64,000 bases of DNA from Exiguobacterium acetylicum (GTDB lineage Bacteria; Bacillota; Bacilli; Exiguobacteriales; Exiguobacteriaceae), in NCBI RefSeq assembly GCF_019890935.1, contig NZ_CP082333.1, positions 1,576,001 to 1,640,000 of the forward strand, in the 5' to 3' direction. The notes under the pieces are model-generated. The model was not told where the DNA came from. It made no database searches and was given only the letters and a program-made list of their open reading frames with translations. Made by a program: the position numbers and the translations under genes. This document shows, piece by piece, positions 1 to 64,000 of this stretch; within the stretch, counting starts at the first letter, position 1, and each line of letters starts with the position of its first letter.

Positions 1-410
1 TCAACGGCACCAGCAACACCAATCGCAAGCGTTTGAATAGATGGATGATCGTCGAGTAATGTTGTCAGCGTTTTCAATAAAATAGATCCATGATCCGACG
101 AATCGAACGTCAACCGATCTGTTGCGATCAGATGTCCACCGACGTCGTGGATGCGATACTGCAGATACGTGCGTTCGAGATAAAGAGCAAGTCCGTGGAA
201 GTGATCCGCGCGATAGCGATACCGTTTTGCCGGACGCCCTCCGCGAACCAATTCAAGTGGTGTCTCTTCAATTTCCCGAGCAGCGATCATCTGATCGATC
301 TGTTTGCTCGCAGTCGGAAAACTAACATCCAAAACGTGACGAATCGCAGGGATCGTATCGAGATGCTCGACTAAAAAAGCGTGACGTGTACGTGAAATCA
401 GTTCAGTCAA
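1..410 (-). CDS. ROK-family regulator/kinase, N-terminal part (runs off the window)
   Basis: Only the N-terminal ~136 codons are present; the gene continues beyond base 1. I chose the TTG at 410-408 because GGGAGG lies 6-7 nt before it. The in-frame ATG at 425 would place that Shine-Dalgarno sequence inside the coding region. The first ~65 residues look like a winged helix (IPAIRHVLDVSFPTASKQID). They are followed by the start of an actin-like ATPase fold with a phosphate-binding-loop-like LAIGVAGAV at the truncation. This order is typical of ROK repressors of sugar operons. The inducer cannot be told from this fragment. A perfect palindrome just upstream is a likely autoregulatory operator. 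Confidence 0.7.
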   Translation of the reverse strand, partial: MTELISRTRHAFLVEHLDTIPAIRHVLDVSFPTASKQIDQMIAAREIEETPLELVRGGRPAKRYRYRADHFHGLALYLERTYLQYRIHDVGGHLIATDRLTFDSSDHGSILLKTLTTLLDDHPSIQTLAIGVAGAV

Positions 411-431
411 ACAAAGACCTCCCATCTAAAT

Positions 432-457
432 TACTTATTAAATTAATTTAATAAGTA
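432..457. promoter_or_regulatory. 26-bp perfect palindrome, putative ROK operator
   Basis: TACTTATTAAATT (432-444) is followed directly by its exact reverse complement (445-457). It is AT-only apart from the outermost C/G pair and sits about 22 bp upstream of the ROK-like gene's TTG start. A symmetric AT-rich site at this place fits ROK/XylR-type autoregulation. The binding protein is inferred. Confidence 0.6.
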
Positions 458-674
458 TCGATTTGAGTATAGCAGGTTGGGAACAAAAGACAAGTTTAAA
501 AAAGAGGTGTAGGATATGAATATTTAGAGAAAACGCGTTTCATTCCATCGCTGTCTGGCTATATGTAAAGAAGATAAAAAATTTTAGTCATATATCTTTA
601 ATTCATACTATTCCGATTTGTAATATCTTGGATAGCCTGTAACAGGAGGTAGATGGCGAGAGGAGCTTGTAATC

Positions 675-1580
675 ATGACCACCCAACTTTCAACCGACCT
701 AGGATCCCAAGATATTTTAGCCTCCTTGCGAGATAATGTCGCAATGATTCGATTCGATCGGCAACGTCGTGTCGTCGACGTTAATGGTTTATTCGCAAAG
801 ACGATGAAGTATAAACGAGAAGAGATGATCGGAATGCAGCATCATCTCTTCTGCACGACGGAGTTTGCAATGAGTGACAGTTACCAAGCATTTTGGCAGA
901 AGCTGTTTAGTGGCTTCAGTACGGCAGATAAAATTGAACGCATCGATGCGCATGGTCAATCGATTTGGCTAGAAGCAACCTATATGCCGATTTACGATGG
1001 AACGGAAGTGACAGGTGTCTTGAAGATTGCCTCCGATATTACGGATCGTCAGCAGACGATTCAAAAGTTCGCGACTTCGTTTGACACGATTGCTAGTGAT
1101 TTGAATACGCGATCGACGCATGGCGAGCAGGAAAGCGAAGCGTTACGGCGAACGATCGAACAGATGGCCGAGACGACTCGTGATAATCATCAGACGATTG
1201 AACGGTTGCAACGCCAGGCACAGGACATCACTCAAGTGACGGAGACGATCAAAACCATTGCGTCACAGACGAATCTCTTGTCACTCAATGCATCGATTGA
1301 GGCAGCGCGAGCTGGAGAACACGGCAAAGGATTCAATGTCGTCGCGACGGAAGTCCGAAATCTCTCAAAGCTCGTCGAACAAGCCGTCGTCGATGTCCGG
1401 CAAACGACACAACGAATGAATGATGAACTGCAGCGGATTGCCCGTGCGATGACGCAAGCAACGACCGATGCGCAAGCAAGCGTCACGGTCGTCGCGGAAA
1501 CGGTCGATCGTTTCCATGACGTGCAGAGTGCAGCATCGTCGTTAACGGAGACAGCGCGAGATTTTACAAAAGCGATTTAA
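675..1580 (+). CDS. Soluble PAS-domain methyl-accepting chemotaxis protein
   Basis: A 301-residue chemoreceptor without membrane segments. Residues ~15-125 form a PAS domain ([13 protein letters not shown] near its start, [12 protein letters not shown] near its end) that would sense a small ligand or redox state. The rest is the helical signalling domain, with the conserved hairpin tip [21 protein letters not shown] that binds CheA/CheW. It is short compared with membrane receptors and resembles the small cytosolic receptors of Bacillus (YfmS type). The start is preceded by GAGGAGC. An upstream TCCGATTT (612-619) resembles a sigma-D -10 box, but the -35 match is poor. A terminator follows at once, so it is probably a single-gene unit. 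The ligand is unknown. Confidence 0.85.
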
Positions 1581-1587
1581 GTGAGAG

Positions 1588-1618
1588 ACGGCATTCCGAT
1601 AACCGGAGTGCCGTTTTG
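1588..1618 (+). terminator. Rho-independent terminator after the PAS chemoreceptor
   Basis: Stem ACGGCATTCCG (1588-1598) pairs with CGGAGTGCCGT (1604-1614) with one mismatch and is followed by TTTTG. Confidence 0.8.
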
Positions 1619-1689
1619 TATAAAAAGTACCCCTACACTTTGGAATAATATGTTAATATACTACCAAACGAAAAGGGAGCGAACTTCTG

Positions 1690-2178
1690 ATGAACATTCG
1701 TACTGCCCGTCCTGACGATTTTCAGGCATTGATTCCATTGTTCCAGCAAATCCACGATCAACACGTCGCCTTACGACCTGATCATTACCGTCCGCACGAG
1801 ATGCCGGTTCCGGAAGACTTATTTCTGTCGCAACTCGAGAATCCGGATTATGCATTACTCGTTGCGGAACAAGATGGGCTTGCCGGTGTGATCGTCCTAA
1901 AGGAAGACATCTTCGAAGGAAGTGGTTTCGTCTTCGATACGCATTACTTACGCGTCATCAGTCTCGTCGTTGCGGATACGCATCAAAAACAAGGAGTTGG
2001 GAGACGATTGATGCAAGCCGCTTACGCGCACGCGGAAACGATTGGCTGTGACAAAATCGAACTCGGCGTCGATGACGCCAATCAGGAAGCGATTGCCTTT
2101 TACGAGACACTTGGAATGGCTGTCCGCTCGAGACGAATGGAATGGAACGTGACGTCAAGCAGGGAAACGACGACGTAA
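1690..2178 (+). CDS. GNAT-family N-acetyltransferase
   Basis: A 162-residue single-domain GNAT protein. Motif A is clear at VVADTHQKQGVGRRLMQAA, the acetyl-CoA pyrophosphate-binding loop, and motif B follows at ANQEAIAFYETLGM. The N-terminus MNIRTARPDDFQALIPLF is the usual beta1-alpha1 opening. The substrate cannot be predicted. It is first in a run of three tandem GNAT genes (1690-3246). RBS AAAGGGAGCGAAC lies before the ATG. Confidence 0.85.
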   Translation: MNIRTARPDDFQALIPLFQQIHDQHVALRPDHYRPHEMPVPEDLFLSQLENPDYALLVAEQDGLAGVIVLKEDIFEGSGFVFDTHYLRVISLVVADTHQKQGVGRRLMQAAYAHAETIGCDKIELGVDDANQEAIAFYETLGMAVRSRRMEWNVTSSRETTT

Positions 2179-2212
2179 CGTCAAACAACAGATACTAGAA
2201 AGGGGAGAGGTC

Positions 2213-2791
2213 ATGTTCAGGTTACAAGTATCCGATCACGTATCGCTTCAATTAATCGAACGGTACCATGCGGAAGAATTATTCGCCCTCGTCGATGCCA
2301 ATCGTGCCCATCTTCGCGAATGGCTCGGTTGGGTCGATGGTGCAACAGAGGCAAGTACATATCAGGAGATCGTCATTCCAGCATGGCTACAACAGTTCGC
2401 CGATGGCAACGGCTTTACGTGTGGCATCTATCTTCAGGACGAGCTCGTCGGAACGATCAGTTTACATGAAATTAATCGGCATCTTGGGCAAACGTCGATC
2501 GGCTATTATCTAGGAGAAAAGGGACTACGAAAAGGCGTCATGACAGACGTCGTCCGGTTCGTCACGCACTATTGTTTCGAGACGCTCGGATTGAACCGGG
2601 TCGTCATCGAGTGTGCGACCGGAAACGTCCGAAGCAGACGAATTCCGGAACGACTCGGGTTCACGGAAGAGGGCGTCTTACGGGACGCTGAGAAATTGTA
2701 CGGGACGTATCACGACATCCAGATCTATGCGATGTTACGACGGGACTGGACGAAAACGCAGGAGGTGGCAGCATGCGCATCGAGCAAATGA
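2213..2791 (+). CDS. RimJ/RimL-type GNAT acetyltransferase (YdaF-like)
   Basis: A 192-residue acetyltransferase of the ribosomal-protein type. It shows the RimL-like N-terminus LQLIERYHAEELFALVDANR with HLREWLGW, the strand IGYYLGEKGLRKGVMTD holding the acetyl-CoA loop, and ATGNVRSRRIPERLGFTEEG near the end. Family members acetylate N-terminal amines or small molecules; the real target is unknown. RBS AAAGGGGAGAGG lies before the ATG. Its 3' end overlaps the next acetyltransferase by 19 bp, so the two are probably translationally coupled. Confidence 0.85.
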   Translation: MFRLQVSDHVSLQLIERYHAEELFALVDANRAHLREWLGWVDGATEASTYQEIVIPAWLQQFADGNGFTCGIYLQDELVGTISLHEINRHLGQTSIGYYLGEKGLRKGVMTDVVRFVTHYCFETLGLNRVVIECATGNVRSRRIPERLGFTEEGVLRDAEKLYGTYHDIQIYAMLRRDWTKTQEVAACASSK

Positions 2792-3246
2792 GTCAAGCGA
2801 CGTATGAGACTTATTTACCGGTCGCAATCGATGAGTATGCGGCAGAGAAGTGTCGTGCTGGTACGTGGTCAGAAAACGAATCGCTCGAGAAGGCGACAGA
2901 AGAGTTCGCAACATTGTTGCCAGAAGGTCTGAAGACGAAGGATCACTACTTATTTACGTTTCGTGACGAGACAGGGAACGATCTTGGAATGGTCTGGGTC
3001 CATGTGACAGAAGAATCACGCGGACGTTGCGCTTTCATCTTCGACGTCAAGATTACGTCTGAAAAGCAAAACCAAGGATACGGCAAGGAAGCGCTCCGCT
3101 TACTGGAAGTGATGTTGAAGCGGATGAACGTCAAGAAGATTTCCTTACACGTCTTTGCGCATAACGAACGGGCGATTCATGTGTATGAATCGCTTGGGTA
3201 CGAGAAGACGGATTATTATATGTCGAAGTCCTTATTGGATAAATAA
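2773..3246 (+). CDS. GNAT-family N-acetyltransferase
   Basis: A 157-residue GNAT protein whose start lies inside the preceding gene, with GGAGG inside that gene's end as its ribosome site. The acetyl-CoA loop is FDVKITSEKQNQGYGKEALR and the C-terminal motif is NERAIHVYESLGYEKTDYYM. This layout (Q-x-x-G-Y-G-K) is common in Bacillales proteins of unknown substrate. It ends the three-gene GNAT run and is closed by a strong hairpin. Confidence 0.85.
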   Translation: MRIEQMSQATYETYLPVAIDEYAAEKCRAGTWSENESLEKATEEFATLLPEGLKTKDHYLFTFRDETGNDLGMVWVHVTEESRGRCAFIFDVKITSEKQNQGYGKEALRLLEVMLKRMNVKKISLHVFAHNERAIHVYESLGYEKTDYYMSKSLLDK

Positions 3247-3247
3247 T

Positions 3248-3290
3248 GACAAAACCCGCCTGAAGTGAGGGCGGGTTTTGTCATAGAATG
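3248..3290. terminator. Bidirectional terminator between the GNAT genes and cardiolipin synthase
   Basis: A perfect 13-bp stem: GACAAAACCCGCC (3248-3260) with GGCGGGTTTTGTC (3270-3282). The right arm overlaps the stop codon of the convergent cardiolipin synthase gene (3281-3283). T-rich arms on both strands suit termination in both directions. Confidence 0.85.
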
Positions 3291-4720
3291 GGTGACAAGA
3301 GCCTAGAAATACTCTCCTTGAAACGAATCATCCGCGAGCGAGCAGCATATTTTTCAATGGTCAGCTTTTCGCTATCTGCGACGTCAGACAAAAAGAGTAA
3401 TTCCAATTCTTCTGCTACGGCTTGGTGATAGAGAATCGCATTCATTTCAAAATTCAAGCGAAAACTTCGCGCATCGATGTTCGTCGTTCCGACCGAAGCG
3501 ATCTTTCCATCGACGACGATCGTCTTCGCATGCATGAATCCAAGTTCATACGTATATACGTCAGCGCCATGTTGAATCAATTCACCGACAGAGGCATAGG
3601 TTGCCCAGTAAACGAACGGATGATCCGGTTGATTCGGGATCATGATTTTTAGTGTCACGCCTGAGGCAAGAGCGATTTTGCAGGCATCCATGAAACTCGT
3701 ATCGGGGATGAAGTAAGGAGACTGGATATAGATGGACTTTTCTGCTGTAAGAATCATTTGAATTAACATGTTCTTTAAATATTCCAATTCAGATGTTGGT
3801 CCCGATGTGACGATTTGAACCGGTACAGGATCGTTCGTTCGGTCATGTGCTGGAATCGGGGTCGTCGACCAATCCGTTCGTTCTTTACTTGCCGCATCCC
3901 AATCTTGTTCAAAATGATATTCAAGCTCTTCAACGACAGGACCGAGGACGCGTAGGTGCGTATCTCGCCAATAGCCGAAATGTTCATCTTCCCCGAGATA
4001 CTCGGAACCGACGTTAAATCCTCCAATGTAGCCGATGCGTCGGTCGATCGTACACAATTTTCGGTGATTGCGGTTATTGATTCGTAGGTTCAAGATTCCA
4101 AGCGGTGATGAAAAGAACGACCGAACCTCACCACCATCGTTTTTGAACGCATCAAAGTCCTTCGCTTTTAATTTCCAAGATCCGACGGCATCATACAGAA
4201 TCCGAACTTTGACACCGCGCTTGGCTTGTTCGAACAAGGCAGTAAGAAGTCGATCGCCGAGCGGATCGCGTTTCAGGATGAAATATTGGATGTTGATTTC
4301 GAGTTGTGCCTTTTGAATATCTGCCAGTAAGGTATCGAATTTCTGATGACCATCGAATAGTGTCCGGACATCTGTCGCTTCTGTTAAGAGGGCACCTGAC
4401 GCCCGATTGGCTTGAATCAATTTACGATAAGGAAAAAGAGAGGTGTTGGGTGCGATTTCGGTTTTGTCTTGTGCAACGAATTGTTGTTCACGTACTCGGA
4501 GGCGTTCTTCAGGCACATGGTAAAAGGAGTCCTGTTTTAATGAGCGACCGAGTACTAAGTAAACTAAGAAACCAATGATCGGTAGGAAAAAAAGAATCAT
4601 CAACCAAGCCCAGGTCGCGCTGATGTCGCGTCGCTCGAAGAATAGGATGGCGATGGCTGCGGCGACGTTGGCGAAGAAGATGGCGTAGAACAAAATCGAT
4701 AGAATAAGGGTATAGTCCAT
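3281..4720 (-). CDS. cls: Cardiolipin synthase (phospholipase D family)
   Basis: Makes cardiolipin from two phosphatidylglycerol molecules at the membrane. I start it at ATG 4720, with GAGGTG just upstream, giving 479 residues, the usual Cls length; the upstream in-frame extension has no ribosome site. Two N-terminal membrane segments (YTLILSILFYAIFFANVAAA; WLMILFFLPIIGFLVYLVLG) precede two HKD motifs. The first is NHRKLCTIDRRIGYIGG and the second MHAKTIVVDGKIASVGTTN, each with the catalytic His-x-Lys and Asp. It is divergent from the DedA-like gene at 4773, with only 52 bp between the starts. Confidence 0.93.
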   Translation of the reverse strand: MDYTLILSILFYAIFFANVAAAIAILFFERRDISATWAWLMILFFLPIIGFLVYLVLGRSLKQDSFYHVPEERLRVREQQFVAQDKTEIAPNTSLFPYRKLIQANRASGALLTEATDVRTLFDGHQKFDTLLADIQKAQLEINIQYFILKRDPLGDRLLTALFEQAKRGVKVRILYDAVGSWKLKAKDFDAFKNDGGEVRSFFSSPLGILNLRINNRNHRKLCTIDRRIGYIGGFNVGSEYLGEDEHFGYWRDTHLRVLGPVVEELEYHFEQDWDAASKERTDWSTTPIPAHDRTNDPVPVQIVTSGPTSELEYLKNMLIQMILTAEKSIYIQSPYFIPDTSFMDACKIALASGVTLKIMIPNQPDHPFVYWATYASVGELIQHGADVYTYELGFMHAKTIVVDGKIASVGTTNIDARSFRLNFEMNAILYHQAVAEELELLFLSDVADSEKLTIEKYAARSRMIRFKESISRLLSPIL

Positions 4721-4772
4721 CAATACGAACACCTCGTTTTCAAAAGAATGAAGTTGACAGGAGGAAGGGACG

Positions 4773-5339
4773 ATGGTCTTGGAGTGGGTACGCTTCATCT
4801 CACGCATCATTTTCATTCCGATTTCGGATGATTTATTGGTCATCCGTCAAATTTCGAATTGGCTACAGCAAGGTCAAGTGCCGTTCGCCATTTTTTTGTT
4901 GGTCTGGTCAGCATGTTTCGTTTGTTTTATTCTCTTTTACGGTATTCCGCGTTTGTTCCGAGAACTCCCTTTTTTCCAAAAGCTTTTGACGAATAAACAT
5001 CTGGCAAAAGCAGAGGCGATTCTAAAAGAGAAGGGAACGATTGCCATCGCTACATCGTTTTTTCTTCCTGGTGTTCGTCGTCCGATCCATTACATGGCAG
5101 GGTTGCTCGCCTATCCATTTCGACAGTACGTACTCGTGACATTAGCCGGAACCGGTGTCTATGCGTTGAGTTGGACGTTTTTGGTCCATCGTTTAGGAGC
5201 TTACGGATTGTTGAACCGATTCTCGGCTTGGTGGGCGGCGCATAGTCATGTCCTCTTGGTTCCTGGAATCGTAGTGGCGTGTGGTATCTTAGGTTGGATT
5301 TTCCGGGATATGATCCGGAACTGGTTCGTCCGATCGTAA
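4773..5339 (+). CDS. DedA/VTT-domain membrane protein
   Basis: A 188-residue polytopic membrane protein of the DedA (SNARE-associated/VTT) superfamily. The signature is FFLPGVRRPIHYMAGLLAYPFRQY, containing the F-x-P-G-x-R and G-x-x-x-x-x-F pattern, after a basic amphipathic stretch (AKAEAILKEKGTIAIATS). DedA proteins are linked to polyprenyl-phosphate or phospholipid flipping, which suits its position divergent from cardiolipin synthase. RBS AGGAGGAAGGGACG precedes the ATG. Its last 51 bp overlap the 3' end of the convergent AI-2E-type gene. Confidence 0.85.
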   Translation: MVLEWVRFISRIIFIPISDDLLVIRQISNWLQQGQVPFAIFLLVWSACFVCFILFYGIPRLFRELPFFQKLLTNKHLAKAEAILKEKGTIAIATSFFLPGVRRPIHYMAGLLAYPFRQYVLVTLAGTGVYALSWTFLVHRLGAYGLLNRFSAWWAAHSHVLLVPGIVVACGILGWIFRDMIRNWFVRS

Positions 5340-6431
5340 TGCGGTATGTCGAAGCCTAGCAAGTTTGATGACATTAAGGATGGTGACTTTAGCAACGGCG
5401 TAAAACGGAACCGCGAGTAACATTCCGAGGATGCCTGCTAGTTGCCCAGCAACGAGTAAGACGACCGTGATCGTGATCGGATGGACTCTTAATGATTTTC
5501 CTTGAACGAGTGGGGAAATGACGTTAGCATCAAGCTGTTGCACGATCGTAATGCCAATGATGGCGTACAGTCCTTTGATCGGCTCATCGAGAAAGGCGAT
5601 CACGACTGCGGGAGCTGCTCCAAGGAAAGGACCGAGATAAGGAATGATGTTCGTCGCGAAGATAAACAGGCCGAGTGGCAAGAAGTAGGGGATATCAAGC
5701 CACCAAAGGACAAGTGTCGCGAGGCTCCCGACGAAAGTACAGACGATCAATTGGGCACGGACGTATGACCGAATCGTTCCATTCATGTCTTTTATTATGA
5801 ATAGGGCTTCTTTTCGATAACTCGCAGGAATGAACTGGACCAAAGCGTTCGGTAATTTTTTTCCGTCCACTAACATGAAAACATATAAAAAGAGGGCAAT
5901 GAACAATGTGAAGACGGTTGAAGCAATGAATCGAATCAACCAAACGACGGACCCTGCGATGGATGAAAAAACATGACCAAGAAAAGTCGTCGCACTTTTC
6001 ATCGAGTTTTCGAACGATGCGAAGTTATCTTCAATGGATGGGATGGAGGTGCCGTATTTTGCATACAACGACAAGGATTGTGCATACAATCGTTCAGCAA
6101 ATCCAGGAACGGCAGCTACGAAAGCAACCAATTGTTTCGTGATCAAAGGAAATAACGTCAAAAAGAAAAGAAGAACAAGACTGAATAAGCCGATCAAGAC
6201 GATGACGATAGCTAGTTTACGTGAGCGGAGTCGGCGTTCAAGTGAATCGACGAAGCCGACCGACAGATAGAATAATATACCAGCGATGATGAAAGGTGTG
6301 AAAATCGTCGTGAAAAGAACGAACAACGGGTAAAAGAGAAAGTCGACGAGCCGTGCCATGTAGATGATTCCAAGCACGAGCAAGATGAACAATCCGATGC
6401 GAAAGGAACGATTGGAAATCAAGCGAGACAA
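5289..6431 (-). CDS. AI-2E-family (PerM-like) membrane transporter
   Basis: About 380 residues with 7-8 membrane segments, a large loop after TM3 (ITKQLVAFVAAVPGFAERLY) and the family signature FATNIIPYLGPFLGAAPAVV near residue 260, followed by LDANVISPLVQGKSLRVHP. Some members export autoinducer-2 or act as Na+/H+ antiporters; the substrate here is not predictable. The start is ambiguous: GTG at 6440 overlaps the ribosome site AGAGGG, so TTG at 6431, eight bases downstream of it, is preferred. It overlaps the convergent DedA-like gene by 51 bp with no terminator between them. Confidence 0.85.
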   Translation of the reverse strand: MSRLISNRSFRIGLFILLVLGIIYMARLVDFLFYPLFVLFTTIFTPFIIAGILFYLSVGFVDSLERRLRSRKLAIVIVLIGLFSLVLLFFLTLFPLITKQLVAFVAAVPGFAERLYAQSLSLYAKYGTSIPSIEDNFASFENSMKSATTFLGHVFSSIAGSVVWLIRFIASTVFTLFIALFLYVFMLVDGKKLPNALVQFIPASYRKEALFIIKDMNGTIRSYVRAQLIVCTFVGSLATLVLWWLDIPYFLPLGLFIFATNIIPYLGPFLGAAPAVVIAFLDEPIKGLYAIIGITIVQQLDANVISPLVQGKSLRVHPITITVVLLVAGQLAGILGMLLAVPFYAVAKVTILNVIKLARLRHTALRSDEPVPDHIPENPT

Positions 6432-6504
6432 AACGATCACCCTCTCTAAATATCATGGACATGTTGTATCCTTTCCCGAAAACGCCTAAAATAATTTGAA
6501 TATT

Positions 6505-6534
6505 TTGAACAATATATTCTTTTTTACATATAAT
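6505..6534 (+). promoter_or_regulatory. Sigma-A-like promoter for the peptidase operon
   Basis: TTGAAC (6505-6510), an 18-nt spacer, then a perfect TATAAT (6529-6534). It would start RNA near 6541, giving an untranslated leader of about 285 nt before the peptidase start at 6825. Confidence 0.6.
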
Positions 6535-6540
6535 TGTTAT

Positions 6541-6824
6541 TTTCTAAACAGAATGGGTAATCATAAGTTAACTTGATCGCATCGTTCTTATAAGTGAAAA
6601 GCCTCATTGATCTACTTCGCACACTCCCTTCATTCCTTTTCGTATGAGGCTGCTAAAACATCGCATTGACAAGCACAGTACGCCTTCCTGATTATTCTCA
6701 TCATCTCTCTTTGATTCTCCCAACGGATTCATTCACTCGACTAAACCGAATAAACAGTTGTCGAACATGCTCAAATCATTTCATGATCCATTTCATCAAG
6801 CACTTAGGGGGAGGAGGAATCAAG
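6541..6824 (+). other. Long 5' leader with an inverted repeat upstream of the peptidase
   Basis: About 285 nt lie between the predicted RNA start and the peptidase ATG. AGCCTCAT (6600-6607) can pair with ATGAGGCT (6644-6651) across 36 nt. A pyrimidine-rich run follows (about 6680-6722), and a 15-codon ORF opens at 6644 without a visible ribosome site. I recognise no known riboswitch or T-box. Whether the leader regulates anything is unknown. Confidence 0.35.
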
Positions 6825-7952
6825 ATGTCAACGTCGCGACTCTTACAAGAATTCATGGAGTTGGTTCAAATCGATTCTGTATCTTACGCAGAAGGGGAGT
6901 TTCAGCATGCTTTAATTCAGCGTTTTCAAGCACTTGGTTTGACGATTTTAGAGGATGATACAAAAGGGCAGACAGGACTAGGTGCCAATAACTTCGTTGC
7001 CCGTCTTAAGGGTGTTGAAGGAATTGAACCGATCTTCTTCTCCTCACACATGGATACCGTTTCCCCCGGTCAAGGCATTCGTCCGCGAGAAAAAGACGAT
7101 CGGATCGAGTCGGATCAGACGACGATACTTGCTGCGGATGATAAGGCAGGGATCGCAATCATGCTCGAATTGATTAAACGGATTCAAGAACAACGAATTC
7201 AGCACGGTCCGATCGAATTCATCCTGACGGCAGGGGAAGAGGTTGGTTTGCTAGGGGCGATGGCCGTCGACATGGCGATGTTAGAAGCGACCTATGGATA
7301 TGTCCTTGATAATGGAGGTCCCGTCGGTGGGATCATCACGACGAGCCCCTCGATGTATCGGTTGGATGTAAGCGTGACCGGTCGCGCCGCTCACGCCGGT
7401 CTCGAACCTGAAAAAGGGATATCGGCAATTGAAGTCGTTGCTCAGGCAATCAGTCGGATGAAGCTAGGACGGATTGACCATGAAACGACAGCGAATATCG
7501 GTCAGATAAATGGTGGAACGGCGATGAACGTCGTCATGGAACGGTTAGAATTCGTCGCAGAAGTTCGTTCGTTCAATCATCACAAGTGTTTAGAACACGT
7601 CAAGATGATGGAGACGTTATTAAACGAAGAGGTCACGAAGTATGGAGCAAAACTGGACTTTCAGGCGACGCCCCTGATCACCGGATATCATTTTGAAGAG
7701 ACGCATCCACTAGTGGTCCATGCCAAAACGTGTCTTGAGGTAGTCGGGCGTCATGCTCGTTTTGAGCGGTGTGGTGGAGGAACCGATGCTAACGTTTTTA
7801 ATGAAAAAGGGAAGCATGTCGTCAACGTATCGATCGGTTACGAAGAAATTCATACTGTGAATGAATATATTCTAATCGAAGAATTCGAACATGCCGTCAA
7901 CTTCGCTCTTGAACTCGTTCGACAGATGCCTTCTTTCCCATCGTCAAAGTAA
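6825..7952 (+). CDS. M20-family metallopeptidase (PepT-like)
   Basis: A 375-residue zinc aminopeptidase/dipeptidase resembling tripeptidase T and Bacillus YqjE. ATG 6825 follows GGGGGAGGAGGAA, so the 53-codon upstream extension is not used. Metal and catalytic residues are in place: SSHMDTV (His and Asp), TILAADDKAGIA (bridging Asp), TAGEEVGLLGA (catalytic Glu pair) and FERCGGGTDANVFNEKG, with a C-terminal His in EEIHTV. The lid domain begins near YRLDVSVTGRAAHAGLEP. It leads a likely operon with a transporter and a release-factor-like protein, and may supply amino acids from small peptides. Confidence 0.88.
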   Translation: MSTSRLLQEFMELVQIDSVSYAEGEFQHALIQRFQALGLTILEDDTKGQTGLGANNFVARLKGVEGIEPIFFSSHMDTVSPGQGIRPREKDDRIESDQTTILAADDKAGIAIMLELIKRIQEQRIQHGPIEFILTAGEEVGLLGAMAVDMAMLEATYGYVLDNGGPVGGIITTSPSMYRLDVSVTGRAAHAGLEPEKGISAIEVVAQAISRMKLGRIDHETTANIGQINGGTAMNVVMERLEFVAEVRSFNHHKCLEHVKMMETLLNEEVTKYGAKLDFQATPLITGYHFEETHPLVVHAKTCLEVVGRHARFERCGGGTDANVFNEKGKHVVNVSIGYEEIHTVNEYILIEEFEHAVNFALELVRQMPSFPSSK

Positions 7953-8008
7953 GGTGTTCTTGGTCATGGATAAGCTGCCGCCTGGTCGTCTAAAAGGGAG
8001 GAAACCGC

Positions 8009-9178
8009 ATGCAACCCATCATCGCCTTTACGATCATCATGCTCATCTGGACTGTCAGCGATTATGTTTCGAAAAAAACGAAGGCCTTATTATCTTCCTT
8101 ATTCGTTGCCTCCATTATTTTCTTAATTGGATTCAAGACGAATCTTTTTCCAGAAGATTTGTTACCGACGTCCTCATTACTGCCACTTGGTCAAACGGTC
8201 GTCGGTATGATCATCGTCCACCTCGGAACTTTGATCAGTCTTGATGAATTCAAGCGACAGTGGAAAACGTTCTTGATCGGGGTATCAGCAGTGTTAGGCA
8301 TTAGTGTCCTATTGTTTACGATCGGACGATTACTGCTTGATACCAATTACGTCTTAAGTGCGATTGCTGCCATCAGTGGTGGAACGATTTCCGTCATCAT
8401 CGTGCAGGAGGAAGCATTAAATGCTGGACTAATCTCTGTCGCTGTTTTTCCAGTCTTGATTGCAGCCTTACAAGGATTGATCGGTTTTCCGCTGACATCG
8501 ATCATTCTTCGGAAAGAAGCGCTCCGGATTCGGGACGGTGTTCGGGATGGTAGTATTACGAAACGTACGGAGCTTAATCCAGAACAAACCACTGAAAAGC
8601 AAACGATTCTTCCGGAACCGTTTCAAACGACGGCAGGTACATTGTTCGTCGTCGGAGTCGTCGTAATCATCTCGACGTTTCTCAGCGGTTTGACGAATGG
8701 CTGGCTCAATACGTTCGTCATTGCCTTGTTGCTCGGTATCGCCTTACGGGCAACTGGCGTCCTAAAACCAAACGTCTTGAACGGAATCGATGCCTATGGT
8801 CTGATGATGCTGGCGATTTTATTAATCATCTTTGGACCGCTTGCGACGACTTCATTTGCGGACCTCGTCGAACTACTCGTACCACTCTTGATTGCCTTTT
8901 CTCTTGGTGTACTAGGTATCGTATTGTTCGCGATGCTTGCCGGGAAACTGCTCGGATATTCCTATTCGATGGCGATCGCGATTGGTTTGACGTCCTTATA
9001 TGGCTTTCCAGGTACATTGATTCTCAGTCAAGAAGCTGCTAAAAATATCGGGGAGACGGAAGATGAGGTCCAAATCATTGAAAACGAAATTTTACCGAAG
9101 ATGGTCGTCGCCGGTTTTTCGACGGTGACGATTACATCCGTCTTCATCACCGGTATTTTAGCGTCGTTCATCTATTGA
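8009..9178 (+). CDS. Putative secondary transporter, 10-12 TM segments
   Basis: A 389-residue polytopic membrane protein that I cannot place in a named family with certainty. Its two halves look like a degenerate internal repeat: SAIAAISGGTISVIIVQEEA in the first and MAIAIGLTSLYGFPGTLI (then LSQEA) in the second. That pattern of two Gly-rich broken helices is typical of elevator-type or GltS/CPA-like transporters. A charged cytoplasmic loop (residues ~170-205) separates the halves. It starts 56 bp after the peptidase behind GGGAGGAAAC, suggesting it moves an amino acid or peptide linked to that enzyme. Function inferred only. Confidence 0.6.
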   Translation: MQPIIAFTIIMLIWTVSDYVSKKTKALLSSLFVASIIFLIGFKTNLFPEDLLPTSSLLPLGQTVVGMIIVHLGTLISLDEFKRQWKTFLIGVSAVLGISVLLFTIGRLLLDTNYVLSAIAAISGGTISVIIVQEEALNAGLISVAVFPVLIAALQGLIGFPLTSIILRKEALRIRDGVRDGSITKRTELNPEQTTEKQTILPEPFQTTAGTLFVVGVVVIISTFLSGLTNGWLNTFVIALLLGIALRATGVLKPNVLNGIDAYGLMMLAILLIIFGPLATTSFADLVELLVPLLIAFSLGVLGIVLFAMLAGKLLGYSYSMAIAIGLTSLYGFPGTLILSQEAAKNIGETEDEVQIIENEILPKMVVAGFSTVTITSVFITGILASFIY

Positions 9179-9193
9179 ATGGAGGTTTGGAAA

Positions 9194-9943
9194 ATGGGAT
9201 TACAAGAGGATATTAGTCGTCTGAAAAATTATTCAGGCAAGCCAGTCTTATCGGTCTATCTGAGCACTGCACCAGACAAACGGAATCAATGGCAAACGAT
9301 CTTACGTAATGAGCGAAAACGTATCCTGTCTGAACACGAAGATCAATCAGCGATTGAAGGGTGTTTTGATGCTGTTGAGCGGGCGATTCAAGAACATCGG
9401 ACGCAACTATTACGTAGTGTCGTTGCTTTCTTTACGGACGATGGTCAATTGAAGGAACTCCATCTGCTTCAAGTAGACGTGACCGATGAGGTCAGCTATG
9501 GTCCAAAAGCGAACGTCAATCAATTGGAGGTGCTTGATCATCAGTTTCCGAAAACGGGTATCGTCTTGACGCATCTCGACTCGGCATCGATTCTTGATGT
9601 TCGAGTCGGAGAAGTCGAATCAAGACGGAACTATGAACTTGATTTGGATACGGGACAATGGCGGCGTTATCAAGGACGAAGTGCACGGCAAGGGGCGTCA
9701 AGCAGTAGTCAGTCAGACGATTTCCAAGCACGTGTCAATCAGCAAGCGGAACGCTTCTATCGTGAACTAGCGTCTGAAATCGATACATTACGACGGACAC
9801 AAGACTGGGAACGACTGATTTTAATTGGTGAGCGGAGCCAGGCGAGCTATTTGGAACAAGCGTTGAAGGCAAAACCTGATCAAGTCATTCACAAAAACTT
9901 ATCGCAAGCGAGTGATCAACAGTTACTGCAACATGTATTTTGA
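9194..9943 (+). CDS. VLRF1-like bacterial eRF1-fold protein (baeRF family)
   Basis: A 249-residue protein matching the Vms1-like release factor group. The opening is KPVLSVYLSTAPDKRNQWQT with an arginine-rich helix RNERKRIL. A central loop RSARQGASSSSQSDDF carries Gly167 and Gln173, where eRF1/Vms1 proteins hold the catalytic Gly/Gln loop, and RVNQQAERFYRELASEID follows. Relatives hydrolyse peptidyl-tRNA on stalled 60S ribosomes in eukaryotes; the bacterial members are little characterised. ATG 9194 is chosen because GGAGG lies 8-12 bases upstream. It lies 15 bp after the transporter gene, so it is co-transcribed with a peptidase and a transporter. Confidence 0.72.
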   Translation: MGLQEDISRLKNYSGKPVLSVYLSTAPDKRNQWQTILRNERKRILSEHEDQSAIEGCFDAVERAIQEHRTQLLRSVVAFFTDDGQLKELHLLQVDVTDEVSYGPKANVNQLEVLDHQFPKTGIVLTHLDSASILDVRVGEVESRRNYELDLDTGQWRRYQGRSARQGASSSSQSDDFQARVNQQAERFYRELASEIDTLRRTQDWERLILIGERSQASYLEQALKAKPDQVIHKNLSQASDQQLLQHVF

Positions 9944-9948
9944 ACAAA

Positions 9949-9981
9949 AACTCCCTTAGTGAACCGTTCACTAAGGGAGTT
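9949..9981. terminator. Bidirectional terminator, 16-bp perfect palindromic stem
   Basis: AACTCCCTTAGTGAAC (9949-9964) and GTTCACTAAGGGAGTT (9966-9981) are perfect complements. The minus strand continues into TTTTTG, so it clearly ends the convergent C45-type gene and probably also the VLRF1 operon. Confidence 0.85.
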
Positions 9982-9987
9982 CGTGTA

Positions 9988-11040
9988 TTAACGCCACGTC
10001 TGTAATGTATTCGCGAACTGAATGTTCGTCTCCAGTTCACCTGTGATCTCGCTTGCTGTGAAGTCATTGCCAGCGAGCCAGTCGGCAAAGTCGAACGTGA
10101 CCGGTTCCTGATCACCACCAAGCGCGAACCAGACCTTCAACTCTTCCGGGAAGTAGGCAGACGTATGAATCGTTCCTGCCCACTGTGCATATAAATCAGC
10201 GAAGACGCCTTTATCAGTATCGTTGAGCAGTCGGAAAGCGGACTCCGCATCTTGAATCATATGTTGATGCGTCTTTAGCTCCATCATCCGACGTTTCGAG
10301 TCATCCAGGTGATAGCGGTTTTCGTGTTGCAGCAAATCGAAGTGATTGGTGCACATGTTCGATTCCCGCACTTGGACGTCGCGTGCCGTCGCCTCGATGA
10401 CGAACGAACGCGCGGATTTATCATGGACGACGTACGTGAACGATCCGCGATGTGGAATCTCCTTGACGAGTGAGATCGCATCATCGACCGACGTGCACAT
10501 CTCGAGGATGATCCGCCCGATCATGAAACTGACGAACCCATCGCCCGGGCGGCGACGGTTGATGAAGTTATAGCCCATCGCAAGCCCATGTTCATTCATC
10601 CCGTCCATCCGACCGGTCACCCGTGAAGCGGGACCGATAATTGCTGATCCGCCATCATTCGGTTGAAAGACGGAAAATCGACCATCGTATGTCATCGGAT
10701 GATAGTCGTAATTGCGGACGAGGAAATTATCACCGGTCATGATCGAACAACCACTTTTCGGTCCTTCGACCCGGTAGTGCCCAAAATGCAGTAACGTATC
10801 CGGCAGCGATAGTTCAAGTTCGTCTTGAAGTCCGAGTAGCTCGTCCCAAATATGCGGGGCGTAGCGGAGGAACATCTCCTTCGTCTCGACCGGATCGACT
10901 TGAAAGCGCGGAACACGGATCTTCCAGTTGTCCTCCCGGTTATGGAGCAACTGGTTTCGTTTGACGTAACGCCCTTGTTCGCGACCGAATTCATAATGAC
11001 TGCCGCGGAATTGTGTGATTTCATTGGCTACACGTTGCAT
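9988..11040 (-). CDS. C45-family autoproteolytic acyltransferase/hydrolase
   Basis: A 350-residue Ntn-hydrolase resembling acyl-CoA:6-aminopenicillanic acid acyltransferase and carcinine hydrolases. The candidate nucleophile is the Cys in [20 protein letters not shown], before which self-cleavage would occur. The N-terminal part holds [19 protein letters not shown], typical of the family, and [15 protein letters not shown] follows the core. ATG 11040 is chosen because AAAGGA lies 8 bases upstream; an earlier ATG overlaps that site. The substrate is unknown; relatives cleave amide bonds in small acyl-amino compounds. It is a single gene between two chemoreceptor-rich blocks. Confidence 0.82.
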
Positions 11041-11154
11041 ACGATTCATCCTTTCTTCAACTGCTGTATGCTGATTATATCGAACGCGAGCGAGAAAGTC
11101 GTATGGCAAGTCTTTATGAAGCACATCTAAAGTATGGGAATATTGAAAAAATAG

Positions 11155-11181
11155 TCAACTTTTTCATTCTTGAACCGATAA
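11155..11181 (+). promoter_or_regulatory. Sigma-D-like promoter of the membrane chemoreceptor
   Basis: TCAA (11155-11158), exactly 15 nt, then ACCGATAA (11174-11181), close to the motility sigma factor consensus TAAA-N15-GCCGATAA. It ends 20 bp before the chemoreceptor ATG. The same arrangement occurs before two other signalling genes in this window. Confidence 0.65.
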
Positions 11182-11201
11182 CAAAAACGGGAGGGGATGG
11201 A

Positions 11202-12908
11202 ATGAAACACATGTCAGTCAGACGGAAGATACAAGCTTTGATCGCAACAGCCGTCGTTGCGATGCTTTTGATTGCGGGGGCAGGACTCTATTTCTTGAAT
11301 CAGATGTCGAATGCTTCCCGAGCGATGTATCAGGAAAACTTATTACCGATCCAGGAAGTGGCTCAAATCCGGATTGATACACGCGCGCTCGATTCGTTTT
11401 TAGTCGAGATGATGTTAACGAAGGACGAGGCACGGGTCACGGAACTGCAAGCTGACATCGATACGCGTCAGGAACAGATTCGCGCATCCGTCACGAAAAT
11501 CGAAAAAGCAGGACACTTTAATGCGCAAGAGAAGAAACAGCTCGAAGAATTAAAGGATAATGTCCTCGCCTATGATAATTCGATGACGATCGTCCAGGAT
11601 GCGGCGACGCGCAACGAAACCGAAGAAGCCTATACGGCATACACGCAAGGTCTAGAACAAGTCCGGGATAACGTCGCAAATTCTGCGAAGTCATTGATGG
11701 CTTCGATGACAAAACAAGCAAAGACGCTAGATGCTCAGAATCAAGCAGAAAAACAAACGGCCTTTTACTTAATGCTCGGTATTTTTTTACTCGCGGTCCT
11801 CTTGTTTGCAGGACTTGCCATGTACATTACACGTCTCATCACGCGTCCGATTCGTCAATTGCAGGGATGGATGGATCAATCGGGGAACGGGGATTTGACC
11901 GTCCGTGGAACATACGACTCAAAAGACGAGCTTGGACAGTTGACGACGTCCTTCAATGAAATGATTGCGTCACAGCAACAAGTCGTGCTTGAACTAACCG
12001 GTACGGCTGACCGTGTCGCTGTTGCGTCGGACGAGTTGAGCGTCAATGCGGAATCGACGACGAAAGCGACGGAAATGGTCGCCGTGACGATGGAAGAGAT
12101 GGCAAGCGGTGCAAGTCAACAATTGCATCAAGTATCGGATGCCTCACGGACGATTGAAGAGTTGACGACGTCGGTCCGTTACGTCGCCGGTAATGCGCAA
12201 CAAATGACGGAACGCACAGCGGATGCGATGGAAAAAGTCGCACTCGGTGGTCAAGTCGTTGGAACTCTCGGGACCCAAATGGAACGAATTCAAGAAGATG
12301 TCTCTCGACTGAGCCGTGTTATTGATGGTCTTGGTAACCGATCGCAGGAAATCGGTCAAATCACGGATTCCATCAAAGGTGTCGCGGCACAAACGAACTT
12401 GCTCGCATTAAACGCAGCAATCGAGGCAGCTCGCGCCGGTGAACAAGGGCGCGGATTCGCCGTCGTCGCAGCGGAAGTCAAGACGCTCGCGGAGCAGTCG
12501 GCGGTCTCGGCAAAACAGATCGAGTCGTTGATACGGGTCATTCAACAAGAGACGGAAGCATCGGTCGCCTCGATGGAGAAAGTCTCAACCGAGATGACGA
12601 GCGGGATTGCCGTTGCCGATCAAGCCGGTGCCTCATTCTCAGAAATCGAGACAGCGATCACCGACGTGACAGGGCACGTCGAAGAAGTGTCTGGTGCCGT
12701 ACAGGAAATGGCGGCAGCAAGTGAGCAGATTGCCTCTGTCATGCGAACGATTCAAGCAGTGACGGAAGGGACTGCTGCCGGAACACAAAACATCTCCGCT
12801 TCGACCGAGGAGCAGATGGCGTCGATGGAAGAAATCTCATCCGCGTCCCAATCACTCGCGACGATGGCAGATGATTTAAAACAAGTCACAGGTAGATTCA
12901 CTGTGTAA
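11202..12908 (+). CDS. Membrane methyl-accepting chemotaxis protein (4HB_MCP-HAMP)
   Basis: A 568-residue transmembrane chemoreceptor. TM1 is at ~10-32 ([20 protein letters not shown]), a four-helix-bundle ligand domain follows, TM2 is at ~188-210 ([20 protein letters not shown]) and then a HAMP domain. The signalling hairpin shows [20 protein letters not shown] with flanking Glu/Gln pairs for methylation. ATG 11202 is chosen over the longer frame because GGGAGGGGATGGA precedes it. The ligand is unknown. Transcription probably depends on the motility sigma factor through the promoter just upstream. Confidence 0.92.
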
Positions 12909-12919
12909 GATATTGAACG

Positions 12920-12957
12920 ACGACCATGTGGGTAATCCATCATGGTCGTTTTTTTTA
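12920..12957 (+). terminator. Terminator after the membrane chemoreceptor
   Basis: ACGACCATG (12920-12928) pairs with CATGGTCGT (12941-12949) and runs into eight T residues. Confidence 0.88.
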
Positions 12958-13050
12958 TTTGTGGTAATGAATGGAAAACAAGCAGGGGAGTAAGCGTGTG
13001 GCGTCGTATGTACAGGTTAAGTAAGAATGATACAAAGCAGCAGATAGATG

Positions 13051-13554
13051 TTATGAAAGTGATTGAAGAAACTGTTTGACAGCACGGCGGGACGTCAAAT
13101 GAATGACCTGTTTATCGGACGTCGCTGTAAGCGTTGAGAGGATATTCGGTCGTTTATCAATCGGAAAACGCCAAATCCATTTCAGAAAATCGAACGATAG
13201 TTTCTCCGGGCAGTCTGCTGCCATATCCGGTCGACCGGTTTTGCGGTAGCGCCAGGTCCGTTTCAGCGCCCGGTACAGACAGAGTGTCCGCGGTAAATCA
13301 AGGAAAATGATCGTATCCGCGGCATTGATTCGTAAGTCAAGCGTTCCACCGTAGTTGCCGTCAATGATCCACGTGTCGCGCGACGTGAGCGTATGTTGAA
13401 TCTGGCGTTGCTCCTCACGCGAAACCGCCTCCCAGTTCGGGCGCCATAATAAGGTGTCGAGGTGATCGACGGGATAACCGAGTTTTTTGCCCATCTTGCG
13501 GGCAAGCGTCGATTTACCGGATCCACCGGAACCAATCAGGATGATCTTTCGCAT
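13051..13554 (-). CDS. FlaR-like P-loop NTPase (adenylate kinase-like)
   Basis: A 167-residue P-loop protein of the 'DNA topology modulation protein FlaR' group. The Walker A is GSGGSGKSTLARKMG at the N-terminus, followed by HLDTLLWRPNWEAVSREEQ and the family motif WIIDGNYGGTLDLRI. An Arg-rich lid (RALKRTWRYRKTGRPDM) comes later. The fold suggests a small nucleotide or metabolite kinase; the topology role is historical and not supported by the sequence. ATG 13554 has TAGGAGG upstream. It is convergent with the chemoreceptor and divergent from a small membrane protein. Confidence 0.82.
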   Translation of the reverse strand: MRKIILIGSGGSGKSTLARKMGKKLGYPVDHLDTLLWRPNWEAVSREEQRQIQHTLTSRDTWIIDGNYGGTLDLRINAADTIIFLDLPRTLCLYRALKRTWRYRKTGRPDMAADCPEKLSFDFLKWIWRFPIDKRPNILSTLTATSDKQVIHLTSRRAVKQFLQSLS

Positions 13555-13635
13555 GCAATACCTCCTATTTTTTGTCATAGGAATCGATCATACCACGGTT
13601 TTCTAGTCGAGGATAGAACGAAAGGAGTGAAAAAG

Positions 13636-14058
13636 ATGGTACCAAATTTCATAATCGAAGGGATGACGATCGTTTTTACACTACTCGTAATCGGTTGCGG
13701 CGTGATATTCCTGCCGCAGCGATGGAAGCGGTATGGTTTGATTTTACTTGGTTTGGTGGCAATCGGGTGCAGTTCCTTTTGGTACATCCGACCGACGCTC
13801 GTCAATCAACAGATTGCTGAGAATACGAAGCGCGCAAAAGTAGAACTGGCACGCCAGTTTCCAGGTGAAGCATATACGATGAGACCACAGAAGTTTTCAT
13901 ACGAATCGTCAGCAAATCCGTATACGATTGAAGTCGAATTCGCGAATGAACCGAACATGATTTATATGTTGCAATTTCGTGAAAAAGATATCGAGTTAGC
14001 GGGTTATGTCATCAAAAATGAAGACATTTCTTATGAACAACAACATCAATTCAAATAA
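13636..14058 (+). CDS. Small membrane protein of unknown function
   Basis: 140 residues. Two N-terminal membrane segments (FIIEGMTIVFTLLVIGCGVI; YGLILLGLVAIGCSSFWYI) precede a ~85-residue soluble part rich in Tyr and charged residues (MRPQKFSYESSANPYTIEVE). I do not recognise a family. ATG 13636 follows AAAGGAGTG. It is a single gene followed by a terminator shared with the rhodopsin gene. Confidence 0.6.
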   Translation: MVPNFIIEGMTIVFTLLVIGCGVIFLPQRWKRYGLILLGLVAIGCSSFWYIRPTLVNQQIAENTKRAKVELARQFPGEAYTMRPQKFSYESSANPYTIEVEFANEPNMIYMLQFREKDIELAGYVIKNEDISYEQQHQFK

Positions 14059-14087
14059 AGACCGGATGTTTTGAGCATCCGGTCTTT
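14057..14087. terminator. Bidirectional terminator next to the rhodopsin gene
   Basis: Perfect 12-bp stem: AAAGACCGGATG (14057-14068) and CATCCGGTCTTT (14076-14087), between convergent genes. Confidence 0.85.
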
Positions 14088-14090
14088 TGA

Positions 14091-14837
14091 TTAAGTGGAT
14101 TTCAATTTTTGTGTTGCGGACATCGTCTTGACGGCGAAGAAAGCAATCAGACCGAATCCTACCTTGTTGATCAAGTCCGCAAAGTTATAGATCAATTCGC
14201 GGACGAGCTGCACTTCGATGCCGGGTGCAAACAAGGTGACCGCGTAACCGACTGGATAAATCGCCCATCCAATCAAGATGAACAAGCGCATTTGCAGCAA
14301 GGCTTTGCGAATTGGGGCAGGCTTATCTTCAGCGGCTTTCGTGACATTCGTGAACAAGAGATAAATGATATAGAACCATGCGACACAACCGACGACGTAT
14401 GCCCAAAGACCGAGTTGCGTGAAGCCACCCGCCAGATTAATCGACGACTCGCCGATATACCCACCGATGATCATGATGATGTCGGCGATGACGAGTTTCG
14501 TTAGAAGGGAACGTCCTTTTCCACCTTTTAAACCGAGCAACAGCGGAAACTTGATCAGCAAGAGAGGCGTCGTCACAAGCCAGTCGATGTAGCGGATTTC
14601 AGTCGGAAAGCCATCGATCTCCGACAACAAACCCGATTCCCCGACAGCTTGCTTCATGAAATAATAATGAATCGCAGCGACGAACGTGACGAGTGCAGCG
14701 ACTGTTGCGGTCGAGCGGTATTCCGGGGCGAGGGAATTTCGTTCGATGAGAAAATAGAGCGTACCGGCGGCCATTCCGACGAATCCGACCCAGAACATAT
14801 ACTGGGTCGCAAGAACGAGAAGGTTGACGTCTTCCAT
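14091..14837 (-). CDS. Light-driven proton-pumping rhodopsin (ESR type)
   Basis: A 248-residue seven-helix retinal protein. Key residues sit at the numbers known for Exiguobacterium sibiricum rhodopsin. D85 (RYIDWLVTTP) is the Schiff-base proton acceptor and H57 (VAAIHYYF) is its partner. K96 (LLLIKFPLL) stands where most pumps have a carboxylic proton donor, and K225 (FADLINKVGFG) binds retinal. It should pump protons out of the cell in light. RBS AAAAGGAG lies 9 bases before the ATG. No carotenoid cleavage or carotenoid synthesis gene lies next to it in this window, so retinal must come from genes elsewhere or from outside. Confidence 0.96.
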   Translation of the reverse strand: MEDVNLLVLATQYMFWVGFVGMAAGTLYFLIERNSLAPEYRSTATVAALVTFVAAIHYYFMKQAVGESGLLSEIDGFPTEIRYIDWLVTTPLLLIKFPLLLGLKGGKGRSLLTKLVIADIIMIIGGYIGESSINLAGGFTQLGLWAYVVGCVAWFYIIYLLFTNVTKAAEDKPAPIRKALLQMRLFILIGWAIYPVGYAVTLFAPGIEVQLVRELIYNFADLINKVGFGLIAFFAVKTMSATQKLKST

Positions 14838-14988
14838 GTTGTTTCGACTCCTTTTCGTAAGTGGACACGACCTTTCATACTTTTATTTTACTGACGATAC
14901 AGTCTTCAGACACCATGTCGAAACGCTCTTGATGTGTGGTCTATCAACGGTTTGACAACATTTTGACACACTTGAGGAGGAGTGACGG

Positions 14989-15429
14989 ATGCCGAGTAAA
15001 CGAATGGATCATATCAGCCTGAACGTCGTGAATTTAGAAGAAGCGATTCACTTTTTTTCGCTTTGTGGTCTCGAAGTACGCGGACGATGGGAGATGAAAG
15101 GAGAAATACTCGATCGTTTATTAAATTTAGAGGGAGCGGAGACGGAGTGTGTTGCACTCGGATTACCAGGTGAAGCAATCTGGCTTGAACTCGTTCGATT
15201 TAAACACCCGCGTGACACGCCTTCCGTGATCCAATCCGTCCACGCAGGTGGATTGCGTCATCTCTGTTTTGAAGTAACGGCACTCGCCGCGATCGTCGAA
15301 CGTTTAGCGGACAATGGATATCAGTCGATTGGCGACGTCGCGAATTACGAAAATGAGTATCGCCTATGTTACGTAAGAGGACCAGAAGGCGTGATCATTG
15401 AGTTGGCAGAAAAAATCGGACCTGTCTAA
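14989..15429 (+). CDS. VOC-superfamily (glyoxalase-like) protein
   Basis: A 146-residue protein of the vicinal oxygen chelate fold. It opens with KRMDHISLNVVNLEEAIHFF and has the second-half metal-site region AGGLRHLCFEVTALAAIVE and GPEGVIIELAEKI. The His and Glu ligands in DHISL, IWLELV, LRHLCF and IIELAE are consistent with a divalent metal centre. The reaction is not predictable; lyase, dioxygenase and resistance functions all occur. RBS GAGGAGGAG lies before the ATG. It is divergent from the rhodopsin gene. Confidence 0.82.
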   Translation: MPSKRMDHISLNVVNLEEAIHFFSLCGLEVRGRWEMKGEILDRLLNLEGAETECVALGLPGEAIWLELVRFKHPRDTPSVIQSVHAGGLRHLCFEVTALAAIVERLADNGYQSIGDVANYENEYRLCYVRGPEGVIIELAEKIGPV

Positions 15430-15441
15430 GACTGGTCCGAT
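15415..15441. terminator. Hairpin between convergent VOC and flavoprotein genes
   Basis: ATCGGACC (15415-15422) pairs with GGTCCGAT (15434-15441). The left arm overlaps the last codons of the VOC gene. Only a short T-rich tail follows. Confidence 0.55.
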
Positions 15442-15449
15442 GTATATTG

Positions 15450-16718
15450 TTAAGAACAACAGGAAGTCGATGATTGTGGCAGGGAAACGTTGCACACACC
15501 CGTCTCTGGTAATGATAACTTGACCTGCTTCGCACGTGCCTCGTCTCCGACAAGAAAAGCAACGATTGATCGAACTTGTTCATAACCGGTCGCAAGCAGG
15601 AAAGTCGGAGCACGACCGTAACTTTTTGCACCGACTAGATAAAGTCCGAGATCTGGATGACGTAACTCTGCTTCTCCATGTGGACGGACAGTTCCGCAAC
15701 TATGAAGGTTCGGATCAATCAGAGGAGCAAGTATTCGACTACTCTCGGTGACAGGGTCGATGTCAAGCCGTACTTCCTCGAGGAACGAAAAGTCGGGTCG
15801 ACTTCCTGCGTTGACGATCAACTGATCGATGTGATGCAGGGACCGGCCATCTTGAGCAGTGATGTCAAACGACTTCCCTTTCGATTCAATGGATTGGGTC
15901 TTGAAGCTGGAGTGAACCCTAATCTGATCTCGTTCAACGAGCTGACGGATACGCGAACCGAGTGCTCCGCGACCTTCCAATGCATCCTTGTCTTCTCCGC
16001 CGTAGGCTTGAACGGGGTCCGATTTGCGAAGAATCCAATGAATCTCCGTTTCAGGGTGTTGCGCTTTAATGGAAACGAGTTCAAGGAGCGAGTTCAAAGC
16101 CGAGTGCCCGCTACCGATGACAGCGACGGATTGATTCGCGAAAACAACAGTATCACGTTTCGCATCTACGATCGAATACCGGACAGATAAGTTCTGCTCG
16201 ATTTCGACTCGATGTCCGGAACTGATTGCAGGGTTTGGTCGCCCGAGGACGCCAGACGCATCGATGACCGCGCGAGCGAGAATATGTTTACGACCATTCG
16301 GCGTATCTATAACTAATTCGAACGGCGTTACTTCACGTGAGGCATTTGTCATCTTGTCTAGGCCTGCCCGTGAAATCGAGAGAATCTTATGTTGGAAATG
16401 TAGAGAGGGAGCAATTTCCGGTAATGCAGCAAGTGGGGCAAGGTATTGTTTGATCAATTCAGTTCCGGTCGGCACAGCATCGTTTGCTGGTGCGATCCAT
16501 TCCGTCAGCTCGAGCAAGTGACGTGCTGCGTCACTAATATTGTATTGCCACGTCGAAAACATCCGGACGTGCTCCCATTGTTTGATATGATGGGCAATCG
16601 AAGGACCTTTCTCAAATAGTAAAAACGATTGACCTTCCACTACAAGTTGAGCTGCAGCTGCAAGACCGATCGGACCGGCACCGATAATGACGATGGGGTG
16701 GGAAGAAGCGTATGACAT
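15450..16718 (-). CDS. FAD/NAD(P)-binding monooxygenase-like flavoprotein (ArsO-like)
   Basis: A 422-residue class B-type flavoprotein. The FAD-binding GAGPIGLAAAAQLV is near the N-terminus, the NAD(P) motif VIGSGHSALNSLLELV is central, and a second conserved block is VNAGSRPDFSFLEEVRLD. The C-terminus ends in a cysteine-rich tail (C409, C420, C421; STSCCS), unusual for the family and suggestive of soft-metal or metalloid binding. ATG 16718 follows AAGGAGG. It is transcribed after the cysteine-rich MarR gene, with 36 bp between them. With the ArsN1-like gene this suggests an organoarsenical or arsenite role; related proteins in ars operons are called ArsO. That role is inference. Confidence 0.75.
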   Translation of the reverse strand: MSYASSHPIVIIGAGPIGLAAAAQLVVEGQSFLLFEKGPSIAHHIKQWEHVRMFSTWQYNISDAARHLLELTEWIAPANDAVPTGTELIKQYLAPLAALPEIAPSLHFQHKILSISRAGLDKMTNASREVTPFELVIDTPNGRKHILARAVIDASGVLGRPNPAISSGHRVEIEQNLSVRYSIVDAKRDTVVFANQSVAVIGSGHSALNSLLELVSIKAQHPETEIHWILRKSDPVQAYGGEDKDALEGRGALGSRIRQLVERDQIRVHSSFKTQSIESKGKSFDITAQDGRSLHHIDQLIVNAGSRPDFSFLEEVRLDIDPVTESSRILAPLIDPNLHSCGTVRPHGEAELRHPDLGLYLVGAKSYGRAPTFLLATGYEQVRSIVAFLVGDEARAKQVKLSLPETGVCNVSLPQSSTSCCS

Positions 16719-16754
16719 GAATAAAACCTCCTTTTTATTTGTAAGTTGCAAGTA

Positions 16755-17201
16755 TTAGAGACATGGTTTACAGCAGACGTCACTCTCGCCCATCTTCGTA
16801 TTCAGCAAGTCGATTGCCTGGAGGACATGTGCTTTTTCGAAGGAAGTCATTGATGAGAAGATGGAATCAAGATACGTGTTCATCTCTTCGTCAATGGCTT
16901 GAGCAACACGTAACCCTTTCTCGGACAGGCGAAGTAGGTGAATTCGCCGATCGTTGATCGCGGGACGCTTTACGAGTAGGTCCCGCTTAATCAATGTTTG
17001 CACTTGTCGGCTGAACGTAGTGATATCAAGAGCGAGTTGGTCCGCAATTTCTTGCATTGCGGAGTCAGGATGTTTGGCAACCTGATACAGCAGATGACTT
17101 TGAACGAGAGAAATTTCTTCTTCTAGGACGGCACAACAATTCTTATTCAATAATCCGAAGCGCCGGGTGAACGTTTGAAATAATTCACGCGTTTCATTCA
17201 T
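16755..17201 (-). CDS. Cysteine-rich MarR-family regulator
   Basis: A 148-residue winged-helix regulator. The DNA-binding part is QEIADQLALDITTFSRQVQTL with the wing at VKRPAINDRRIHLLRLS. Unusual features are paired cysteines near the N-terminus (C22-C23, LNKNCCAVLE) and a C-terminal C143-C144-x-x-C147 tail (SDVCCKPCL). These could form a thiolate site for arsenic(III), another soft metal or an oxidant. It leads a two-gene unit with the flavoprotein and is divergent from the ArsN1-like gene. TTGCAAATTGCAA in the shared intergenic region is a likely operator. Confidence 0.82.
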   Translation of the reverse strand: MNETRELFQTFTRRFGLLNKNCCAVLEEEISLVQSHLLYQVAKHPDSAMQEIADQLALDITTFSRQVQTLIKRDLLVKRPAINDRRIHLLRLSEKGLRVAQAIDEEMNTYLDSIFSSMTSFEKAHVLQAIDLLNTKMGESDVCCKPCL

Positions 17202-17253
17202 GTATAGCTCTCCTTTCGTTATTTTGCTTATGAATCAGTTATACGATATAAAG

Positions 17254-17266
17254 TTGCAAATTGCAA
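17254..17266. promoter_or_regulatory. Candidate MarR operator TTGCAAATTGCAA
   Basis: Two TTGCAA palindromes separated by one A lie 53 bp upstream of the MarR start and 56 bp upstream of the divergent acetyltransferase start. A third TTGCAA occurs at 16746-16751 between the MarR and flavoprotein genes. Regulation is inferred. Confidence 0.45.
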
Positions 17267-17321
17267 ATAATAAATATATGATTTTCTCATATTCAATTGT
17301 AAATCAGGGAGGGGGAATTCG

Positions 17322-17801
17322 ATGCTTGTTCGTTCGATGGAAGAGAAAGATCGTAGCACTGTGATAGCTATCTATCGTCAAGGAGTAGAAGAAGGAAACG
17401 CGACGTTCGAAACGATGATTCATGAGCAAGAGTGGTGGACAACGCTGATGCAATCTGAACGATTCGTTCTAGAGCAAGGTGGAAAAGTGATTGGCTGGGC
17501 TAAACTGGGATGTGTTTCTGAACGTCATGTCTACCGTGGCGTTCGAGAAGTCAGTATATATCTAGAGCGTTCCGCTCGAGGACTCGGTGGTGGACGATTC
17601 TTAATGGAGGCATTGATCACCTATGCGGACGCCAACGGGATATGGACGCTTCAATCACACATGTTCCCAGAAAACATCGCAAGCAGACGGCTGCATGAGC
17701 GACTTGGGTTCGAGCTAGTCGGTCGACGACGTGCCATCGCACAGCATCATGGTGTCTGGCGAGACACGTTGTTGTTGGAGCGACGAAATGACCTCCGGTA
17801 A
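17322..17801 (+). CDS. ArsN1/phosphinothricin-type N-acetyltransferase
   Basis: A 159-residue GNAT of the PAT/Bar and ArsN1 group. Characteristic blocks are IAIYRQGVEEGNATFETMI, VIGWAKLG, REVSIYLERSARGLGGGRFL (acetyl-CoA loop), LQSHMFPENIASRRLHERLG and GVWRDTLLLERR. Family members acetylate the amino group of phosphinothricin, methionine sulfoximine or arsinothricin. The neighbours (cysteine-rich MarR, ArsO-like flavoprotein) favour an arsenical substrate, but this is inference. It is divergent from the MarR gene. RBS GGGAGGGGGAATTC lies before the ATG. Confidence 0.8.
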   Translation: MLVRSMEEKDRSTVIAIYRQGVEEGNATFETMIHEQEWWTTLMQSERFVLEQGGKVIGWAKLGCVSERHVYRGVREVSIYLERSARGLGGGRFLMEALITYADANGIWTLQSHMFPENIASRRLHERLGFELVGRRRAIAQHHGVWRDTLLLERRNDLR

Positions 17802-17851
17802 TGTAGTGATGTTTCCGCGTTTGATTGTTCAATTCAATTTTTCTACCATGA

Positions 17852-17881
17852 CCTACCTTCGCTGAAGCGAGGGTTTTTTAG
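17852..17881 (+). terminator. Terminator after the ArsN1-like gene
   Basis: ACCTTCGCT pairs imperfectly with AGCGAGGGT around a 2-base spacer and is followed by TTTTTTAG. Confidence 0.65.
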
Positions 17882-17955
17882 TTTATCCGTCGATGGAAGA
17901 AGGAAAGTACTAAAGACGAATGATGCTACTTAAAATGACGGAGGAGGATGGACGG

Positions 17956-18573
17956 ATGTTGCACGCTTTATTTTTAAACTGCACCTTAAAAGCATCACGT
18001 GAACCATCGAATACGGAGGCACTGATCCGTGACGTGATCGCATATTGGAAACAGGAGGACGTCACTTCAGAAATTGTCCGCATCGTCGATCACCAAGTCG
18101 CGTTCGGCGTCACGGAAGACGAAGGCAACGGGGATGAATGGCCCGTGATTTTCGAAAAGGTGAAACGAGCGGATATCGTCGTCATCGGAACACCGCTCTG
18201 GCTGGGGGAAAAAAGTAGTGTTGCGACGCAAGTCATTGAACGATTATACGGAGGAAGCGGCTTGACGAACGATCTCGGACAAGCGATCTACTACAACAAG
18301 GTCGGTGGCGTCATCGTCACGGGGAATGAAGATGGAGCTAAACATGCGTCCGCTTCCATCTTGTACGGTCTGTCGCATATCGGCTTTACGATTCCGCCGA
18401 ACGTCGATGCTTACTGGGTCGGTGAAGCGGGACCAGGACCATCGTACATCGAAGCAGGACGGAACAACGACTTTACGAAGCGACACGCACAGTTTTTAGC
18501 TGCCAACCTATACCATTTTGCGAAGATGTTAAAGGAACATCCGATTCCAGCAGAAGGGAATGTGATGGAATGA
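17956..18573 (+). CDS. Flavodoxin-family FMN oxidoreductase
   Basis: A 205-residue protein of the NADPH-dependent FMN reductase/flavodoxin group. It opens with LFLNCTLKASREPSNTEALI, the FMN phosphate-binding loop. The second conserved region is RADIVVIGTPLWLGEKSSVA and the third is VGGVIVTGNEDGAKHASASI. It probably reduces quinones, nitro or azo compounds. ATG 17956 is preferred because GGAGGATGG precedes it; the ATG at 17920 has no good site. The lipoprotein gene after it overlaps its stop codon (ATGA), so the two form an operon. Confidence 0.85.
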   Translation: MLHALFLNCTLKASREPSNTEALIRDVIAYWKQEDVTSEIVRIVDHQVAFGVTEDEGNGDEWPVIFEKVKRADIVVIGTPLWLGEKSSVATQVIERLYGGSGLTNDLGQAIYYNKVGGVIVTGNEDGAKHASASILYGLSHIGFTIPPNVDAYWVGEAGPGPSYIEAGRNNDFTKRHAQFLAANLYHFAKMLKEHPIPAEGNVME

Positions 18574-19055
18574 AAAAACAACGTTTAACAGGGTACGGTG
18601 TCGCGACATTGTTCGCGATGAGTTTAATGCTTGCAGGTTGCGGAAATGACGAAACGTCGACGGACAAGGTCGAAGAAGGATCAACGAATTCGAACACAAC
18701 CGACGATACGATGCAAGACAAGGATACGGTAACGAAAAATGCCGACACGGATTATGGCTTCAACAGTTTGTCGATTGAAGCGGACGTTGAAGGGGATAAC
18801 GATGCCATTGATATCAGCTATGATCGGGATAATGACGGAACGGAAGCGGAATATCGCTATAAAGGGGGGCAAAAGCAAGGAGACGACGCGATGGCGGAAC
18901 TCGACGCAAAGTTCAAGAACTTAAAGATTGATGCGGATACATCTGAAAAAGAGGTCATCAGTGAGGTTGAGCGTGTGTTTGCGATTCAAGATGCTTCCCG
19001 CTTAGAGGTTGAAATCGAATTCTCAGACGGAACCGAAAAAGAATATAAAAAATAA
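18570..19055 (+). CDS. YusW-like lipoprotein
   Basis: A 161-residue secreted lipoprotein. A lipobox LAGC (SLMLAGCGND) ends a standard signal peptide; the mature protein begins with an acidic Ser/Thr/Asp linker. The C-terminal ~100 residues (YGFNSLSIEADVEGDNDAID ... ASRLEVEIEFSDGTEKEYKK) match the YusW family of Bacillales, whose function is unknown. It is anchored on the outer face of the membrane. Translationally coupled to the flavodoxin-like gene. Confidence 0.78.
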   Translation: MKKQRLTGYGVATLFAMSLMLAGCGNDETSTDKVEEGSTNSNTTDDTMQDKDTVTKNADTDYGFNSLSIEADVEGDNDAIDISYDRDNDGTEAEYRYKGGQKQGDDAMAELDAKFKNLKIDADTSEKEVISEVERVFAIQDASRLEVEIEFSDGTEKEYKK

Positions 19056-19056
19056 G

Positions 19057-19095
19057 CAACAGGTCTGCGCCCGTAAGGGGTGTAGACCTGTTGTC
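19057..19095. terminator. Bidirectional terminator between YusW-like and nuclease-fold genes
   Basis: CAACAGGTCT (19057-19066) is perfectly complementary to AGACCTGTTG (19084-19093). Confidence 0.75.
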
Positions 19096-19881
19096 TTAGT
19101 GTAGCGTCACATGAGCGAGGACACCGTAATGATCGCTCGGTACAAGGTGATGCGGCAGTCTATGATTTCCGATCAGCTGGACGTTCTGTAAGGTCACCTG
19201 TGAAAGCGAACGCTGACAGAGTAACCAATCATATCGAACGGGGCTTGTGATGCCGTCGTTCTTCCTTGCGTACGGATTCGTCACAGAATCAAGCGTTGCG
19301 GCGGCAATTTGTCCTGTACGAGCGGCAAAACTACCGGCGAGATCGACCCATTCCTTAAGCGCGGCGTGATGCAGAGCGGAGTGTGGACCATCATTAAAGT
19401 CACCGCCTAAGAACTCGATCGTCGTGTCATCCGTCTGCGAGGCAATCCATTCGTTGACGAATCGAAGTTGATCGAGTCGAATGTCTGAAGCACGCCAGTT
19501 GAAATGAATGTTCGTCACGGCAAAACGAACACCCTCAATCGAAAACGGGATCCGAATCGCACAGTGGTGGTTGATGTTTGCTGTCGCAGCGGCACTCGAA
19601 TCGGTTCGTTCAAACGGTAATTTCGTCAGAATGGCAAGTCCTTCGTCCGGTGAATCCATGTAAGGATCCATCATCATATACGGATAACCGGTCGCCTCTG
19701 CGAGGTGCTCAGCGATCGAGACGAATGGTTCATCCGGATGAAACGTCGACATGACTTCTTGCAGGAGGAGAATATCCGGTTGGTGTTGCTTGATCTCCGC
19801 GCATAACGCCTCGAACCGTTCTTGTCGTTTGTGCGGGTGATGCCAGATGTTATATGTCGCAATCGATAACGAAAGACTCAT
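19096..19881 (-). CDS. Endonuclease/exonuclease/phosphatase-fold protein
   Basis: A 261-residue EEP-fold hydrolase. Metal and catalytic motifs: IATYNIWHHP (Asn), ILLLQEVMS (Glu), INHHCAIRIPF, LGGDFNDGPHSAL (Asp-x-Asn) and LVPSDHYGVLAHV (SDH). The family includes DNases, sphingomyelinases and inositol phosphatases; no signal peptide is visible, so it is cytoplasmic and its substrate open. I start it at ATG 19881, which overlaps the stop of the upstream GNAT gene (ATGA), so the pair is a coupled operon. Confidence 0.83.
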   Translation of the reverse strand: MSLSLSIATYNIWHHPHKRQERFEALCAEIKQHQPDILLLQEVMSTFHPDEPFVSIAEHLAEATGYPYMMMDPYMDSPDEGLAILTKLPFERTDSSAAATANINHHCAIRIPFSIEGVRFAVTNIHFNWRASDIRLDQLRFVNEWIASQTDDTTIEFLGGDFNDGPHSALHHAALKEWVDLAGSFAARTGQIAAATLDSVTNPYARKNDGITSPVRYDWLLCQRSLSQVTLQNVQLIGNHRLPHHLVPSDHYGVLAHVTLH

Positions 19882-20408
19882 AGCTGTAAGCCCATCAGAA
19901 CCGTATCGTAAAAGCAACCGTCCGATAGTAACCGGTCATGACGCAGTCGTCCTTCTTCTTGAAATCCATGTCGCTGATAGAGACGAATGGCGCCGAGGTT
20001 CGTCTCGACGACCTCGAGCTGAATTTTTTGCAGGGATTGCGCTTTTGCCCAAGCAATCATTCGTTCCAGCAGTTGGGTACCGATTCCTTGCCCCCAGTCG
20101 GATTGAAGTACACCGAGTCCAAATGATGCCTTGTGCGCGAAACGTTTTAAATGAAAACCACGACATCGGGCGTAGGCGATGAGTCGTCCATCGCGCTCGA
20201 CGACGAGGATACGATCCGGAACCGAGGAAGCGCGTAACTGATCTGCGAAATCCGTCGCGGTCATCACGTCCTCACCAGGCATTCGGTCGAAGTATTCCGT
20301 TTCCGCATCGAGTGTTTGGCGGAGTTCAGCGAGGGCTTCAGCGTCACTGAGTCGAGCCGGTCGAATCTGGTACCGTTGTGTATCGAACGAGTGGTGCATC
20401 GTCTGCAT
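19878..20408 (-). CDS. GNAT-family N-acetyltransferase
   Basis: A 176-residue acetyltransferase. It opens with QIRPARLSDAEALAELRQTL; the acetyl-CoA loop is LGVLQSDWGQGIGTQLLERM and the C-terminal motif is NLGAIRLYQRHGFQEEGRLR with YDTVLMGL. This resembles the phosphinothricin/RimI-like YkkB-type group; substrate unknown. RBS CGGAGG precedes the ATG. Confidence 0.85.
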   Translation of the reverse strand: MQTMHHSFDTQRYQIRPARLSDAEALAELRQTLDAETEYFDRMPGEDVMTATDFADQLRASSVPDRILVVERDGRLIAYARCRGFHLKRFAHKASFGLGVLQSDWGQGIGTQLLERMIAWAKAQSLQKIQLEVVETNLGAIRLYQRHGFQEEGRLRHDRLLSDGCFYDTVLMGLQL

Positions 20409-20487
20409 ATGTAATCCTCCGATCTAAATGGAATATGCTATCATTATGGCAGGAATGGTATCATTTGTAAATTTAAGGAGAGAAGAA

Positions 20488-20655
20488 ATGAAATCAATTA
20501 GGGTCAGAACAATACGAAGGAATAACTCAAAAAAGAATGATTCGTCTTTTTGCATTTTTTCTATCGGAGATTCGTGTGACGCGCCATTTTTTACAAAGAT
20601 AAGGGTGACAGATGATTATTCTGCCACCCTTATCTTTGTAGAGAATAATTTATGA
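20488..20655 (+). pseudogene. Possible short ORF or gene remnant with intact ribosome site
   Basis: A 55-codon frame follows AAGGAG with ideal spacing and starts MKSIRVRTIRRNNSKKND. Its last third is made by a large inverted repeat that looks like a terminator, which argues against a normal protein. The arrangement (promoter-like AT-rich region, ribosome site, start, terminator) resembles the two ends of a deleted gene. Could also be a small regulatory RNA. Nothing else is visible in 20409-20687. Confidence 0.25.
20592..20640. repeat. Perfect 16-bp inverted repeat (hairpin)
   Basis: TACAAAGATAAGGGTG (20592-20607) and CACCCTTATCTTTGTA (20625-20640) are exact complements, with an inner CAGA/TCTG extension. 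AT-rich outer arms give a terminator-like structure on both strands. Confidence 0.7.
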
Positions 20656-20687
20656 ATCACCCTCCATGATGTGTTCAACAAATGTTG

Positions 20688-21149
20688 TTAACGCCGGACG
20701 TGCACGATCCAAGCCGACATGTACGTCAGTGTTCCGATCGATAAGACAAGAGCAATCGCAAAAAACGGAAACGCTGGATACAGTTGAAGTAACGGTTGCT
20801 CGAACAAAAAGGCAATCATCAGGACGGGAAGACTGATCATAAAAGCAACGTACGCTGCTCGAGTCGCTTTACCGGTGATCAGTGCCTCACGTTCGTCGGA
20901 GTCGGAAAATTCTGCTGTTGCGAACGAACGCGATCGGTCTTCTCGTAAGAAATAGCTGACGATCGAGAGGACAATCGCAATCACTAGCACTGGAAGGACA
21001 CCCATTACATCTAATTTCAGCGACAATCCCGTACCGGATACAGGATCATCTTGAAATAACTGCAGATTAGCATGAATGACACTAATGAGATAAGCAGCTA
21101 AAAAGTAGAGACAACAATTAAGTAAAGATTGAGTGACGACACGTTTCAT
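20688..21149 (-). CDS. Four-TM membrane protein paired with an XRE regulator
   Basis: 153 residues with about four membrane segments (SLLNCCLYFLAAYLISVI; VMGVLPVLVIAIVLSIVSYF; YVAFMISLPVLMIAFLF; FFAIALVLSIGTLTYMSAWI) and a charged loop SRSFATAEFSDSDEREALI. Its start overlaps the stop of the XRE gene (ATGA), so they are co-translated. Such two-gene units, a small HTH protein plus a multi-TM protein, are common in Bacillota; no function is known. Confidence 0.7.
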   Translation of the reverse strand: MKRVVTQSLLNCCLYFLAAYLISVIHANLQLFQDDPVSGTGLSLKLDVMGVLPVLVIAIVLSIVSYFLREDRSRSFATAEFSDSDEREALITGKATRAAYVAFMISLPVLMIAFLFEQPLLQLYPAFPFFAIALVLSIGTLTYMSAWIVHVRR

Positions 21150-21355
21150 CGGGATTCCTCCTCTAATTGAAATAGTTCTTCGATCGGGCAATCAAAGACG
21201 CGGGCAATCTGCATCGCGAGTAAGAGCGACGGCGTATAGCTCCCTTTTTCAAGCGAGATGACGGTCTGGCGAGTCACACCGATTCGTTCCGCGAACTGCT
21301 CTTGTGTCCACTTGTGCTGTTGACGATAGAGGCGGACATGGTTCGTCAGTTTCAT
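21146..21355 (-). CDS. XRE-family helix-turn-helix regulator
   Basis: A 69-residue Cro/CI-type HTH protein: RLYRQQHKWTQEQFAERIGV then TRQTVISLEKGSYTPSLLLA and AMQIARVFDCPIEELFQLEE. It is a minimal YgzD/YozG-like regulator without a sensor domain. It is coupled to the four-TM protein. Two TTTACA-n-TGTAAA palindromes upstream are probable autoregulatory sites. Confidence 0.88.
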   Translation of the reverse strand: MKLTNHVRLYRQQHKWTQEQFAERIGVTRQTVISLEKGSYTPSLLLAMQIARVFDCPIEELFQLEEESR

Positions 21356-21377
21356 CTGACGACCTCCTTTCCAGTTG

Positions 21378-21411
21378 TTTACATTGTAAAGTCAGTTTTA
21401 CATTTTGTAAA
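21378..21411. promoter_or_regulatory. Tandem palindromic operators for the XRE regulator
   Basis: TTTACATTGTAAA (21378-21390) and TTTACATTTTGTAAA (21397-21411) are near-perfect dyads 23-56 bp upstream of the XRE start. A weaker third copy is at 21418-21436. Together they cover the likely promoter. Confidence 0.6.
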
Positions 21412-21433
21412 GTAGACTTTACGTCATGTATGT

Positions 21434-21464
21434 AAAAAATGGAGCTGACTCAAAAGTCAACTCC
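21434..21464 (-). terminator. Terminator of the small membrane protein gene
   Basis: On the minus strand GGAGTTGACT and AGTCAGCTCC form a stem with one mismatch and run into ATTTTTTAC. Confidence 0.75.
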
Positions 21465-21525
21465 AGTCATGTGATGATCATCTAAGTCATTCCAGAGGAT
21501 CAGTCCTTCGAAGCCTAAGTGAATA

Positions 21526-21807
21526 TTAAAATACGTAAGGTGTCAAAATGACAGCCGTGAGACAAGCGAACGTCGTCCATCCCTGATGATGATGTAAGGA
21601 TAAGAAAAGCGTGACCAGCCCAGTGATCGTCATACCGGATAAAATCCATCCTAGCCCAAACTCCGTGCTATTCGAAGCAATCGGGATGCTTAATAAGTAA
21701 GCTGTCGCGTGTGGAAAGAAACCGATGGTATCTAACAGGATACCGCCAAAGACACCAGTTAGCAGCAAGCCGATCGACAGACGAAATAGTGCGTTGCGTT
21801 TAATCAT
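21526..21807 (-). CDS. Small three-TM membrane protein, unknown function
   Basis: 93 residues starting at ATG 21807, seven bases after TAGGAG. Three hydrophobic segments (FRLSIGLLLTGVFGGILL; LGWILSGMTITGLVTLFLSL; TTFACLTAVILTPYVF) with a short HHHQGW loop. No family recognised. Confidence 0.55.
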   Translation of the reverse strand: MIKRNALFRLSIGLLLTGVFGGILLDTIGFFPHATAYLLSIPIASNSTEFGLGWILSGMTITGLVTLFLSLHHHQGWTTFACLTAVILTPYVF

Positions 21808-22019
21808 ATGCATACTCCTATTCTGTTTGGTTGACGCAAGAAATCCTACTTTGCGCCTATTCAATATGTTTCTACAAAAAGCGATGAATTCCTTTCTGTT
21901 ATCTATCCCTGAACTTTATCAAAAATCCTCGCTTCTGCACATCAATCGGAATATTCAGATAATTATCGGGTATTCTGTTGAAAACGCCATCGCCGATTCA
22001 GTGGAAAGGAGAAGAGAAG

Positions 22020-22196
22020 ATGATGCCTGAACTGATACCGGATGACCGGGAGCTCGAACGAAGGATTCGGATCGTCCATCTATTGCGAAAACTGGGGAAG
22101 ACGGACGAAGCGATTGCCCGATCCTTGTATGTTTCGATTGAATGGGTTCAATCGATTTATGAAGAAGACGACTGGCAGCAAATGCAATCATCCTAA
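22020..22196 (+). CDS. Small HTH-like protein
   Basis: 58 residues: LERRIRIVHLLRKLGKTDEA then IARSLYVSIEWVQSIYEEDD. The second half reads like a helix-turn-helix (K-T-D-E-A-I-A-R-S-L-Y-V-S-I-E-W-V). Too short for a full regulator, so either a minimal DNA-binding peptide or an adaptor. RBS AAAGGAG and a terminator right after support it as a real gene. Confidence 0.55.
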   Translation: MMPELIPDDRELERRIRIVHLLRKLGKTDEAIARSLYVSIEWVQSIYEEDDWQQMQSS

Positions 22197-22198
22197 GG

Positions 22199-22223
22199 CA
22201 AGGACGTCTCGTCCTTGTTTTTT
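22199..22223 (+). terminator. Terminator after the small HTH-like gene
   Basis: CAAGGACG (22199-22206), 3-base loop, CGTCCTTG (22210-22217), then TTTTTT. Confidence 0.85.
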
Positions 22224-22276
22224 CGCGTGTTCCGGTATACTAAAACAAGCATCTTAAATCGAGAGGATGAAGTGAA

Positions 22277-23329
22277 ATGAACGTTGCCATCATTGGAGCA
22301 GGAATCAGTGGTTTGTATCTCGCGACGCGTATGCAGGAGCTTGGACACGACGTGACGATCTATGAAGCACGCGACCGAATCGGCGGGAGAATTGAGACGG
22401 TCGATTTCAACTTAGCAGGACAAGCATATGCGTTTGACCTTGGACCGACTTGGTTTTGGCCGGACAGCGAACCACTGATGGTTGATTTGATCCATCGATT
22501 CGATTTACCGACACTGGAACAATATACGACGGGTGCGCTTCGACTTGAACGGGCTAACGGCATCGAGGCGCATGTGGTTGCGAATCAACCGACGGCGCTT
22601 CGCCTTCGTGACGGAATCCGCTCCGTTGCTACGGCACTTGCTGCACGACTCACACCGGGAACGATTCGACTCAAGTCTCCCGTCAGTCAGATTGATGTCA
22701 CGAACCGGAGGGTCATCAGTTCAGGAAGGAAGAGTCAACCGTTCGATGAGATCGTTCTCGCACTCCCACCACGTTTAGCGGCAAGACTATCGTATGTGCC
22801 AGCTTTACCTGAAGCAGTCCTGGATGAACTCGAAGCATTACCGACCTGGATGGCGCAGCAAGCGAAATGTCTGATTTTTTACGAGAATCCGTTTTGGCGT
22901 GATTCGGGCTTGTCCGGTCAGGCAATCAGCTGGACTGGGATGGTGCAAGAGATTCATGACGCTTCCCCACAAGACGGACCGGGAGCGTTGTTCGGTTTTT
23001 TCCGGACGCCGGCACGTGAACGACGGTTATTGACCGAGGCGGAAATCAAGGAAACGGTACTCGCGCAGCTGGTTCGTCTGTTCGGTGAACAAGCGCGTCA
23101 GTCGATTGGTTGGGCATATAAAGACTGGTCGACGGATAGTTGGACAGCAACACGAGCCGATGCAGCACCGCTCGTGGATTTCCCGGCATATCATGCCGTT
23201 AATATCGGAGTGGAGCATGCAGCGATTTCACTGATTGGGACAGAGACCGATCCAAGTTATGGTGGACACTTAGAAGGCGCCTTACGATCCGTTGAACGCT
23301 ATTTAGAAAAGAGAGGAGCAGAAAAATGA
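22277..23329 (+). CDS. FAD-dependent amine oxidase-like oxidoreductase
   Basis: A 350-residue flavoprotein of the flavin monoamine oxidase/protoporphyrinogen oxidase-like group. The Rossmann motif is VAIIGAGISGLYLATRMQEL with the family extension YEARDRIGGRIETV. The C-terminal FAD contact is SLIGTETDPSYGGHLEGAL. It is shorter than most (~450 residues) by loss of part of the substrate domain. First gene of a tight operon: its stop overlaps the PhzF-like start. Substrate unknown. Confidence 0.83.
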   Translation: MNVAIIGAGISGLYLATRMQELGHDVTIYEARDRIGGRIETVDFNLAGQAYAFDLGPTWFWPDSEPLMVDLIHRFDLPTLEQYTTGALRLERANGIEAHVVANQPTALRLRDGIRSVATALAARLTPGTIRLKSPVSQIDVTNRRVISSGRKSQPFDEIVLALPPRLAARLSYVPALPEAVLDELEALPTWMAQQAKCLIFYENPFWRDSGLSGQAISWTGMVQEIHDASPQDGPGALFGFFRTPARERRLLTEAEIKETVLAQLVRLFGEQARQSIGWAYKDWSTDSWTATRADAAPLVDFPAYHAVNIGVEHAAISLIGTETDPSYGGHLEGALRSVERYLEKRGAEK

Positions 23330-24237
23330 TCGAGACGCTACATTATGATGTGTTCACAACGACGCCAGGTAGCGGTAATCCAGCTGGGGTCGTCTTAGAC
23401 GCCGATCAATTGACTGAGGCGGAAATGCAACGAATCGCTCGTACGAATGGCTTTACCGAGACGACGTTCGTCCTGTCATCCGAGCAAGCGGACTACCGCA
23501 TGCGCTACTTTGCACCGGAACGGGAAATGGACTTATGCGGACATGGCACGATCGCTGCATTGACGGCACTTGATTCAAAAATCAGTTTATCTACGGCATG
23601 TCAGATCGAGACAAAGTCAGGCATCTTGCCAGTGATGCGTTTAGCGAACGGCATGTTACGCTTGCAACAGGGACAACCACGATTACATCAGTTTGACGGT
23701 GACATAAAGCACGTTCTAGCCGCGATTGGTCTTGAATTGACACATCTCGATGACCGATGGCCAATCGTATACGGCAGTACTGGGAACTGGACACTGCTCC
23801 TCCCGATTCGTCGACTTGAGGACTTCCACCGGATGATACCGGATAACCAAAGCTTTGCCACCGTGTTGACCGATCTCCCACAAGCCTCGATTCATCCGAT
23901 TTGTTTCGATACATATGACCGACAAGCGACGATCCACGGACGTCACTTCTCGGCAACAGGAGCAGGGAGCATCGAAGATCCGGTTACGGGAACAGCGAGT
24001 GGTGTGATGGGTGTCTATTATCGAAAATTCATCCAGCCACTTGAAACGGAAACAGCGATCATCGTCGAACAAGGACACGAGATGGGACGACCCGGACAGG
24101 TCGGAATCCGTATTTCTGGCGAAGGTCTTGATCACAGCCAATGGAAAGTCGAGATGGACGGGCAAGCCGTCTTTGTCGACGTCAAGAGAGTGGGAGAGGA
24201 AGAGGCAGATGTTGAAACATTTCATTTGGGATTTTGA
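23326..24237 (+). CDS. PhzF-family isomerase/epimerase
   Basis: A 303-residue protein with the diaminopimelate epimerase-like fold. Family motifs are VFTTTPGSGNPAGVVLDAD, TNGFTETTFVL with the catalytic Glu, REMDLCGHGTIAAL and SIEDPVTGTASGVMGVYY. PhzF proteins isomerise substituted dihydroanthranilates; most family members have unknown substrates. Its start is coupled (ATGA) to the amine oxidase-like gene, and its 3' end overlaps the HAD gene by 29 bp. Confidence 0.9.
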   Translation: MIETLHYDVFTTTPGSGNPAGVVLDADQLTEAEMQRIARTNGFTETTFVLSSEQADYRMRYFAPEREMDLCGHGTIAALTALDSKISLSTACQIETKSGILPVMRLANGMLRLQQGQPRLHQFDGDIKHVLAAIGLELTHLDDRWPIVYGSTGNWTLLLPIRRLEDFHRMIPDNQSFATVLTDLPQASIHPICFDTYDRQATIHGRHFSATGAGSIEDPVTGTASGVMGVYYRKFIQPLETETAIIVEQGHEMGRPGQVGIRISGEGLDHSQWKVEMDGQAVFVDVKRVGEEEADVETFHLGF

Positions 24238-24814
24238 CGGCACCTTGTTTGATACGTATCCGGTGTTAGTCGATGTGTTCGTGGAATTACTCGAGCGAGA
24301 GGGGCGAACGGTCGAACGTGAGCAAGTAGCAGAGTTGATGGCGATTTCAGCAAAAACGGCGTATGAGACGTTTGATGTGTCTGAAGCATTCATTCTGAAC
24401 TACAAGCAACAAAAGATGATGATCGAACAAGAACGATCTGAACCGTTTCCCGGAATTTGTGAACTGCTAGAGGCGTTATCGACGAGAGGTGCGACGCATC
24501 ATATCGTCACCCATCGCGGAACATCGATTCATGCGTTGCTTGCAAAACACGGGTTGACCCATCATTTTCAAGACGTGTTGACGGCACCGGATGGATTCGC
24601 CCGGAAGCCAGATCCGGAAGCTGTCACGTATTTAGTCAATCGGCATCAGATGGCACGAGACGAGACGGTCATGATTGGAGACCGGGAACTCGATGTCTTA
24701 GCCGGACATCGTGGCGGTATCAAGACGTGTTTGATAAGCGAACATACGAGTCAGACCGTTGCGACGTATACCGTAACGTCGCCTGGTCGATTAAAGGAAT
24801 TGTTACTGACATAA
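24209..24814 (+). CDS. HAD-superfamily phosphatase (subfamily IA)
   Basis: A 201-residue hydrolase. Motif I is WDFDGTLFDTYP with nucleophile Asp and acid/base Asp, motif II HHIVTHRG (Thr), motif III FARKPDPEAV (Lys), motif IV VMIGDRELDVLAG (Asp pair). An alpha-helical cap lies between motifs I and II. Similar to phosphoglycolate-type phosphatases; substrate open. I chose ATG 24209, behind GGGAGAGGAAG, inside the end of the PhzF gene. Confidence 0.87.
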   Translation: MLKHFIWDFDGTLFDTYPVLVDVFVELLEREGRTVEREQVAELMAISAKTAYETFDVSEAFILNYKQQKMMIEQERSEPFPGICELLEALSTRGATHHIVTHRGTSIHALLAKHGLTHHFQDVLTAPDGFARKPDPEAVTYLVNRHQMARDETVMIGDRELDVLAGHRGGIKTCLISEHTSQTVATYTVTSPGRLKELLLT

Positions 24815-24816
24815 CG

Positions 24817-24855
24817 ACAGCCCCGCTTCCAGTGATGGAAACGGGGCTGTTTTTT
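24817..24855. terminator. Bidirectional terminator after the HAD gene
   Basis: ACAGCCCCGCTTCC (24817-24830) pairs with GGAAACGGGGCTGT (24837-24850), one mismatch, followed by TTTTT. Confidence 0.88.
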
Positions 24856-26035
24856 AAGAAGACATTCGATCTGCTTCGGTGGCTTCAGCGCGTGGTGCAC
24901 GCCAGAAATACGTCAGTAAAATGCCGACTGCGAGCATGACTGTCGCGAAATAGAACGGATAGTTCAAATTGACGTCAAAGAGTAGTCCACCAACGATCGG
25001 TCCGAGGATGTTGCCGATGCTCGTAAACATCGAGTTCATTCCGCCGACGAATCCCTGTTCATCTCCGGCAATTTTCGAAAGATAAGTCGTGACAGCGGGG
25101 CGCATCAAGTCAAAACCGACGAAGACGACCATCGTCACGAGAATGATCGAGAGATAGTTCGTCACGAACGTCATCAAGACGACGAGCAGTGTCGAACCGA
25201 TCAAACTGTACCGGATTAAACGAATCTCACCGAACCAGCGTGTCAAACGATCGAACAGTCCCACTTGGACGATGACGCCGACGATCGCACCGAGAGAAAT
25301 TGCGAGCGCAATGTCCTTCGCTGTGAAGCCGAACTTCCGGTCGACGAACAAGGCGAATAACGACTCGAACGAGGCGAGACCGAACGACGAAATCAACAGG
25401 ACAAGAAAAGCGATGAAATAGAGCGGACTGAAAACTTTCCGGAAACCGGTCTGCTGTTTGACCGTCGTTGTCTCGTAGTGACGTTTCGGTTCTTTAAGCG
25501 TAAAGACGGATAACACCATCGCTGTTAAACCGAACGCAGCAGCAAAGAAGAACGGCGTCCGCGAGCCGAGGTCAGCGAGAAATCCACCAATCCCCGGTCC
25601 GATGATGAAACCGGTCGAGATGGCAGCAGACATATACCCGAGCGCTTTCGGACGAGTCTCGTTCGTCGTGATGTCAGCGATGAATGCCGTGACGGCTGGC
25701 ATGATGAAAGCCGCACTGACACCACCGAGAATCCTTGACGCGAACAGGACTTCGACGCTTTGACCGAGACCGAATAAGAGCTCGGACATGCTGAAGATGA
25801 ACAAACCGATGATGATCATCGGTTTACGACCGTACTTGTCAACGGCGCGTCCCGCGAGTGGTGAAAGAATCAGTTGCGCAAAGGCGAAGGCGGAAACCAT
25901 GTAACCGACTGTCGCCCCGGAGATGTTCAACTCGTTCATGATCGTCGGTGTGACGGGAATGACGAGTCCGATACCTAAAAAGGCGATGAATAAGTTGAGC
26001 AGGAGTGTACTTAAAATCAATGTATTGTTTTGCAT
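24854..26035 (-). CDS. MFS multidrug efflux transporter (NorA/Bmr-like)
   Basis: A 393-residue 12-TM major facilitator. The antiporter motif A is LAGRAVDKYGRKPMIIIGLF between TM2 and TM3, and motif C is GFIIGPGIGGFLAD in TM5, both typical of drug/H+ antiporters. A cytoplasmic loop KEPKRHYETTTVKQQTG separates the halves. RBS GAGGTGA precedes the ATG. It follows the TetR gene by 17 bp and is probably derepressed by its own substrates. Confidence 0.9.
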   Translation of the reverse strand: MQNNTLILSTLLLNLFIAFLGIGLVIPVTPTIMNELNISGATVGYMVSAFAFAQLILSPLAGRAVDKYGRKPMIIIGLFIFSMSELLFGLGQSVEVLFASRILGGVSAAFIMPAVTAFIADITTNETRPKALGYMSAAISTGFIIGPGIGGFLADLGSRTPFFFAAAFGLTAMVLSVFTLKEPKRHYETTTVKQQTGFRKVFSPLYFIAFLVLLISSFGLASFESLFALFVDRKFGFTAKDIALAISLGAIVGVIVQVGLFDRLTRWFGEIRLIRYSLIGSTLLVVLMTFVTNYLSIILVTMVVFVGFDLMRPAVTTYLSKIAGDEQGFVGGMNSMFTSIGNILGPIVGGLLFDVNLNYPFYFATVMLAVGILLTYFWRAPRAEATEADRMSS

Positions 26036-26052
26036 AGTTCACCTCAATAGAA

Positions 26053-26646
26053 TTAAATCGTTTTTGACATACCGCGCCAGACGATCGGCCAGACAGCTTG
26101 CTGTCGAGCGTGAAACGCGTCGACACCGTTGTAGACGAGTTCCGTCAGCGTACCTTCCGCAACCGTCAGATAGGCGAGAGCGGCACTTTTGTAATCCGTC
26201 GAATAGAGAATCTGTTCCGTTCGGTCTCGTTCGCGTAGTAATCGCGTCAATAGATCGTGCAGTGAATCAAAAAACGGATTGAAACGGTCCGTCATTTCTT
26301 GTTCGAGCTTCTCCGGTGGAAAATAGGCAGCCCGAAGGATGAATCGCATCAGGATATCGTCTTGCTGTTCCGAAATGAACCAATCGAAGAAGCCGTGCAG
26401 CGATTGCTCGAGCGGCTGCTGCCGCGTACTCGTGAAATACGTCGCAAAGCGGCGCTTTTGTTCTTGCAAGGCATACGTCGTCGCTTGCAGGAACAAGTCG
26501 TCCTTCCCTTTATAATGCGCATAGATCGATGGCTTTTTAATACCGACCTCTGTCGCGATCTCTTGCAGTGATGCCCCTTCATAGCCATGCGCGGCAAAAT
26601 GATGGATGCTCGTCTGTAACAATTGTTGAGCTTTCAGATGAATCAC
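26053..26646 (-). CDS. TetR/AcrR-family repressor of the efflux pump
   Basis: A 197-residue regulator. The N-terminal HTH is EGASLQEIATEVGIKKPSIY followed by AHYKGKDDLFLQAT; the rest is a helical ligand domain. The start is uncertain: GTG at 26646 lies almost on top of the AAGG ribosome site, while CTG at 26637 has better spacing and matches the usual family N-terminus (LKAQQLLQTSIHHFA). A palindromic operator covers its ribosome site and start region. Confidence 0.87.
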   Translation of the reverse strand: MIHLKAQQLLQTSIHHFAAHGYEGASLQEIATEVGIKKPSIYAHYKGKDDLFLQATTYALQEQKRRFATYFTSTRQQPLEQSLHGFFDWFISEQQDDILMRFILRAAYFPPEKLEQEMTDRFNPFFDSLHDLLTRLLRERDRTEQILYSTDYKSAALAYLTVAEGTLTELVYNGVDAFHARQQAVWPIVWRGMSKTI

Positions 26647-26649
26647 CTT

Positions 26650-26665
26650 CCTAACGGTCGTTAGG
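26650..26665. promoter_or_regulatory. TetR operator palindrome CCTAACGGTCGTTAGG
   Basis: Two 7-bp inverted arms around a 2-bp centre, 4 bp upstream of the predicted GTG start. Its position would let the repressor block its own operon with the efflux gene. Confidence 0.7.
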
Positions 26666-26717
26666 TAACACTGTAACAGTAAATTTCAAATAGAGTCAAT
26701 CAGATTGTCTTACCGCA

Positions 26718-26751
26718 CAAAAAAACTGACTCCGCGAAGGCGGAATCAGTT
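26718..26751 (-). terminator. Terminator of the coiled-coil membrane protein gene
   Basis: AACTGACTCCGC (26724-26735) and GCGGAATCAGTT (26740-26751) pair with one mismatch; the minus strand runs into TTTTTTTG. Confidence 0.82.
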
Positions 26752-26763
26752 AAGGAAGAATCA

Positions 26764-27816
26764 TTATTTATTCATGACACGACCGCGTGTTGCGACGCGT
26801 GAGCCGACGATTCCTGCGAATGACGTAAAGATGAGTGTCAGAAGCAGTCCGACGAACGCCCAGATCGAAACTTTTGACGCTGTTTGTGTCGCTTGTTCCG
26901 TTTGCTCGCGGACATCTTGGACCGTTTTCTTGAGGTCAGCCGATGTCTCATCAAGCGTTTGTTTGGCGTTTTCGATTTGTTGCGTCGTTTCTTTTGTTGC
27001 CGTGTTGAGACCATCGACGATATTTTGTGTCGCTTCTTCCGCTTCAGCACCTGTCAAATCGGTGTTTTTTGCGACTGCATCAGCGATTTTATCTTCATCG
27101 ACCGATTTCTCGATTTTTTCAGCTCGTGCTGTCAACGAATCACCAAGATCCTGGACGATCGTATCGAAATTTTCTGGTTTCGTGATTGCTTCCTTACCAG
27201 CAGCCGTGACGTCTTCTTGTACAGCGTCAAGTTCGTTCTGCAAGTAACCTGGCTGCAATTCTTTGATGTCCGTGTCTTTTAAGATTTCGTCGACGTTTCC
27301 TTCAAGTTCTTTCGTATCAACTTGAGACACGTTTTTCGTAATCGAATCGAATCCTTTCGTCGCAGCGTCTTGTGCTGTTGAAGCAACGGATCCGATACCG
27401 TTACCAGCCGCACCACCGACTGTCCCGAGTAGTGAGCCGACCGATTGTAACGTATTGACCGTCGTGAACGTCAAGAGAGCGAACAAGAGGATGACGCTCG
27501 TCGACCATGTCAAGAAACCGTGGACGAGACCGGCACGTGCCGACGTCACACCGGAGACGAATCCGGCAACGAACAGCGAGATGAGCAATGAAAGGATTGC
27601 CCAAATGATCAAGCCCGTTCCAACACCATCGAATGGGTTATTCGACGTGACGTCCGTGACGCCGAGTCCGATCGCTGAACCGATTAAACTAAATAAGATC
27701 AATAAAGATAGAAATGATACCACACCTGCAAAAATCGAGCTCCATGAGATGTTACGACCTGCTCCGTCCGCTTCCGCTCGGAAATGCGACGAAAAGCCTC
27801 TGTTTGTCTTTTCCAT
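26764..27816 (-). CDS. Membrane protein with long coiled-coil domain, unknown function
   Basis: 350 residues. Three N-terminal TM segments (IFAGVVSFLSLLILFSLIGS; IIWAILSLLISLFVAGFVSG; STSVILLFALLTFTTV) lead to a long Ala/Glu/Lys/Thr-rich helical region (~130-320, e.g. ATKETTQQIENAKQTLDETS) and one C-terminal TM (IWAFVGLLLTLIFTSFAGIV). I know no function; relatives in Bacillales are uncharacterised. ATG 27816 is preferred over GTG 27825, which sits only 2 bases from the ribosome site. A sigma-B-like promoter lies upstream, so a stress role is possible. Confidence 0.6.
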   Translation of the reverse strand: MEKTNRGFSSHFRAEADGAGRNISWSSIFAGVVSFLSLLILFSLIGSAIGLGVTDVTSNNPFDGVGTGLIIWAILSLLISLFVAGFVSGVTSARAGLVHGFLTWSTSVILLFALLTFTTVNTLQSVGSLLGTVGGAAGNGIGSVASTAQDAATKGFDSITKNVSQVDTKELEGNVDEILKDTDIKELQPGYLQNELDAVQEDVTAAGKEAITKPENFDTIVQDLGDSLTARAEKIEKSVDEDKIADAVAKNTDLTGAEAEEATQNIVDGLNTATKETTQQIENAKQTLDETSADLKKTVQDVREQTEQATQTASKVSIWAFVGLLLTLIFTSFAGIVGSRVATRGRVMNK

Positions 27817-27912
27817 AATAAGCACTACCTCTCCCCAAATTGGTCTTTCAAGTTCGAGATGTTCATGAATGTAAAAGCTTCATCTCAAGTTTCTTACGCG
27901 CATAGCTCTTAT

Positions 27913-27938
27913 ATAGCCGGTAACTAAATAAGAGAAAC
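27913..27938 (-). promoter_or_regulatory. Sigma-B-like promoter of the coiled-coil membrane protein
   Basis: Read on the minus strand: GTTTCT (27938-27933), 14-nt spacer, GGCTAT (27918-27913), near the consensus GTTTAA-N12-15-GGGTAT. Confidence 0.4.
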
Positions 27939-28063
27939 CTAGTATTACAGGTACATGATTAATGGTCGTCTGAACTTCAACGAAGTGATATTGGTTGCGT
28001 TTGAAGAAAAAGCATCGTACACTCTTATCAAGTGTCACGTTATACTGTACAGTTTAAAATTAA

Positions 28064-28093
28064 AAGGAGGTGATCCCCCGCTTTTAGGGGGAT
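28064..28093 (+). promoter_or_regulatory. Anti-SD-matching site followed by a 7-bp hairpin in the CNNM leader
   Basis: AAGGAGGTGATC (28064-28075) is a full complement of the 16S rRNA 3' end. It overlaps ATCCCCC (28073-28079), which pairs perfectly with GGGGGAT (28087-28093). The TTG start is at 28099, too far from the Shine-Dalgarno site unless the hairpin forms and shortens the distance, or the GGGGG itself serves as a weak site. Confidence 0.55.
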
Positions 28094-28098
28094 ACAAG

Positions 28099-29400
28099 TT
28101 GGACATCGTCTTAACACTGAATTTGTTGTTGCTCGTCGTATTGATTGGTTTGACCGCGTTTTTCGTCGGTTCGGAATTTGCTGTCGTCAAAGTCCGGATG
28201 TCACGTCTCGACCAGATGGTGCAAGAAGGAAAAAAGGGAGCAGTACTTGCGAAGAAGGTCGCAGGAGATCTCGATTATTACTTGTCGGCCTGTCAGCTCG
28301 GTATCACGATCACTGCACTTGGTCTGGGTGCACTCGGGAAACCGACGGTCGAGAAATTGTTGACACCGGTCTTTGATGAACTCGGTGTCGCGGTTGCGCT
28401 GTCAACGATTCTCTCATACAGTATCGCTTTCATTTTCGTGACGTTTCTCCACGTCGTCATCGGAGAGCTCGCACCGAAGACGCTCGCGATCCAGTATGCG
28501 GAACGGATGACGTTACTGCTAGCTCCTTCACTCTATGTATTCGGTAAGATCATGTATCCGTTCATCTGGATCATGAATGGTTCGGCCCGTGTCCTCTTGC
28601 GGACGTTCGGTGTGAAACCAGCCGGTCACGAACAAGCCCATTCGGAAGAAGAGTTGAAGATCATCATGGCACAAAGTTTTCAAAGTGGTGAGATCAATCA
28701 ATCGGAACTCGCTTTGATGCAAAACGTCTTTGCGTTTGATGAGCGTGTTACGCGCGACATCATGGTGCCACGGATGAACATGATGGTCATTTCGGACGAG
28801 ATGAGTTGGGAAAATCTATTACAGACGATGTCTGACAATCCGTATACGCGTTACCCGGTCAGTGAAGGAACGGATAAGGACCGGATTAGTGGTTATATCA
28901 ACGTCAAGGAAGTGCTCGCCCATCACGCGGTACAAGACGAACGAGAACTTGCATCGTTCCTTAAACCGTTGCCGGTCGTCTCGGAATTGACACCGCTGCA
29001 AGAAACACTCTTGAAGATGAAGCAGACACGGTCACACATCGCTCTCGTCATCGACGAGTATGGTGGGACGTCCGGTTTGATCACGATGGAGGATATTTTG
29101 GAGGAAATCGTCGGTGACATCCGCGATGAATTCGATGAAGCGGAGCAAGCCGAAATCGAACAGTTGCCGGACGGCTCGTACCGCTTAGCGGGTACTGTCC
29201 TATTAGTTGAAATTGAAGAACGATTTGGTCTTCGGTTCACTGAAGCAGAGGCGGTCGACACGATTGGTGGGTATATTCAATCACGGACGGCTGCTTTTCA
29301 AGAGGGAACGATCGTCACAGATGAGGCGTTTACGCTTGAGATCTTGCGTTCTGCTCAATATCAGATTCAGGATGTCAAGTTGACCTTGCCGTCAAGCTAA
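28099..29400 (+). CDS. CNNM/CorC-family membrane protein (hemolysin-C type)
   Basis: 433 residues. A DUF21/CNNM domain with four TM segments (LNLLLLVVLIGLTAFFVGSE; LGITITALGLGALGKPTVEK; LSYSIAFIFVTFLHVVIGEL) is followed by two CBS domains (~residues 210-330, with VTRDIMVPRMNMMVI and LVIDEYGGTSGLITMEDILE) and a C-terminal CorC/HlyC domain (QLPDGSYRLAGTVLLVEIEE). Family members move Mg2+ or resist its excess, often sensing nucleotides through CBS. The start is the TTG at 28099; a 48-codon upstream extension is not supported. Translation may be controlled by the hairpin in its leader. Confidence 0.88.
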   Translation: MDIVLTLNLLLLVVLIGLTAFFVGSEFAVVKVRMSRLDQMVQEGKKGAVLAKKVAGDLDYYLSACQLGITITALGLGALGKPTVEKLLTPVFDELGVAVALSTILSYSIAFIFVTFLHVVIGELAPKTLAIQYAERMTLLLAPSLYVFGKIMYPFIWIMNGSARVLLRTFGVKPAGHEQAHSEEELKIIMAQSFQSGEINQSELALMQNVFAFDERVTRDIMVPRMNMMVISDEMSWENLLQTMSDNPYTRYPVSEGTDKDRISGYINVKEVLAHHAVQDERELASFLKPLPVVSELTPLQETLLKMKQTRSHIALVIDEYGGTSGLITMEDILEEIVGDIRDEFDEAEQAEIEQLPDGSYRLAGTVLLVEIEERFGLRFTEAEAVDTIGGYIQSRTAAFQEGTIVTDEAFTLEILRSAQYQIQDVKLTLPSS

Positions 29401-29404
29401 CAGA

Positions 29405-29455
29405 AAGACCCGTTTTGCTTAGTAGTTCAATCTACTAAGCAGACGGGTCTTCTTT
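29405..29455. terminator. Bidirectional terminator between CNNM and GGDEF-EAL genes
   Basis: A long stem: AAGACCCGT and GCTTAGTAG on the left pair with CTACTAAGC and ACGGGTCTT on the right, with a small internal bulge, then TCTTTATT. Confidence 0.8.
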
Positions 29456-31712
29456 ATTGAGCGGAGGGGAGATTGGATTCGGTTGACGGTAACTGTTCCT
29501 TCAAATACAGAGAAAAAGCTTCTTCCGATAAAGGACGCGCATAGTAATACCCCTGACCGATGTGACAGCCGACGGATTTAAGATACGAGTGCTGCGCCTC
29601 GTTTTCGACACCTTCTGCGATCATCGTCAGACCAATCGTTTGTCCCATTGCGATGATATGTGGGAGTAAAGCAGCTCCACCAGTTGTTTCCGGACAATCG
29701 TCGACGAATGATTTATCAATCTTCAGCGCATGAACTGGCAGTTGATGCAGGATGGATAAAGAAGAGAAACCGGTTCCGAAGTCATCGATGGCACAGTGAA
29801 TTCCCTGATCGCGCAACGAATGTAACATCTTGCTGCTATCTGTGACGTCTTGTAAGACGCTCTCGGTAATTTCGAGTTCCAGATAAGCTGGAGATAAGTT
29901 CGTCTCAGACAAGGTCTCTTCAATCATGTTTAGGAAATGTTGATCCTTGAACTGGGGAACGGAGATGTTGACGGCGACGATTAGCGGATAGCCTTGCTCA
30001 TGCCAGTCAAATGTCCTGCGGCATGCCGTCTTTAGAATCCAGCGTCCAAGAGCGATGATGTGACCGCTCTCTTCAGCGATCGAGATGAATTCGACGGGAG
30101 AAATCAAACCAAAGACTGGATGATGCCAGCGAACGAGTGCTTCCATACCGATCGGACGGTTTGTCATCAAATCGACTTTTGGCTGATAGACCAGTTGGAA
30201 TTGATCGTTCTCGATCGCTGCCGGCAGATCCATTTCTAGCTGGATCTTCCGATTGAACCATTGGTGGAGTCGTTCATCATACCGGACGCAGTGCATCGGT
30301 CCTTGTTGTTTCGCTTGAAGAAGTGCCGTATCAAGACAAGGAAGAATGTTCTGGTGCAAGGAAGTGTCTTCGACGAGACAACTACCAGCATGGACGGTGA
30401 CTTGAATCGAATAACCGCGAATTCGGAACGGGCGCTCGAATTGGTGTATTATAGACTGTTCCAGAGCGGTCAACGAATCGTTTGTCGCGTATGGAAGGAT
30501 GAGCGCGAACTCGTCCCCACCGACCCGGTAGATCTCCAGGTCATCGTGGCGCAGGAGGCGAAGTCGATTCGCCGTCTCAATCAAGACATGGTCACCCGTC
30601 GCATGCCCCATCGTATCATTGACGATCGTCAAACGATGTAAATCCAGCGAGACGGCCGCAAAAGAACGCGGTAAGTCGTTCGTAAGCCGTTCGATGAAGT
30701 GTTGCCGATTCGCGAGCTGTGTCAGCGAATCGTGGTAAGCGATGAATGAGACTTCGTTTAGCAAGCGGTTGTTGCTCCGTAACGTAAAGATTTGCCGACC
30801 GAGAACAAGAAAGAACAAGAGCAGCCAACCGCTCGATAGAATATTGAGGTACCAGTCATAAGTCGATAAGACGAACCCTGTCAGTAAACCGATGCTGACA
30901 TAAGGCAAGATGAAATCGCGTTCCGTTACCGTTCGCTGAGAACGAAAGAGCCGTTCTTGTTGCGGATGCTGTCTTCCTTCTAAATGACCACTCCACCCGA
31001 TGGACAGAAGCGCAATGATCCAGAAAACATCGACGAGATGTTCAAGAAACGGACTATTGTTAAACGTAAAGACGGTAAGTATGACATCGCCGCACACTTG
31101 GAACAAAAAACCAACGACGAGAAAACGGTGATGCGGTTTTCCTTGATTATGACGAATATGGTAATACAAAATCGTACTGAAAAAGAGGAGTAACACATCA
31201 GCAATGAGAAATCCGAAGGTGGAGATCGTTCGCTCGAGCGAGGGATTCAGGATCTCAAAATAGGGTTGCAATAAATAATAGTCGCTCATGACGAAAGCCG
31301 TCGTCATGAACACGACCAAATTGAAGATGTAGTTCTTATTCGTGAAGTTCAATCCGATGCTACGCATCTTCGTGATTAGCGCTAAAACATAGCTGAAATA
31401 AGACGAACACCAAAGAATGGTCGAAACAATCGGTGCATCGACCCGTCCGTCTGTCAATTGGAGGAACAGCCATAGACCACTCCCAAGAACGTGTAATAAA
31501 AGACCCGCGAACAAAAAACTTAAAAAACGGAGGTGTGGATTGCGCTGTTCAATGCGTGCGCGAATCATCCAATAGGCGGCAATCAGACCCGCCATCATAT
31601 GAAAGATGTTGATTCCGATCAGGTGTGCCCACTCTTCAGCAGGTCCAAAACGAATCCAACCATAGAAAACGAGGAATACAGGAAAGACGATGAAAGAGAA
31701 GTAACGCCACAT
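29454..31712 (-). CDS. Membrane GGDEF-EAL cyclic-di-GMP enzyme
   Basis: 752 residues. The N-terminal ~305 residues hold about nine TM segments in a sensory region that I cannot assign. A GGDEF domain follows (~320-480) with an intact active site VGGDEFALIL at 398-402. Then an EAL domain (~490-740) has intact MEALVRW, the metal-site DDFGTGFSSL, KIDKSFVDD and MIAEGVENEAQ. Both synthase and phosphodiesterase residues are present, so it may be bifunctional or regulated. RBS AAGGAGG precedes the ATG. A sigma-D-like promoter upstream suggests expression with motility genes. Confidence 0.9.
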   Translation of the reverse strand: MWRYFSFIVFPVFLVFYGWIRFGPAEEWAHLIGINIFHMMAGLIAAYWMIRARIEQRNPHLRFLSFLFAGLLLHVLGSGLWLFLQLTDGRVDAPIVSTILWCSSYFSYVLALITKMRSIGLNFTNKNYIFNLVVFMTTAFVMSDYYLLQPYFEILNPSLERTISTFGFLIADVLLLFFSTILYYHIRHNQGKPHHRFLVVGFLFQVCGDVILTVFTFNNSPFLEHLVDVFWIIALLSIGWSGHLEGRQHPQQERLFRSQRTVTERDFILPYVSIGLLTGFVLSTYDWYLNILSSGWLLLFFLVLGRQIFTLRSNNRLLNEVSFIAYHDSLTQLANRQHFIERLTNDLPRSFAAVSLDLHRLTIVNDTMGHATGDHVLIETANRLRLLRHDDLEIYRVGGDEFALILPYATNDSLTALEQSIIHQFERPFRIRGYSIQVTVHAGSCLVEDTSLHQNILPCLDTALLQAKQQGPMHCVRYDERLHQWFNRKIQLEMDLPAAIENDQFQLVYQPKVDLMTNRPIGMEALVRWHHPVFGLISPVEFISIAEESGHIIALGRWILKTACRRTFDWHEQGYPLIVAVNISVPQFKDQHFLNMIEETLSETNLSPAYLELEITESVLQDVTDSSKMLHSLRDQGIHCAIDDFGTGFSSLSILHQLPVHALKIDKSFVDDCPETTGGAALLPHIIAMGQTIGLTMIAEGVENEAQHSYLKSVGCHIGQGYYYARPLSEEAFSLYLKEQLPSTESNLPSAQ

Positions 31713-31759
31713 GAGTTGAACGGACCTCCTTAAGTTAAAAAGCGAGAAGTGTTATATAG

Positions 31760-31786
31760 GTATCGGTCAAATTTTCCATTTTTTGA
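31760..31786 (-). promoter_or_regulatory. Sigma-D-like promoter of the GGDEF-EAL gene
   Basis: On the minus strand TCAA (31786-31783), 15 nt, ACCGATAC (31767-31760). Same spacing and sequence type as the two chemoreceptor promoters at 11155 and 31897. Confidence 0.65.
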
Positions 31787-31896
31787 AGGGTGCTTATCTA
31801 GAAGGCCTGAAGAAATTAAGGAGTGTCGCACATTAAAAATATCAATCATGACGGGATGTTCCACATGAAATTGTTGGATTTTCGATTGATAGCCAT

Positions 31897-31923
31897 TCAA
31901 ATGTCATTTATAGATGACGATAA
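31897..31923 (+). promoter_or_regulatory. Sigma-D-like promoter of the HemAT gene
   Basis: TCAA (31897-31900), 15 nt, GACGATAA (31916-31923), 39 bp before the start codon. Confidence 0.55.
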
Positions 31924-31962
31924 AGAGAATGAAGTCCATCTATGAATGAGGGAGAGAAGCAT

Positions 31963-33255
31963 ATGAAATGGTTCGCGAAATCAGCATCACCGTCCTTCGA
32001 TGCGCGCATCGAAGGCGAACGCGCTCATGTCGTGTTGAATGTTCCGACATCCTTACATGAACAATTACGTTTAATCGGTCTAGAAGCAGTCGATTTACAA
32101 ATTGTCCGGGTCATCCGCGAAGATGTATCCCGTTGGATGCCGAGCATGGTCGACGCGTTCTACGAGGAGCTGGTTCGTGTTCCATCTCTCCGACATTTGA
32201 TTGAACAGCATTCGACGCTCGAACGATTGAAAGGCACTCTCGCTCGGCACATCCTACAAATGTTCGATGGTCAGGTGACGATGGACTACATCGAAGCCCG
32301 GCGTCGGATTGCTGAACGGCATGTTCAAATCGGGTTGCATAATAAATGGTATATCGCTGCCTTCCAGAAAGTCTGGAACGTCCTCAGTGAACAGATTGAT
32401 AGCAGTGACTGGCCGGAAGTCGAACGTGTCCGGATCATGCGGGCAGCGGGGAAACTCTTCAACCTCGAACAACAGATCGTCATGACGATGTATGAGGATC
32501 AAGTCGATGAGGAGCGTCAAGCGATCGCGACAGCCAAACGGCACGTCGGAGATGGCGTTCAAAAATCAACGGAAGAACTTGCCGCGATGAGTGAGGAGTC
32601 GTCAGCGAACTTCCAAGAAATCGAACGGCACGCGAAACACGTCTCGACGACGACAGACGCGATTTCGATTCAGTTGACAGAAGCGGTCGGTGAAGCAGAA
32701 GCCGGTGTTGTGCTTGTCGAAGAGGAGACACGACGCTTCCAGGAGGTTGTCGCAGATTTATCACGAACGACCGAACAAGTCGCTGAACTGTCTCGTCTGT
32801 CGCAGGAAATCGAGCGAATCGCCGGGATGGTGACGACGATTTCTGATCAGACGAACCTTCTTAGTTTGAACGCCTCGATCGAAGCGGCACGTGCCGGGGA
32901 GATGGGGCGCGGGTTTACCGTCGTTGCGCAAGAAATTCGGAAACTCGCTGAAGAGAGTAAACAGTCGGCAGCCGAGACGTCGCGGATCGCCCAAGAAATC
33001 ACGCAAAAGATGCTCGTCGTCTCAGAGCGGATGGGAACGACGGAGACGGCGGTTGTCCGAACGACGACGGAGATGCAACAAGTCGTCCGTGCCTTCTCAC
33101 GGATTTCGGAACAGACGGATGCGGTCTCGCGGCAAATTCATGAACTATCGACCGATACGAAGGATGTCGCCGGAACGATCGAAGGCATGCGTAAGATTGC
33201 AGAAGCGATTGCTGAGACGGCGGATGACTTACAAGAAGTCGCAGCAACCCTATAA
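31963..33255 (+). CDS. hemAT: HemAT-like globin-coupled aerotaxis receptor
   Basis: 430 residues. The N-terminal ~170 residues form a sensor globin with proximal haem ligand H120 ([13 protein letters not shown]) and distal Y67 ([10 protein letters not shown]), equivalent to H123 and Y70 of Bacillus subtilis HemAT with a constant shift of three. The C-terminal half is a chemotaxis signalling domain ([20 protein letters not shown]). No membrane segment, so it is cytoplasmic. It should bind O2 and steer aerotaxis through CheA. ATG 31963 follows GGGAGAG. Divergent from the c-di-GMP enzyme gene; each has its own sigma-D-like promoter. Confidence 0.92.
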
Positions 33256-33258
33256 GTT

Positions 33259-33293
33259 ATTCCTCCTTTCTACGGGAAAGGAGGAATTTTTTG
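33259..33293 (+). terminator. Terminator after hemAT
   Basis: TCCTCCTTTC (33261-33270), 5-base loop, GAAAGGAGGA (33276-33285), then ATTTTTTG. Confidence 0.85.
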
Positions 33294-33333
33294 TCGCTTT
33301 ATGGAAAAATGAAAGTGGAGGTGTGAATGGTTT

Positions 33334-34029
33334 ATGGTTCAGAGTCTACTACTGATTGTTTTATGTTTTTTCGCATTGATTGGATATTATTTGATGACAG
33401 GTGAACTCGCTCCACGTGAGTTGTACGGATTACTCGGTGTAGCAGGCGTCGCTTTCGTGATTGGTGGAGTCGAATGGTGGCAAATCCGGCGTGATTTACG
33501 CTATCGCGGACTAGATGAAGGAGTGTCCGTTCGCTTAGCGGACCGGGCGAGCCGAAAGACGAATACGGTCTTTCTCGCGCATGAACGATGGCTAACGTTC
33601 TCACGACGTTACGCCACATGGTGGCAGGCAATCCTTGCGCGCTTCGAAAAGTTCGAATCATTTTTTCTCGACGTGACGTTCGAAGGAGACGGGGAACAAT
33701 TACAAATTAAAGAGACGAAGACGGAGTGGCTCCGTAATACGACACATTTTGTGATTCGCAAAGACGGACGCGATATCGGAACGATTCGCACCGATGCGGC
33801 ACTGCGTCAACAACTGCAGCTGCAAGAGGTCTTACTCGTCTCGTATGCCGATCAGGAGTATCAGATTCGGTCCTCGACGCTTACGCGAAAAATCGGCGTT
33901 TATCAAAACGGCGATTGCATCGCAACAGGGTCACGGCATGGGGCGCAACTCGTCTTTGACTGTGACACGAATGAACGTCTCTTAGCCGTCGCCAGTATGA
34001 TCGTTTTTCGACTTGTTTATTCGAAGTGA
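33334..34029 (+). CDS. Membrane-anchored protein, possibly tubby C-terminal-like
   Basis: 231 residues. Two N-terminal TM segments (SLLLIVLCFFALIGYYL; LYGLLGVAGVAFVIGGV), a basic linker, then a beta-rich C-terminal part (DVTFEGDGEQLQIKETKTEW; HFVIRKDGRDIGTIRTDA; RKIGVYQNGDCIATGSRHG). The strand pattern recalls tubby/scramblase-like domains of Bacillales, but this is a weak assignment. RBS GGAGGTGTG precedes the ATG. Confidence 0.45.
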   Translation: MVQSLLLIVLCFFALIGYYLMTGELAPRELYGLLGVAGVAFVIGGVEWWQIRRDLRYRGLDEGVSVRLADRASRKTNTVFLAHERWLTFSRRYATWWQAILARFEKFESFFLDVTFEGDGEQLQIKETKTEWLRNTTHFVIRKDGRDIGTIRTDAALRQQLQLQEVLLVSYADQEYQIRSSTLTRKIGVYQNGDCIATGSRHGAQLVFDCDTNERLLAVASMIVFRLVYSK

Positions 34030-34125
34030 TTTTATTTCACTGACCGTATAAATAATTTTATTGTTTACAAACCAAAAATCACTAAGACAGGTCATTTGCC
34101 TATTAGATTCTATGGCTACATACAA

Positions 34126-34165
34126 AAAGCGCGCTGATTCTCTTTTGTAGAGATCCAGCGCGTCT
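34126..34165 (-). terminator. Terminator of the kinase-like gene
   Basis: On the minus strand GACGCGCTGGATCT and GAGAATCAGCGCGC form an interrupted stem running into TTTTTG. Confidence 0.7.
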
Positions 34166-34170
34166 TTTCG

Positions 34171-34791
34171 TTAACCGGTCTTTCGGATCGATTCGAATAA
34201 TCGTCCCTTATAGACGTCGGCAATCGTATTAAGGAACGTCTCGCTCAACTTTTTCGGGAAGAACGGTTTTGCATATACATAATGATACGCCTTCTTCAAA
34301 TCATCCCATTGTGTACACGGTTCCGTTTGACGGAACCGAGCGACGTCGATGATCCGTGTTCCGTTAGCGGTCAAAAGAATATTGCGTAAATGGATGTCTG
34401 ACGGGTTCAGACCGACGGATCGTGCTTGTGCTAAAGCCGTATCGACTGTCGTTAAGACGGATTCCGGGATGAACGTCCCGCTGACGAGACATTCGAATAA
34501 CGTTTGACCTTCAATGTATTCGAGCACGATATAATCGGCACCATATTCATAGACTTGCGCGTACGTCGGAAAATCAGTCAGCTGTGCGTAGATGCTCCCT
34601 TCGAGATCTGCAAGCGTTCGAAACGACGGGTAAAATTTCTTGATGACGCGATCCGTGCCGCGGATGCGAAAGACGAACGCACTTCGTCCTGTCCCGATTA
34701 AGTCAAGTTCACTTGGAAGATGCTCGATCGTACAAACGAAGCCTGTTTCTTTCAATTGGATCAATTGCGCTAACTCAGCGTCAGTTTTCAA
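34171..34791 (-). CDS. Small protein kinase-like fold (YrzF-like)
   Basis: 206 residues of a reduced protein kinase fold. The Gly-rich loop is LIGTGRSAFVFRIRG, the ATP Lys is in DRVIKKFYPS and the hinge is VLEYIEGQTLFECL. The catalytic segment SDIHLRNILLTANG has Asp and Asn, but the DFG position reads IIDVARF, keeping the metal Asp and changing Phe-Gly to Val-Ala. Similar to Bacillus YrzF/YbdM, putative Ser/Thr kinases. The start is taken as TTG 34791, about 10 bases after AAAGGAAG; the longer frame has no site. Divergent from the carboxypeptidase operon. Confidence 0.72.
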   Translation of the reverse strand: MKTDAELAQLIQLKETGFVCTIEHLPSELDLIGTGRSAFVFRIRGTDRVIKKFYPSFRTLADLEGSIYAQLTDFPTYAQVYEYGADYIVLEYIEGQTLFECLVSGTFIPESVLTTVDTALAQARSVGLNPSDIHLRNILLTANGTRIIDVARFRQTEPCTQWDDLKKAYHYVYAKPFFPKKLSETFLNTIADVYKGRLFESIRKTG

Positions 34792-34945
34792 TGGTGTCAC
34801 TTCCTTTCCTCCTTCATTTCTTATACCCATTATACGCTCATCTGACAGGAAAAGTTTCAAAAATCGCTTGTGTGTGAAAGTTTTGAACATTATGTGATAT
34901 GCTAAAAATGCTACACTGTTACATACTTTAAGGGGGTTTTTAATC

Positions 34946-36424
34946 ATGTCAACGACACAACAATGGCGCGACCATTTCGATGGTCTTCGCGCATACGAAG
35001 AAGCCGTCGCATTACTTTACTGGGATATGCGGACATACATGCCGGATCAAGGCGCAGCTAACCGTTCCGCGTCGATCGGATTCCTCTCGACGGAGAGCTT
35101 CCGTCGTCGGACGGGCGAAACATATCAACAATTACTAGCAGCAATGGAGCAAGAGACGCTGACGGGCATCGAAGCGATCTCGTTCGCAAAAGCAAAAGAA
35201 GCATTCGATCGCGACTCGAAGATTCCAGAAGCCGAGTATCAAACGTTCATCACGTTGATCTCTGAAGCAGAGAGCGTCTGGGAAAAAGCGAAGGACGCAA
35301 ACGATTGGTCGATGTTCGAACCATACCTCGAGAAAATCGTCGCGATGGAGCGCCAGTTCGTCGAGTACTGGGGCTATGACGCGCATCCATATGACGCACT
35401 ACTCCATGATTATGAACCGGGGATGACGGTCGCGACACTTGATCCGTTGTTCGCAGAACTCCGCCAAGCGATCATCGGTCTGCTCGGTCAACTCGAAGGA
35501 AAAGACTTCCCGACGCTTGATTGGTCAGCGGACCGCGAGACACAGATCGCCTTGAACCAAGAATGGCTCCGCGATATCGGGTATGACTTCACGTCTGGTC
35601 GTTTAGATGAGACGGTCCATCCGTTCCAGACGACGATCAACCGGAAGGACGCACGCATCACGACGAAATACGATGAGAACGACTACCGAAACTCTGTCTT
35701 CGGCACGATGCATGAAGCCGGACACGCGACGTATGAGCAAGGCATCGAACCGGAACTCGATTCACTCGGTCTCGGTGACGGCGCTTCGATGGGGATTCAC
35801 GAATCACAATCGTTGTTCTTTGAGAACTTCATCGGACGTAACCAAGGTTTCCTCGAAGCACGCTATCATGGCTTACAACAAGCGATCCCATCACTGGCTG
35901 ACGTTCCGTTCGAACGATTCTATGCCGCGGTCAATGAAGTCAAACCGTCACTGATTCGGATCGAAGCCGATGAATTGACGTATGCGCTTCATATCATCAT
36001 CCGCTATGAGCTCGAAAAACGCTTGATGACGAAAGAGCTCGAAGTCAAGGATCTCCCGCAAGAATGGAACCGTCTCTATAAAGAGTATCTCGGTGTGGAT
36101 GTGCCGAGTGACGCAAAAGGCGTCTTACAGGACGTCCATTGGTCAGGTGGCTCGTTCGGTTACTTCCCAAGTTACGCGCTCGGTCTCGTCTATGCGGCAC
36201 AGCTAAACGAAGCGCTTCGTCGTGACGTCGACAACGTCGATGGTCTGATCGCAGCGGGAACACTTGCCCCAATCAAAGGCTGGCTGAAAGAAAATATCCA
36301 CCGTCACGGGAAATCGAAGACACCGGCTGAACTGATCGAAGCAGCAACGGGGCAATCGATCTCGGTTGCACCACTCGTCAACTACTTGACGAAGAAATAC
36401 ACGCGTGTCGTCGAGGCACTCTGA
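34946..36424 (+). CDS. M32-family carboxypeptidase
   Basis: A 492-residue zinc metallocarboxypeptidase resembling Bacillus YpwA and thermostable carboxypeptidase 1. The HEXXH zinc motif is GTMHEAGHATYEQG, the third ligand and family block is GIHESQSLFFENFIGR, and RIEADELTYALHIIIRYELE follows. It removes C-terminal residues from peptides in the cytoplasm. RBS AAGGGGG precedes the ATG. First gene of a compact four-gene unit (34946-38177): its stop overlaps the GDPD start. Confidence 0.93.
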   Translation: MSTTQQWRDHFDGLRAYEEAVALLYWDMRTYMPDQGAANRSASIGFLSTESFRRRTGETYQQLLAAMEQETLTGIEAISFAKAKEAFDRDSKIPEAEYQTFITLISEAESVWEKAKDANDWSMFEPYLEKIVAMERQFVEYWGYDAHPYDALLHDYEPGMTVATLDPLFAELRQAIIGLLGQLEGKDFPTLDWSADRETQIALNQEWLRDIGYDFTSGRLDETVHPFQTTINRKDARITTKYDENDYRNSVFGTMHEAGHATYEQGIEPELDSLGLGDGASMGIHESQSLFFENFIGRNQGFLEARYHGLQQAIPSLADVPFERFYAAVNEVKPSLIRIEADELTYALHIIIRYELEKRLMTKELEVKDLPQEWNRLYKEYLGVDVPSDAKGVLQDVHWSGGSFGYFPSYALGLVYAAQLNEALRRDVDNVDGLIAAGTLAPIKGWLKENIHRHGKSKTPAELIEAATGQSISVAPLVNYLTKKYTRVVEAL

Positions 36425-37146
36425 TGTTGTGGTTCGCACACCGCGGTGTCAGTGACCGTTTTCCGGAGAATACGCTTGAAGCCATCGCTGCTGCGATCGA
36501 AGACGACGTCGATGGGGTCGAATTCGATGTCCATTTCTCAAAGGACGGCGTCGGTGTCATCATTCACGATGAGACCGTCAACCGGACGACGAACGGGAAG
36601 GGGCGCGTCATCGACATGACGGTTGCCGAATTGCAGGCGCTGGATGCTGGAGCACGATTCAAAGGGGAACCGATCAAGACGAAGATTCCGACGCTTGACG
36701 AAGTCCTCGCAATCCTCGCACCAGCGACGCTCCGGCTCAACATCGAGCTGAAGACGGATACGATTCGCTATGACGGGATTGAGGCGTATGTCCTGGAACG
36801 TTGCGCTGCACACGGCATCGCGACTGACCGGCTGTTATTCAGTTCGTTCAACCATTATTCGGTTGCCTTGATCCGGAAGCTCGACCCAAGCGTCGAGACG
36901 GCGATTCTCTATCCGTATCCGATCTATCATCCGGAAGAACAAGCCCTCCGAATTGGGGCGACCGGTATCCATCCCGATTATCGACGGGTGACGGAAGCGG
37001 ACGTCGCGTTCGCTCACGCGCAAGATGTCACGGTCCGGGTTTACACTCCGAAGACAGTCGAGGATGTCCGGCAGATGCAGCGGATCGGCGTCGACGCCGT
37101 CATCGTTAATGATCCAAAAGGGATGCGCGATACACTCGAAGGATGA
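36424..37146 (+). CDS. Glycerophosphodiester phosphodiesterase
   Basis: A 240-residue TIM-barrel GDPD without signal peptide. The active site is FAHRGVSDRFPENTLEAIAA, the metal Glu-x-Asp is GVEFDVHFSKDGVGVIIHDE, and LNIELKTDTIRYD follows. It splits glycerophosphodiesters into glycerol-3-phosphate and an alcohol. The start codon overlaps the carboxypeptidase stop. Confidence 0.92.
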   Translation: MLWFAHRGVSDRFPENTLEAIAAAIEDDVDGVEFDVHFSKDGVGVIIHDETVNRTTNGKGRVIDMTVAELQALDAGARFKGEPIKTKIPTLDEVLAILAPATLRLNIELKTDTIRYDGIEAYVLERCAAHGIATDRLLFSSFNHYSVALIRKLDPSVETAILYPYPIYHPEEQALRIGATGIHPDYRRVTEADVAFAHAQDVTVRVYTPKTVEDVRQMQRIGVDAVIVNDPKGMRDTLEG

Positions 37147-37159
37147 GGAGGAGGAAGGG

Positions 37160-37630
37160 ATGCGCAAGGAATACGTATTCGTCATCAGTTTGTCGCTCGT
37201 CGCTTTATTCGTCGGACTTCAGCTTGGCTTTGCCCGCTTGCCGGAACCAAAACCGAAGCAAGTGACGACGACACCGATGCGCCCTGCCGATTATCAGGCA
37301 GGACTTGCGTCAGCGAAACGGGAACTGAAGCAGATTCAGCGCTTCACCTTGAAAAGCACCCTTCCTGCGGATGGAACGACGGTGACCTGGATTTATGAGA
37401 CCCCATCCGATGAACGAATTGCGGTCGATTGGTATTACGTCGAGAGTTATCCGGAAGAACAAGTCCAGATGACACGAAACGAGACATCCCGGATCATCTC
37501 GTACGAACGCTATTTAATCGTCATCCGACCGATTTACGGAACGGTCGTCGATAGTGAACTGGAACAGTTCGCTCTTCGCTTTACAGGTTACTTCACGACA
37601 CAACAACAGGGGGAAAACGATGTCAGGTAA
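37160..37630 (+). CDS. Membrane-anchored protein of unknown function
   Basis: 156 residues with a single N-terminal TM or uncleaved signal (VFVISLSLVALFVGLQLGFA) and an extracytoplasmic domain rich in Tyr and beta strands (TTVTWIYETPSDERIAVDWY; YERYLIVIRPIYG). No family recognised. ATG 37160 follows GAGGAGGAAGG. Its 3' end overlaps the guanylate kinase-like gene by 11 bp. Confidence 0.6.
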   Translation: MRKEYVFVISLSLVALFVGLQLGFARLPEPKPKQVTTTPMRPADYQAGLASAKRELKQIQRFTLKSTLPADGTTVTWIYETPSDERIAVDWYYVESYPEEQVQMTRNETSRIISYERYLIVIRPIYGTVVDSELEQFALRFTGYFTTQQQGENDVR

Positions 37631-38177
37631 AATCATTCTCTTGATTGGTGGATCGGGCAGCGGAAAGTCCTCCCTGATCAAACGTCTGCGGACGGAATAC
37701 GCGCACGTCCGGTTCATCCCGTCGGTCACGACCCGACCGAAACGACCGACGGAGATTGATGGAGCAAGCTATCATTTCGTCGACGTCAAGACGTTCCAAC
37801 AATTGATCCAAGACGACGGCTTCATCGAATACGCCCACGTCCACCGAGCGTGGTACGGGACACCGCGTCAAGCGTATGTCGATGTCCTCGAACAGGATCA
37901 AATCGTCATCAAGGACATTGATCCGAAAGGGGCGGCGAACTTCAAGCGTTTGTTTGGCGACCAAGTGATCACGATTTTCGTCTCGGTTCCACCCGACTTG
38001 ATGAAGGAACGACTGTTGATGCGCGGGGATACACCGGAGTTTGAAGCGCGACTCGTCGATTACGAGGAAGCGTGGAAAGACCGCGATCATTATGATTATA
38101 TGATTGAAAACATCGATTTTGAGACAGCGTATGCCGATCTGCTTGAGATCATTGCTGGCTACATTCCACAGGCATGA
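37620..38177 (+). CDS. Guanylate kinase-like protein
   Basis: A 185-residue P-loop protein. The Walker A is LIGGSGSGKSSLIKRL. The GMP-binding region is SVTTRPKRPTEIDGASYHFV with FIEYAHVHRAWYGTPRQAY, and the lid is KERLLMRGDTPEFEARLVDY. It keeps the guanylate kinase plan but with a shorter, diverged lid, so it may be a paralogue rather than the essential Gmk. RBS GGGGGAAAACG precedes the ATG, within the end of the previous gene. Confidence 0.8.
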   Translation: MSGKIILLIGGSGSGKSSLIKRLRTEYAHVRFIPSVTTRPKRPTEIDGASYHFVDVKTFQQLIQDDGFIEYAHVHRAWYGTPRQAYVDVLEQDQIVIKDIDPKGAANFKRLFGDQVITIFVSVPPDLMKERLLMRGDTPEFEARLVDYEEAWKDRDHYDYMIENIDFETAYADLLEIIAGYIPQA

Positions 38178-38179
38178 CG

Positions 38180-38209
38180 AAGAGGACGCAAGATGCGTCC
38201 TCTTTTTGA
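38180..38209 (+). terminator. Terminator of the carboxypeptidase operon
   Basis: AAGAGGACGC (38180-38189), 5-base loop, GCGTCCTCTT (38195-38204), then TTT. Confidence 0.85.
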
Positions 38210-38227
38210 TGTCAGAAAGGAGTCTTC

Positions 38228-39115
38228 ATGCTACCTTTGCATCCCTTACTCACGCACGTTGAGAGCGAAAGAAAGTTATCTGGTCGATCGCGCCAAGCCG
38301 TCTGGTCCGTCAAGACGACAACAGCGCACTACATCGTCAAGGTCGTGACGGATCCGTCTAGTCGTCAATTTGAACGAGAAGCCGCTTTAGCGATTCCAAA
38401 ACAAGCGGGATTGTCTCATGCCTTACCGCTAGCGACCGGCCGGACCTCAACGACTGCTTACGGCATCTATCCGTACCTACCCGGACAAACCGTTCGAAGC
38501 GTACTCGAGGAGTCACCGGAATTAGCACCCCGACTCGGTCAGGAGACAGGGCGAGCGTTGAGACGCATTCATGACGTCACCGCACCGAGCGAAATGACGT
38601 CTTGGAGCGAACGTTGCCAGGCGAAACATGACCGCTACCGCGCAGCGATTGATGGGTTGCTTGAGCCAACATGGATTGAGCGTCTTGATCGATTCATTAG
38701 CGAGCGGATTCCGTTACTTCAGACACGTCCCAACCGGTTGCAACATGATGACGTTCATCTCGATAATCTCCTTGTCGAGGATGGGCATCTTTCCGCCTTC
38801 CTTGATTACGGGAACCATGATTATGGCGATCCGTGGCATGACTTCGTCAAATGTGGTCTGTTTCAGGTCGAGACGAGTCCGCTATTTGCTCGTCACATGA
38901 TTGAAGGGTATTTCGAGAACGAAGTACCGTCCGACTTTTGGCGAATGTATAGTCTTTACATGGCGATGGTCGTCTTTTCAGCACTCGTCTGGGCGAAGTG
39001 GTTCGATGTAGACGGAATGCAAGCAATGCAACGACGCGTTCAGCGAATCATGCAGGATCATGCTGGCTTTCAGCGGGACATCCCGCTTTGGTATGAAGGG
39101 CAAATTCATGATTAA
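38228..39115 (+). CDS. APH-family phosphotransferase
   Basis: A 295-residue aminoglycoside phosphotransferase/choline kinase-like protein. The ATP Lys is in HYIVKVVTDP, the catalytic loop is LQHDDVHLDNLLVEDG (His-x-Asp...Asn) and the metal Asp is in FLDYGNHDYGDPWHDF. The family phosphorylates small hydroxylated molecules such as antibiotics, sugars or homoserine; the substrate is not predictable. It stands alone between two terminators; RBS AAAGGAG. Confidence 0.83.
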   Translation: MLPLHPLLTHVESERKLSGRSRQAVWSVKTTTAHYIVKVVTDPSSRQFEREAALAIPKQAGLSHALPLATGRTSTTAYGIYPYLPGQTVRSVLEESPELAPRLGQETGRALRRIHDVTAPSEMTSWSERCQAKHDRYRAAIDGLLEPTWIERLDRFISERIPLLQTRPNRLQHDDVHLDNLLVEDGHLSAFLDYGNHDYGDPWHDFVKCGLFQVETSPLFARHMIEGYFENEVPSDFWRMYSLYMAMVVFSALVWAKWFDVDGMQAMQRRVQRIMQDHAGFQRDIPLWYEGQIHD

Positions 39116-39166
39116 AAAACAACGGGTTCGTTTCTTTTTAAGAAGAGACGAACCCGTTGTTTTTAT
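39116..39166 (+). terminator. Terminator after the APH-like gene
   Basis: A 20-bp stem: ACAACGGGTTCGT / TCTT on the left with AAGA / ACGAACCCGTTGT on the right, followed by TTTTT. Confidence 0.88.
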
Positions 39167-39193
39167 CGGTGAATCTTAAGATGAAATTAGAGA

Positions 39194-39439
39194 TTACCAC
39201 TCGAAGCCTTCTTCACTATACTTGCCGTTCGAATTGAAGAATCGTTCTTCTGTTTTACCGTTTACCGTACTCGTATAAATGACGTAGACGTCGAGATGAT
39301 CATTCTGATCCGCCATCTTTTTAGCAGCTTTCTTAGCATCGGCTTCATTCGTATAGGTCTCTGACTTGCTTGCCTTGCCGTGTTTTTCTTGTCCTTGTTC
39401 TTCGTAACCTTCTACTGTCCATACTTTTTTTGATGACAT
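39194..39439 (-). CDS. Small charged protein, unknown
   Basis: 81 residues, rich in Lys, Glu and Ala (KHGKASKSETYTNEADAKKA) with a C-terminal beta part (LDVYVIYTSTVNGKTEERFF). No family recognised; cytoplasmic. ATG 39439 follows AAGGAAG, and a sigma-A-like promoter (TTGACG 39514-39509, 18 nt, CATAAT 39490-39485 on the minus strand) precedes it, so the longer frame is rejected. Confidence 0.65.
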   Translation of the reverse strand: MSSKKVWTVEGYEEQGQEKHGKASKSETYTNEADAKKAAKKMADQNDHLDVYVIYTSTVNGKTEERFFNSNGKYSEEGFEW

Positions 39440-39524
39440 CCTTAACTTCCTTTCCTGCCAAAAGCGAGTCCGCTTGGCTGTTACATTATGCTGTGCAAAA
39501 CGAGCACTCGTCAACCGTTGCCGT

Positions 39525-40010
39525 TCATTCTTTGACGATCTCGTCCAAATGATCGGCATAATAACGGATTGCCCGGTCAAAAGTCTGGATCGAGGCGTCC
39601 GACGACGTCGTAGCAAGACTCTTCAGCAACCGACCGACTGCCTGATCGGCTTGACCGAGATTGTACTCCGTCATCGCGAGGAAGGCTTGCAGGGCATGGG
39701 CGTCCGGAAACTCACGGAGCGCACGATGAAACACGTCTGATGCTGCCTCGAACTGACCGATGACACGGTACGTACTGCCGAGTCCGATATATGCCTGTAA
39801 GCGGTCCTCACCTGCAAGACCGAGCGCTAGGGCTTGTTCGTAATAGGGAACAGCAGCCTGCTCCTCACCGAGACTATCATGACACCACGCCATCTGATAG
39901 AGAACGGTCGGGTCGTTAGGTGCCGTCTCGACATACTGATGAACGACAGCCTTCGCTGCTTCATATTGCCCCGTCTGTCGTAACTGTTGCACCGATTCGA
40001 AATCAAACAT
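39525..40010 (-). CDS. Tetratricopeptide-repeat protein
   Basis: 161 residues forming about four TPR-like helix pairs: TGQYEAAKAVVHQYVETAPN, TVLYQMAWCHDSLGEEQAAV, LQAYIGLGSTYRVIGQFEAA and LQAFLAMTEYNLGQADQAVG. It is a protein-interaction scaffold in the cytoplasm; the partner is unknown. RBS AGGAGGAAAC precedes the ATG. Confidence 0.83.
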   Translation of the reverse strand: MFDFESVQQLRQTGQYEAAKAVVHQYVETAPNDPTVLYQMAWCHDSLGEEQAAVPYYEQALALGLAGEDRLQAYIGLGSTYRVIGQFEAASDVFHRALREFPDAHALQAFLAMTEYNLGQADQAVGRLLKSLATTSSDASIQTFDRAIRYYADHLDEIVKE

Positions 40011-40034
40011 CGTGTTTCCTCCTCCTGAATAAAT

Positions 40035-40069
40035 TAAAAAACGGACCCGGTCGTCCTGACCGGATCCGT
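40035..40069 (-). terminator. Terminator of the MarR gene
   Basis: ACGGACCCGGTC (40041-40052) and GACCGGATCCGT (40058-40069) pair with one mismatch; the minus strand continues TTTTTTAA. Confidence 0.85.
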
Positions 40070-40082
40070 TCGATTGAACAGA

Positions 40083-40526
40083 TTAGATTGTTTTTTCAAG
40101 CTTCGTCAAGAGCGTCCGGAACAGTTCGAGTTCCTGATCCGAGAAGTCCTCGAAGACGTCTGCGAGGTAATCCATCTTCATCGATTCGAGTTTTTCATAG
40201 AGCTCGATGCCTTTTGGAGTGGCGCGGAGTTCGACGACACGACGATCGAGTTCGCTTCGCTCACGCGAGATCAACTCTTTTTTCGTCAATTCGTCTGCTA
40301 ATGCCGTGATCATGCTCGCTGAGAATTGGAACTCCTGCGAGAGGGCAGAGGCGATTTGCGGACTGTTCGCACAAAGGGACTTCAAGATGAAGAACTCATT
40401 GCGTGTCAAGTACGTCGTGAACATGCTACGCACGTCCTTCTTGATCGCGCGGTAGTTCATCCGTAATCCTTTTTCTGTATCAACGATCAACTGATCGCGT
40501 TGTGCTACTTCTAGTGTAGTTGCCAT
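40083..40526 (-). CDS. MarR-family transcriptional regulator
   Basis: A 147-residue winged-helix regulator: NEFFILKSLCANSPQIASAL, the recognition helix region SASMITALADELTKKELISR and the wing RSELDRRVVELRATPKGIEL. Regulated genes are unknown; it follows the RelA/SpoT-type gene on the same strand after 71 bp, but the AT-rich gap may hold its own promoter. Confidence 0.85.
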   Translation of the reverse strand: MATTLEVAQRDQLIVDTEKGLRMNYRAIKKDVRSMFTTYLTRNEFFILKSLCANSPQIASALSQEFQFSASMITALADELTKKELISRERSELDRRVVELRATPKGIELYEKLESMKMDYLADVFEDFSDQELELFRTLLTKLEKTI

Positions 40527-40597
40527 GTATCGTTCACTCTTTCTATACCGTAGTTTCTTTCACTCGTGATTTAGTATAGTGAAAAATTTTAGTTTAA

Positions 40598-41674
40598 TCA
40601 ATATTTTTCTCTTGAATCATCTGTTTCGACGACGCGGGCGACTTGGGCGACGATCTCTTCGACGTTGCGCAGTTCCGGGTAGAAGCGGCGGAAGAAGTAG
40701 TCGATTCGGTGTGTATCTTCGCCAGCGATCGTCAGCGCCATGCAGATATAGGCGATGCCGATTCCTTGACGAGGCAGGAACGGATTCGGCATGACCTTCG
40801 CACAGCGTAAGGCGAGCGGACTGTGCGTCGTCACAGCTTCAATCAACTCTCCGTACGTCCGGATATCGACATAATGGAACATCCGAATCAGTTCGTTGAT
40901 CAGTTGTTGATCGGAATCGAGCATCATCTGCGATGTGACGAGTCGTTTATCGAGCTCGTTGATGACCGGGGAGTGATCGATGAAGTAGTTCAAGTTATCT
41001 GCCGTGATTCGGACTTGATGGGGGTCAGACAAGATTTGTTGAACGGTCTCGTCTTCAAATTGTTTCAACTGTTTCTTGATGTTAACGAACTCCTGATCGG
41101 CGATCTCGAGTAATCCTGCGACCCGACTGAAGCTGCGCCGGACTTCTGCCGGGACACTGTTCGGGTTTTTATATCCAAGATCATGTTCGATCTCCGCCCA
41201 CGCGTGTTGCAGGATCGAGCGGATCTGGATCTCAGCCGTGTAGTCCTTAAAACGTCCATACTCGCTCAGTGCAAGCCGCTGATCGCTCAGTGAAGCGACG
41301 AAGTGGACCGAAAGATAACCGAATTCCGTCGTATCGAGCAAGGTCGACTTATCGACCGATTGATCGCGATCGATCGCGAACTCATTCTCGATGATGCGTG
41401 CCGCTTCCCGGACGTCGTCATGGAAATAAGTGACGATCCGGATTCCGGTCAAGTCATGGACGTCCTTGAGTGAACGGTATTTGTTCGGTTGCCGTAAGAC
41501 TTTTTGATACAGACTCTCGGAGTCCTTCGTCCGGGCGACGATCGAGTGGTATTTGATGCCTGCCGCGTCGAGCAACTCGGACAAGAGCATCTTCAACTTG
41601 TCGGCGTAGGCATCATATTCTTCCTTATCGTTGACATATTCGAGCATCATCGTATTTAAATCTTGTGATTGCAC
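40598..41674 (-). CDS. RelA/SpoT-type (p)ppGpp synthetase with extra C-terminal domain
   Basis: 358 residues. The N-terminal ~200 form a synthetase domain: YHSIVARTKDSESLYQKVLR, DVHDLTGIRIVTYFHDD, TTEFGYLSVHFVASL and AEIQIRSILQHAWAEIEHDL, all catalytic and fold motifs intact. There is no hydrolase (HD) domain. A further ~150-residue mostly helical domain (HSPVINELDKRLVTSQMMLD onward) has no family I recognise and makes it longer than ordinary small synthetases (~210 residues). It should make ppGpp, pppGpp or another pyrophosphorylated nucleotide. GTG 41674 is chosen, with AGGAAGG 9 bases upstream. Confidence 0.83.
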   Translation of the reverse strand: MQSQDLNTMMLEYVNDKEEYDAYADKLKMLLSELLDAAGIKYHSIVARTKDSESLYQKVLRQPNKYRSLKDVHDLTGIRIVTYFHDDVREAARIIENEFAIDRDQSVDKSTLLDTTEFGYLSVHFVASLSDQRLALSEYGRFKDYTAEIQIRSILQHAWAEIEHDLGYKNPNSVPAEVRRSFSRVAGLLEIADQEFVNIKKQLKQFEDETVQQILSDPHQVRITADNLNYFIDHSPVINELDKRLVTSQMMLDSDQQLINELIRMFHYVDIRTYGELIEAVTTHSPLALRCAKVMPNPFLPRQGIGIAYICMALTIAGEDTHRIDYFFRRFYPELRNVEEIVAQVARVVETDDSREKY

Positions 41675-41814
41675 CGTTTCGCACCTTCCTCATCCTGTAG
41701 TCATCTAGCCATATTGTAGCACTCTGCTTCGTTAAACGCACAGCAAGACCCTGTTTGAAGCAGTACGATTCGTGGGAAAAAGACAAGTAGTACGTGTCCG
41801 GGAGGAGATTAATC

Positions 41815-42951
41815 ATGGAAATAGTGGATGCCCGTGCTTTACCCGCCGATCATATGGATGTCTTGCATGTCACCCCATCGTCGATCTATTTTCGACGTCG
41901 TCTCGATGACGCCCGTTATCACATCAGCCGGTATGATCTTGAAGATCAAGAACAGGTCGATCTAACGCCAGAAGCCTTGACGGATCACGGACCAACCCGA
42001 CCGTTCGTGCGGCACGGAAGGGTCTATTGTTTGAATGAACATACGCAAGAGCAGGGCGGGGAGACGGAAGTGCTCGTCATCGATCTCTTGTCCGGTAAAC
42101 GGGAGCAGATTGCGTCGTTTTATGTCGAAGGGGATTTGACGCTCTACTGGGTGCTCAACGAGAACTATCTCGTATTCTTGCAGACGACGGATACGACGTC
42201 CGCGTTTTTGTATGACGTCAAGGATGAATCGCGGCAGACGATTCGCGATCCACGACTCTACGGGATGACGGAGAATTACCGGGAACTCTATTTCTTTCTC
42301 GTCACGCTCGAAGACAAGGAATACATCGTCTGTAACGCCCGGCTCGATGAGTTCTCGTTCTATGACGCCCTTGAAAGTGGTGTCATCTCACCGGAAGATC
42401 CGATCGACCACTCGGAAAGTCTGTTGATCGCTCCACTGCCGACCTTGATTGAAGAAATCGAACGCGGTGTTGAACACTTATCGTTTGCAACCTTATTGAA
42501 GTTAGAAGGGGAAGGGGATACCGTCCAGTATCTCGGGGAACAGGAAGGGCATCTGATCTTTAGTGCCTATACCGATCGTCTAAACGAAGAAATCTTTTAC
42601 CGGATTGATACGGAAGCGAGTGTCGAAGAGGTTGCCCGGATTCAGTGGAGTGACTATGAACCGCTCGACTTCACGTACGATGACGTTGAGTCGACGATCT
42701 TCATCGTCAATGACCGGTCCGAGCACCATCATGAAGTGATCAACTTACGCAACGGTGCCCGATTCCTCGATAAAGAGCCGTTCGAACGTGTCTTACGTGG
42801 ACGCTTTTATCTACACGAAGCGATCGGAGACGATGCGGAACCGATGGTAACCGTCTATGACGCAGAACACAATGAACGCTATCGGTTCGAGGATGCCTAT
42901 TATGTCACCGTATCCGGGGAACTCGTCATCTTATCGGTTCATCAACTATGA
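41815..42951 (+). CDS. Beta-rich (propeller-like) protein, unknown function
   Basis: 378 residues, no signal peptide, strongly acidic. Repeated strand-turn units (SIYFRRRLDDARYHISRYDL; GRVYCLNEHTQEQGG; HLIFSAYTDRLNEEIFYRID; STIFIVNDRSEHHHEVINLR; PMVTVYDAEHNERYRFEDAY) look like blades of a beta-propeller. I recognise no family. ATG 41815 follows GGGAGGAG. Single gene. Confidence 0.6.
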   Translation: MEIVDARALPADHMDVLHVTPSSIYFRRRLDDARYHISRYDLEDQEQVDLTPEALTDHGPTRPFVRHGRVYCLNEHTQEQGGETEVLVIDLLSGKREQIASFYVEGDLTLYWVLNENYLVFLQTTDTTSAFLYDVKDESRQTIRDPRLYGMTENYRELYFFLVTLEDKEYIVCNARLDEFSFYDALESGVISPEDPIDHSESLLIAPLPTLIEEIERGVEHLSFATLLKLEGEGDTVQYLGEQEGHLIFSAYTDRLNEEIFYRIDTEASVEEVARIQWSDYEPLDFTYDDVESTIFIVNDRSEHHHEVINLRNGARFLDKEPFERVLRGRFYLHEAIGDDAEPMVTVYDAEHNERYRFEDAYYVTVSGELVILSVHQL

Positions 42952-43029
42952 AAAAAGAGCGGTTGTTCTTTTCGTGAGAGCAACCGTTCATAATCAAGAA
43001 TAAAATTATTTCAACTACCGAAATTTATT

Positions 43030-43069
43030 ATAAAAAATAAAAACCAGCCAAGAGTAAACCTCAGGCTGG
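43030..43069 (-). terminator. Terminator of ohr
   Basis: CCAGCC (43044-43049) and GGCTGG (43064-43069) close a stem; the minus strand continues TTTTTATTTTTT. A second weaker hairpin, GAGCGGTTG with CAACCGTTC, lies at 42957-42989. Confidence 0.65.
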
Positions 43070-43084
43070 CTAGAAATGCTACAC

Positions 43085-43507
43085 TTATTCTGCGTCAGTC
43101 GTACGTGTATAGACGTCGACTTGGATGTTTCCAGCAGTTGCACGCGAGTAAGGGCAGACCGTATGCGCGACTTTCGCGAGTTCAGCTGCCGCTTCTTCCG
43201 AGATTCCGCGGACGAGAACATCGAGTTCGACAGAAAGCATGAATCCGTCAGCTGCTTCGTTTAATGTCACGTGTGCTGTGACTTCACTGCCATCATGTTT
43301 GATGCCTTGTTTACGTGCGACCATGTTTAAAGCAGAGTCGAAGCAAGCAGAATATCCTGCAGCAAAGAGTTGTTCTGGGTTCGTTGCTTGTTTTTTCGAT
43401 CCTGGTACCGGCATTGCGAGAGCGACGTCAAGGATTCCGTCCTCCGATACGACGCGTCCGTCGCGACCTCCGACAGCTGTTGCAGATGATGTGAACATTG
43501 GTTTCAT
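43085..43507 (-). CDS. ohr: Organic hydroperoxide resistance protein
   Basis: A 140-residue OsmC/Ohr peroxidase. The two catalytic cysteines lie in GYSACFDSALN and AHTVCPYSRATAGN. Family opening FTSSATAVGGRDGRV and the LFAAGYSACF block are present. It reduces fatty acid and other organic hydroperoxides in the cytoplasm, usually with lipoyl-dependent reductants. Divergent from ohrR, with the OhrR operator between them. RBS AAGGGAG. Confidence 0.95.
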   Translation of the reverse strand: MKPMFTSSATAVGGRDGRVVSEDGILDVALAMPVPGSKKQATNPEQLFAAGYSACFDSALNMVARKQGIKHDGSEVTAHVTLNEAADGFMLSVELDVLVRGISEEAAAELAKVAHTVCPYSRATAGNIQVDVYTRTTDAE

Positions 43508-43548
43508 GTGTGTAACTCCCTTTCGTTGTTAGATTCAAATAAGTAGCT

Positions 43549-43569
43549 TACAATTAGATTGTATACAAT
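43549..43569. promoter_or_regulatory. OhrR operator between ohr and ohrR
   Basis: TACAATTAGATTGTA (43549-43563) overlaps the perfect dyad ATTGTATACAAT (43558-43569), closely matching the known OhrR box pattern TACAATT-n-AATTGTA of Bacillus subtilis. Confidence 0.8.
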
Positions 43570-43616
43570 TTAAATCGAAATGCAACTCGTTTGCTCACGA
43601 TAGGAGGAATTTTTTT

Positions 43617-44048
43617 ATGAACCCATTAGCCTTAGATGAACAACTCTGTTTTCCGTTTTATGCGATATCGCGTGAGATCACGCGTCGTTATCGTCCGTTA
43701 CTTGAACCACTTGGTCTGACGTATCCGCAATATCTCGTCATGCTCGTCGTCTGGGAAGAGGAGGGACAATCGCTGAAAGCCATCGGTGAACGGCTCCATC
43801 TTGATTCGGGAACGTTGACGCCGTTACTGAAGAAACTCGAAGCAGCAGATCTGTTGCGACGCGTCCGTAAGCCGGAAGACGAACGGCACATTCAGATCTT
43901 TTTGACGGATGCCGGTCGTGCGTTACGGAAACAAGCAGAGACCGTTCCGCTTGATCTCGTCCGGACACTCGACGTCGACGAAGAAGACTTACGCGTCGTT
44001 AAAGCGGCACTGAATCGTCTCGTCATGAAAATGAGCGACCCGGATTAA
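43617..44048 (+). CDS. ohrR: MarR-family peroxide sensor OhrR
   Basis: 143 residues. The single sensing cysteine is in the classical N-terminal place (LDEQLCFPFYAISREI), and no second Cys follows, so it belongs to the one-Cys OhrR type that reacts with bacillithiol-like thiols. The winged helix is IGERLHLDSGTLTPLLKKLE with RKPEDERHIQIFLTDAG. It represses the divergent ohr and itself until oxidised by organic peroxide. RBS AGGAGG. Confidence 0.94.
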   Translation: MNPLALDEQLCFPFYAISREITRRYRPLLEPLGLTYPQYLVMLVVWEEEGQSLKAIGERLHLDSGTLTPLLKKLEAADLLRRVRKPEDERHIQIFLTDAGRALRKQAETVPLDLVRTLDVDEEDLRVVKAALNRLVMKMSDPD

Positions 44049-44065
44049 CCGGATCGCTCATTGTC
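44030..44065. terminator. Bidirectional terminator after ohrR
   Basis: AATGAGCGACCCGG (44030-44043) and CCGGATCGCTCATT (44049-44062) pair with one mismatch. The left arm overlaps the ohrR stop region. Confidence 0.75.
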
Positions 44066-44521
44066 TTATTTACGGCGGAAACCTTCTTCTTCAAGATAGT
44101 TCGCTGCTTCCTTATACGAGTTGAATGCACCGTCTAAAAGGTCACCAGCATAGACGAGCCACGTGTCGATGTCTTCATTGAGCAACGTCAATTCAAACTG
44201 ATTATCGTTGACCCATGTTTCTTCGAGTGTTTCGACCGATTGGACCGTCGAGAGTGCTTTGATTGCATCTTCTAATAAGAGAATTAAAGCAGGCTCTGAG
44301 AATTCACGGATGTTGACGAATCCTTTTTCGTCCGTTTCATAACCTGGTAGACCAGCGGCATAGACGAAGCCGTTTCCGTTCGGATGCAAATGATAGACGA
44401 GATTCTTCTTCTCATACTGACTGTCCGGGAATTGGAAATTGACGCGCTTTAGCGAGACATCTTTGCGGACGAGCTGTGGGAAAGTCTCGATAATTCGTAG
44501 TTTTTCTTCAAAAGTTAACAT
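44066..44521 (-). CDS. Unknown protein
   Basis: 151 residues, soluble, no family recognised. It begins MLTFEEKLRIIETFPQLVRK and ends with a helical segment AFNSYKEAANYLEEEGFRRK; the middle is beta-rich (KNLVYHLHPNGNGFVYAAGL). Single gene with good RBS AAGGAGG and its own terminator shared with ohrR. Confidence 0.55.
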   Translation of the reverse strand: MLTFEEKLRIIETFPQLVRKDVSLKRVNFQFPDSQYEKKNLVYHLHPNGNGFVYAAGLPGYETDEKGFVNIREFSEPALILLLEDAIKALSTVQSVETLEETWVNDNQFELTLLNEDIDTWLVYAGDLLDGAFNSYKEAANYLEEEGFRRK

Positions 44522-44646
44522 GGTTCCTCCTTGGTGTTACAGTTCTTCACTTCTATATATGCGATGAAATCAAACAAAATGTCAACCGCTGTCTGAAACC
44601 AAGCGACGTTTTTAACCGTAAATGGAAACGAAAGGAAGTGTTTTTG

Positions 44647-45138
44647 ATGTCTACTGTACAATGGCATACATTGCCTGAACGATCGATTCGAGCAGAACGG
44701 CTCGGATTGTTGCCGTTACACGGCTTGATCGCCGTCATTTTAATCGGAACGACAATCACCCAAGTCATGTGGCTCGACCTGACACCCTGGTGGATGGGTA
44801 TCGTCGGTCTGCTTTGGCTGATCTATTTCATTCCCCGTATCGTCTACATACCCGTTCTTCGCTTGAAGTATATGCGTTATCGCATTGATGAGGAATTTCT
44901 CGTCGTCCGCAACGGGATCTTTTTCCGCCGCGAAGTCACCGTGCCGCTCGTCAAGGTGCAATTGATCGATAGCCAAACGGGACCGATCCTGCGTCGCTAT
45001 GATTTGATCACACTGGATATTCGAACGGCATCCGGCTTCGTCACGTTGTCACGACTCGATCGTGCGCAAGGAGACGCGCTACGCACACAAGTCGAACGCT
45101 TCGCGAAACTCGAGGAGCGGGAGGAGGAATCGTTATGA
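44647..45138 (+). CDS. YdbS-like membrane PH-domain protein
   Basis: 163 residues. Two TM segments (HGLIAVILIGTTITQVMWL; GIVGLLWLIYFIPRIVYIPV) lead into one bacterial PH-like domain (RYRIDEEFLVVRNGIFFRRE then VPLVKVQLIDSQTGPILRR). It is the partner of the YdbT-like protein, whose start overlaps its stop (ATGA). Homologous pairs in Bacillus raise tolerance to peptide antibiotics; mechanism unknown. RBS AAAGGAAG lies before ATG 44647. Confidence 0.85.
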   Translation: MSTVQWHTLPERSIRAERLGLLPLHGLIAVILIGTTITQVMWLDLTPWWMGIVGLLWLIYFIPRIVYIPVLRLKYMRYRIDEEFLVVRNGIFFRREVTVPLVKVQLIDSQTGPILRRYDLITLDIRTASGFVTLSRLDRAQGDALRTQVERFAKLEEREEESL

Positions 45139-46583
45139 CCCGGCGTGTTCACCCGCTGTTCATCGTGATGTCGAGTATCTCGATCATCCGCTCGCTCCTG
45201 ATTCCATTCGCCGCCTTGATTTTTAATGCAATCCGCAAAGGCGAGATCAACACCTATACGTGGATCGGGATCAGTGTCGGGATTGTGTTCGTTCTCTTAT
45301 ACGGGATCGCCTCCTGGTATTTCTATACGTTCACGATTGATGCCGAGACGATCCGGGTCCGCAAAGGGATTTTCCAAAAAAGTGAACGGACGACGCAACG
45401 TAAACGGATCGAGTCGATCGGCATCCAGCAAAACGTCATCGAACGACTGTTGCGTCTTGCGACGTTGACCGTTGAGACGTCGTCCGAGAGCGGAACACCG
45501 GAAGTCGAACTGAAGGGGATCCGTCTTGATTTTGCGAAAGAACTGAAGTCGTCGATCAAAAACGAAGGACAGCCCGTCGTCGAAGAACAACAGGCGGAAG
45601 TCGCCTATACGATCCCGGTCCGCGATTTAGCATTAGCCGGTGCCTTGTCAGGACGCGTCGGACTAGCGCTCGTCGGGATCGGGACCGCCTATCAATTCAT
45701 CGATCAGTTCATTGAACGTTATGTCGACCGTCTGTTCTCGGAGCTCGCGCATTTATCGTTATTCGTCTTGACGGGGCTTGGCGTAATCGTCTTACTCGTC
45801 ATCTATATCGGCTCGATCATCGTCTATATCTTGAAATACGGTTCCTACCGTGCTGTCTTGCAACACAACCGATTATTGATCGGGTACGGAATGTTGAACC
45901 GGACCGAGGTCGCGTTTCATGCCGATAAGATTCAAGCCCTCGTCATTCAGGAAAGCTGGATTCAGCGGTTGATTGGACGAGCGAGCCTGTCTCTGCACAT
46001 CATCTCGGCGACTGGAGAAAAGGAGCGACTGTTGCTCCATCCGTTCATCCGGACGAACGAGATTGATCCGTTCCTAGCGACATATCTGCCGCGCTTTCGT
46101 CAGTTCCATCCGCAGCACGAAGTCGCACCGATCGGCTTTCGCTACCGGGTTCGTTGGCCGTTACTCGGTTATGCGCTGTTGTTTACGGCACTAAGCAGTG
46201 TCGTCATCATCGTCCTTGATTCTTCCTGGCGCTTCTTGATCTTACTTCTGTTCATTTGGTTACCGTTCTATTATCTCGCTGTGCGCAGCGGATACCGAAA
46301 GACCCGTTTCGGCACCGGCCACGATCTCTTGATGTTACGCAAACAATGGGTTCAAAAAGAGACCGTCTATACGCCGCGACTGAAAATTGAGGAATTGACC
46401 TGGTCCGTCTCCCGCTGGCTCGAAGCAAAGGAGATTGCCCGGATTGAGATTCAACTGCGGGGCAATACTGCCTTTAACGCACTCTATTTTGAACGAACGG
46501 ATATCGATACCTTACAGCGCTGGTATAAACAATCGTTCCTTTCGACCCCGTTAGCAGGGGAAGTGAAAACCGACGACGAATAA
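45135..46583 (+). CDS. YdbT-like membrane protein with three PH-like domains
   Basis: 482 residues. TM pairs alternate with bacterial PH-like domains: DAETIRVRKGIFQKSERTTQ with KRIESIGIQQNVIERLLR; LIGYGMLNRTEVAFHADKIQ with ALVIQESWIQRLIGRASLS; and RKTRFGTGHDLLMLRKQWVQ with KEIARIEIQLRGN. The repeated 'hydrophobic-K-x-Q-x-hydrophobic' pattern is diagnostic of the family. Forms an operon with YdbS-like, a diverged alpha/beta hydrolase and a PP2C. Confidence 0.85.
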   Translation: MTRRVHPLFIVMSSISIIRSLLIPFAALIFNAIRKGEINTYTWIGISVGIVFVLLYGIASWYFYTFTIDAETIRVRKGIFQKSERTTQRKRIESIGIQQNVIERLLRLATLTVETSSESGTPEVELKGIRLDFAKELKSSIKNEGQPVVEEQQAEVAYTIPVRDLALAGALSGRVGLALVGIGTAYQFIDQFIERYVDRLFSELAHLSLFVLTGLGVIVLLVIYIGSIIVYILKYGSYRAVLQHNRLLIGYGMLNRTEVAFHADKIQALVIQESWIQRLIGRASLSLHIISATGEKERLLLHPFIRTNEIDPFLATYLPRFRQFHPQHEVAPIGFRYRVRWPLLGYALLFTALSSVVIIVLDSSWRFLILLLFIWLPFYYLAVRSGYRKTRFGTGHDLLMLRKQWVQKETVYTPRLKIEELTWSVSRWLEAKEIARIEIQLRGNTAFNALYFERTDIDTLQRWYKQSFLSTPLAGEVKTDDE

Positions 46584-46617
46584 GGAAAGACTCACTGTCG
46601 GAAAGGAAGCGAAGCAC

Positions 46618-47538
46618 ATGCGCAAATGGGGAATCGGCATCGTGTTGCTCGTCACGTGTCTGCTATTGTTCATCGTCTATGATGGATACCGGATGCAAGA
46701 AACATTGATCGGTCAGTCGGACGCTTCTCCGATTCTGAAGACGACAAGAACGGACGGACAGGTGACGAACGACGAGACATGGTTTAAACAAACGAGCGAG
46801 ACGCAGCAATGGTCGAAGGACGGGATCGTCCGCTTCGGGCGTTATCTACCGGTTGACGGTAGTAAACAAACAGTCCTCCTCGTCCCGGATGAGATGATGT
46901 TTTCACAGACCGGTGTTTATGCGCTTGCCCGCTATTACCATGAGGCTGATTTCAATGTCTTACTCATCGAACGGCGTGGGCAGGATCGAAGCGGTGGCGT
47001 CCGAAACTACGGTTGGCTCGATCGACTGGATGTCTTGGAATGGACGAAACGCCTGCTTGCTGAAAACGGAGACGATATACGGATCGTCTATCACGGACTT
47101 GGTGTCGGCGCAGCGACCGTCTTACTTGCTTCTGGCGAGACCGTACCAACCCAAGTCCGGGCGATCGTCGCTGAAGGAGCTTACGCCCGACTCGACGACT
47201 GGTTCAGTCTACTCGCGGACGAACAGATCCGTTACCCGGCACTGCCGTCTCTGACGGTCGCGAGCATGTGGAACAAGGGCGAGCAAGATTTCTTTTATGG
47301 CGACGTCTCGGTGACCCGTCAAGCAACGAAGAGTCGGGTTCCGACGATGTTCATTCACGGAATGAAGGACGAACTCGTCCCAATCCGGATGATGTATGAA
47401 CTGTATCAAGCAAAAACGGGATTAAAACAATTGTATCCGGTTCGTGATGCCGTTCATGACGAGACGTATACGATGGACCCGGATAACTACGAAAAACGAT
47501 TACGCTTATTCTTGCAACCGTACTTGCGGGAGATGTAA
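46618..47538 (+). CDS. Membrane-anchored alpha/beta-hydrolase fold protein lacking the Ser nucleophile
   Basis: 306 residues. An N-terminal signal anchor (IGIVLLVTCLLLFIVYDGY) precedes an alpha/beta hydrolase domain like Bacillus YqkD. At the nucleophile elbow, where G-x-S-x-G is expected, the sequence is YHGLGVGAATVLLASG, with Gly in place of Ser. The acid (FIHGMKDELVP) and His (RDAVHDETY) positions remain. It is therefore probably not a normal esterase; it may bind a ligand or partner. It lies 34 bp after the YdbT-like gene and 18 bp before the PP2C gene, so all four are likely co-transcribed. Confidence 0.8.
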   Translation: MRKWGIGIVLLVTCLLLFIVYDGYRMQETLIGQSDASPILKTTRTDGQVTNDETWFKQTSETQQWSKDGIVRFGRYLPVDGSKQTVLLVPDEMMFSQTGVYALARYYHEADFNVLLIERRGQDRSGGVRNYGWLDRLDVLEWTKRLLAENGDDIRIVYHGLGVGAATVLLASGETVPTQVRAIVAEGAYARLDDWFSLLADEQIRYPALPSLTVASMWNKGEQDFFYGDVSVTRQATKSRVPTMFIHGMKDELVPIRMMYELYQAKTGLKQLYPVRDAVHDETYTMDPDNYEKRLRLFLQPYLREM

Positions 47539-47556
47539 AGAAGGGAAGACTGATGC

Positions 47557-48348
47557 ATGCAGACGACACATCCATCCTACTTCTGGGTCGGATCCGACGA
47601 ATCATTCGTCGACACGAAGCAGATTGACCAGATTGGTCGGATAACGCTCGGGCGATTCGGAGGCTGCTCAAGAAGCGGTCAATATAAAAACGAAGACGGG
47701 GCTGCCATCTTGATCGGCGACGATTGGGAGATGATCGTCGTCTTAGACGCTCATAAGACAGCGGATAGTGCGGCACTTGTCTTACAGCAGTTGGCACAAC
47801 ACGAGTCGCGCATTCGGACTGATCTTGATGCCCCACTTACGGACGCATTCCGACGGATCGAGACGACCGTGCTGGATCTATTTCAAGATCCGGACTTTTT
47901 AGCGGCGTGTGCGACGTTGCAAGGGGAGACGGCGTGTCTGATTGCGGTCCGCAAAGGACGGTTCATCTGGTGGTTCTCGGTCGGTGACGTCGTCTTGTAT
48001 CTGTTTCACCCAGATTTGATGAAGATGGGACAAGCCGCTTTGAACCAGCGGCAGTTTTATGAATGGATTGGACGCGCGAACACCTTTGCGTTACCGGTCC
48101 CGAGTTATACGCGTGGCGTCCGCGAGTTGCGACAAGGCGAGAATCAGTTGTTCGTGACGACGGATGGTTTGCTTGAGTGCCCGGGAACCCCATATGCTGA
48201 CGCGAGACAGTTGGAGGAATCTTTACGATCAGGTGGTGTCAAAGAACTTCTCTCGACAATCGAGGCACAGGGTGTTCGTGACAGCACGACGGTCGTTACA
48301 TGGACCGTCACGATTGACGAACGCGTCACCCAACCTAGTGATACATGA
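47557..48348 (+). CDS. PP2C-family protein phosphatase-like protein
   Basis: A 263-residue PP2C fold. Recognisable motifs are QYKNEDGAAIL, MIVVLDAHKTADSA (where DGHGG is usual), WWFSVGDVVLYLFHPD, LFVTTDGLLECPG and a C-terminal RDSTTVVTWTV (where DN is usual). The metal-site Asp residues of motifs I, II and VIII-like positions are kept, but DGH reads DAH and DN reads DS. It may be a phosphatase with unusual metal binding or a regulatory relative. Last gene of the YdbS-YdbT operon, followed by a terminator. Confidence 0.75.
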   Translation: MQTTHPSYFWVGSDESFVDTKQIDQIGRITLGRFGGCSRSGQYKNEDGAAILIGDDWEMIVVLDAHKTADSAALVLQQLAQHESRIRTDLDAPLTDAFRRIETTVLDLFQDPDFLAACATLQGETACLIAVRKGRFIWWFSVGDVVLYLFHPDLMKMGQAALNQRQFYEWIGRANTFALPVPSYTRGVRELRQGENQLFVTTDGLLECPGTPYADARQLEESLRSGGVKELLSTIEAQGVRDSTTVVTWTVTIDERVTQPSDT

Positions 48349-48352
48349 AATA

Positions 48353-48382
48353 ACCCGCGCTCAAGCATGAGCGCGGGTTATT
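48353..48382. terminator. Bidirectional terminator after the PP2C gene
   Basis: AACCCGCGCTC, 6-base loop, GAGCGCGGGTT: a perfect 11-bp GC-rich stem, followed by the TTA repeat. Confidence 0.8.
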
Positions 48383-48395
48383 ATTATTATTATTA
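48378..48395. repeat. (TTA)6 microsatellite forming six tandem stop codons
   Basis: Six TTA units. Read on the minus strand they are six consecutive in-frame TAA codons that end the 48-residue secreted peptide gene, the first being its stop (48395-48393). Confidence 0.85.
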
Positions 48396-48539
48396 TTCTG
48401 TTTCAGGCGTTTGTTCCTGTTGCTGATCGAGTTCGACCGGTTCTTGGTCCACGGGTGGCTTCGCTTCAGCCAATGGGAAGGCGATACCCGCACTTGTCAA
48501 CAAGGTGATCAAGGCGGCGCTCGTCAATGTTTGACGCAT
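48393..48539 (-). CDS. 48-residue secreted micropeptide
   Basis: A short gene. The signal peptide is MRQTLTSAALITLLTSAGIA with a likely cleavage after AEA, leaving an acidic, Pro/Gln/Glu-rich tail of about 22 residues (KPPVDQEPVELDQQQEQTPE). AAAGGA lies about 11 bases before the ATG. A near-consensus sigma-B-like promoter stands upstream. No family recognised; a peptide signal, cell-wall peptide or small exported regulator are all possible. Confidence 0.5.
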   Translation of the reverse strand: MRQTLTSAALITLLTSAGIAFPLAEAKPPVDQEPVELDQQQEQTPETE

Positions 48540-48640
48540 GGTCCGACACGTCCTTTCTGTCTGATTCCGACACTATATTTTAATAATTCTGAACATTCTT
48601 CATCGTTTCGTCAAGCAATCTTTTACTTCCACTACGTATT

Positions 48641-48667
48641 TTTCCCAAAAACCCAGTATACTTAAAC
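48641..48667 (-). promoter_or_regulatory. Sigma-B-like promoter of the micropeptide gene
   Basis: On the minus strand GTTTAA (48667-48662), 15 nt, GGGAAA (48646-48641), within the GTTTAA-N12-15-GGGWAW consensus. About 100 nt upstream of the start. It overlaps the leader of the divergent gene. Confidence 0.4.
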
Positions 48668-48687
48668 ATGAAAAAGGGGGAAATCGA

Positions 48688-49284
48688 TTGAAATTAACGA
48701 AAGCCAACACACGTCTATTAGAAACCGTTTTACCACGCTTGAATCTGAATGTCGCAGAACCGGACCGGACGGAAATTGAAGACCGTCTGCGGGCAGATAT
48801 CTATGAAGCCCAGCGGAAACAACGACCGTTCGAAGAGATTCACGGTCTATCCGTCGAAGCACGCCTCGATCAGATGATCGCTGAATTACCACAGCGACAC
48901 CGGATGGAGACGCAAAAGCGTTGGACGCGAAACTATGTCTCGTCAATCCTGATGTTCATCTTCATCGAAGGGATCGACGGATTGTTCCAATTCGCCCTGA
49001 TTGATTACTTATTCTTCTCGATCATCGCTCTATTCTTGATCGACGCGATGTCACAAGTCATCACGGCACCGAAGCTTAAACAAGTCAAACCGCGGGTGTG
49101 GATTCAATTCGTCATCAGCTTCATTTTGTTTTCAACCTACAAGGCACTGCTCGTGACGGTCTTCCCGGCACCGGACGTCTTGATTCAAGTCAGCGGAACG
49201 CCGTCTTATCTCATCGGCATCGCGGGACTCGTTGGTCTTTACATCTACTGGTCAAAGAATCCGTTACGAAAGCGCGGCGCATAA
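48688..49284 (+). CDS. DUF1129-like multi-TM membrane protein
   Basis: 198 residues. A soluble helical N-terminus of ~85 residues (EDRLRADIYEAQRKQRPFEE with LDQMIAELPQRHRMETQKRW) resembles the HAAS/DUF1129 type; four TM segments follow (SILMFIFIEGIDGLFQFALI; SIIALFLIDAMSQVI; FVISFILFSTYKALLVTVF; LIGIAGLVGLYIYW). The start is TTG 48688 behind GGGGGAAATCGA; an ATG at 48668 ends at once in a stop. Function unknown. Confidence 0.6.
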   Translation: MKLTKANTRLLETVLPRLNLNVAEPDRTEIEDRLRADIYEAQRKQRPFEEIHGLSVEARLDQMIAELPQRHRMETQKRWTRNYVSSILMFIFIEGIDGLFQFALIDYLFFSIIALFLIDAMSQVITAPKLKQVKPRVWIQFVISFILFSTYKALLVTVFPAPDVLIQVSGTPSYLIGIAGLVGLYIYWSKNPLRKRGA

Positions 49285-49305
49285 TTCGCGAGAGGAGAGG
49301 GTTGC

Positions 49306-50490
49306 GTGGAGTTTACACATTGGAAACGACGGCTGCAAGATCATTTCGAACGAATGGGCTTTTCTCTACTGACGGAACGATTAGCATCGCAGGACATGGT
49401 CAAGCTCGAAGCGACACATGGTGCCTTCTTGTTCTTTCCGGTGACGATCCATCTGTATGAGCGGTCCGGCTGGAAGATGATCGCCTTCGAGGCAAAGACG
49501 GAGGAGGAGCCGCAACTCGTCGAGCAGCAGATTGCCTCGTTATTCCAACTCTTAATGGTGACGTTTCAAGAAGAAGAGCGCGAGTTCCTGCTCGGATTTC
49601 ACGCGAATACCGGTCGTTACCTGACGGACCGTAATGCACCCGTTGGCCGGCTCGTCCGTCTGATCGAAGAGTGCTGGTATGACGGTGACGTCCTGCGAGT
49701 CGACACATTCGATCCGTTTCCGGGACTGTTCGTCGCGCCACCTTTCGCCCATCAAAGTTATGCCTTCATGCCGGAAGAACGGACGTGGCGCTTATCTGTT
49801 GGGCGTACTGGACGTCCGGCGAACGATTATCGATTTGACGGAACGATTTTATCGCCACACCGCTTACCGGAATCGGAATTATTCACCGTGACACCAAAGA
49901 CGGTCCCGTTAGAGGATGAAGAAACGATCCGAACCTTACTGGAAACGGAACGACGGACGATCACTAAATTCCATGATCGCGCCATGGCGACGATTCGGGC
50001 GTACGACCCATCATTTGGTTTTGCTTGGCGCGGTACACAGACGTTTTTCCACGGTGTTCCGGTCAACCCATTCGCACAGCGCCTGTGGCTCGAGAACGGT
50101 GTGACGCGATACCGGATTCTACAACAAGGATCGACGAGATTGCTTGCCTCAGGTGAGACTTGTGACGCTGTCATCGAGATGCTCGACGATGCCGTCAGCA
50201 GTGAAGAACCGGATGGTCAATCGGTCAGTCCGATTGGTCAACTGATCCTCGGGATTTGGCAACAGATCGAGTCGGACGAAGCGACGTATATCACGAACGT
50301 CGATTGCCGCGGCATCTCGCGCACACAAGCCGATAATCGGATTCGTCACGCGCTAGCACGACAAGAGACGATTGAGTGGGTACACCGGGCACCGAACGAA
50401 GATGATAGTTGTCGCTTTGCCGGTCTGACGTTGACCTTCCCGCATCGTCCGCCGGGTGTCGTCACGATTGAACGAACGGAAGCAGAATAA
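49306..50490 (+). CDS. Unknown 394-residue protein
   Basis: Soluble, no signal peptide, no family recognised. It begins MEFTHWKRRLQDHFERMGFS, has aromatic-rich central strands (WRLSVGRTGRPANDYRFDGT; FGFAWRGTQTFFHGVPVNPF) and a short C-terminal helical part (GISRTQADNRIRHALARQET) that could be a small DNA- or protein-binding unit. GTG start 49306 behind GAGAGGAGAGG. It lies 21 bp after the DUF1129-like gene, so probably co-transcribed. Confidence 0.5.
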   Translation: MEFTHWKRRLQDHFERMGFSLLTERLASQDMVKLEATHGAFLFFPVTIHLYERSGWKMIAFEAKTEEEPQLVEQQIASLFQLLMVTFQEEEREFLLGFHANTGRYLTDRNAPVGRLVRLIEECWYDGDVLRVDTFDPFPGLFVAPPFAHQSYAFMPEERTWRLSVGRTGRPANDYRFDGTILSPHRLPESELFTVTPKTVPLEDEETIRTLLETERRTITKFHDRAMATIRAYDPSFGFAWRGTQTFFHGVPVNPFAQRLWLENGVTRYRILQQGSTRLLASGETCDAVIEMLDDAVSSEEPDGQSVSPIGQLILGIWQQIESDEATYITNVDCRGISRTQADNRIRHALARQETIEWVHRAPNEDDSCRFAGLTLTFPHRPPGVVTIERTEAE

Positions 50491-50538
50491 AACGAACAGG
50501 CACGTCCGCGAGTAAGCAGACGTGCCTGTTCGTTTTTT
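50491..50538. terminator. Bidirectional terminator
   Basis: AACGAACAGGCACGT and ACGTGCCTGTTCGTT arms with a small internal bulge, then TTTTTT. Confidence 0.85.
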
Positions 50539-50947
50539 AGTGCGCGTGCTGTGACAATCGATTAAAGACGACGGATAGACTGTAATAAATCATTGCCGTC
50601 AGAGCAGCGATCGTAAAAGAGAGCGGCAGATCAAATGCGTCCTTCGTCGTAAAAAGAATCAGAAGACTCGCAATCACGATGCCGTACACTCCGTAACCGA
50701 GGACTGTCGGCACATACGCTAATGTCGTCGATGACCGGTTGATGATCATGCCGATGATGAAGTCGAGTAAGAAGCCGGACAGCAAGATGATGGGTAACGC
50801 GAATAAGGTGTAGGAAATGAACGTCGAACCAAGCGATTCATACATCGTATTTGCTTCCCTCTCAGTAATCGGCGTATAGGATATGTATGCTAGGACAGTG
50901 CAAACGAGCGTGGTGGTCATAATGACGGCAAGTAATCGTTTCAACAT
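50537..50947 (-). CDS. Four-TM membrane protein, unknown function
   Basis: 136 residues beginning at ATG 50947 behind AGGAGG. Four hydrophobic segments (LLAVIMTTTLVCTVLAYISY; ISYTLFALPIILLSGFLLDF; VPTVLGYGVYGIVIASLLIL; SFTIAALTAMIYYSLSVVF). No family recognised. Confidence 0.6.
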   Translation of the reverse strand: MLKRLLAVIMTTTLVCTVLAYISYTPITEREANTMYESLGSTFISYTLFALPIILLSGFLLDFIIGMIINRSSTTLAYVPTVLGYGVYGIVIASLLILFTTKDAFDLPLSFTIAALTAMIYYSLSVVFNRLSQHAH

Positions 50948-50989
50948 CAAGGTTCCTCCTTTATTTTCCTTTTTGAGTATACCAATCCA

Positions 50990-51021
50990 CACCAAAAAAC
51001 ACACCCTCCTGGAGGATGTGT
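50990..51021 (-). terminator. Terminator of the CPA1 antiporter gene
   Basis: ACACACCCTCC (50999-51009) and GGAGGATGTGT (51011-51021) pair with one mismatch; the minus strand continues TTTTTTGG. Confidence 0.78.
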
Positions 51022-51029
51022 CAAATGAT

Positions 51030-52493
51030 CTATATTCCGAGCGACGCGATCAACCGTCGCACGTCCTGATCCGCTTGTTTAGGTGTTAAAATCAACAGTT
51101 GATCGTCTACGAGGACACGTGTCTGACCACGCGGCGTCAGAATTTCATCTTCACGAATGATTGCAACGACGAGCACATCCTGGGGCATCTCGATATCCTG
51201 TAGTGTCTTCCCCGCAATATGACTGTCTTGCGAAACGCGGACCTCGATGATCTCCGCTTGTGGATGGGTGACAGTCATGAATTTCAGGAACGGTTCGACC
51301 GTCGTGTCGTGCTGTGTCTCAAGCCCCATTCGCCGGACGATCCACGGCAAGGCCGTTCCTTGCAAAAGGGCAGACGTCATGACGGTGAAGAAGACGATAT
51401 TGAAAAGAAGCGGCGCTTCCGCGAGACCACTTGAAAGCGGATAGGTCGCGAGAATGATCGGAACGGCGCCCCGTAATCCGGCTGCCGTGATGACACTCTG
51501 TTCTTTGATCGTGTATCGAAACGGCAGCAACGACAAGACGACCGCAAGTGGACGAGCGAGCAGGATCAACGTCAAGACGATGACAGCCGATACGAACAAT
51601 GTCCGGGGATCGAGCAATTGTTTTGGAAAGACGAGCAATCCGAGCATGATGAACATGCCGATCTCTGCTAAATGCGACAAGCTGCCACTAAATCGTTTGA
51701 GCGTCTCGCGGTAGACCATGTCATGGTTGTTGATCCAGATTCCGGTCAAGTAAACCGCAAGGAATCCACTCGCATGTAATATCGTCGCGAGACCATACGA
51801 GAAGAGCGCTCCACTGAACAGGAGCGTTGGATACAAGGCGGACGATGGCAACTCGATCCGGTTCAGCAGTTGCGTGACGAGATACCCGATCGCAAGACCA
51901 ACTAGTGTCCCGAGTCCCATCTCGTAGATGAAGGAAAGAATACCCGCACCGATCGAGAACGATTCCGGCGCTAACGCAAACGATGTGAACAAGATCGTCA
52001 GGAAGACGGCCATCGGATCATTCGTTCCGGACTCCGCTTCAAGCGTATGTTTGACTTTGGCATCAACCGGTCGTCCACTGAGCAGGGAAAAGACAGCCGC
52101 CGCATCAGTCGAGCCGACGAGCGCGCCGATCAACAGCGCGACCGGCCAAGAAAAATCAAGCAATAGATACGCAACGATGGCAATGATTCCGGTCGTTGCA
52201 AGGACCCCGACGGTCGCAAGCGACAGGGCAGCGGGGAGAATTTTCCGGAAGTGTGCCCATTTCGTATGCAAGCCACCGTCAAACAGAATCAGAACGAGCG
52301 CCATCGTCCCAAAGAGACGGGCTTGTTCAAAATCACCAAAGTTGATCCACCCGGTGACATCTGACCCTGCCACGATCCCGACGACGACGAACAGGATCAA
52401 CGTCGGTACATTTAACCGGACGGCAAACTTCGTCGTGATGATCGCAATCAATAATAACGTTCCTGCGACGAATAAGATCGTCCCTTCTTCCAT
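51030..52493 (-). CDS. CPA1 monovalent cation/proton antiporter (NhaP2/CvrA-like)
   Basis: 487 residues. The ~390-residue N-terminal part has 12-13 TM segments with the family marks ALVGSTDAAAVFSLLSG, EAESGTNDPMAVFLT (ion-binding Asp residues) and AGLRGAVPIILATYP. The C-terminal ~80 residues form a RCK/TrkA-C domain (IIEVRVSQDSHIAGKTLQDI; ILTPRGQTRVLVDDQLLILT) that usually binds a nucleotide or di-nucleotide regulator. It exchanges K+ or Na+ for H+. RBS AAAGAGGTGG. Confidence 0.9.
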   Translation of the reverse strand: MEEGTILFVAGTLLLIAIITTKFAVRLNVPTLILFVVVGIVAGSDVTGWINFGDFEQARLFGTMALVLILFDGGLHTKWAHFRKILPAALSLATVGVLATTGIIAIVAYLLLDFSWPVALLIGALVGSTDAAAVFSLLSGRPVDAKVKHTLEAESGTNDPMAVFLTILFTSFALAPESFSIGAGILSFIYEMGLGTLVGLAIGYLVTQLLNRIELPSSALYPTLLFSGALFSYGLATILHASGFLAVYLTGIWINNHDMVYRETLKRFSGSLSHLAEIGMFIMLGLLVFPKQLLDPRTLFVSAVIVLTLILLARPLAVVLSLLPFRYTIKEQSVITAAGLRGAVPIILATYPLSSGLAEAPLLFNIVFFTVMTSALLQGTALPWIVRRMGLETQHDTTVEPFLKFMTVTHPQAEIIEVRVSQDSHIAGKTLQDIEMPQDVLVVAIIREDEILTPRGQTRVLVDDQLLILTPKQADQDVRRLIASLGI

Positions 52494-52653
52494 CCGACCA
52501 CCTCTTTCGTGATAACATGTTCTCCTATTAGTATACGTTACTTTTTGAAAATTTCGAAAAATAACGTCAAAACGAGGTGTACAAACGAAAAGAAAAAGGA
52601 AAACTAGAAACAGAACTAGTTGCGTTCAAAATGGAACACAAGGAGGAAAAGGG

Positions 52654-53526
52654 ATGAACATCTGTATCGTCACAGGTGCCAACTCCGGTATGGGGATGGT
52701 CACGATTCAAGAATTATTGGAGCGGGGAGATCGGGTCATCGCTACCGTCCGTTCGCAAAAAAAAGCGACGGCACTCGTGCAACTACTACGGGAGCATGGT
52801 GTATCGCATACGCATCTCGAAATCGAGATCGTTCAACTCGATCAACTGGACTCCGTCCGTCGCTTCGCGGATCGTCTGTTTGATTTAGTCGGTCGGATAG
52901 ACCGCTTGATTTTAAACGCCGGTGTCATGGTACCGCCGTATCATGTCACGAAGGACGGCTTCGAATCACAATTCCAGGTCAACTACTTGAGTCATTTCTA
53001 TTTGATCGAGCGCTTATTGCCGTTACTTGAGAAAGGGAACGACCCGCGCGTCATCTCGATTTCGTCACTTGCTGGTGAAGGCGGCTTGATTCGGACCGAC
53101 GTTGAACTCGAAGCGATTGCCCACGTCAAAAAAGAACACTATAGCCCGATGCGTTCCTACCGCGAATCCAAGCTCCTGCAAATGATTCATATGCGTGAAC
53201 TGGCTGAAAAACACGGTGACCGGATCACGTTCGTCAGCGTCCACCCAGGGATCGTCAATACGGATCTGTTCTATCGCGGCAAGTACGGGAAAGTGATGAA
53301 GACGTTACTCAAGCCAGTCGCGCAAGTCGGATACTGGACCGGAAAACTCTATACACCGGAATACGGCGCAAAGACGGCACTCTATCTCGCAACGACCGAA
53401 GATCCGCTCGATAACGGCGGCTACTATGCGGACTCTGCTCCACGACTCAGTAATCCGATCGTCGAAGACGACGAGTACCGGGCGCAAGCACGGAATTTGT
53501 CGCGTCGCTGGGTCGAACTCGCCTGA
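52654..53526 (+). CDS. Short-chain dehydrogenase/reductase
   Basis: A 290-residue SDR. The cofactor motif is VTGANSGMGMVTIQELLERG (TGxxxGxG), followed by LNAGVM (NAG), catalytic Ser in ISISSLAG, and YRESKLLQM (YxxxK). The C-terminus lies in the usual NNP-type oxidoreductase pattern. It reduces or oxidises an unknown carbonyl or alcohol with NADP(H) or NAD(H). Single gene; RBS AAGGAGGAAAAGGG. Confidence 0.9.
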   Translation: MNICIVTGANSGMGMVTIQELLERGDRVIATVRSQKKATALVQLLREHGVSHTHLEIEIVQLDQLDSVRRFADRLFDLVGRIDRLILNAGVMVPPYHVTKDGFESQFQVNYLSHFYLIERLLPLLEKGNDPRVISISSLAGEGGLIRTDVELEAIAHVKKEHYSPMRSYRESKLLQMIHMRELAEKHGDRITFVSVHPGIVNTDLFYRGKYGKVMKTLLKPVAQVGYWTGKLYTPEYGAKTALYLATTEDPLDNGGYYADSAPRLSNPIVEDDEYRAQARNLSRRWVELA

Positions 53527-53535
53527 ACGACAAAA

Positions 53536-53567
53536 AACGACCGGCTCGTGGGAAGCCGGTCGTTTAT
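53536..53567 (+). terminator. Terminator after the SDR gene
   Basis: AACGACCGGCT (53536-53546) and AGCCGGTCGTT (53554-53564), perfect stem. Confidence 0.75.
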
Positions 53568-53747
53568 CCGTTGTGACGACTGGGGGTCAGATCACTCCTA
53601 AAGGATACGTTACATTGAAATAAAATTGTGGAATATGAAAAAAATCACAAAATAATGGGCAAACGTGAAATCTTGAAGCAAAAAGGTTTTCTTCTCGCTG
53701 TACATTCGTTAGGATAGAGAAGAATTTTTTGTAACAGGAGGAATAAC

Positions 53748-54233
53748 ATGATACGACAAGCTACATCAAAAGACGTTCGAAACATCGCAACCCTACTTGA
53801 GCAAAAAGCGCTCTCCCTCAAAGCCAGTGGCAGTAGCCAGTGGTCTGCTTATCTCAATCAAGACATCGAGCAACTCGTCACGCGAGATTTAGAAGCCGGC
53901 CGCTTGTATGTCTTTGAGGATCAGAACGAGCTGCTTGGTTCCGTTGCCCTGCTTCCTTCGCTCGAATGGGATCAATCCTTGTGGGATGATGTAGAAGGTC
54001 TGTATATCCATCGAATCGTCGTCAGCGACCGCGCCAAAGGACGTGGTGTCGGTCGGAAACTGCTGGAACACACGATTGCTGTGACAGAGGATGAAGGAGA
54101 AATCCTACGACTCGACTGTGTCGCTTCAAACGAGTTTCTCAATGCGTATTACACGTCATTCGGATTCGTCCATCAAGGAACACGAGACGGCTTCTCGATT
54201 TATGAGTATGAACGTATCGAAGCGACGGCCTGA
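53748..54233 (+). CDS. GNAT-family N-acetyltransferase
   Basis: 161 residues. It opens with IRQATSKDVRNIATLLEQKA and WSAYLNQDIEQLV; the acetyl-CoA loop is IVVSDRAKGRGVGRKLLEHT and the C-terminal motif SNEFLNAYYTSFGFVHQGTR. Substrate unknown. RBS AACAGGAGG. Upstream 53570-53747 has no other gene. Confidence 0.85.
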   Translation: MIRQATSKDVRNIATLLEQKALSLKASGSSQWSAYLNQDIEQLVTRDLEAGRLYVFEDQNELLGSVALLPSLEWDQSLWDDVEGLYIHRIVVSDRAKGRGVGRKLLEHTIAVTEDEGEILRLDCVASNEFLNAYYTSFGFVHQGTRDGFSIYEYERIEATA

Positions 54234-54306
54234 AGCGGTTCAATCAAGACAACGGTCGTTTCGTTTGGTATGGTAAGAGAAAAAGAACGGTTCAAGGAGT
54301 GATCGG

Positions 54307-55356
54307 ATGCGATTGAATATCGGCTTCATCGGCTTTGGCAAAAGTACGACCCGTTACCATTTACCGTACGTGATGATCGAGGACAACTATCACGTCACCT
54401 GGATTTACAATCGGAAGGAAAAACCGGAGCTGTTCGCCTCCTATCAGGATCGACTGCCGGATGCCCGTTTCACGACGGATCTGTCCGAAATGCTTGCTGA
54501 CCCGGCACTTGATGTCGTTGTCATCAATACACCACCGGCGACACATTTTGAATACGCATTGCTTGCGCTGCAACATCAAAAGCACGTGCTCGTCGAAAAA
54601 CCATTCACGGTGACGGAAGAGGAGACAAAGCGTCTATTTGCGGAAGCACACGCGCAAGGCGTCAAGATTCTCGCCTATCAAAACCGACGTTACGACAGCG
54701 ACTTCCAAGTCGTCGCGCAAATCATCCGTTCCGGAAAACTTGGTCGTCTCGTCGAGGTCGTCTCGCAGTTTGATTTATTCCGCCCAGAAGCGGCGTCAGC
54801 TGACGCCCGTCACGAAAACGGCGCGCTCTACGGACTCGGCGTCCATACGCTCGACCAAATCATCGCCTTGTTCGGAAAACCGGACAAGGTCGCCTTTGAC
54901 GTGCGCAGTGTTCGACTGCCGCACAATCCAGACGACGCGTTTGCGATCGATCTCTATTATCCGGAGCTGAAGGTCAGCGTCCGGACGAGTCACGTCGCAC
55001 TTGCCCCGGCACCACGATGGATGTTACACGGCACGAACGGCACGTTCATTAAGCAACACGTCGACCGGCAAGAGCTCGATTTGAAAGCGAACTACTTCCC
55101 AGGTGAAGAGGGGTTCGGTGAGGATTCAGAAGACGATTATGGTCGTTTGATCTATCATGATGAACACGGTCATCTGCAAGACGTCCGGATTCCGAGTCCT
55201 GTTGGTGATTATGGTAAAATGTATCGCGCCTTTTACCGCAGTATCGTCGAAGATGCACCGCTTCCAGTGAAAGAAGAGGATACCTTGTTCGTTGCCCACC
55301 TGCTCGAACAGGCTTTTGCGCAACCGTCTCCTTATATCTTGACGATCCAAAATTAA
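54307..55356 (+). CDS. Gfo/Idh/MocA-family oxidoreductase
   Basis: 349 residues. The N-terminal Rossmann fold opens NIGFIGFGKSTTRYHLPYVM with the EKP motif HVLVEKPFTVTEEE and the catalytic-site region AYQNRRYDSDF; the C-terminal alpha/beta domain has GALYGLGVHTLDQIIALFG. Most like the YdgJ/scyllo-inositol-type dehydrogenases using NAD(P). Substrate probably a sugar or cyclitol. RBS AAGGAGTG precedes the ATG. Confidence 0.88.
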   Translation: MRLNIGFIGFGKSTTRYHLPYVMIEDNYHVTWIYNRKEKPELFASYQDRLPDARFTTDLSEMLADPALDVVVINTPPATHFEYALLALQHQKHVLVEKPFTVTEEETKRLFAEAHAQGVKILAYQNRRYDSDFQVVAQIIRSGKLGRLVEVVSQFDLFRPEAASADARHENGALYGLGVHTLDQIIALFGKPDKVAFDVRSVRLPHNPDDAFAIDLYYPELKVSVRTSHVALAPAPRWMLHGTNGTFIKQHVDRQELDLKANYFPGEEGFGEDSEDDYGRLIYHDEHGHLQDVRIPSPVGDYGKMYRAFYRSIVEDAPLPVKEEDTLFVAHLLEQAFAQPSPYILTIQN

Positions 55357-55386
55357 ATTTTAATTTGATTGCAGGTTGATGACAAC

Positions 55387-55422
55387 TCGACTGTGCCCAT
55401 AGGCATGTTCGGGTTTTTTTGA
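55387..55422 (+). terminator. Terminator after the Gfo/Idh/MocA gene
   Basis: TGCC-cata-GGCA core extended by G-T pairs and CGA/TCG-type pairing, then a run of seven T residues. Confidence 0.7.
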
Positions 55423-55539
55423 TATAAAGAACAGGTGCATTCCTTATTTTTCAGATTTTTCTAAAGAAATGTTGATTATTTTTTCAAAAAGTTGGGAATA
55501 AGGGAATGTCTCACCAAATCAAATCATAGGGGGTCTATC

Positions 55540-56616
55540 ATGAAACGATTCTTATCCGCATTGCTCGTAGCGGCTGTCGTCGTTGGGGTACTCAGCCCTT
55601 CGTTGATCGCTGAGGCCGCGACGAAGTTGACCGTGACGACGGATGTCTTGCGCGTCCGCGAAAAACCGTCGACATCGAGTAAGATTCTCGGTAACGTCTA
55701 CAAAGGGAATGTCTACACATCAAAGGGAACGTCCGGCAGCTGGTATAAAATCAGCTACAAATCCCGCACAGGCTACATACACAAGAACTACGTCAAATCG
55801 TCCTCGTCGAAATACACATCGACTGGGACGAAGTATACGACGGTCGGTACGCTCAACGTCCGGACAGGTGCTGGAACGAAGTATAAAGTCGTAGGGCAGC
55901 TGAACAAAGGGGTTGCCGTTTCGACATATGGCACATCAGGGAGCTGGACACGGATTCTTTACAAGGGAAGCTACCGCTATATCTCGACACAATACGTCTC
56001 GAAGTCGAAACCATCGACGACGACGAAGAAGCTGAACGTCCCGTACTACAACCAATATTCACTCGGGTATCCATCTGGCTGTGAGTTCGTCTCGTTGAAG
56101 ATGGCACTTGAATACAAGAAAAAAGCCGTCTCTGCTGCGTCACTCTACAATCAAATGCCGAAAAGCATGAAGAACGCGACGTATAAGAACGGGAAGTATT
56201 ACTGGGCAGATCCAGAAAAAATGTTCACGGGGAATCCAGCCGGAACGCTTGATTACTACAAGAACTGGGGCATCTATCCGAAAGGGATCTTACCACTTGC
56301 GAAAAAATACCGCAGTGGTGCCGTTGATATCTCGAAAATGGGCGTCTCGAAGATTGAACGTGAAATCCGCAGCGGTAACCCGGTCATCGTCTGGGCAACG
56401 GTCGATTTCAAGAATCCATATGGCTACTTCTCTTGGATTAAACCGGACGGTAAAACATTCACAGGTTACCGGAACTATCACGTCATGCTCGTGACAGGTG
56501 TCTCAAGTGGTTCGTTCTACGTCTCGGACCCATACCGCGGCAAGTACAGTGTCAGTCGCTCGCAGTTCACATCCGTTTTCAATCAAACGGGACAATATGC
56601 GTTATCTGTTCGTTAA
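55540..56616 (+). CDS. Secreted SH3b-SH3b-C39-like cysteine peptidase
   Basis: 358 residues. A signal peptide (RFLSALLVAAVVVGVLSPSL with cleavage near AEA) is followed by two bacterial SH3 repeats (VLRVREKPSTSSKILGNVYK with GYIHKNYVK; LNVRTGAGTKYKVVGQLNKG with YISTQYVSK), and a C-terminal C39-like papain-fold domain. The catalytic Cys is in GYPSGCEFVSLKMALEYK, the His in NYHVMLVTG, and the Asp/Asn in YVSDPYRG. The SH3b repeats suggest cell-wall targeting; the enzyme may cut peptides at the surface. ATG 55540 follows TAGGGGG; a 16-codon upstream extension is rejected. Confidence 0.85.
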   Translation: MKRFLSALLVAAVVVGVLSPSLIAEAATKLTVTTDVLRVREKPSTSSKILGNVYKGNVYTSKGTSGSWYKISYKSRTGYIHKNYVKSSSSKYTSTGTKYTTVGTLNVRTGAGTKYKVVGQLNKGVAVSTYGTSGSWTRILYKGSYRYISTQYVSKSKPSTTTKKLNVPYYNQYSLGYPSGCEFVSLKMALEYKKKAVSAASLYNQMPKSMKNATYKNGKYYWADPEKMFTGNPAGTLDYYKNWGIYPKGILPLAKKYRSGAVDISKMGVSKIEREIRSGNPVIVWATVDFKNPYGYFSWIKPDGKTFTGYRNYHVMLVTGVSSGSFYVSDPYRGKYSVSRSQFTSVFNQTGQYALSVR

Positions 56617-56622
56617 ACTCTT

Positions 56623-56653
56623 ATCCGGTCGCTCCCACGCGACCGGATTTTTG
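56623..56653 (+). terminator. Terminator after the SH3b-C39 gene
   Basis: ATCCGGTCGC (56623-56632), 6-base loop, GCGACCGGAT (56639-56648), then TTTTG. Confidence 0.85.
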
Positions 56654-56755
56654 TCATTTTCAGGCATATCGATACGAAATCTACTGTAAAATGAAGGAGT
56701 TCACCTGCTAGGTGTGTAAAAGAATGACAATGTATCCATGAAAGGAAGTGAAGAG

Positions 56756-58465
56756 ATGGAAGATCCACGGATCACGCGTCTCGAGCAGGAGATTGCGGCG
56801 TTACGACAACGAGTAGCTGCCCTTGAAGGACAGAACACTTCGCCTGTCGCACCTGAACCGAGCGAACCAGAAGTAAGTACAGTCGCTCGCCCAGCTCCGC
56901 GCCCTGCTTATACGAAACGAAAGCCGGTTGTTCCTCCACCAACATTTAAAGAAAAACGCTCCCGCGAAGAATGGGAACAGGTCATCGCGACCGTCTGGTT
57001 ACCTCGGATTGGAGCGATATTCGCTGCACTCGGGGCTTTATTCCTTTTCTCCTACGCCTCGGTTGCCGGTCTGATCAGTCCGCCTGTCCGCATCGGAAGT
57101 GGGGTCTTGATTGGTCTGCTCGTCATCGCTCTCGGAGAATACCAGTATGAGAAGAAACGACGTGAGCTCGGGGTCGGACTCGTTGCGACCGGTACGATCG
57201 TCGCCTTGGCGGCACTGTTCGCCGGGATGGCCTTATATCAATTCTATCCACCGTCTTTAGCTTTCTTACTTGAGCTCGTCGTCGTCTTCATCGCGTACGG
57301 TTTGATGCTCTGGATGCGATCGCAAGCCTTGCTCGTCCTTGTATCCATCACCGGTTTCTTATTACCATATCTACAATTATCAGACGAACCGAACTTACCG
57401 CTCTTCTTATTATACGAAGTCGTCCTGTTCGCAGCGATCTTCTTTGCGGTTGACCGACTGAAGGCCAAAAAAGCGTTCGTCTTCGCTTGGGTAATCTTGA
57501 CGATCGCACTCGCGTTCGGATTGTTGTCATTGACGCTTTCCTGGTACGACTATGACAATGATGCGCGACGACTTGATGAGTGGTCGGTCTTACTTGCGGC
57601 ACTCTTTGGTTACGGCGCGACGTCGTTCGTCGGACGACGGATTCAGTTCCAGCAGAATGTTCCAAGCTGGCTTGCTGGAGGTGTCGTATTACTGACGTTA
57701 CTGATTCTCGATTGGTCGTTCGGAGCATTTGCCGCAATTCTATTCGCAGGCATTTCTTATGTGCTTGCTGATCGATTAAAGGATCCCGCTCAAAACGGCG
57801 TCGGTCACGTTGCCTTACTCGTCGCCGTTCTCTTGATTCCGGCAGATGCCCTCAGCTGGACCTATCAACTACGTTACTTTTTGATTGCCGGGTTGATCGC
57901 CGCATTTTGGTTCGTTCCACAGGCACGCATGCCGCATCAACGGTTGTTTAACGTCGGCTTGTATGTCGTCTTTATCTTTTCAGCCGTCGTTGATTATGAA
58001 TCTTATCAAAGCCTAGGTCTCTCCTACGCCTTGACGGTGCTCGCGATGGTCATCGCTTCGACGGCATTCGTCTTGCTCCTCGTTCAGACACATCGTGATC
58101 CGGTCTGGAAAGGGTCATGGCAACTTGTCCTCGTCTTAGCCGCAATCGGTGTCTTTACGACATACACGTTGATCATCATGGAGTTACCATTCTACCGCGG
58201 TCTTGAAGAGACGGCGCGTAGTACGACGTTGTCCGCTGCCTATATCGTCCTCGCACTCGTCCTTGTCGCGATTGGTCGGATGCGGACGTCGTCGACGTGG
58301 CGATTATCCGGTTTGTTGCTACTGACGATCAGTGCCGTCAAGCTTTTACTATTCGATTTGTCGTTCCTGAGCTTATTCCAAAAAGCATTCGTCTTCATTG
58401 GCTTCGGAATCGTCACGTTCATCATTTCACGGACGTACTTCAAAAAACGCAAAGAACAAGCCTGA
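56756..58465 (+). CDS. DUF2339 polytopic membrane protein
   Basis: 569 residues. An N-terminal coiled coil (ITRLEQEIAALRQRVAALEG), a Pro-rich linker and the conserved entry EWEQVIATVWLPRIGAIFAA then lead into about 16 TM segments with DUF2339 features (VAGLISPPVRIGSGVLIGLL; GLVATGTIVALAALFAGMAL). Function unknown; family members are scattered in bacteria. ATG 56756 follows GGAAGTGAAG. Single gene. Confidence 0.83.
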   Translation: MEDPRITRLEQEIAALRQRVAALEGQNTSPVAPEPSEPEVSTVARPAPRPAYTKRKPVVPPPTFKEKRSREEWEQVIATVWLPRIGAIFAALGALFLFSYASVAGLISPPVRIGSGVLIGLLVIALGEYQYEKKRRELGVGLVATGTIVALAALFAGMALYQFYPPSLAFLLELVVVFIAYGLMLWMRSQALLVLVSITGFLLPYLQLSDEPNLPLFLLYEVVLFAAIFFAVDRLKAKKAFVFAWVILTIALAFGLLSLTLSWYDYDNDARRLDEWSVLLAALFGYGATSFVGRRIQFQQNVPSWLAGGVVLLTLLILDWSFGAFAAILFAGISYVLADRLKDPAQNGVGHVALLVAVLLIPADALSWTYQLRYFLIAGLIAAFWFVPQARMPHQRLFNVGLYVVFIFSAVVDYESYQSLGLSYALTVLAMVIASTAFVLLLVQTHRDPVWKGSWQLVLVLAAIGVFTTYTLIIMELPFYRGLEETARSTTLSAAYIVLALVLVAIGRMRTSSTWRLSGLLLLTISAVKLLLFDLSFLSLFQKAFVFIGFGIVTFIISRTYFKKRKEQA

Positions 58466-58471
58466 CACAGC

Positions 58472-58510
58472 GCTTGAATCGGTTGAAATGAACCGGTTCA
58501 AGCTTTTTTA
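58472..58510 (+). terminator. Terminator after the DUF2339 gene
   Basis: GCTTGAATCGGTT and AACCGGTTCAAGC pair with one mismatch, then TTTTTT. Confidence 0.85.
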
Positions 58511-58527
58511 TTGCGCAAAAGTTTTTA

Positions 58528-58557
58528 TTGATAACGATTATCATTGTCGTCTATACT
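58528..58557 (+). promoter_or_regulatory. efe promoter with overlapping Fur box
   Basis: -35 TTGATA (58528-58533), 18 nt, -10 TATACT (58552-58557). The Fur box TGATAACGATTATCA (58529-58543), a 7-1-7 dyad with one mismatch, covers the -35, so iron-loaded Fur should block the efe operon. Confidence 0.8.
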
Positions 58558-58598
58558 ATTTAAGGAACTGACTTAATTAGTAACAGGGGGAACCATAC

Positions 58599-59417
58599 AT
58601 GAAACAAGCATTATTGATGACAGGGGCGCTCGCCGTCGTTTTAGCAGGTTGCAGTGAAGCGAAACAAGCGGAGACACCGGCACCAAAAAAGACGAATTTT
58701 GACCAGGTCGTTGCGGATTACCGGACGTACGCGATCAACGAAATTGATACGTTCGTCCGCGAGACAGAAAAATTCACCGATGCCGTACAGGCTGGCAAGC
58801 TTGAAGAAGCGAAAGCATTATACGCACCGACACGGATGTATTACGAACGCGCAGAACCAATCGCAGAAGTGTTCGGTGACCTTGATCCGAAGATCGATGC
58901 GCGAGCAGGCGACGTTAAAGCGTCGGAGTGGGGTGGCTATCACCGGATCGAGCAAGGGTTATTTGAAAAGGGAACGACAAAAGGTTATGAAGATTACGCG
59001 AAACAATTGATGAAGGACGTCCACTTACTGCGGGCAAAGGTCGAGACGGTCGAGGTGACACCGGAATTACTCGTCACGGGGGCGACTGATCTATTGAACG
59101 AGGTCTCGACGTCAAAAGTGACAGGGGAAGAAGACCGTTATTCGCATACTGATTTATATGACTTCGCGGCAAACGTCGAAGGGGCTGAAAAAATTTACGA
59201 ATTGTTGAACCCGGCGCTGAAAAAACAAGATGCGGCGTTATCAAAAGAGATTGCGGCTCGCTTCAAGGATGTCCACGCGTTACTCGATGCGAAGAAACAG
59301 GGTGACGGCTATGTCCTCTATACGAGTCTCTCGAAACAAGACGTCAAACAGATGAGTGTCGCCATTAATGAACTCGCGGAACCGCTCTCGAAGATGGGCA
59401 TCGTACTGGAGGGATAA
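58599..59417 (+). CDS. efeO: EfeO/EfeM iron-uptake lipoprotein (M75 domain)
   Basis: 272 residues. A lipobox (VVLAGCSEA) ends the signal peptide. The mature protein is a single imelysin/M75-type domain with the metal motif WGGYHRIEQGLFEKG (H-x-x-E) and ASEW just before it, plus TDLYDFAANVEGAEKIYELL. It lacks the N-terminal cupredoxin of the long EfeO, so it is the short EfeM form. It should bind ferrous or ferric iron outside the membrane and pass it to EfeU. First gene of the Fur-regulated efeO-efeB-efeU operon. RBS CAGGGGG. Confidence 0.92.
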   Translation: MKQALLMTGALAVVLAGCSEAKQAETPAPKKTNFDQVVADYRTYAINEIDTFVRETEKFTDAVQAGKLEEAKALYAPTRMYYERAEPIAEVFGDLDPKIDARAGDVKASEWGGYHRIEQGLFEKGTTKGYEDYAKQLMKDVHLLRAKVETVEVTPELLVTGATDLLNEVSTSKVTGEEDRYSHTDLYDFAANVEGAEKIYELLNPALKKQDAALSKEIAARFKDVHALLDAKKQGDGYVLYTSLSKQDVKQMSVAINELAEPLSKMGIVLEG

Positions 59418-59419
59418 GC

Positions 59420-60652
59420 ATGAAACCAATCCAAGAAGGTGTCACGCGGCGTGACGTCCTGAAGGTCGCGGGTTTGACGAGTCTCGGAGCTGCCCTTTAT
59501 GCCAGTGGTCTTGAAAAGTTCCTTCCACGGACATTGACTGTTGAAGCCAGTGACCAAGAGCCGTTCTACGGGACGTATCAAGCGGGAATTCTGACACCCC
59601 CACAAAATCATGTCCAAGTCGTGGCGTTTGATATCAAGACGGAGCGACGCGATGAGTTGGTCGATTTATTAAAACGCTGGACGCGGTTATGTGCCAGACT
59701 TGCTGCCGGATTACCATACGGTGATTCCGACTCCCGCTACGTCCCACCGGAAGATACGGGGGAAGCGGATGGTCTATCGGCGGGTCACTTGACGTTTACG
59801 TTCGGATGCGGTCCAAGTCTGTTTGACGGTCGCTTCGGCATCCGTCATAAACGACCGGATGCTCTTAAAGCGTTACCAACGTTCGATCTCGATCGTCTCG
59901 ACGAAAAATGGAGCGGAGGCGACCTCGTCGTCCAAGTGTGCGGTGATGATGCCCAAGTCGTCTTCCATGCAATCCGTAACCTCGTCCGTGTCGGACGTGG
60001 GACGGTCGCGATGCGTTGGTCCCAAGCTGGTTTCCAGCGCAGTAAAGCAGCAGATGCCTCTGGCGGGACGCCGCGTAATCTATTCGGCTTCAAGGACGGT
60101 ACGGGGAATCCTGACGTCTCGAAGAAGCAGGTCCGGAAAGAAGCACTCTTTTGTCAGTGGCAAGACGGAACACCATGGTTGACGAACGGCTCGTTCCTCG
60201 TCGTCCGTCGCATCCAGATGCACCTTGAAGTCTGGGACCGGACGATTCTAAAAGAGCAAGAACGGACCTTCGGGCGCGAACGCGCTTCCGGGGCTCCGCT
60301 TGGTTCAACAGACGAGTTTGCTTCCGTCACACCAGCGAAACGACAAGCTCGTGGCGAAGCCGCCTTACCGGTTGACTCGCATACCGCTGTCGCGCACGGG
60401 GACGGGAAGACAGCGATCTTACGCCGTTCCTACTCGTATCAGGATGGTATCGATGAAAAGACAGGTGCCCTTGATGCTGGACTACTCTTTTTATCGTATC
60501 AGCGTTCACCGAAACAATTCATCGAGATTCAGCGTCGTCTTGCCGCACAGGACCGATTGAATGAATACATCACGCACCGTGGAAGTGCCGTCTTCGCCTG
60601 CTTCGGTGGAATCTCGAAAGGAGGCTACATCGGTGATGCGTTATTTGCGTAA
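59420..60652 (+). CDS. efeB: EfeB, secreted Dyp-type haem peroxidase
   Basis: 410 residues. A twin-arginine signal (TRRDVLKVAGLTSLGAALYA) targets it out through Tat. The Dyp peroxidase signature GFKDGTGNPDVSKKQ (catalytic Asp) and the haem region RRSYSYQDGIDEKTGALDAG are present. In efe systems it oxidises Fe(II) or withdraws electrons during uptake. It starts 2 bp after efeO, with GGAGGG at the end of efeO as ribosome site, and its end overlaps efeU by 17 bp. Confidence 0.94.
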   Translation: MKPIQEGVTRRDVLKVAGLTSLGAALYASGLEKFLPRTLTVEASDQEPFYGTYQAGILTPPQNHVQVVAFDIKTERRDELVDLLKRWTRLCARLAAGLPYGDSDSRYVPPEDTGEADGLSAGHLTFTFGCGPSLFDGRFGIRHKRPDALKALPTFDLDRLDEKWSGGDLVVQVCGDDAQVVFHAIRNLVRVGRGTVAMRWSQAGFQRSKAADASGGTPRNLFGFKDGTGNPDVSKKQVRKEALFCQWQDGTPWLTNGSFLVVRRIQMHLEVWDRTILKEQERTFGRERASGAPLGSTDEFASVTPAKRQARGEAALPVDSHTAVAHGDGKTAILRRSYSYQDGIDEKTGALDAGLLFLSYQRSPKQFIEIQRRLAAQDRLNEYITHRGSAVFACFGGISKGGYIGDALFA

Positions 60653-62309
60653 TCTCGTCCTTGTACTTGTATTCCTTATAGCCGGTCAACACGCGGTGCC
60701 TGTCCATGCTGCATCGACGGATGATCTCTATGTCGCAATCGGACAAGCACTGTCTGCCGTCGCAAGTGAAGATCGCACAGCACTGAATCAAGCGATTGAT
60801 GAACTAGGACAAGCTGCTCAAGATTTACCTGATCAACAAGCGGCAATCACGAAAGCTGTCAAACAGGTCGATGCGAAACGGGAGGCAACGTTTCCAAAAG
60901 TCCGCGAGCAACTGACAGCACTCTCTGCTGCCGTCCGCAAGCAAGAAGAAGCAACGAAACCGAAGACGGATCCGGTCGCGAAAGCAAAGGTGAAACAATT
61001 GCTTTCGTTGACGAAAGAGATGCGGCAAGTCAAAGCGAGCGACCGTCCGGCAGCGGAGCAACGGTTGTTGACCGCTTGGGCGACGCACGAGAGTCTTGTT
61101 CGTAATGACAGTGTCGGTCACTATGGCAACATCGAGATGGCACTTGCGTCGATCCGAATCGCGGCAGCGCGAAAACCTTCGGATACGAAGGAATGGAAAG
61201 CCGCACTTGATCAGTTCGATACGGCTGTCCAGTCCTTCCTCGACGGAAAGCAGGTCCAGGCGAAGAAAACGGGACTGCAGTCACTTCTGACGCCACTTGA
61301 AAAGGCGCAAACCGCACTTGCGGCAAATGATTTATCGCAAGCGAAAGAAGCGCTTGAAGCGTTTCTGAAGACTTGGCCACGTGCGGAAGGTGAGGTTCGG
61401 ACACGTAATGAAGGTCTCTATTCCCAGCTTGAATCCGATGTACCACTGTTACTTGCCCGCCTGAAGCCGGAAACGAGGGAAGAGACGGCAAAAGAACTCC
61501 AGTCGTTTGAGAATGCTATCGCACAATTACAAACGAAGACGCATTATACGTTTGTTGATGCAATGCTCGTCATGTTGCGGGAAGGTCTCGAAGCGTTATT
61601 AATCGTCAGCGCGCTTGTTGCTTTCGCGCGGAAAAGTCGATCGAAACAAGAAGGAAAGGTTTGGGCAGGCGCTGGGCTTGGTCTGATCGCAAGCGGTCTG
61701 TTAGCGCTTATCTTGCAGACGGTCTTTCAGGCCTCGTTCGCAGCGACAGGTCGGGAACAAATTGAAGGATACACGGGCATCGTCGCCGTCGTCGTCATGT
61801 TGTTCGTCGGCTACTGGTTGCACTCGAAAAGCGCCGTCGCCAAACGAAAACACTTTTTGTCGACGCTTTCGACGACGTCTTTGTTCTTCGTCAGTTTCTT
61901 GACGATCTTCCGAGAAGGCGCCGAGACGTTGTTGTTCTATATCGGAATGGCACCAGCGATGACGAAAACTGCCTTGTTATCCGGAATCGGTCTTGCAATC
62001 GTCATCATCGGTCTCGTCTCGTACGCAGTCATTCAGATCGGTGTTCGTTTACCGATCCATCGTCTGTTCCAAGTCGCATCGTGGTTGATCTATCTGATGG
62101 CGTTCAAGATTCTTGGTACGAGTCTGCACGCGTTGCAGCTGACGAACATCTTACCGATTCATCCATTAAATGGACTCGGAACTGCCGGGTGGCTTGGCTT
62201 TTATCCGACGCTCGAGACGCTTATCCCGCAAGTCGTCCTGATGATTCTAATTGCCTTGTTTACGATCTGGCAAAAGCGGCGTGCGTCTTCAATCCAGACT
62301 GCTGCTTAA
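60636..62309 (+). CDS. efeU: EfeU, FTR1-family high-affinity iron permease
   Basis: 557 residues. A signal sequence (LVLVLVFLIAGQHAVPVHA) and ~290-residue extracytoplasmic helical domain precede a seven-TM FTR1 permease with both REXXE iron motifs: MLREGLEALLIVSALVAF and TIFREGAETLLFYIGMAP. Ferric or ferrous ions supplied by EfeO/EfeB are moved inward. ATG 60636 lies inside the end of efeB, behind AAAGGAGG. The order O-B-U differs from the U-O-B order of Bacillus subtilis. Confidence 0.92.
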   Translation: MRYLRNLVLVLVFLIAGQHAVPVHAASTDDLYVAIGQALSAVASEDRTALNQAIDELGQAAQDLPDQQAAITKAVKQVDAKREATFPKVREQLTALSAAVRKQEEATKPKTDPVAKAKVKQLLSLTKEMRQVKASDRPAAEQRLLTAWATHESLVRNDSVGHYGNIEMALASIRIAAARKPSDTKEWKAALDQFDTAVQSFLDGKQVQAKKTGLQSLLTPLEKAQTALAANDLSQAKEALEAFLKTWPRAEGEVRTRNEGLYSQLESDVPLLLARLKPETREETAKELQSFENAIAQLQTKTHYTFVDAMLVMLREGLEALLIVSALVAFARKSRSKQEGKVWAGAGLGLIASGLLALILQTVFQASFAATGREQIEGYTGIVAVVVMLFVGYWLHSKSAVAKRKHFLSTLSTTSLFFVSFLTIFREGAETLLFYIGMAPAMTKTALLSGIGLAIVIIGLVSYAVIQIGVRLPIHRLFQVASWLIYLMAFKILGTSLHALQLTNILPIHPLNGLGTAGWLGFYPTLETLIPQVVLMILIALFTIWQKRRASSIQTAA

Positions 62310-62327
62310 TCCATTTTTCAATTTCAG

Positions 62328-62352
62328 GTTTCAACTATTATGTTTCGGGTAT
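62328..62352 (+). promoter_or_regulatory. Sigma-B-like promoter of the YflT-domain gene
   Basis: GTTTCA (62328-62333), 13 nt, GGGTAT (62347-62352), matching GTTTAA-N12-15-GGGTAT at ten of twelve core positions or better. About 44 bp before the start. Confidence 0.72.
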
Positions 62353-62395
62353 AACTTCTTATCAGCAGCTTGCTGCATGAAGGAGAGGGATTTTT

Positions 62396-62857
62396 ATGCT
62401 TGAAACACGCATCGTACGAAACATGACCGCTGTCGACGCAGAAGTGACGAGCCTCAAATCAAGTGGCTATTCGAATAAACAGATTTACATCTTTGCGAAA
62501 GACGAAGAACTCGCGGAACGGATCGCGAATGACACGCAGACGTTACCGTACCGTGTCACGAAGAAGTCGTTCTTCGAGACATTACTGTCAGCCGTCCGGA
62601 GCAATCGGAAAGACCGGATCGCTCAGTTGTCCGAGCTCGGCATGACGAAGGATGTCGCCGAGGACTTAGAAGATGAAGTCCGGCACGGTCGGATCGTCAT
62701 CGTCGGTTCGAAGTCCGATTTACTGAATCCAGCGTTCGCAGCGTCGTACGTGACGGATGAAGCAACCGATTATGGTGCCGGTGTTCCGAAACTCGAAGAT
62801 GAGGAAACGACGACGACGTTACCAGCGGACCAAAACGTGAAGTTAAAAGATGAATGA
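62396..62857 (+). CDS. General stress protein 17M-like (YflT domain)
   Basis: 153 residues. The N-terminal ~105 residues form the YflT/heat-induced stress domain (VDAEVTSLKSSGYSNKQIYI; FAKDEELAERIAND; DLEDEVRHGRIVIVGSKSD); the rest is an acidic Thr-rich tail. Homologues are sigma-B-controlled stress proteins without a defined activity. ATG follows GGAGAGGG. Own sigma-B-like promoter and terminator. Confidence 0.86.
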   Translation: MLETRIVRNMTAVDAEVTSLKSSGYSNKQIYIFAKDEELAERIANDTQTLPYRVTKKSFFETLLSAVRSNRKDRIAQLSELGMTKDVAEDLEDEVRHGRIVIVGSKSDLLNPAFAASYVTDEATDYGAGVPKLEDEETTTTLPADQNVKLKDE

Positions 62858-62864
62858 TACGTAA

Positions 62865-62901
62865 ACCTCCTGTTTCTTAGTTTAGAGACAGGAGGTTTTT
62901 G
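62865..62901 (+). terminator. Terminator after the YflT-domain gene
   Basis: AACCTCCTGTTTCT and AGAGACAGGAGGTT form a stem around TAGTTT, then TTTTG. Confidence 0.8.
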
Positions 62902-62925
62902 TTTAGCCTTCTCTTGGAAGGGAAT
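62901..62925 (+). promoter_or_regulatory. Sigma-B-like promoter of the YCII-ABM pair
   Basis: GTTTAG (62901-62906), 13 nt, GGGAAT (62920-62925), 26 bp before the YCII-like start. Confidence 0.6.
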
Positions 62926-62950
62926 GGGAAAGTGGAGAGGAGGAAAGACG

Positions 62951-63313
62951 ATGCAATTCTTATATACCGGCTATTATGACGCAGAACGGATGGATGCCTT
63001 ATCGAAGGAAGAAATTGACGCCTTAATGTCACGTTGTGATGAATTGATGAACACGTTCAATGAGCGAGTCAACGTCTTATCAGACTGGTATCCCGGTCTT
63101 GCAACACAAGCATTCTACTGGCAGGATGGGGTCGTACAGAAGAAAGTAGAGCCGGATCGAACGCATGGAGAACAGATTGGCAGTTTGATCGTCTTTGAAG
63201 CACGTGATTTGGATCAAGCGATGGAACTGGCTTCTCTTCATCCGACGACTCAAGTCGCAGAAGGGGAAACATACGGGTGGCGCGCAGAAGTCCGTCCGTT
63301 AAGTACTTCTTGA
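62951..63313 (+). CDS. YCII-like protein
   Basis: 120 residues resembling the DGPF/YCII family (dimeric alpha-beta barrel). It shows MQFLYTGYYDAERMDALS, an AFYWQDG strand and the family-like end GSLIVFEARDLDQAMELAS. Reaction unknown; some relatives are dehalogenase-like or cyclase-like. ATG 62951 follows GGAGGAAAG. Its stop overlaps the ABM gene start. Confidence 0.65.
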   Translation: MQFLYTGYYDAERMDALSKEEIDALMSRCDELMNTFNERVNVLSDWYPGLATQAFYWQDGVVQKKVEPDRTHGEQIGSLIVFEARDLDQAMELASLHPTTQVAEGETYGWRAEVRPLSTS

Positions 63314-63612
63314 TGTACGGATTATGGACGACGTTTACGACTCAATCCGGACAACGCGACAACGTCATTGCCCTGTTACTTGAAGCTGCGGCTTCTTTTG
63401 CGACTCATCCGGGTTGTCTGCACTACATCATCAGTAGTTCTGACGAGCCGGATGTGCTACATGTCCGCAAAATTTGGACGGATGCCGCCGCCCATCGTGC
63501 ATCCTTAACGTTACCGTCGACGAGACAGTTGATTGCTCAAGCGCGCCCGTTGCTCGAGCATGTTGAACGTGTACTCGAAGACCAACCACTTGGTGGCAAA
63601 GGGCTCATGTAA
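63313..63612 (+). CDS. Antibiotic biosynthesis monooxygenase-domain protein
   Basis: 99 residues of the ABM/YgiN type: MYGLWTTFTTQSGQRDNVIA, HPGCLHYIISSSDEPDVLHV with RKIWTDAAAHRASLTLPSTR. Such proteins are quinol monooxygenases or detoxifying enzymes. Its ATG overlaps the previous stop (TGATG), so it is translated by coupling. With the YCII-like protein it forms a small two-gene stress operon. Confidence 0.8.
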   Translation: MYGLWTTFTTQSGQRDNVIALLLEAAASFATHPGCLHYIISSSDEPDVLHVRKIWTDAAAHRASLTLPSTRQLIAQARPLLEHVERVLEDQPLGGKGLM

Positions 63613-63617
63613 ACCAA

Positions 63618-63646
63618 AACCCCTCCTCTAGTCGAGAAGGGGTTAC
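63618..63646. terminator. Bidirectional terminator
   Basis: AACCCCTCCTC and GAGAAGGGGTT pair with one mismatch; the minus strand continues TTTTGG. Confidence 0.75.
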
Positions 63647-63652
63647 ATGCTG

Positions 63653-63970
63653 TTAAGTTGTTTTCCACTCAATATCGATGACGTCTGACGCTCGTACCAT
63701 CCGGCGCATACCTGTCGATGTGACGAGTTCGATCGTTCCGCGATCATGAAAAATCGCTTGGATCGAACCGGATACCGTATCGAGTTGTTTCAATCGGACG
63801 TGGACCGTCTGTCCGGTCCGGACGGCACGTTCCATGATGTGTTGTAAGGAGAGGCGATCACGAACGATCGTCTCTTCGCGTGATTGATACAGATGCTCAA
63901 GATGAAGGATATGCTGGCGTGAAGTCAGTTGTTTCCACTTGCGATTCGATCGTTTTTTAGATGCGAACAT
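63653..63970 (-). CDS. YolD-like protein
   Basis: 105 residues. The N-terminus is basic (SKKRSNRKWKQLTSRQHILH), the C-terminal half is a small beta domain (QTVHVRLKQLDTVSGSIQAI; GTIELVTSTGMRRMVRASDV then IDIEWK) like YolD-family proteins, which often lie beside UvrX/YqjW-type Y-family DNA polymerases. Any such partner would lie just beyond the right edge of the window. RBS CAGGAGGTGG precedes the ATG. Confidence 0.6.
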   Translation of the reverse strand: MFASKKRSNRKWKQLTSRQHILHLEHLYQSREETIVRDRLSLQHIMERAVRTGQTVHVRLKQLDTVSGSIQAIFHDRGTIELVTSTGMRRMVRASDVIDIEWKTT

Positions 63971-64000
63971 GGCTGACCACCTCCTGAATTGAGTCGTACG

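Follow-up and report, generated by a model that had tools for sequence, protein, structure and literature searches.

The closest described relatives of this locus are pairs of membrane proteins with bacterial PH domains. In published accounts, ydbS-ydbT-acpS of Bacillus subtilis is given as a sigma-W unit (PMC3498285), a review table states that YdbST protects B. subtilis against amylocyclicin (PMC8144471), and the YdbS/YdbT-like proteins DdE/DdF are reportedly involved in the export of a leaderless bacteriocin (PMC8657885). For E. antarcticum, Eab7_1498 and Eab7_1499 are annotated merely as 'Bacterial PH domain' (PMC6016940), and sigW is included in an expression study (PMC4247613); we infer that the two annotated genes are the ydbST of the locus described here. 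A set composed of YdbST, a hydrolase and a PP2C was not found described in excerpts of the literature on YdbS, YdbT, bPH and ydbST.

Gene arrangement and distribution

The window is a stretch of 64,000 nt of Exiguobacterium acetylicum DNA, and the four genes of interest are found on its forward strand (Table 1). The ydbS and ydbT genes overlap by 4 bp, and are followed by gaps of 34 bp (ydbT to the hydrolase gene) and 18 bp (hydrolase gene to the PP2C gene). A sequence-only reading of the window had described a YdbS-YdbT pair followed at 18–34 bp spacing by a hydrolase and a PP2C, and the ORFs, domain profiles and hydropathy all agree with this. The adjoining position of the first two genes, their 1 + 3 bPH_2 domains and 2 + 6 membrane segments (YdbS and YdbT, respectively) identify them as a YdbS/YdbT pair, with the layout in PMC8657885 as the reference; by the same hydropathy analysis, the hydrolase has one segment and the PP2C none.

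Table 1. Features of the ydbS-ydbT-hydrolase-PP2C locus, in window coordinates
Feature	Position	Strand	Remarks
Sigma-W-type promoter TGAAAC-N17-CGTA	44594..44620	+	C1:1620594-1620620; same position in 18/18 genus loci
ydbS	44647..45138	+	2 membrane segments; one bacterial PH domain, bPH_2 E 6.8e-14
ydbT	45135..46583	+	6 membrane segments; three bPH_2 stretches, E 6.1e-28
Alpha/beta-hydrolase-fold pseudoenzyme (predicted), N-terminal anchor	46618..47538	+	Hydrolase_4; Ser to Gly at nucleophile elbow
Divergent PP2C phosphatase (putative)	47557..48348	+	PP2C_2 E 1.5e-15; 0 membrane segments
Intrinsic terminator hairpin, T-rich tail	48349..48382	+	Strong; directly 3' of PP2C

All four genes are present, in the same order, in 18 of 19 Exiguobacterium species genomes, and since this order is kept across clades with about 50–60% protein identity, the arrangement goes beyond chance. 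Two of the 18 sets are broken: the hydrolase gene of G016 is interrupted by a frame change, while in G001 the break is in ydbT, and an opposite-strand ORF of 392 aa separates the hydrolase gene from the PP2C gene. Either sequencing errors or genuine loss could account for the breaks in the G016 hydrolase and G001 ydbT. In the remaining species, E. flavidum (G005), the genome has no bPH_2 match, the hydrolase gene stands alone at the site, and the PP2C gene is found elsewhere, behind a HIT gene. The hydrolase cannot, therefore, depend on ydbST in that species.

In the sister genus, bPH_2 matches occur in 18 of 19 genomes, and none of the eight ydbST loci read (from 8 of these 18 genomes) adjoins a hydrolase or PP2C gene. 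The hydrolase matches in this genus are 24–30% identical, and six stretches around a 394-aa neighbour have that gene alone in common. Outside the order, 55 ydbST loci were read (51 genomes, a non-random set chosen by hand among the matches listed), and none has a hydrolase or PP2C profile match within the 8 kb read. Conservation of all four genes beyond close relatives, on which the sequence-only reading had made its proposal depend, did not hold up in this neighbourhood survey, which confines the set to one genus. An ancient four-gene system was rejected in view of the different neighbours of ydbST in the eight sister-genus loci read and the 0/55 count among the chosen loci outside the order.

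Two other origins for the locus were considered and rejected. For anti-phage defence, PADLOC returned just a Csn2 match (E 0.0096, noise) and zero stretches passed; for phage origin, there was one PHROG match, to YdbT, and none for the other three proteins.

The sigma-W-type promoter and the transcription unit

Promoters recognised by sigma-W have the consensus TGAAAC-N16/17-CGTA. In all 18 genus loci a motif of the TGAAAC-N17-CGTA type lies 53–81 bp 5' of ydbS (reversed control, 0), with a spacer that varies between clades and both boxes kept. The motif is also found upstream of ydbS in 7 of the 8 sister-genus loci read (reversed control, 0). Outside the order, 52 of the 55 loci described above were scanned, three being left out because their layout differs, and 21 have the motif 5' of ydbS (reversed control, 0). 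Genome-wide, the pattern (spacer 16–17) gave 41 matches, compared with 15 for the reversed pattern, so that some of the 41 are chance occurrences. An ortholog of SigW, scoring above the curated cut-off, is encoded in the same genome at C1:153370-153906, and the motif occurs just 5' of sigW itself (C1:153293-153318). Ten other genes 3' of motif sites were scanned, and seven have a Pfam match (NfeD, Bax-inhibitor-like, ABC ATPase, DnaJ, DUF456, DUF1232 and DUF218). The locus thus has the two sequence attributes of a sigma-W regulon member, a motif near the first gene and SigW encoded in the genome, and we infer that ydbS, ydbT and the hydrolase gene are under SigW control in Exiguobacterium.

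The gap between ydbT and the hydrolase gene is 21–42 bp and free of strong hairpins in 18/18 loci. The hydrolase-PP2C gap is more variable, and could be assessed in 17 genomes (G001, with its insertion, is uncounted). It measures 18 bp in eight genomes, which make up the window's own clade, 66–75 bp without a terminator in four (G004, G008, G013 and G014), and 133–177 bp with a terminator-like hairpin in five (G003, G007, G012, G015 and G018). The hairpins in those five gaps carry a T-rich tail and range in energy from -20.5 to -31.2 kcal/mol, and a scan of the same gaps for a promoter belonging to the PP2C gene found weak hexamers only. At the window's locus, neither the ydbT-hydrolase nor the hydrolase-PP2C gap contains a terminator, the sole one following the fourth gene, and the four genes likely form a single operon in this clade. 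Separate transcription, which would have counted against the original proposal, is thus disfavoured by the terminator scan in the window's own clade and favoured in the 5/17 genomes where the PP2C gene is split off. Given a ydbT-hydrolase gap that is terminator-free in 18/18 and a terminator before PP2C in 5/17, the constant unit would appear to be ydbS-ydbT-hydrolase, with the PP2C gene predicted to join it transcriptionally in only part of the genus.

These data could also be explained if ydbST were the working sigma-W unit and the hydrolase and PP2C genes were unrelated to it, having settled on its 3' side in an ancestor shared by most Exiguobacterium, with read-through as the source of their expression. 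The limitation of the set to one genus, the E. flavidum hydrolase without ydbST and the terminator 5' of PP2C in 5/17 genomes all favour such a history, which we regard as possible but on balance doubtful. Against it is the ydbT-hydrolase junction, short and terminator-free in all 18 loci; these span clades with about 55% identity, and a neutral arrangement would not readily be expected to last that long. This objection is weaker for the PP2C gene, where the explanation may well hold.

The hydrolase-fold protein and the PP2C

The product of the third gene belongs to the alpha/beta-hydrolase fold according to profile scores just above the cut-offs for Hydrolase_4 (27.8 bits, cut-off 27), Abhydrolase_1 and Peptidase_S15, and a match to the solved esterase 5g59. 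Its motif HG[LVI]G[VIT]G, which we take to be the nucleophile elbow, is present in 19/19 genus orthologs and has glycine in place of serine (HGxGxG vs HGxSxG), so that the nucleophile serine of GxSxG, the mark of an active alpha/beta hydrolase, is missing from all of them. Four aligned paralogs from the genus retain the serine (HG[VI]SMG), and the HG of their presumed oxyanion strand is likewise replaced in the window-type protein. The description of this protein as inactive-looking was borne out, and is strengthened by the absence of the serine in 19/19 orthologs and its presence in the four paralogs. The dN/dS values of the hydrolase gene (0.06–0.22, nine pairs) are near those of the other three genes (0.02–0.155), indicating that the protein is selected for. 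Judged from its sequence, it is a pseudoenzyme kept by purifying selection. That it is an enzyme still, with an unusual active site, is very improbable: the residues at the acid and base positions (D251 and H280) are kept in all 10 aligned members, but the elbow glycine occurs in 19/19, the oxyanion-strand HG is also replaced, and the GFSMG of esterase 5g59 aligns with GLGVG. The structure predicted for the protein has a pLDDT of 52.6. Its membrane segment is preceded by MRKW, and by the positive-inside rule the hydrolase domain is probably outside the membrane.

A PP2C (PPM) fold was predicted for the fourth protein with a pLDDT of 93.7, in agreement with its PP2C_2 match, and the model superimposes on structure 6ihl (Z 21.1, rmsd 2.6 Å, 208 residues) and on the Stp1 structure 5f1m (Z 20.3, 2.5 Å, 205 residues); a profile search of the sequences of solved structures gave no matches at 0.01. 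Residues D47, D64, D203 and D242, presumably the metal-binding aspartates, are invariant in 30/30 sequences, which suggests an active PP2C, and we consider the protein a metal-competent, putative phosphatase. It was initially described as unusual, an assessment that stands: the score is far under the NCBIfam Stp1 cut-off and the motifs are altered, with Gln42 in what we take to be the place of the canonical phosphate-binding arginine, and a GDSR-like motif that presumably departs from the canonical form.

Members of this PP2C family were detected in 43 of 398 genomes of the class (12 of 145 genera), and in 20 of the 38 genomes of the order. Their upstream partners, defined as genes directly 5', on the same strand and less than 150 bp away, were surveyed in the best 80 of 266 confirmed stretches in named genomes. 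In 48 of these 80 the partner is a HIT-type gene (motif HxHxHxx in 47/48; Pfam HIT in the four scanned), the common arrangement in other Bacillales, and in nine, all of them Exiguobacterium, it is the pseudo-hydrolase gene. No HIT gene lies upstream of the window PP2C, the hydrolase gene being there instead, and the best HIT match of the same genome (30% identical, C1:739805) is away from the PP2C gene. Two genomes, that of E. flavidum and G034 from the sister genus, have the HIT-PP2C pair; in the remaining 18 genus genomes, HIT proteins are only 27–33% identical and located elsewhere. In a tree of 83 rows, which leaves out L209, L227 and L231, the ten PP2Cs from the operon group together as a single clade with support of 100/97, to the exclusion of the E. 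flavidum PP2C. Given this tree and the HIT pairing elsewhere, the PP2C most likely changed its genomic partner. No HIT-PP2C gene pair was found in the literature. The frequent pairing with HIT genes is a further point in favour of the hydrolase and PP2C genes being unrelated neighbours of ydbST.

These results also bear on the idea of a true four-part system, in which YdbST and the pseudo-hydrolase would sense envelope damage and the PP2C would dephosphorylate a cytosolic target or YdbT. The gene order in 18/19 genus genomes, the 18-bp gap and shared terminator of the window's own clade, and the four invariant aspartates of the PP2C are what such a system would display. We consider it unlikely, as a terminator splits the PP2C off in 5/17 genomes, the family occurs mostly with other partners, and hydropathy places the PP2C and the hydrolase domain probably on opposite sides of the membrane.

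Proposed function and comparison with known systems

The reading we prefer, with a probability of about 0.5, is a YdbST module for peptide tolerance that is induced by sigma-W and includes, in this genus only, an extracytoplasmic pseudo-hydrolase; the PP2C would have been recruited beside it secondarily. The envelope or peptide-tolerance theme proposed at the outset draws independent support from the promoter in 18/18 loci, the presence of SigW and published work on YdbST, whereas a fixed four-part system is not supported, the set being limited to one genus and split in 5/17. Under envelope stress, SigW would transcribe ydbS-ydbT-hydrolase, together with the PP2C gene in the window's own clade. 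YdbS and YdbT would form a membrane complex whose PH domains probably face the cytosol, and by analogy with B. subtilis and enterococcal relatives this complex may clear or export antimicrobial peptides that insert into the membrane. The hydrolase, lacking catalysis and held by a signal anchor, would most likely serve the Exiguobacterium YdbST module as a scaffold or as a binding subunit, perhaps one with peptide or lipid as its ligand. The PP2C, recruited beside the operon and without a membrane segment, may act independently; its coupling is not universal. Counted against a joint module were the E. flavidum hydrolase without ydbST, the 0/55 outside the order, the chance background of the motif, and the breaks in G016 and G001. 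A bolder and quite unlikely version would make the dead esterase fold, anchored outside the cell, a peptide or lipid receptor for YdbST within a new sigma-W-induced bacteriocin-immunity complex, tuned from inside by the PP2C in some species.

PH-domain pairs of the YdbST type turn up repeatedly, both in the sigma-W regulon and in bacteriocin clusters. Exiguobacterium, where the pair and a conserved pseudoenzyme lie behind one predicted promoter, offers a genetic handle on whether YdbST uses an extracytoplasmic binding subunit, and the PP2C provides an example of a genomic partner switch.

Each component has recognisable counterparts. The PP2C fold of the window protein is common to the PP2Cs of Bacillales HIT-PP2C pairs and to Stp1-type PP2Cs, from which it differs in three ways: glutamine replaces the phosphate-binding arginine of the canonical motif, the GDSR-like motif is altered, and there is no HIT partner. 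The HG[VI]SMG paralogs in the genus are 31–37% identical to the hydrolase, with the hydrolase domain aligned over its full length, but have retained both the serine and the oxyanion HG, neither of which is present in the window protein. Pairs of the DdE/DdF type are, like YdbS/YdbT here, PH-domain membrane proteins of similar size and topology; they reside in clusters for leaderless bacteriocins, whereas the YdbST described here is chromosomal and has a sigma-W-type promoter. The nearest likeness of arrangement is that of B. subtilis ydbS-ydbT, with the same 1 + 3 PH domains, 2 + 6 membrane segments, overlapping genes and sigma-W-type promoter, but there the pair is followed by acpS, and in Exiguobacterium by the pseudo-hydrolase and PP2C genes.

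Genes flanking the operon

The 150-aa protein encoded upstream of the operon is present at that position in all 18 other genomes of the genus, including E. flavidum, with 79–100% identity, and the divergent pair specifying an Ohr peroxiredoxin and an OhrR/MarR-type regulator recurs in 17 of the 18 that were read. A 394-aa protein is found in every genome of the order (38/38). Neither the 150-aa nor the 394-aa protein gave a match in searches of Pfam and NCBIfam.

Coordinates of the features described.
Feature	Location	Strand	Position
Ohr and OhrR/MarR-type regulator, divergent pair	window 43085-44048		adjoins operon
150-aa protein gene	window 44066-44521	-	upstream of operon
394-aa protein gene	window 49306-50490	+	
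392-aa ORF, G001	L065:6710-7888		between hydrolase and PP2C
392-aa ORF, G002	L114:5314-6492		beside second ydbS copy
Second bPH_2 pair	L113 (G001), L114 (G002), L115 (G009)		
HIT-PP2C pair	L162-L233; example L189, PP2C 7995-8810		HIT gene directly upstream

Inserted ORFs, frame breaks and a second bPH_2 pair

Two Exiguobacterium genomes, G001 and G002, carry nearly identical 392-aa ORFs, which by eye look like a TnpB-type mobile element. The hydrolase gene is frame-broken in G016 (L081), as are ydbT and the 394-aa gene in G001 (L065), and either sequencing error or decay may account for these breaks. In 3 of the 19 genus genomes another bPH_2 gene pair, strongly diverged, lies away from the operon; these pairs adjoin ORFs that were named by eye as ABC-transporter-like and MarR-like.

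The HIT-PP2C pair, a candidate regulon and kin peptides

Among the best 80 of 266 loci with a PP2C of this family, a HIT-family gene lies directly upstream in 48, across Bacillales, and the two genes mostly overlap by 8 or 14 bp. HIT-PP2C is a widespread gene pair, and no description of it was found in the literature searched.

The E. acetylicum genome has 41 TGAAAC-N16/17-CGTA sites, some of them expected by chance (the reversed pattern occurs 15 times), and genes for NfeD, Bax-inhibitor-like, DUF456, DUF1232 and DnaJ proteins lie downstream of such sites. Judged by motif, these sites represent a candidate sigma-W regulon of Exiguobacterium. An operon encoding seven leaderless-bacteriocin peptides is reported in Exiguobacterium indicum (PMC11580447), and members of the genus may therefore be exposed to such peptides from their own kin.
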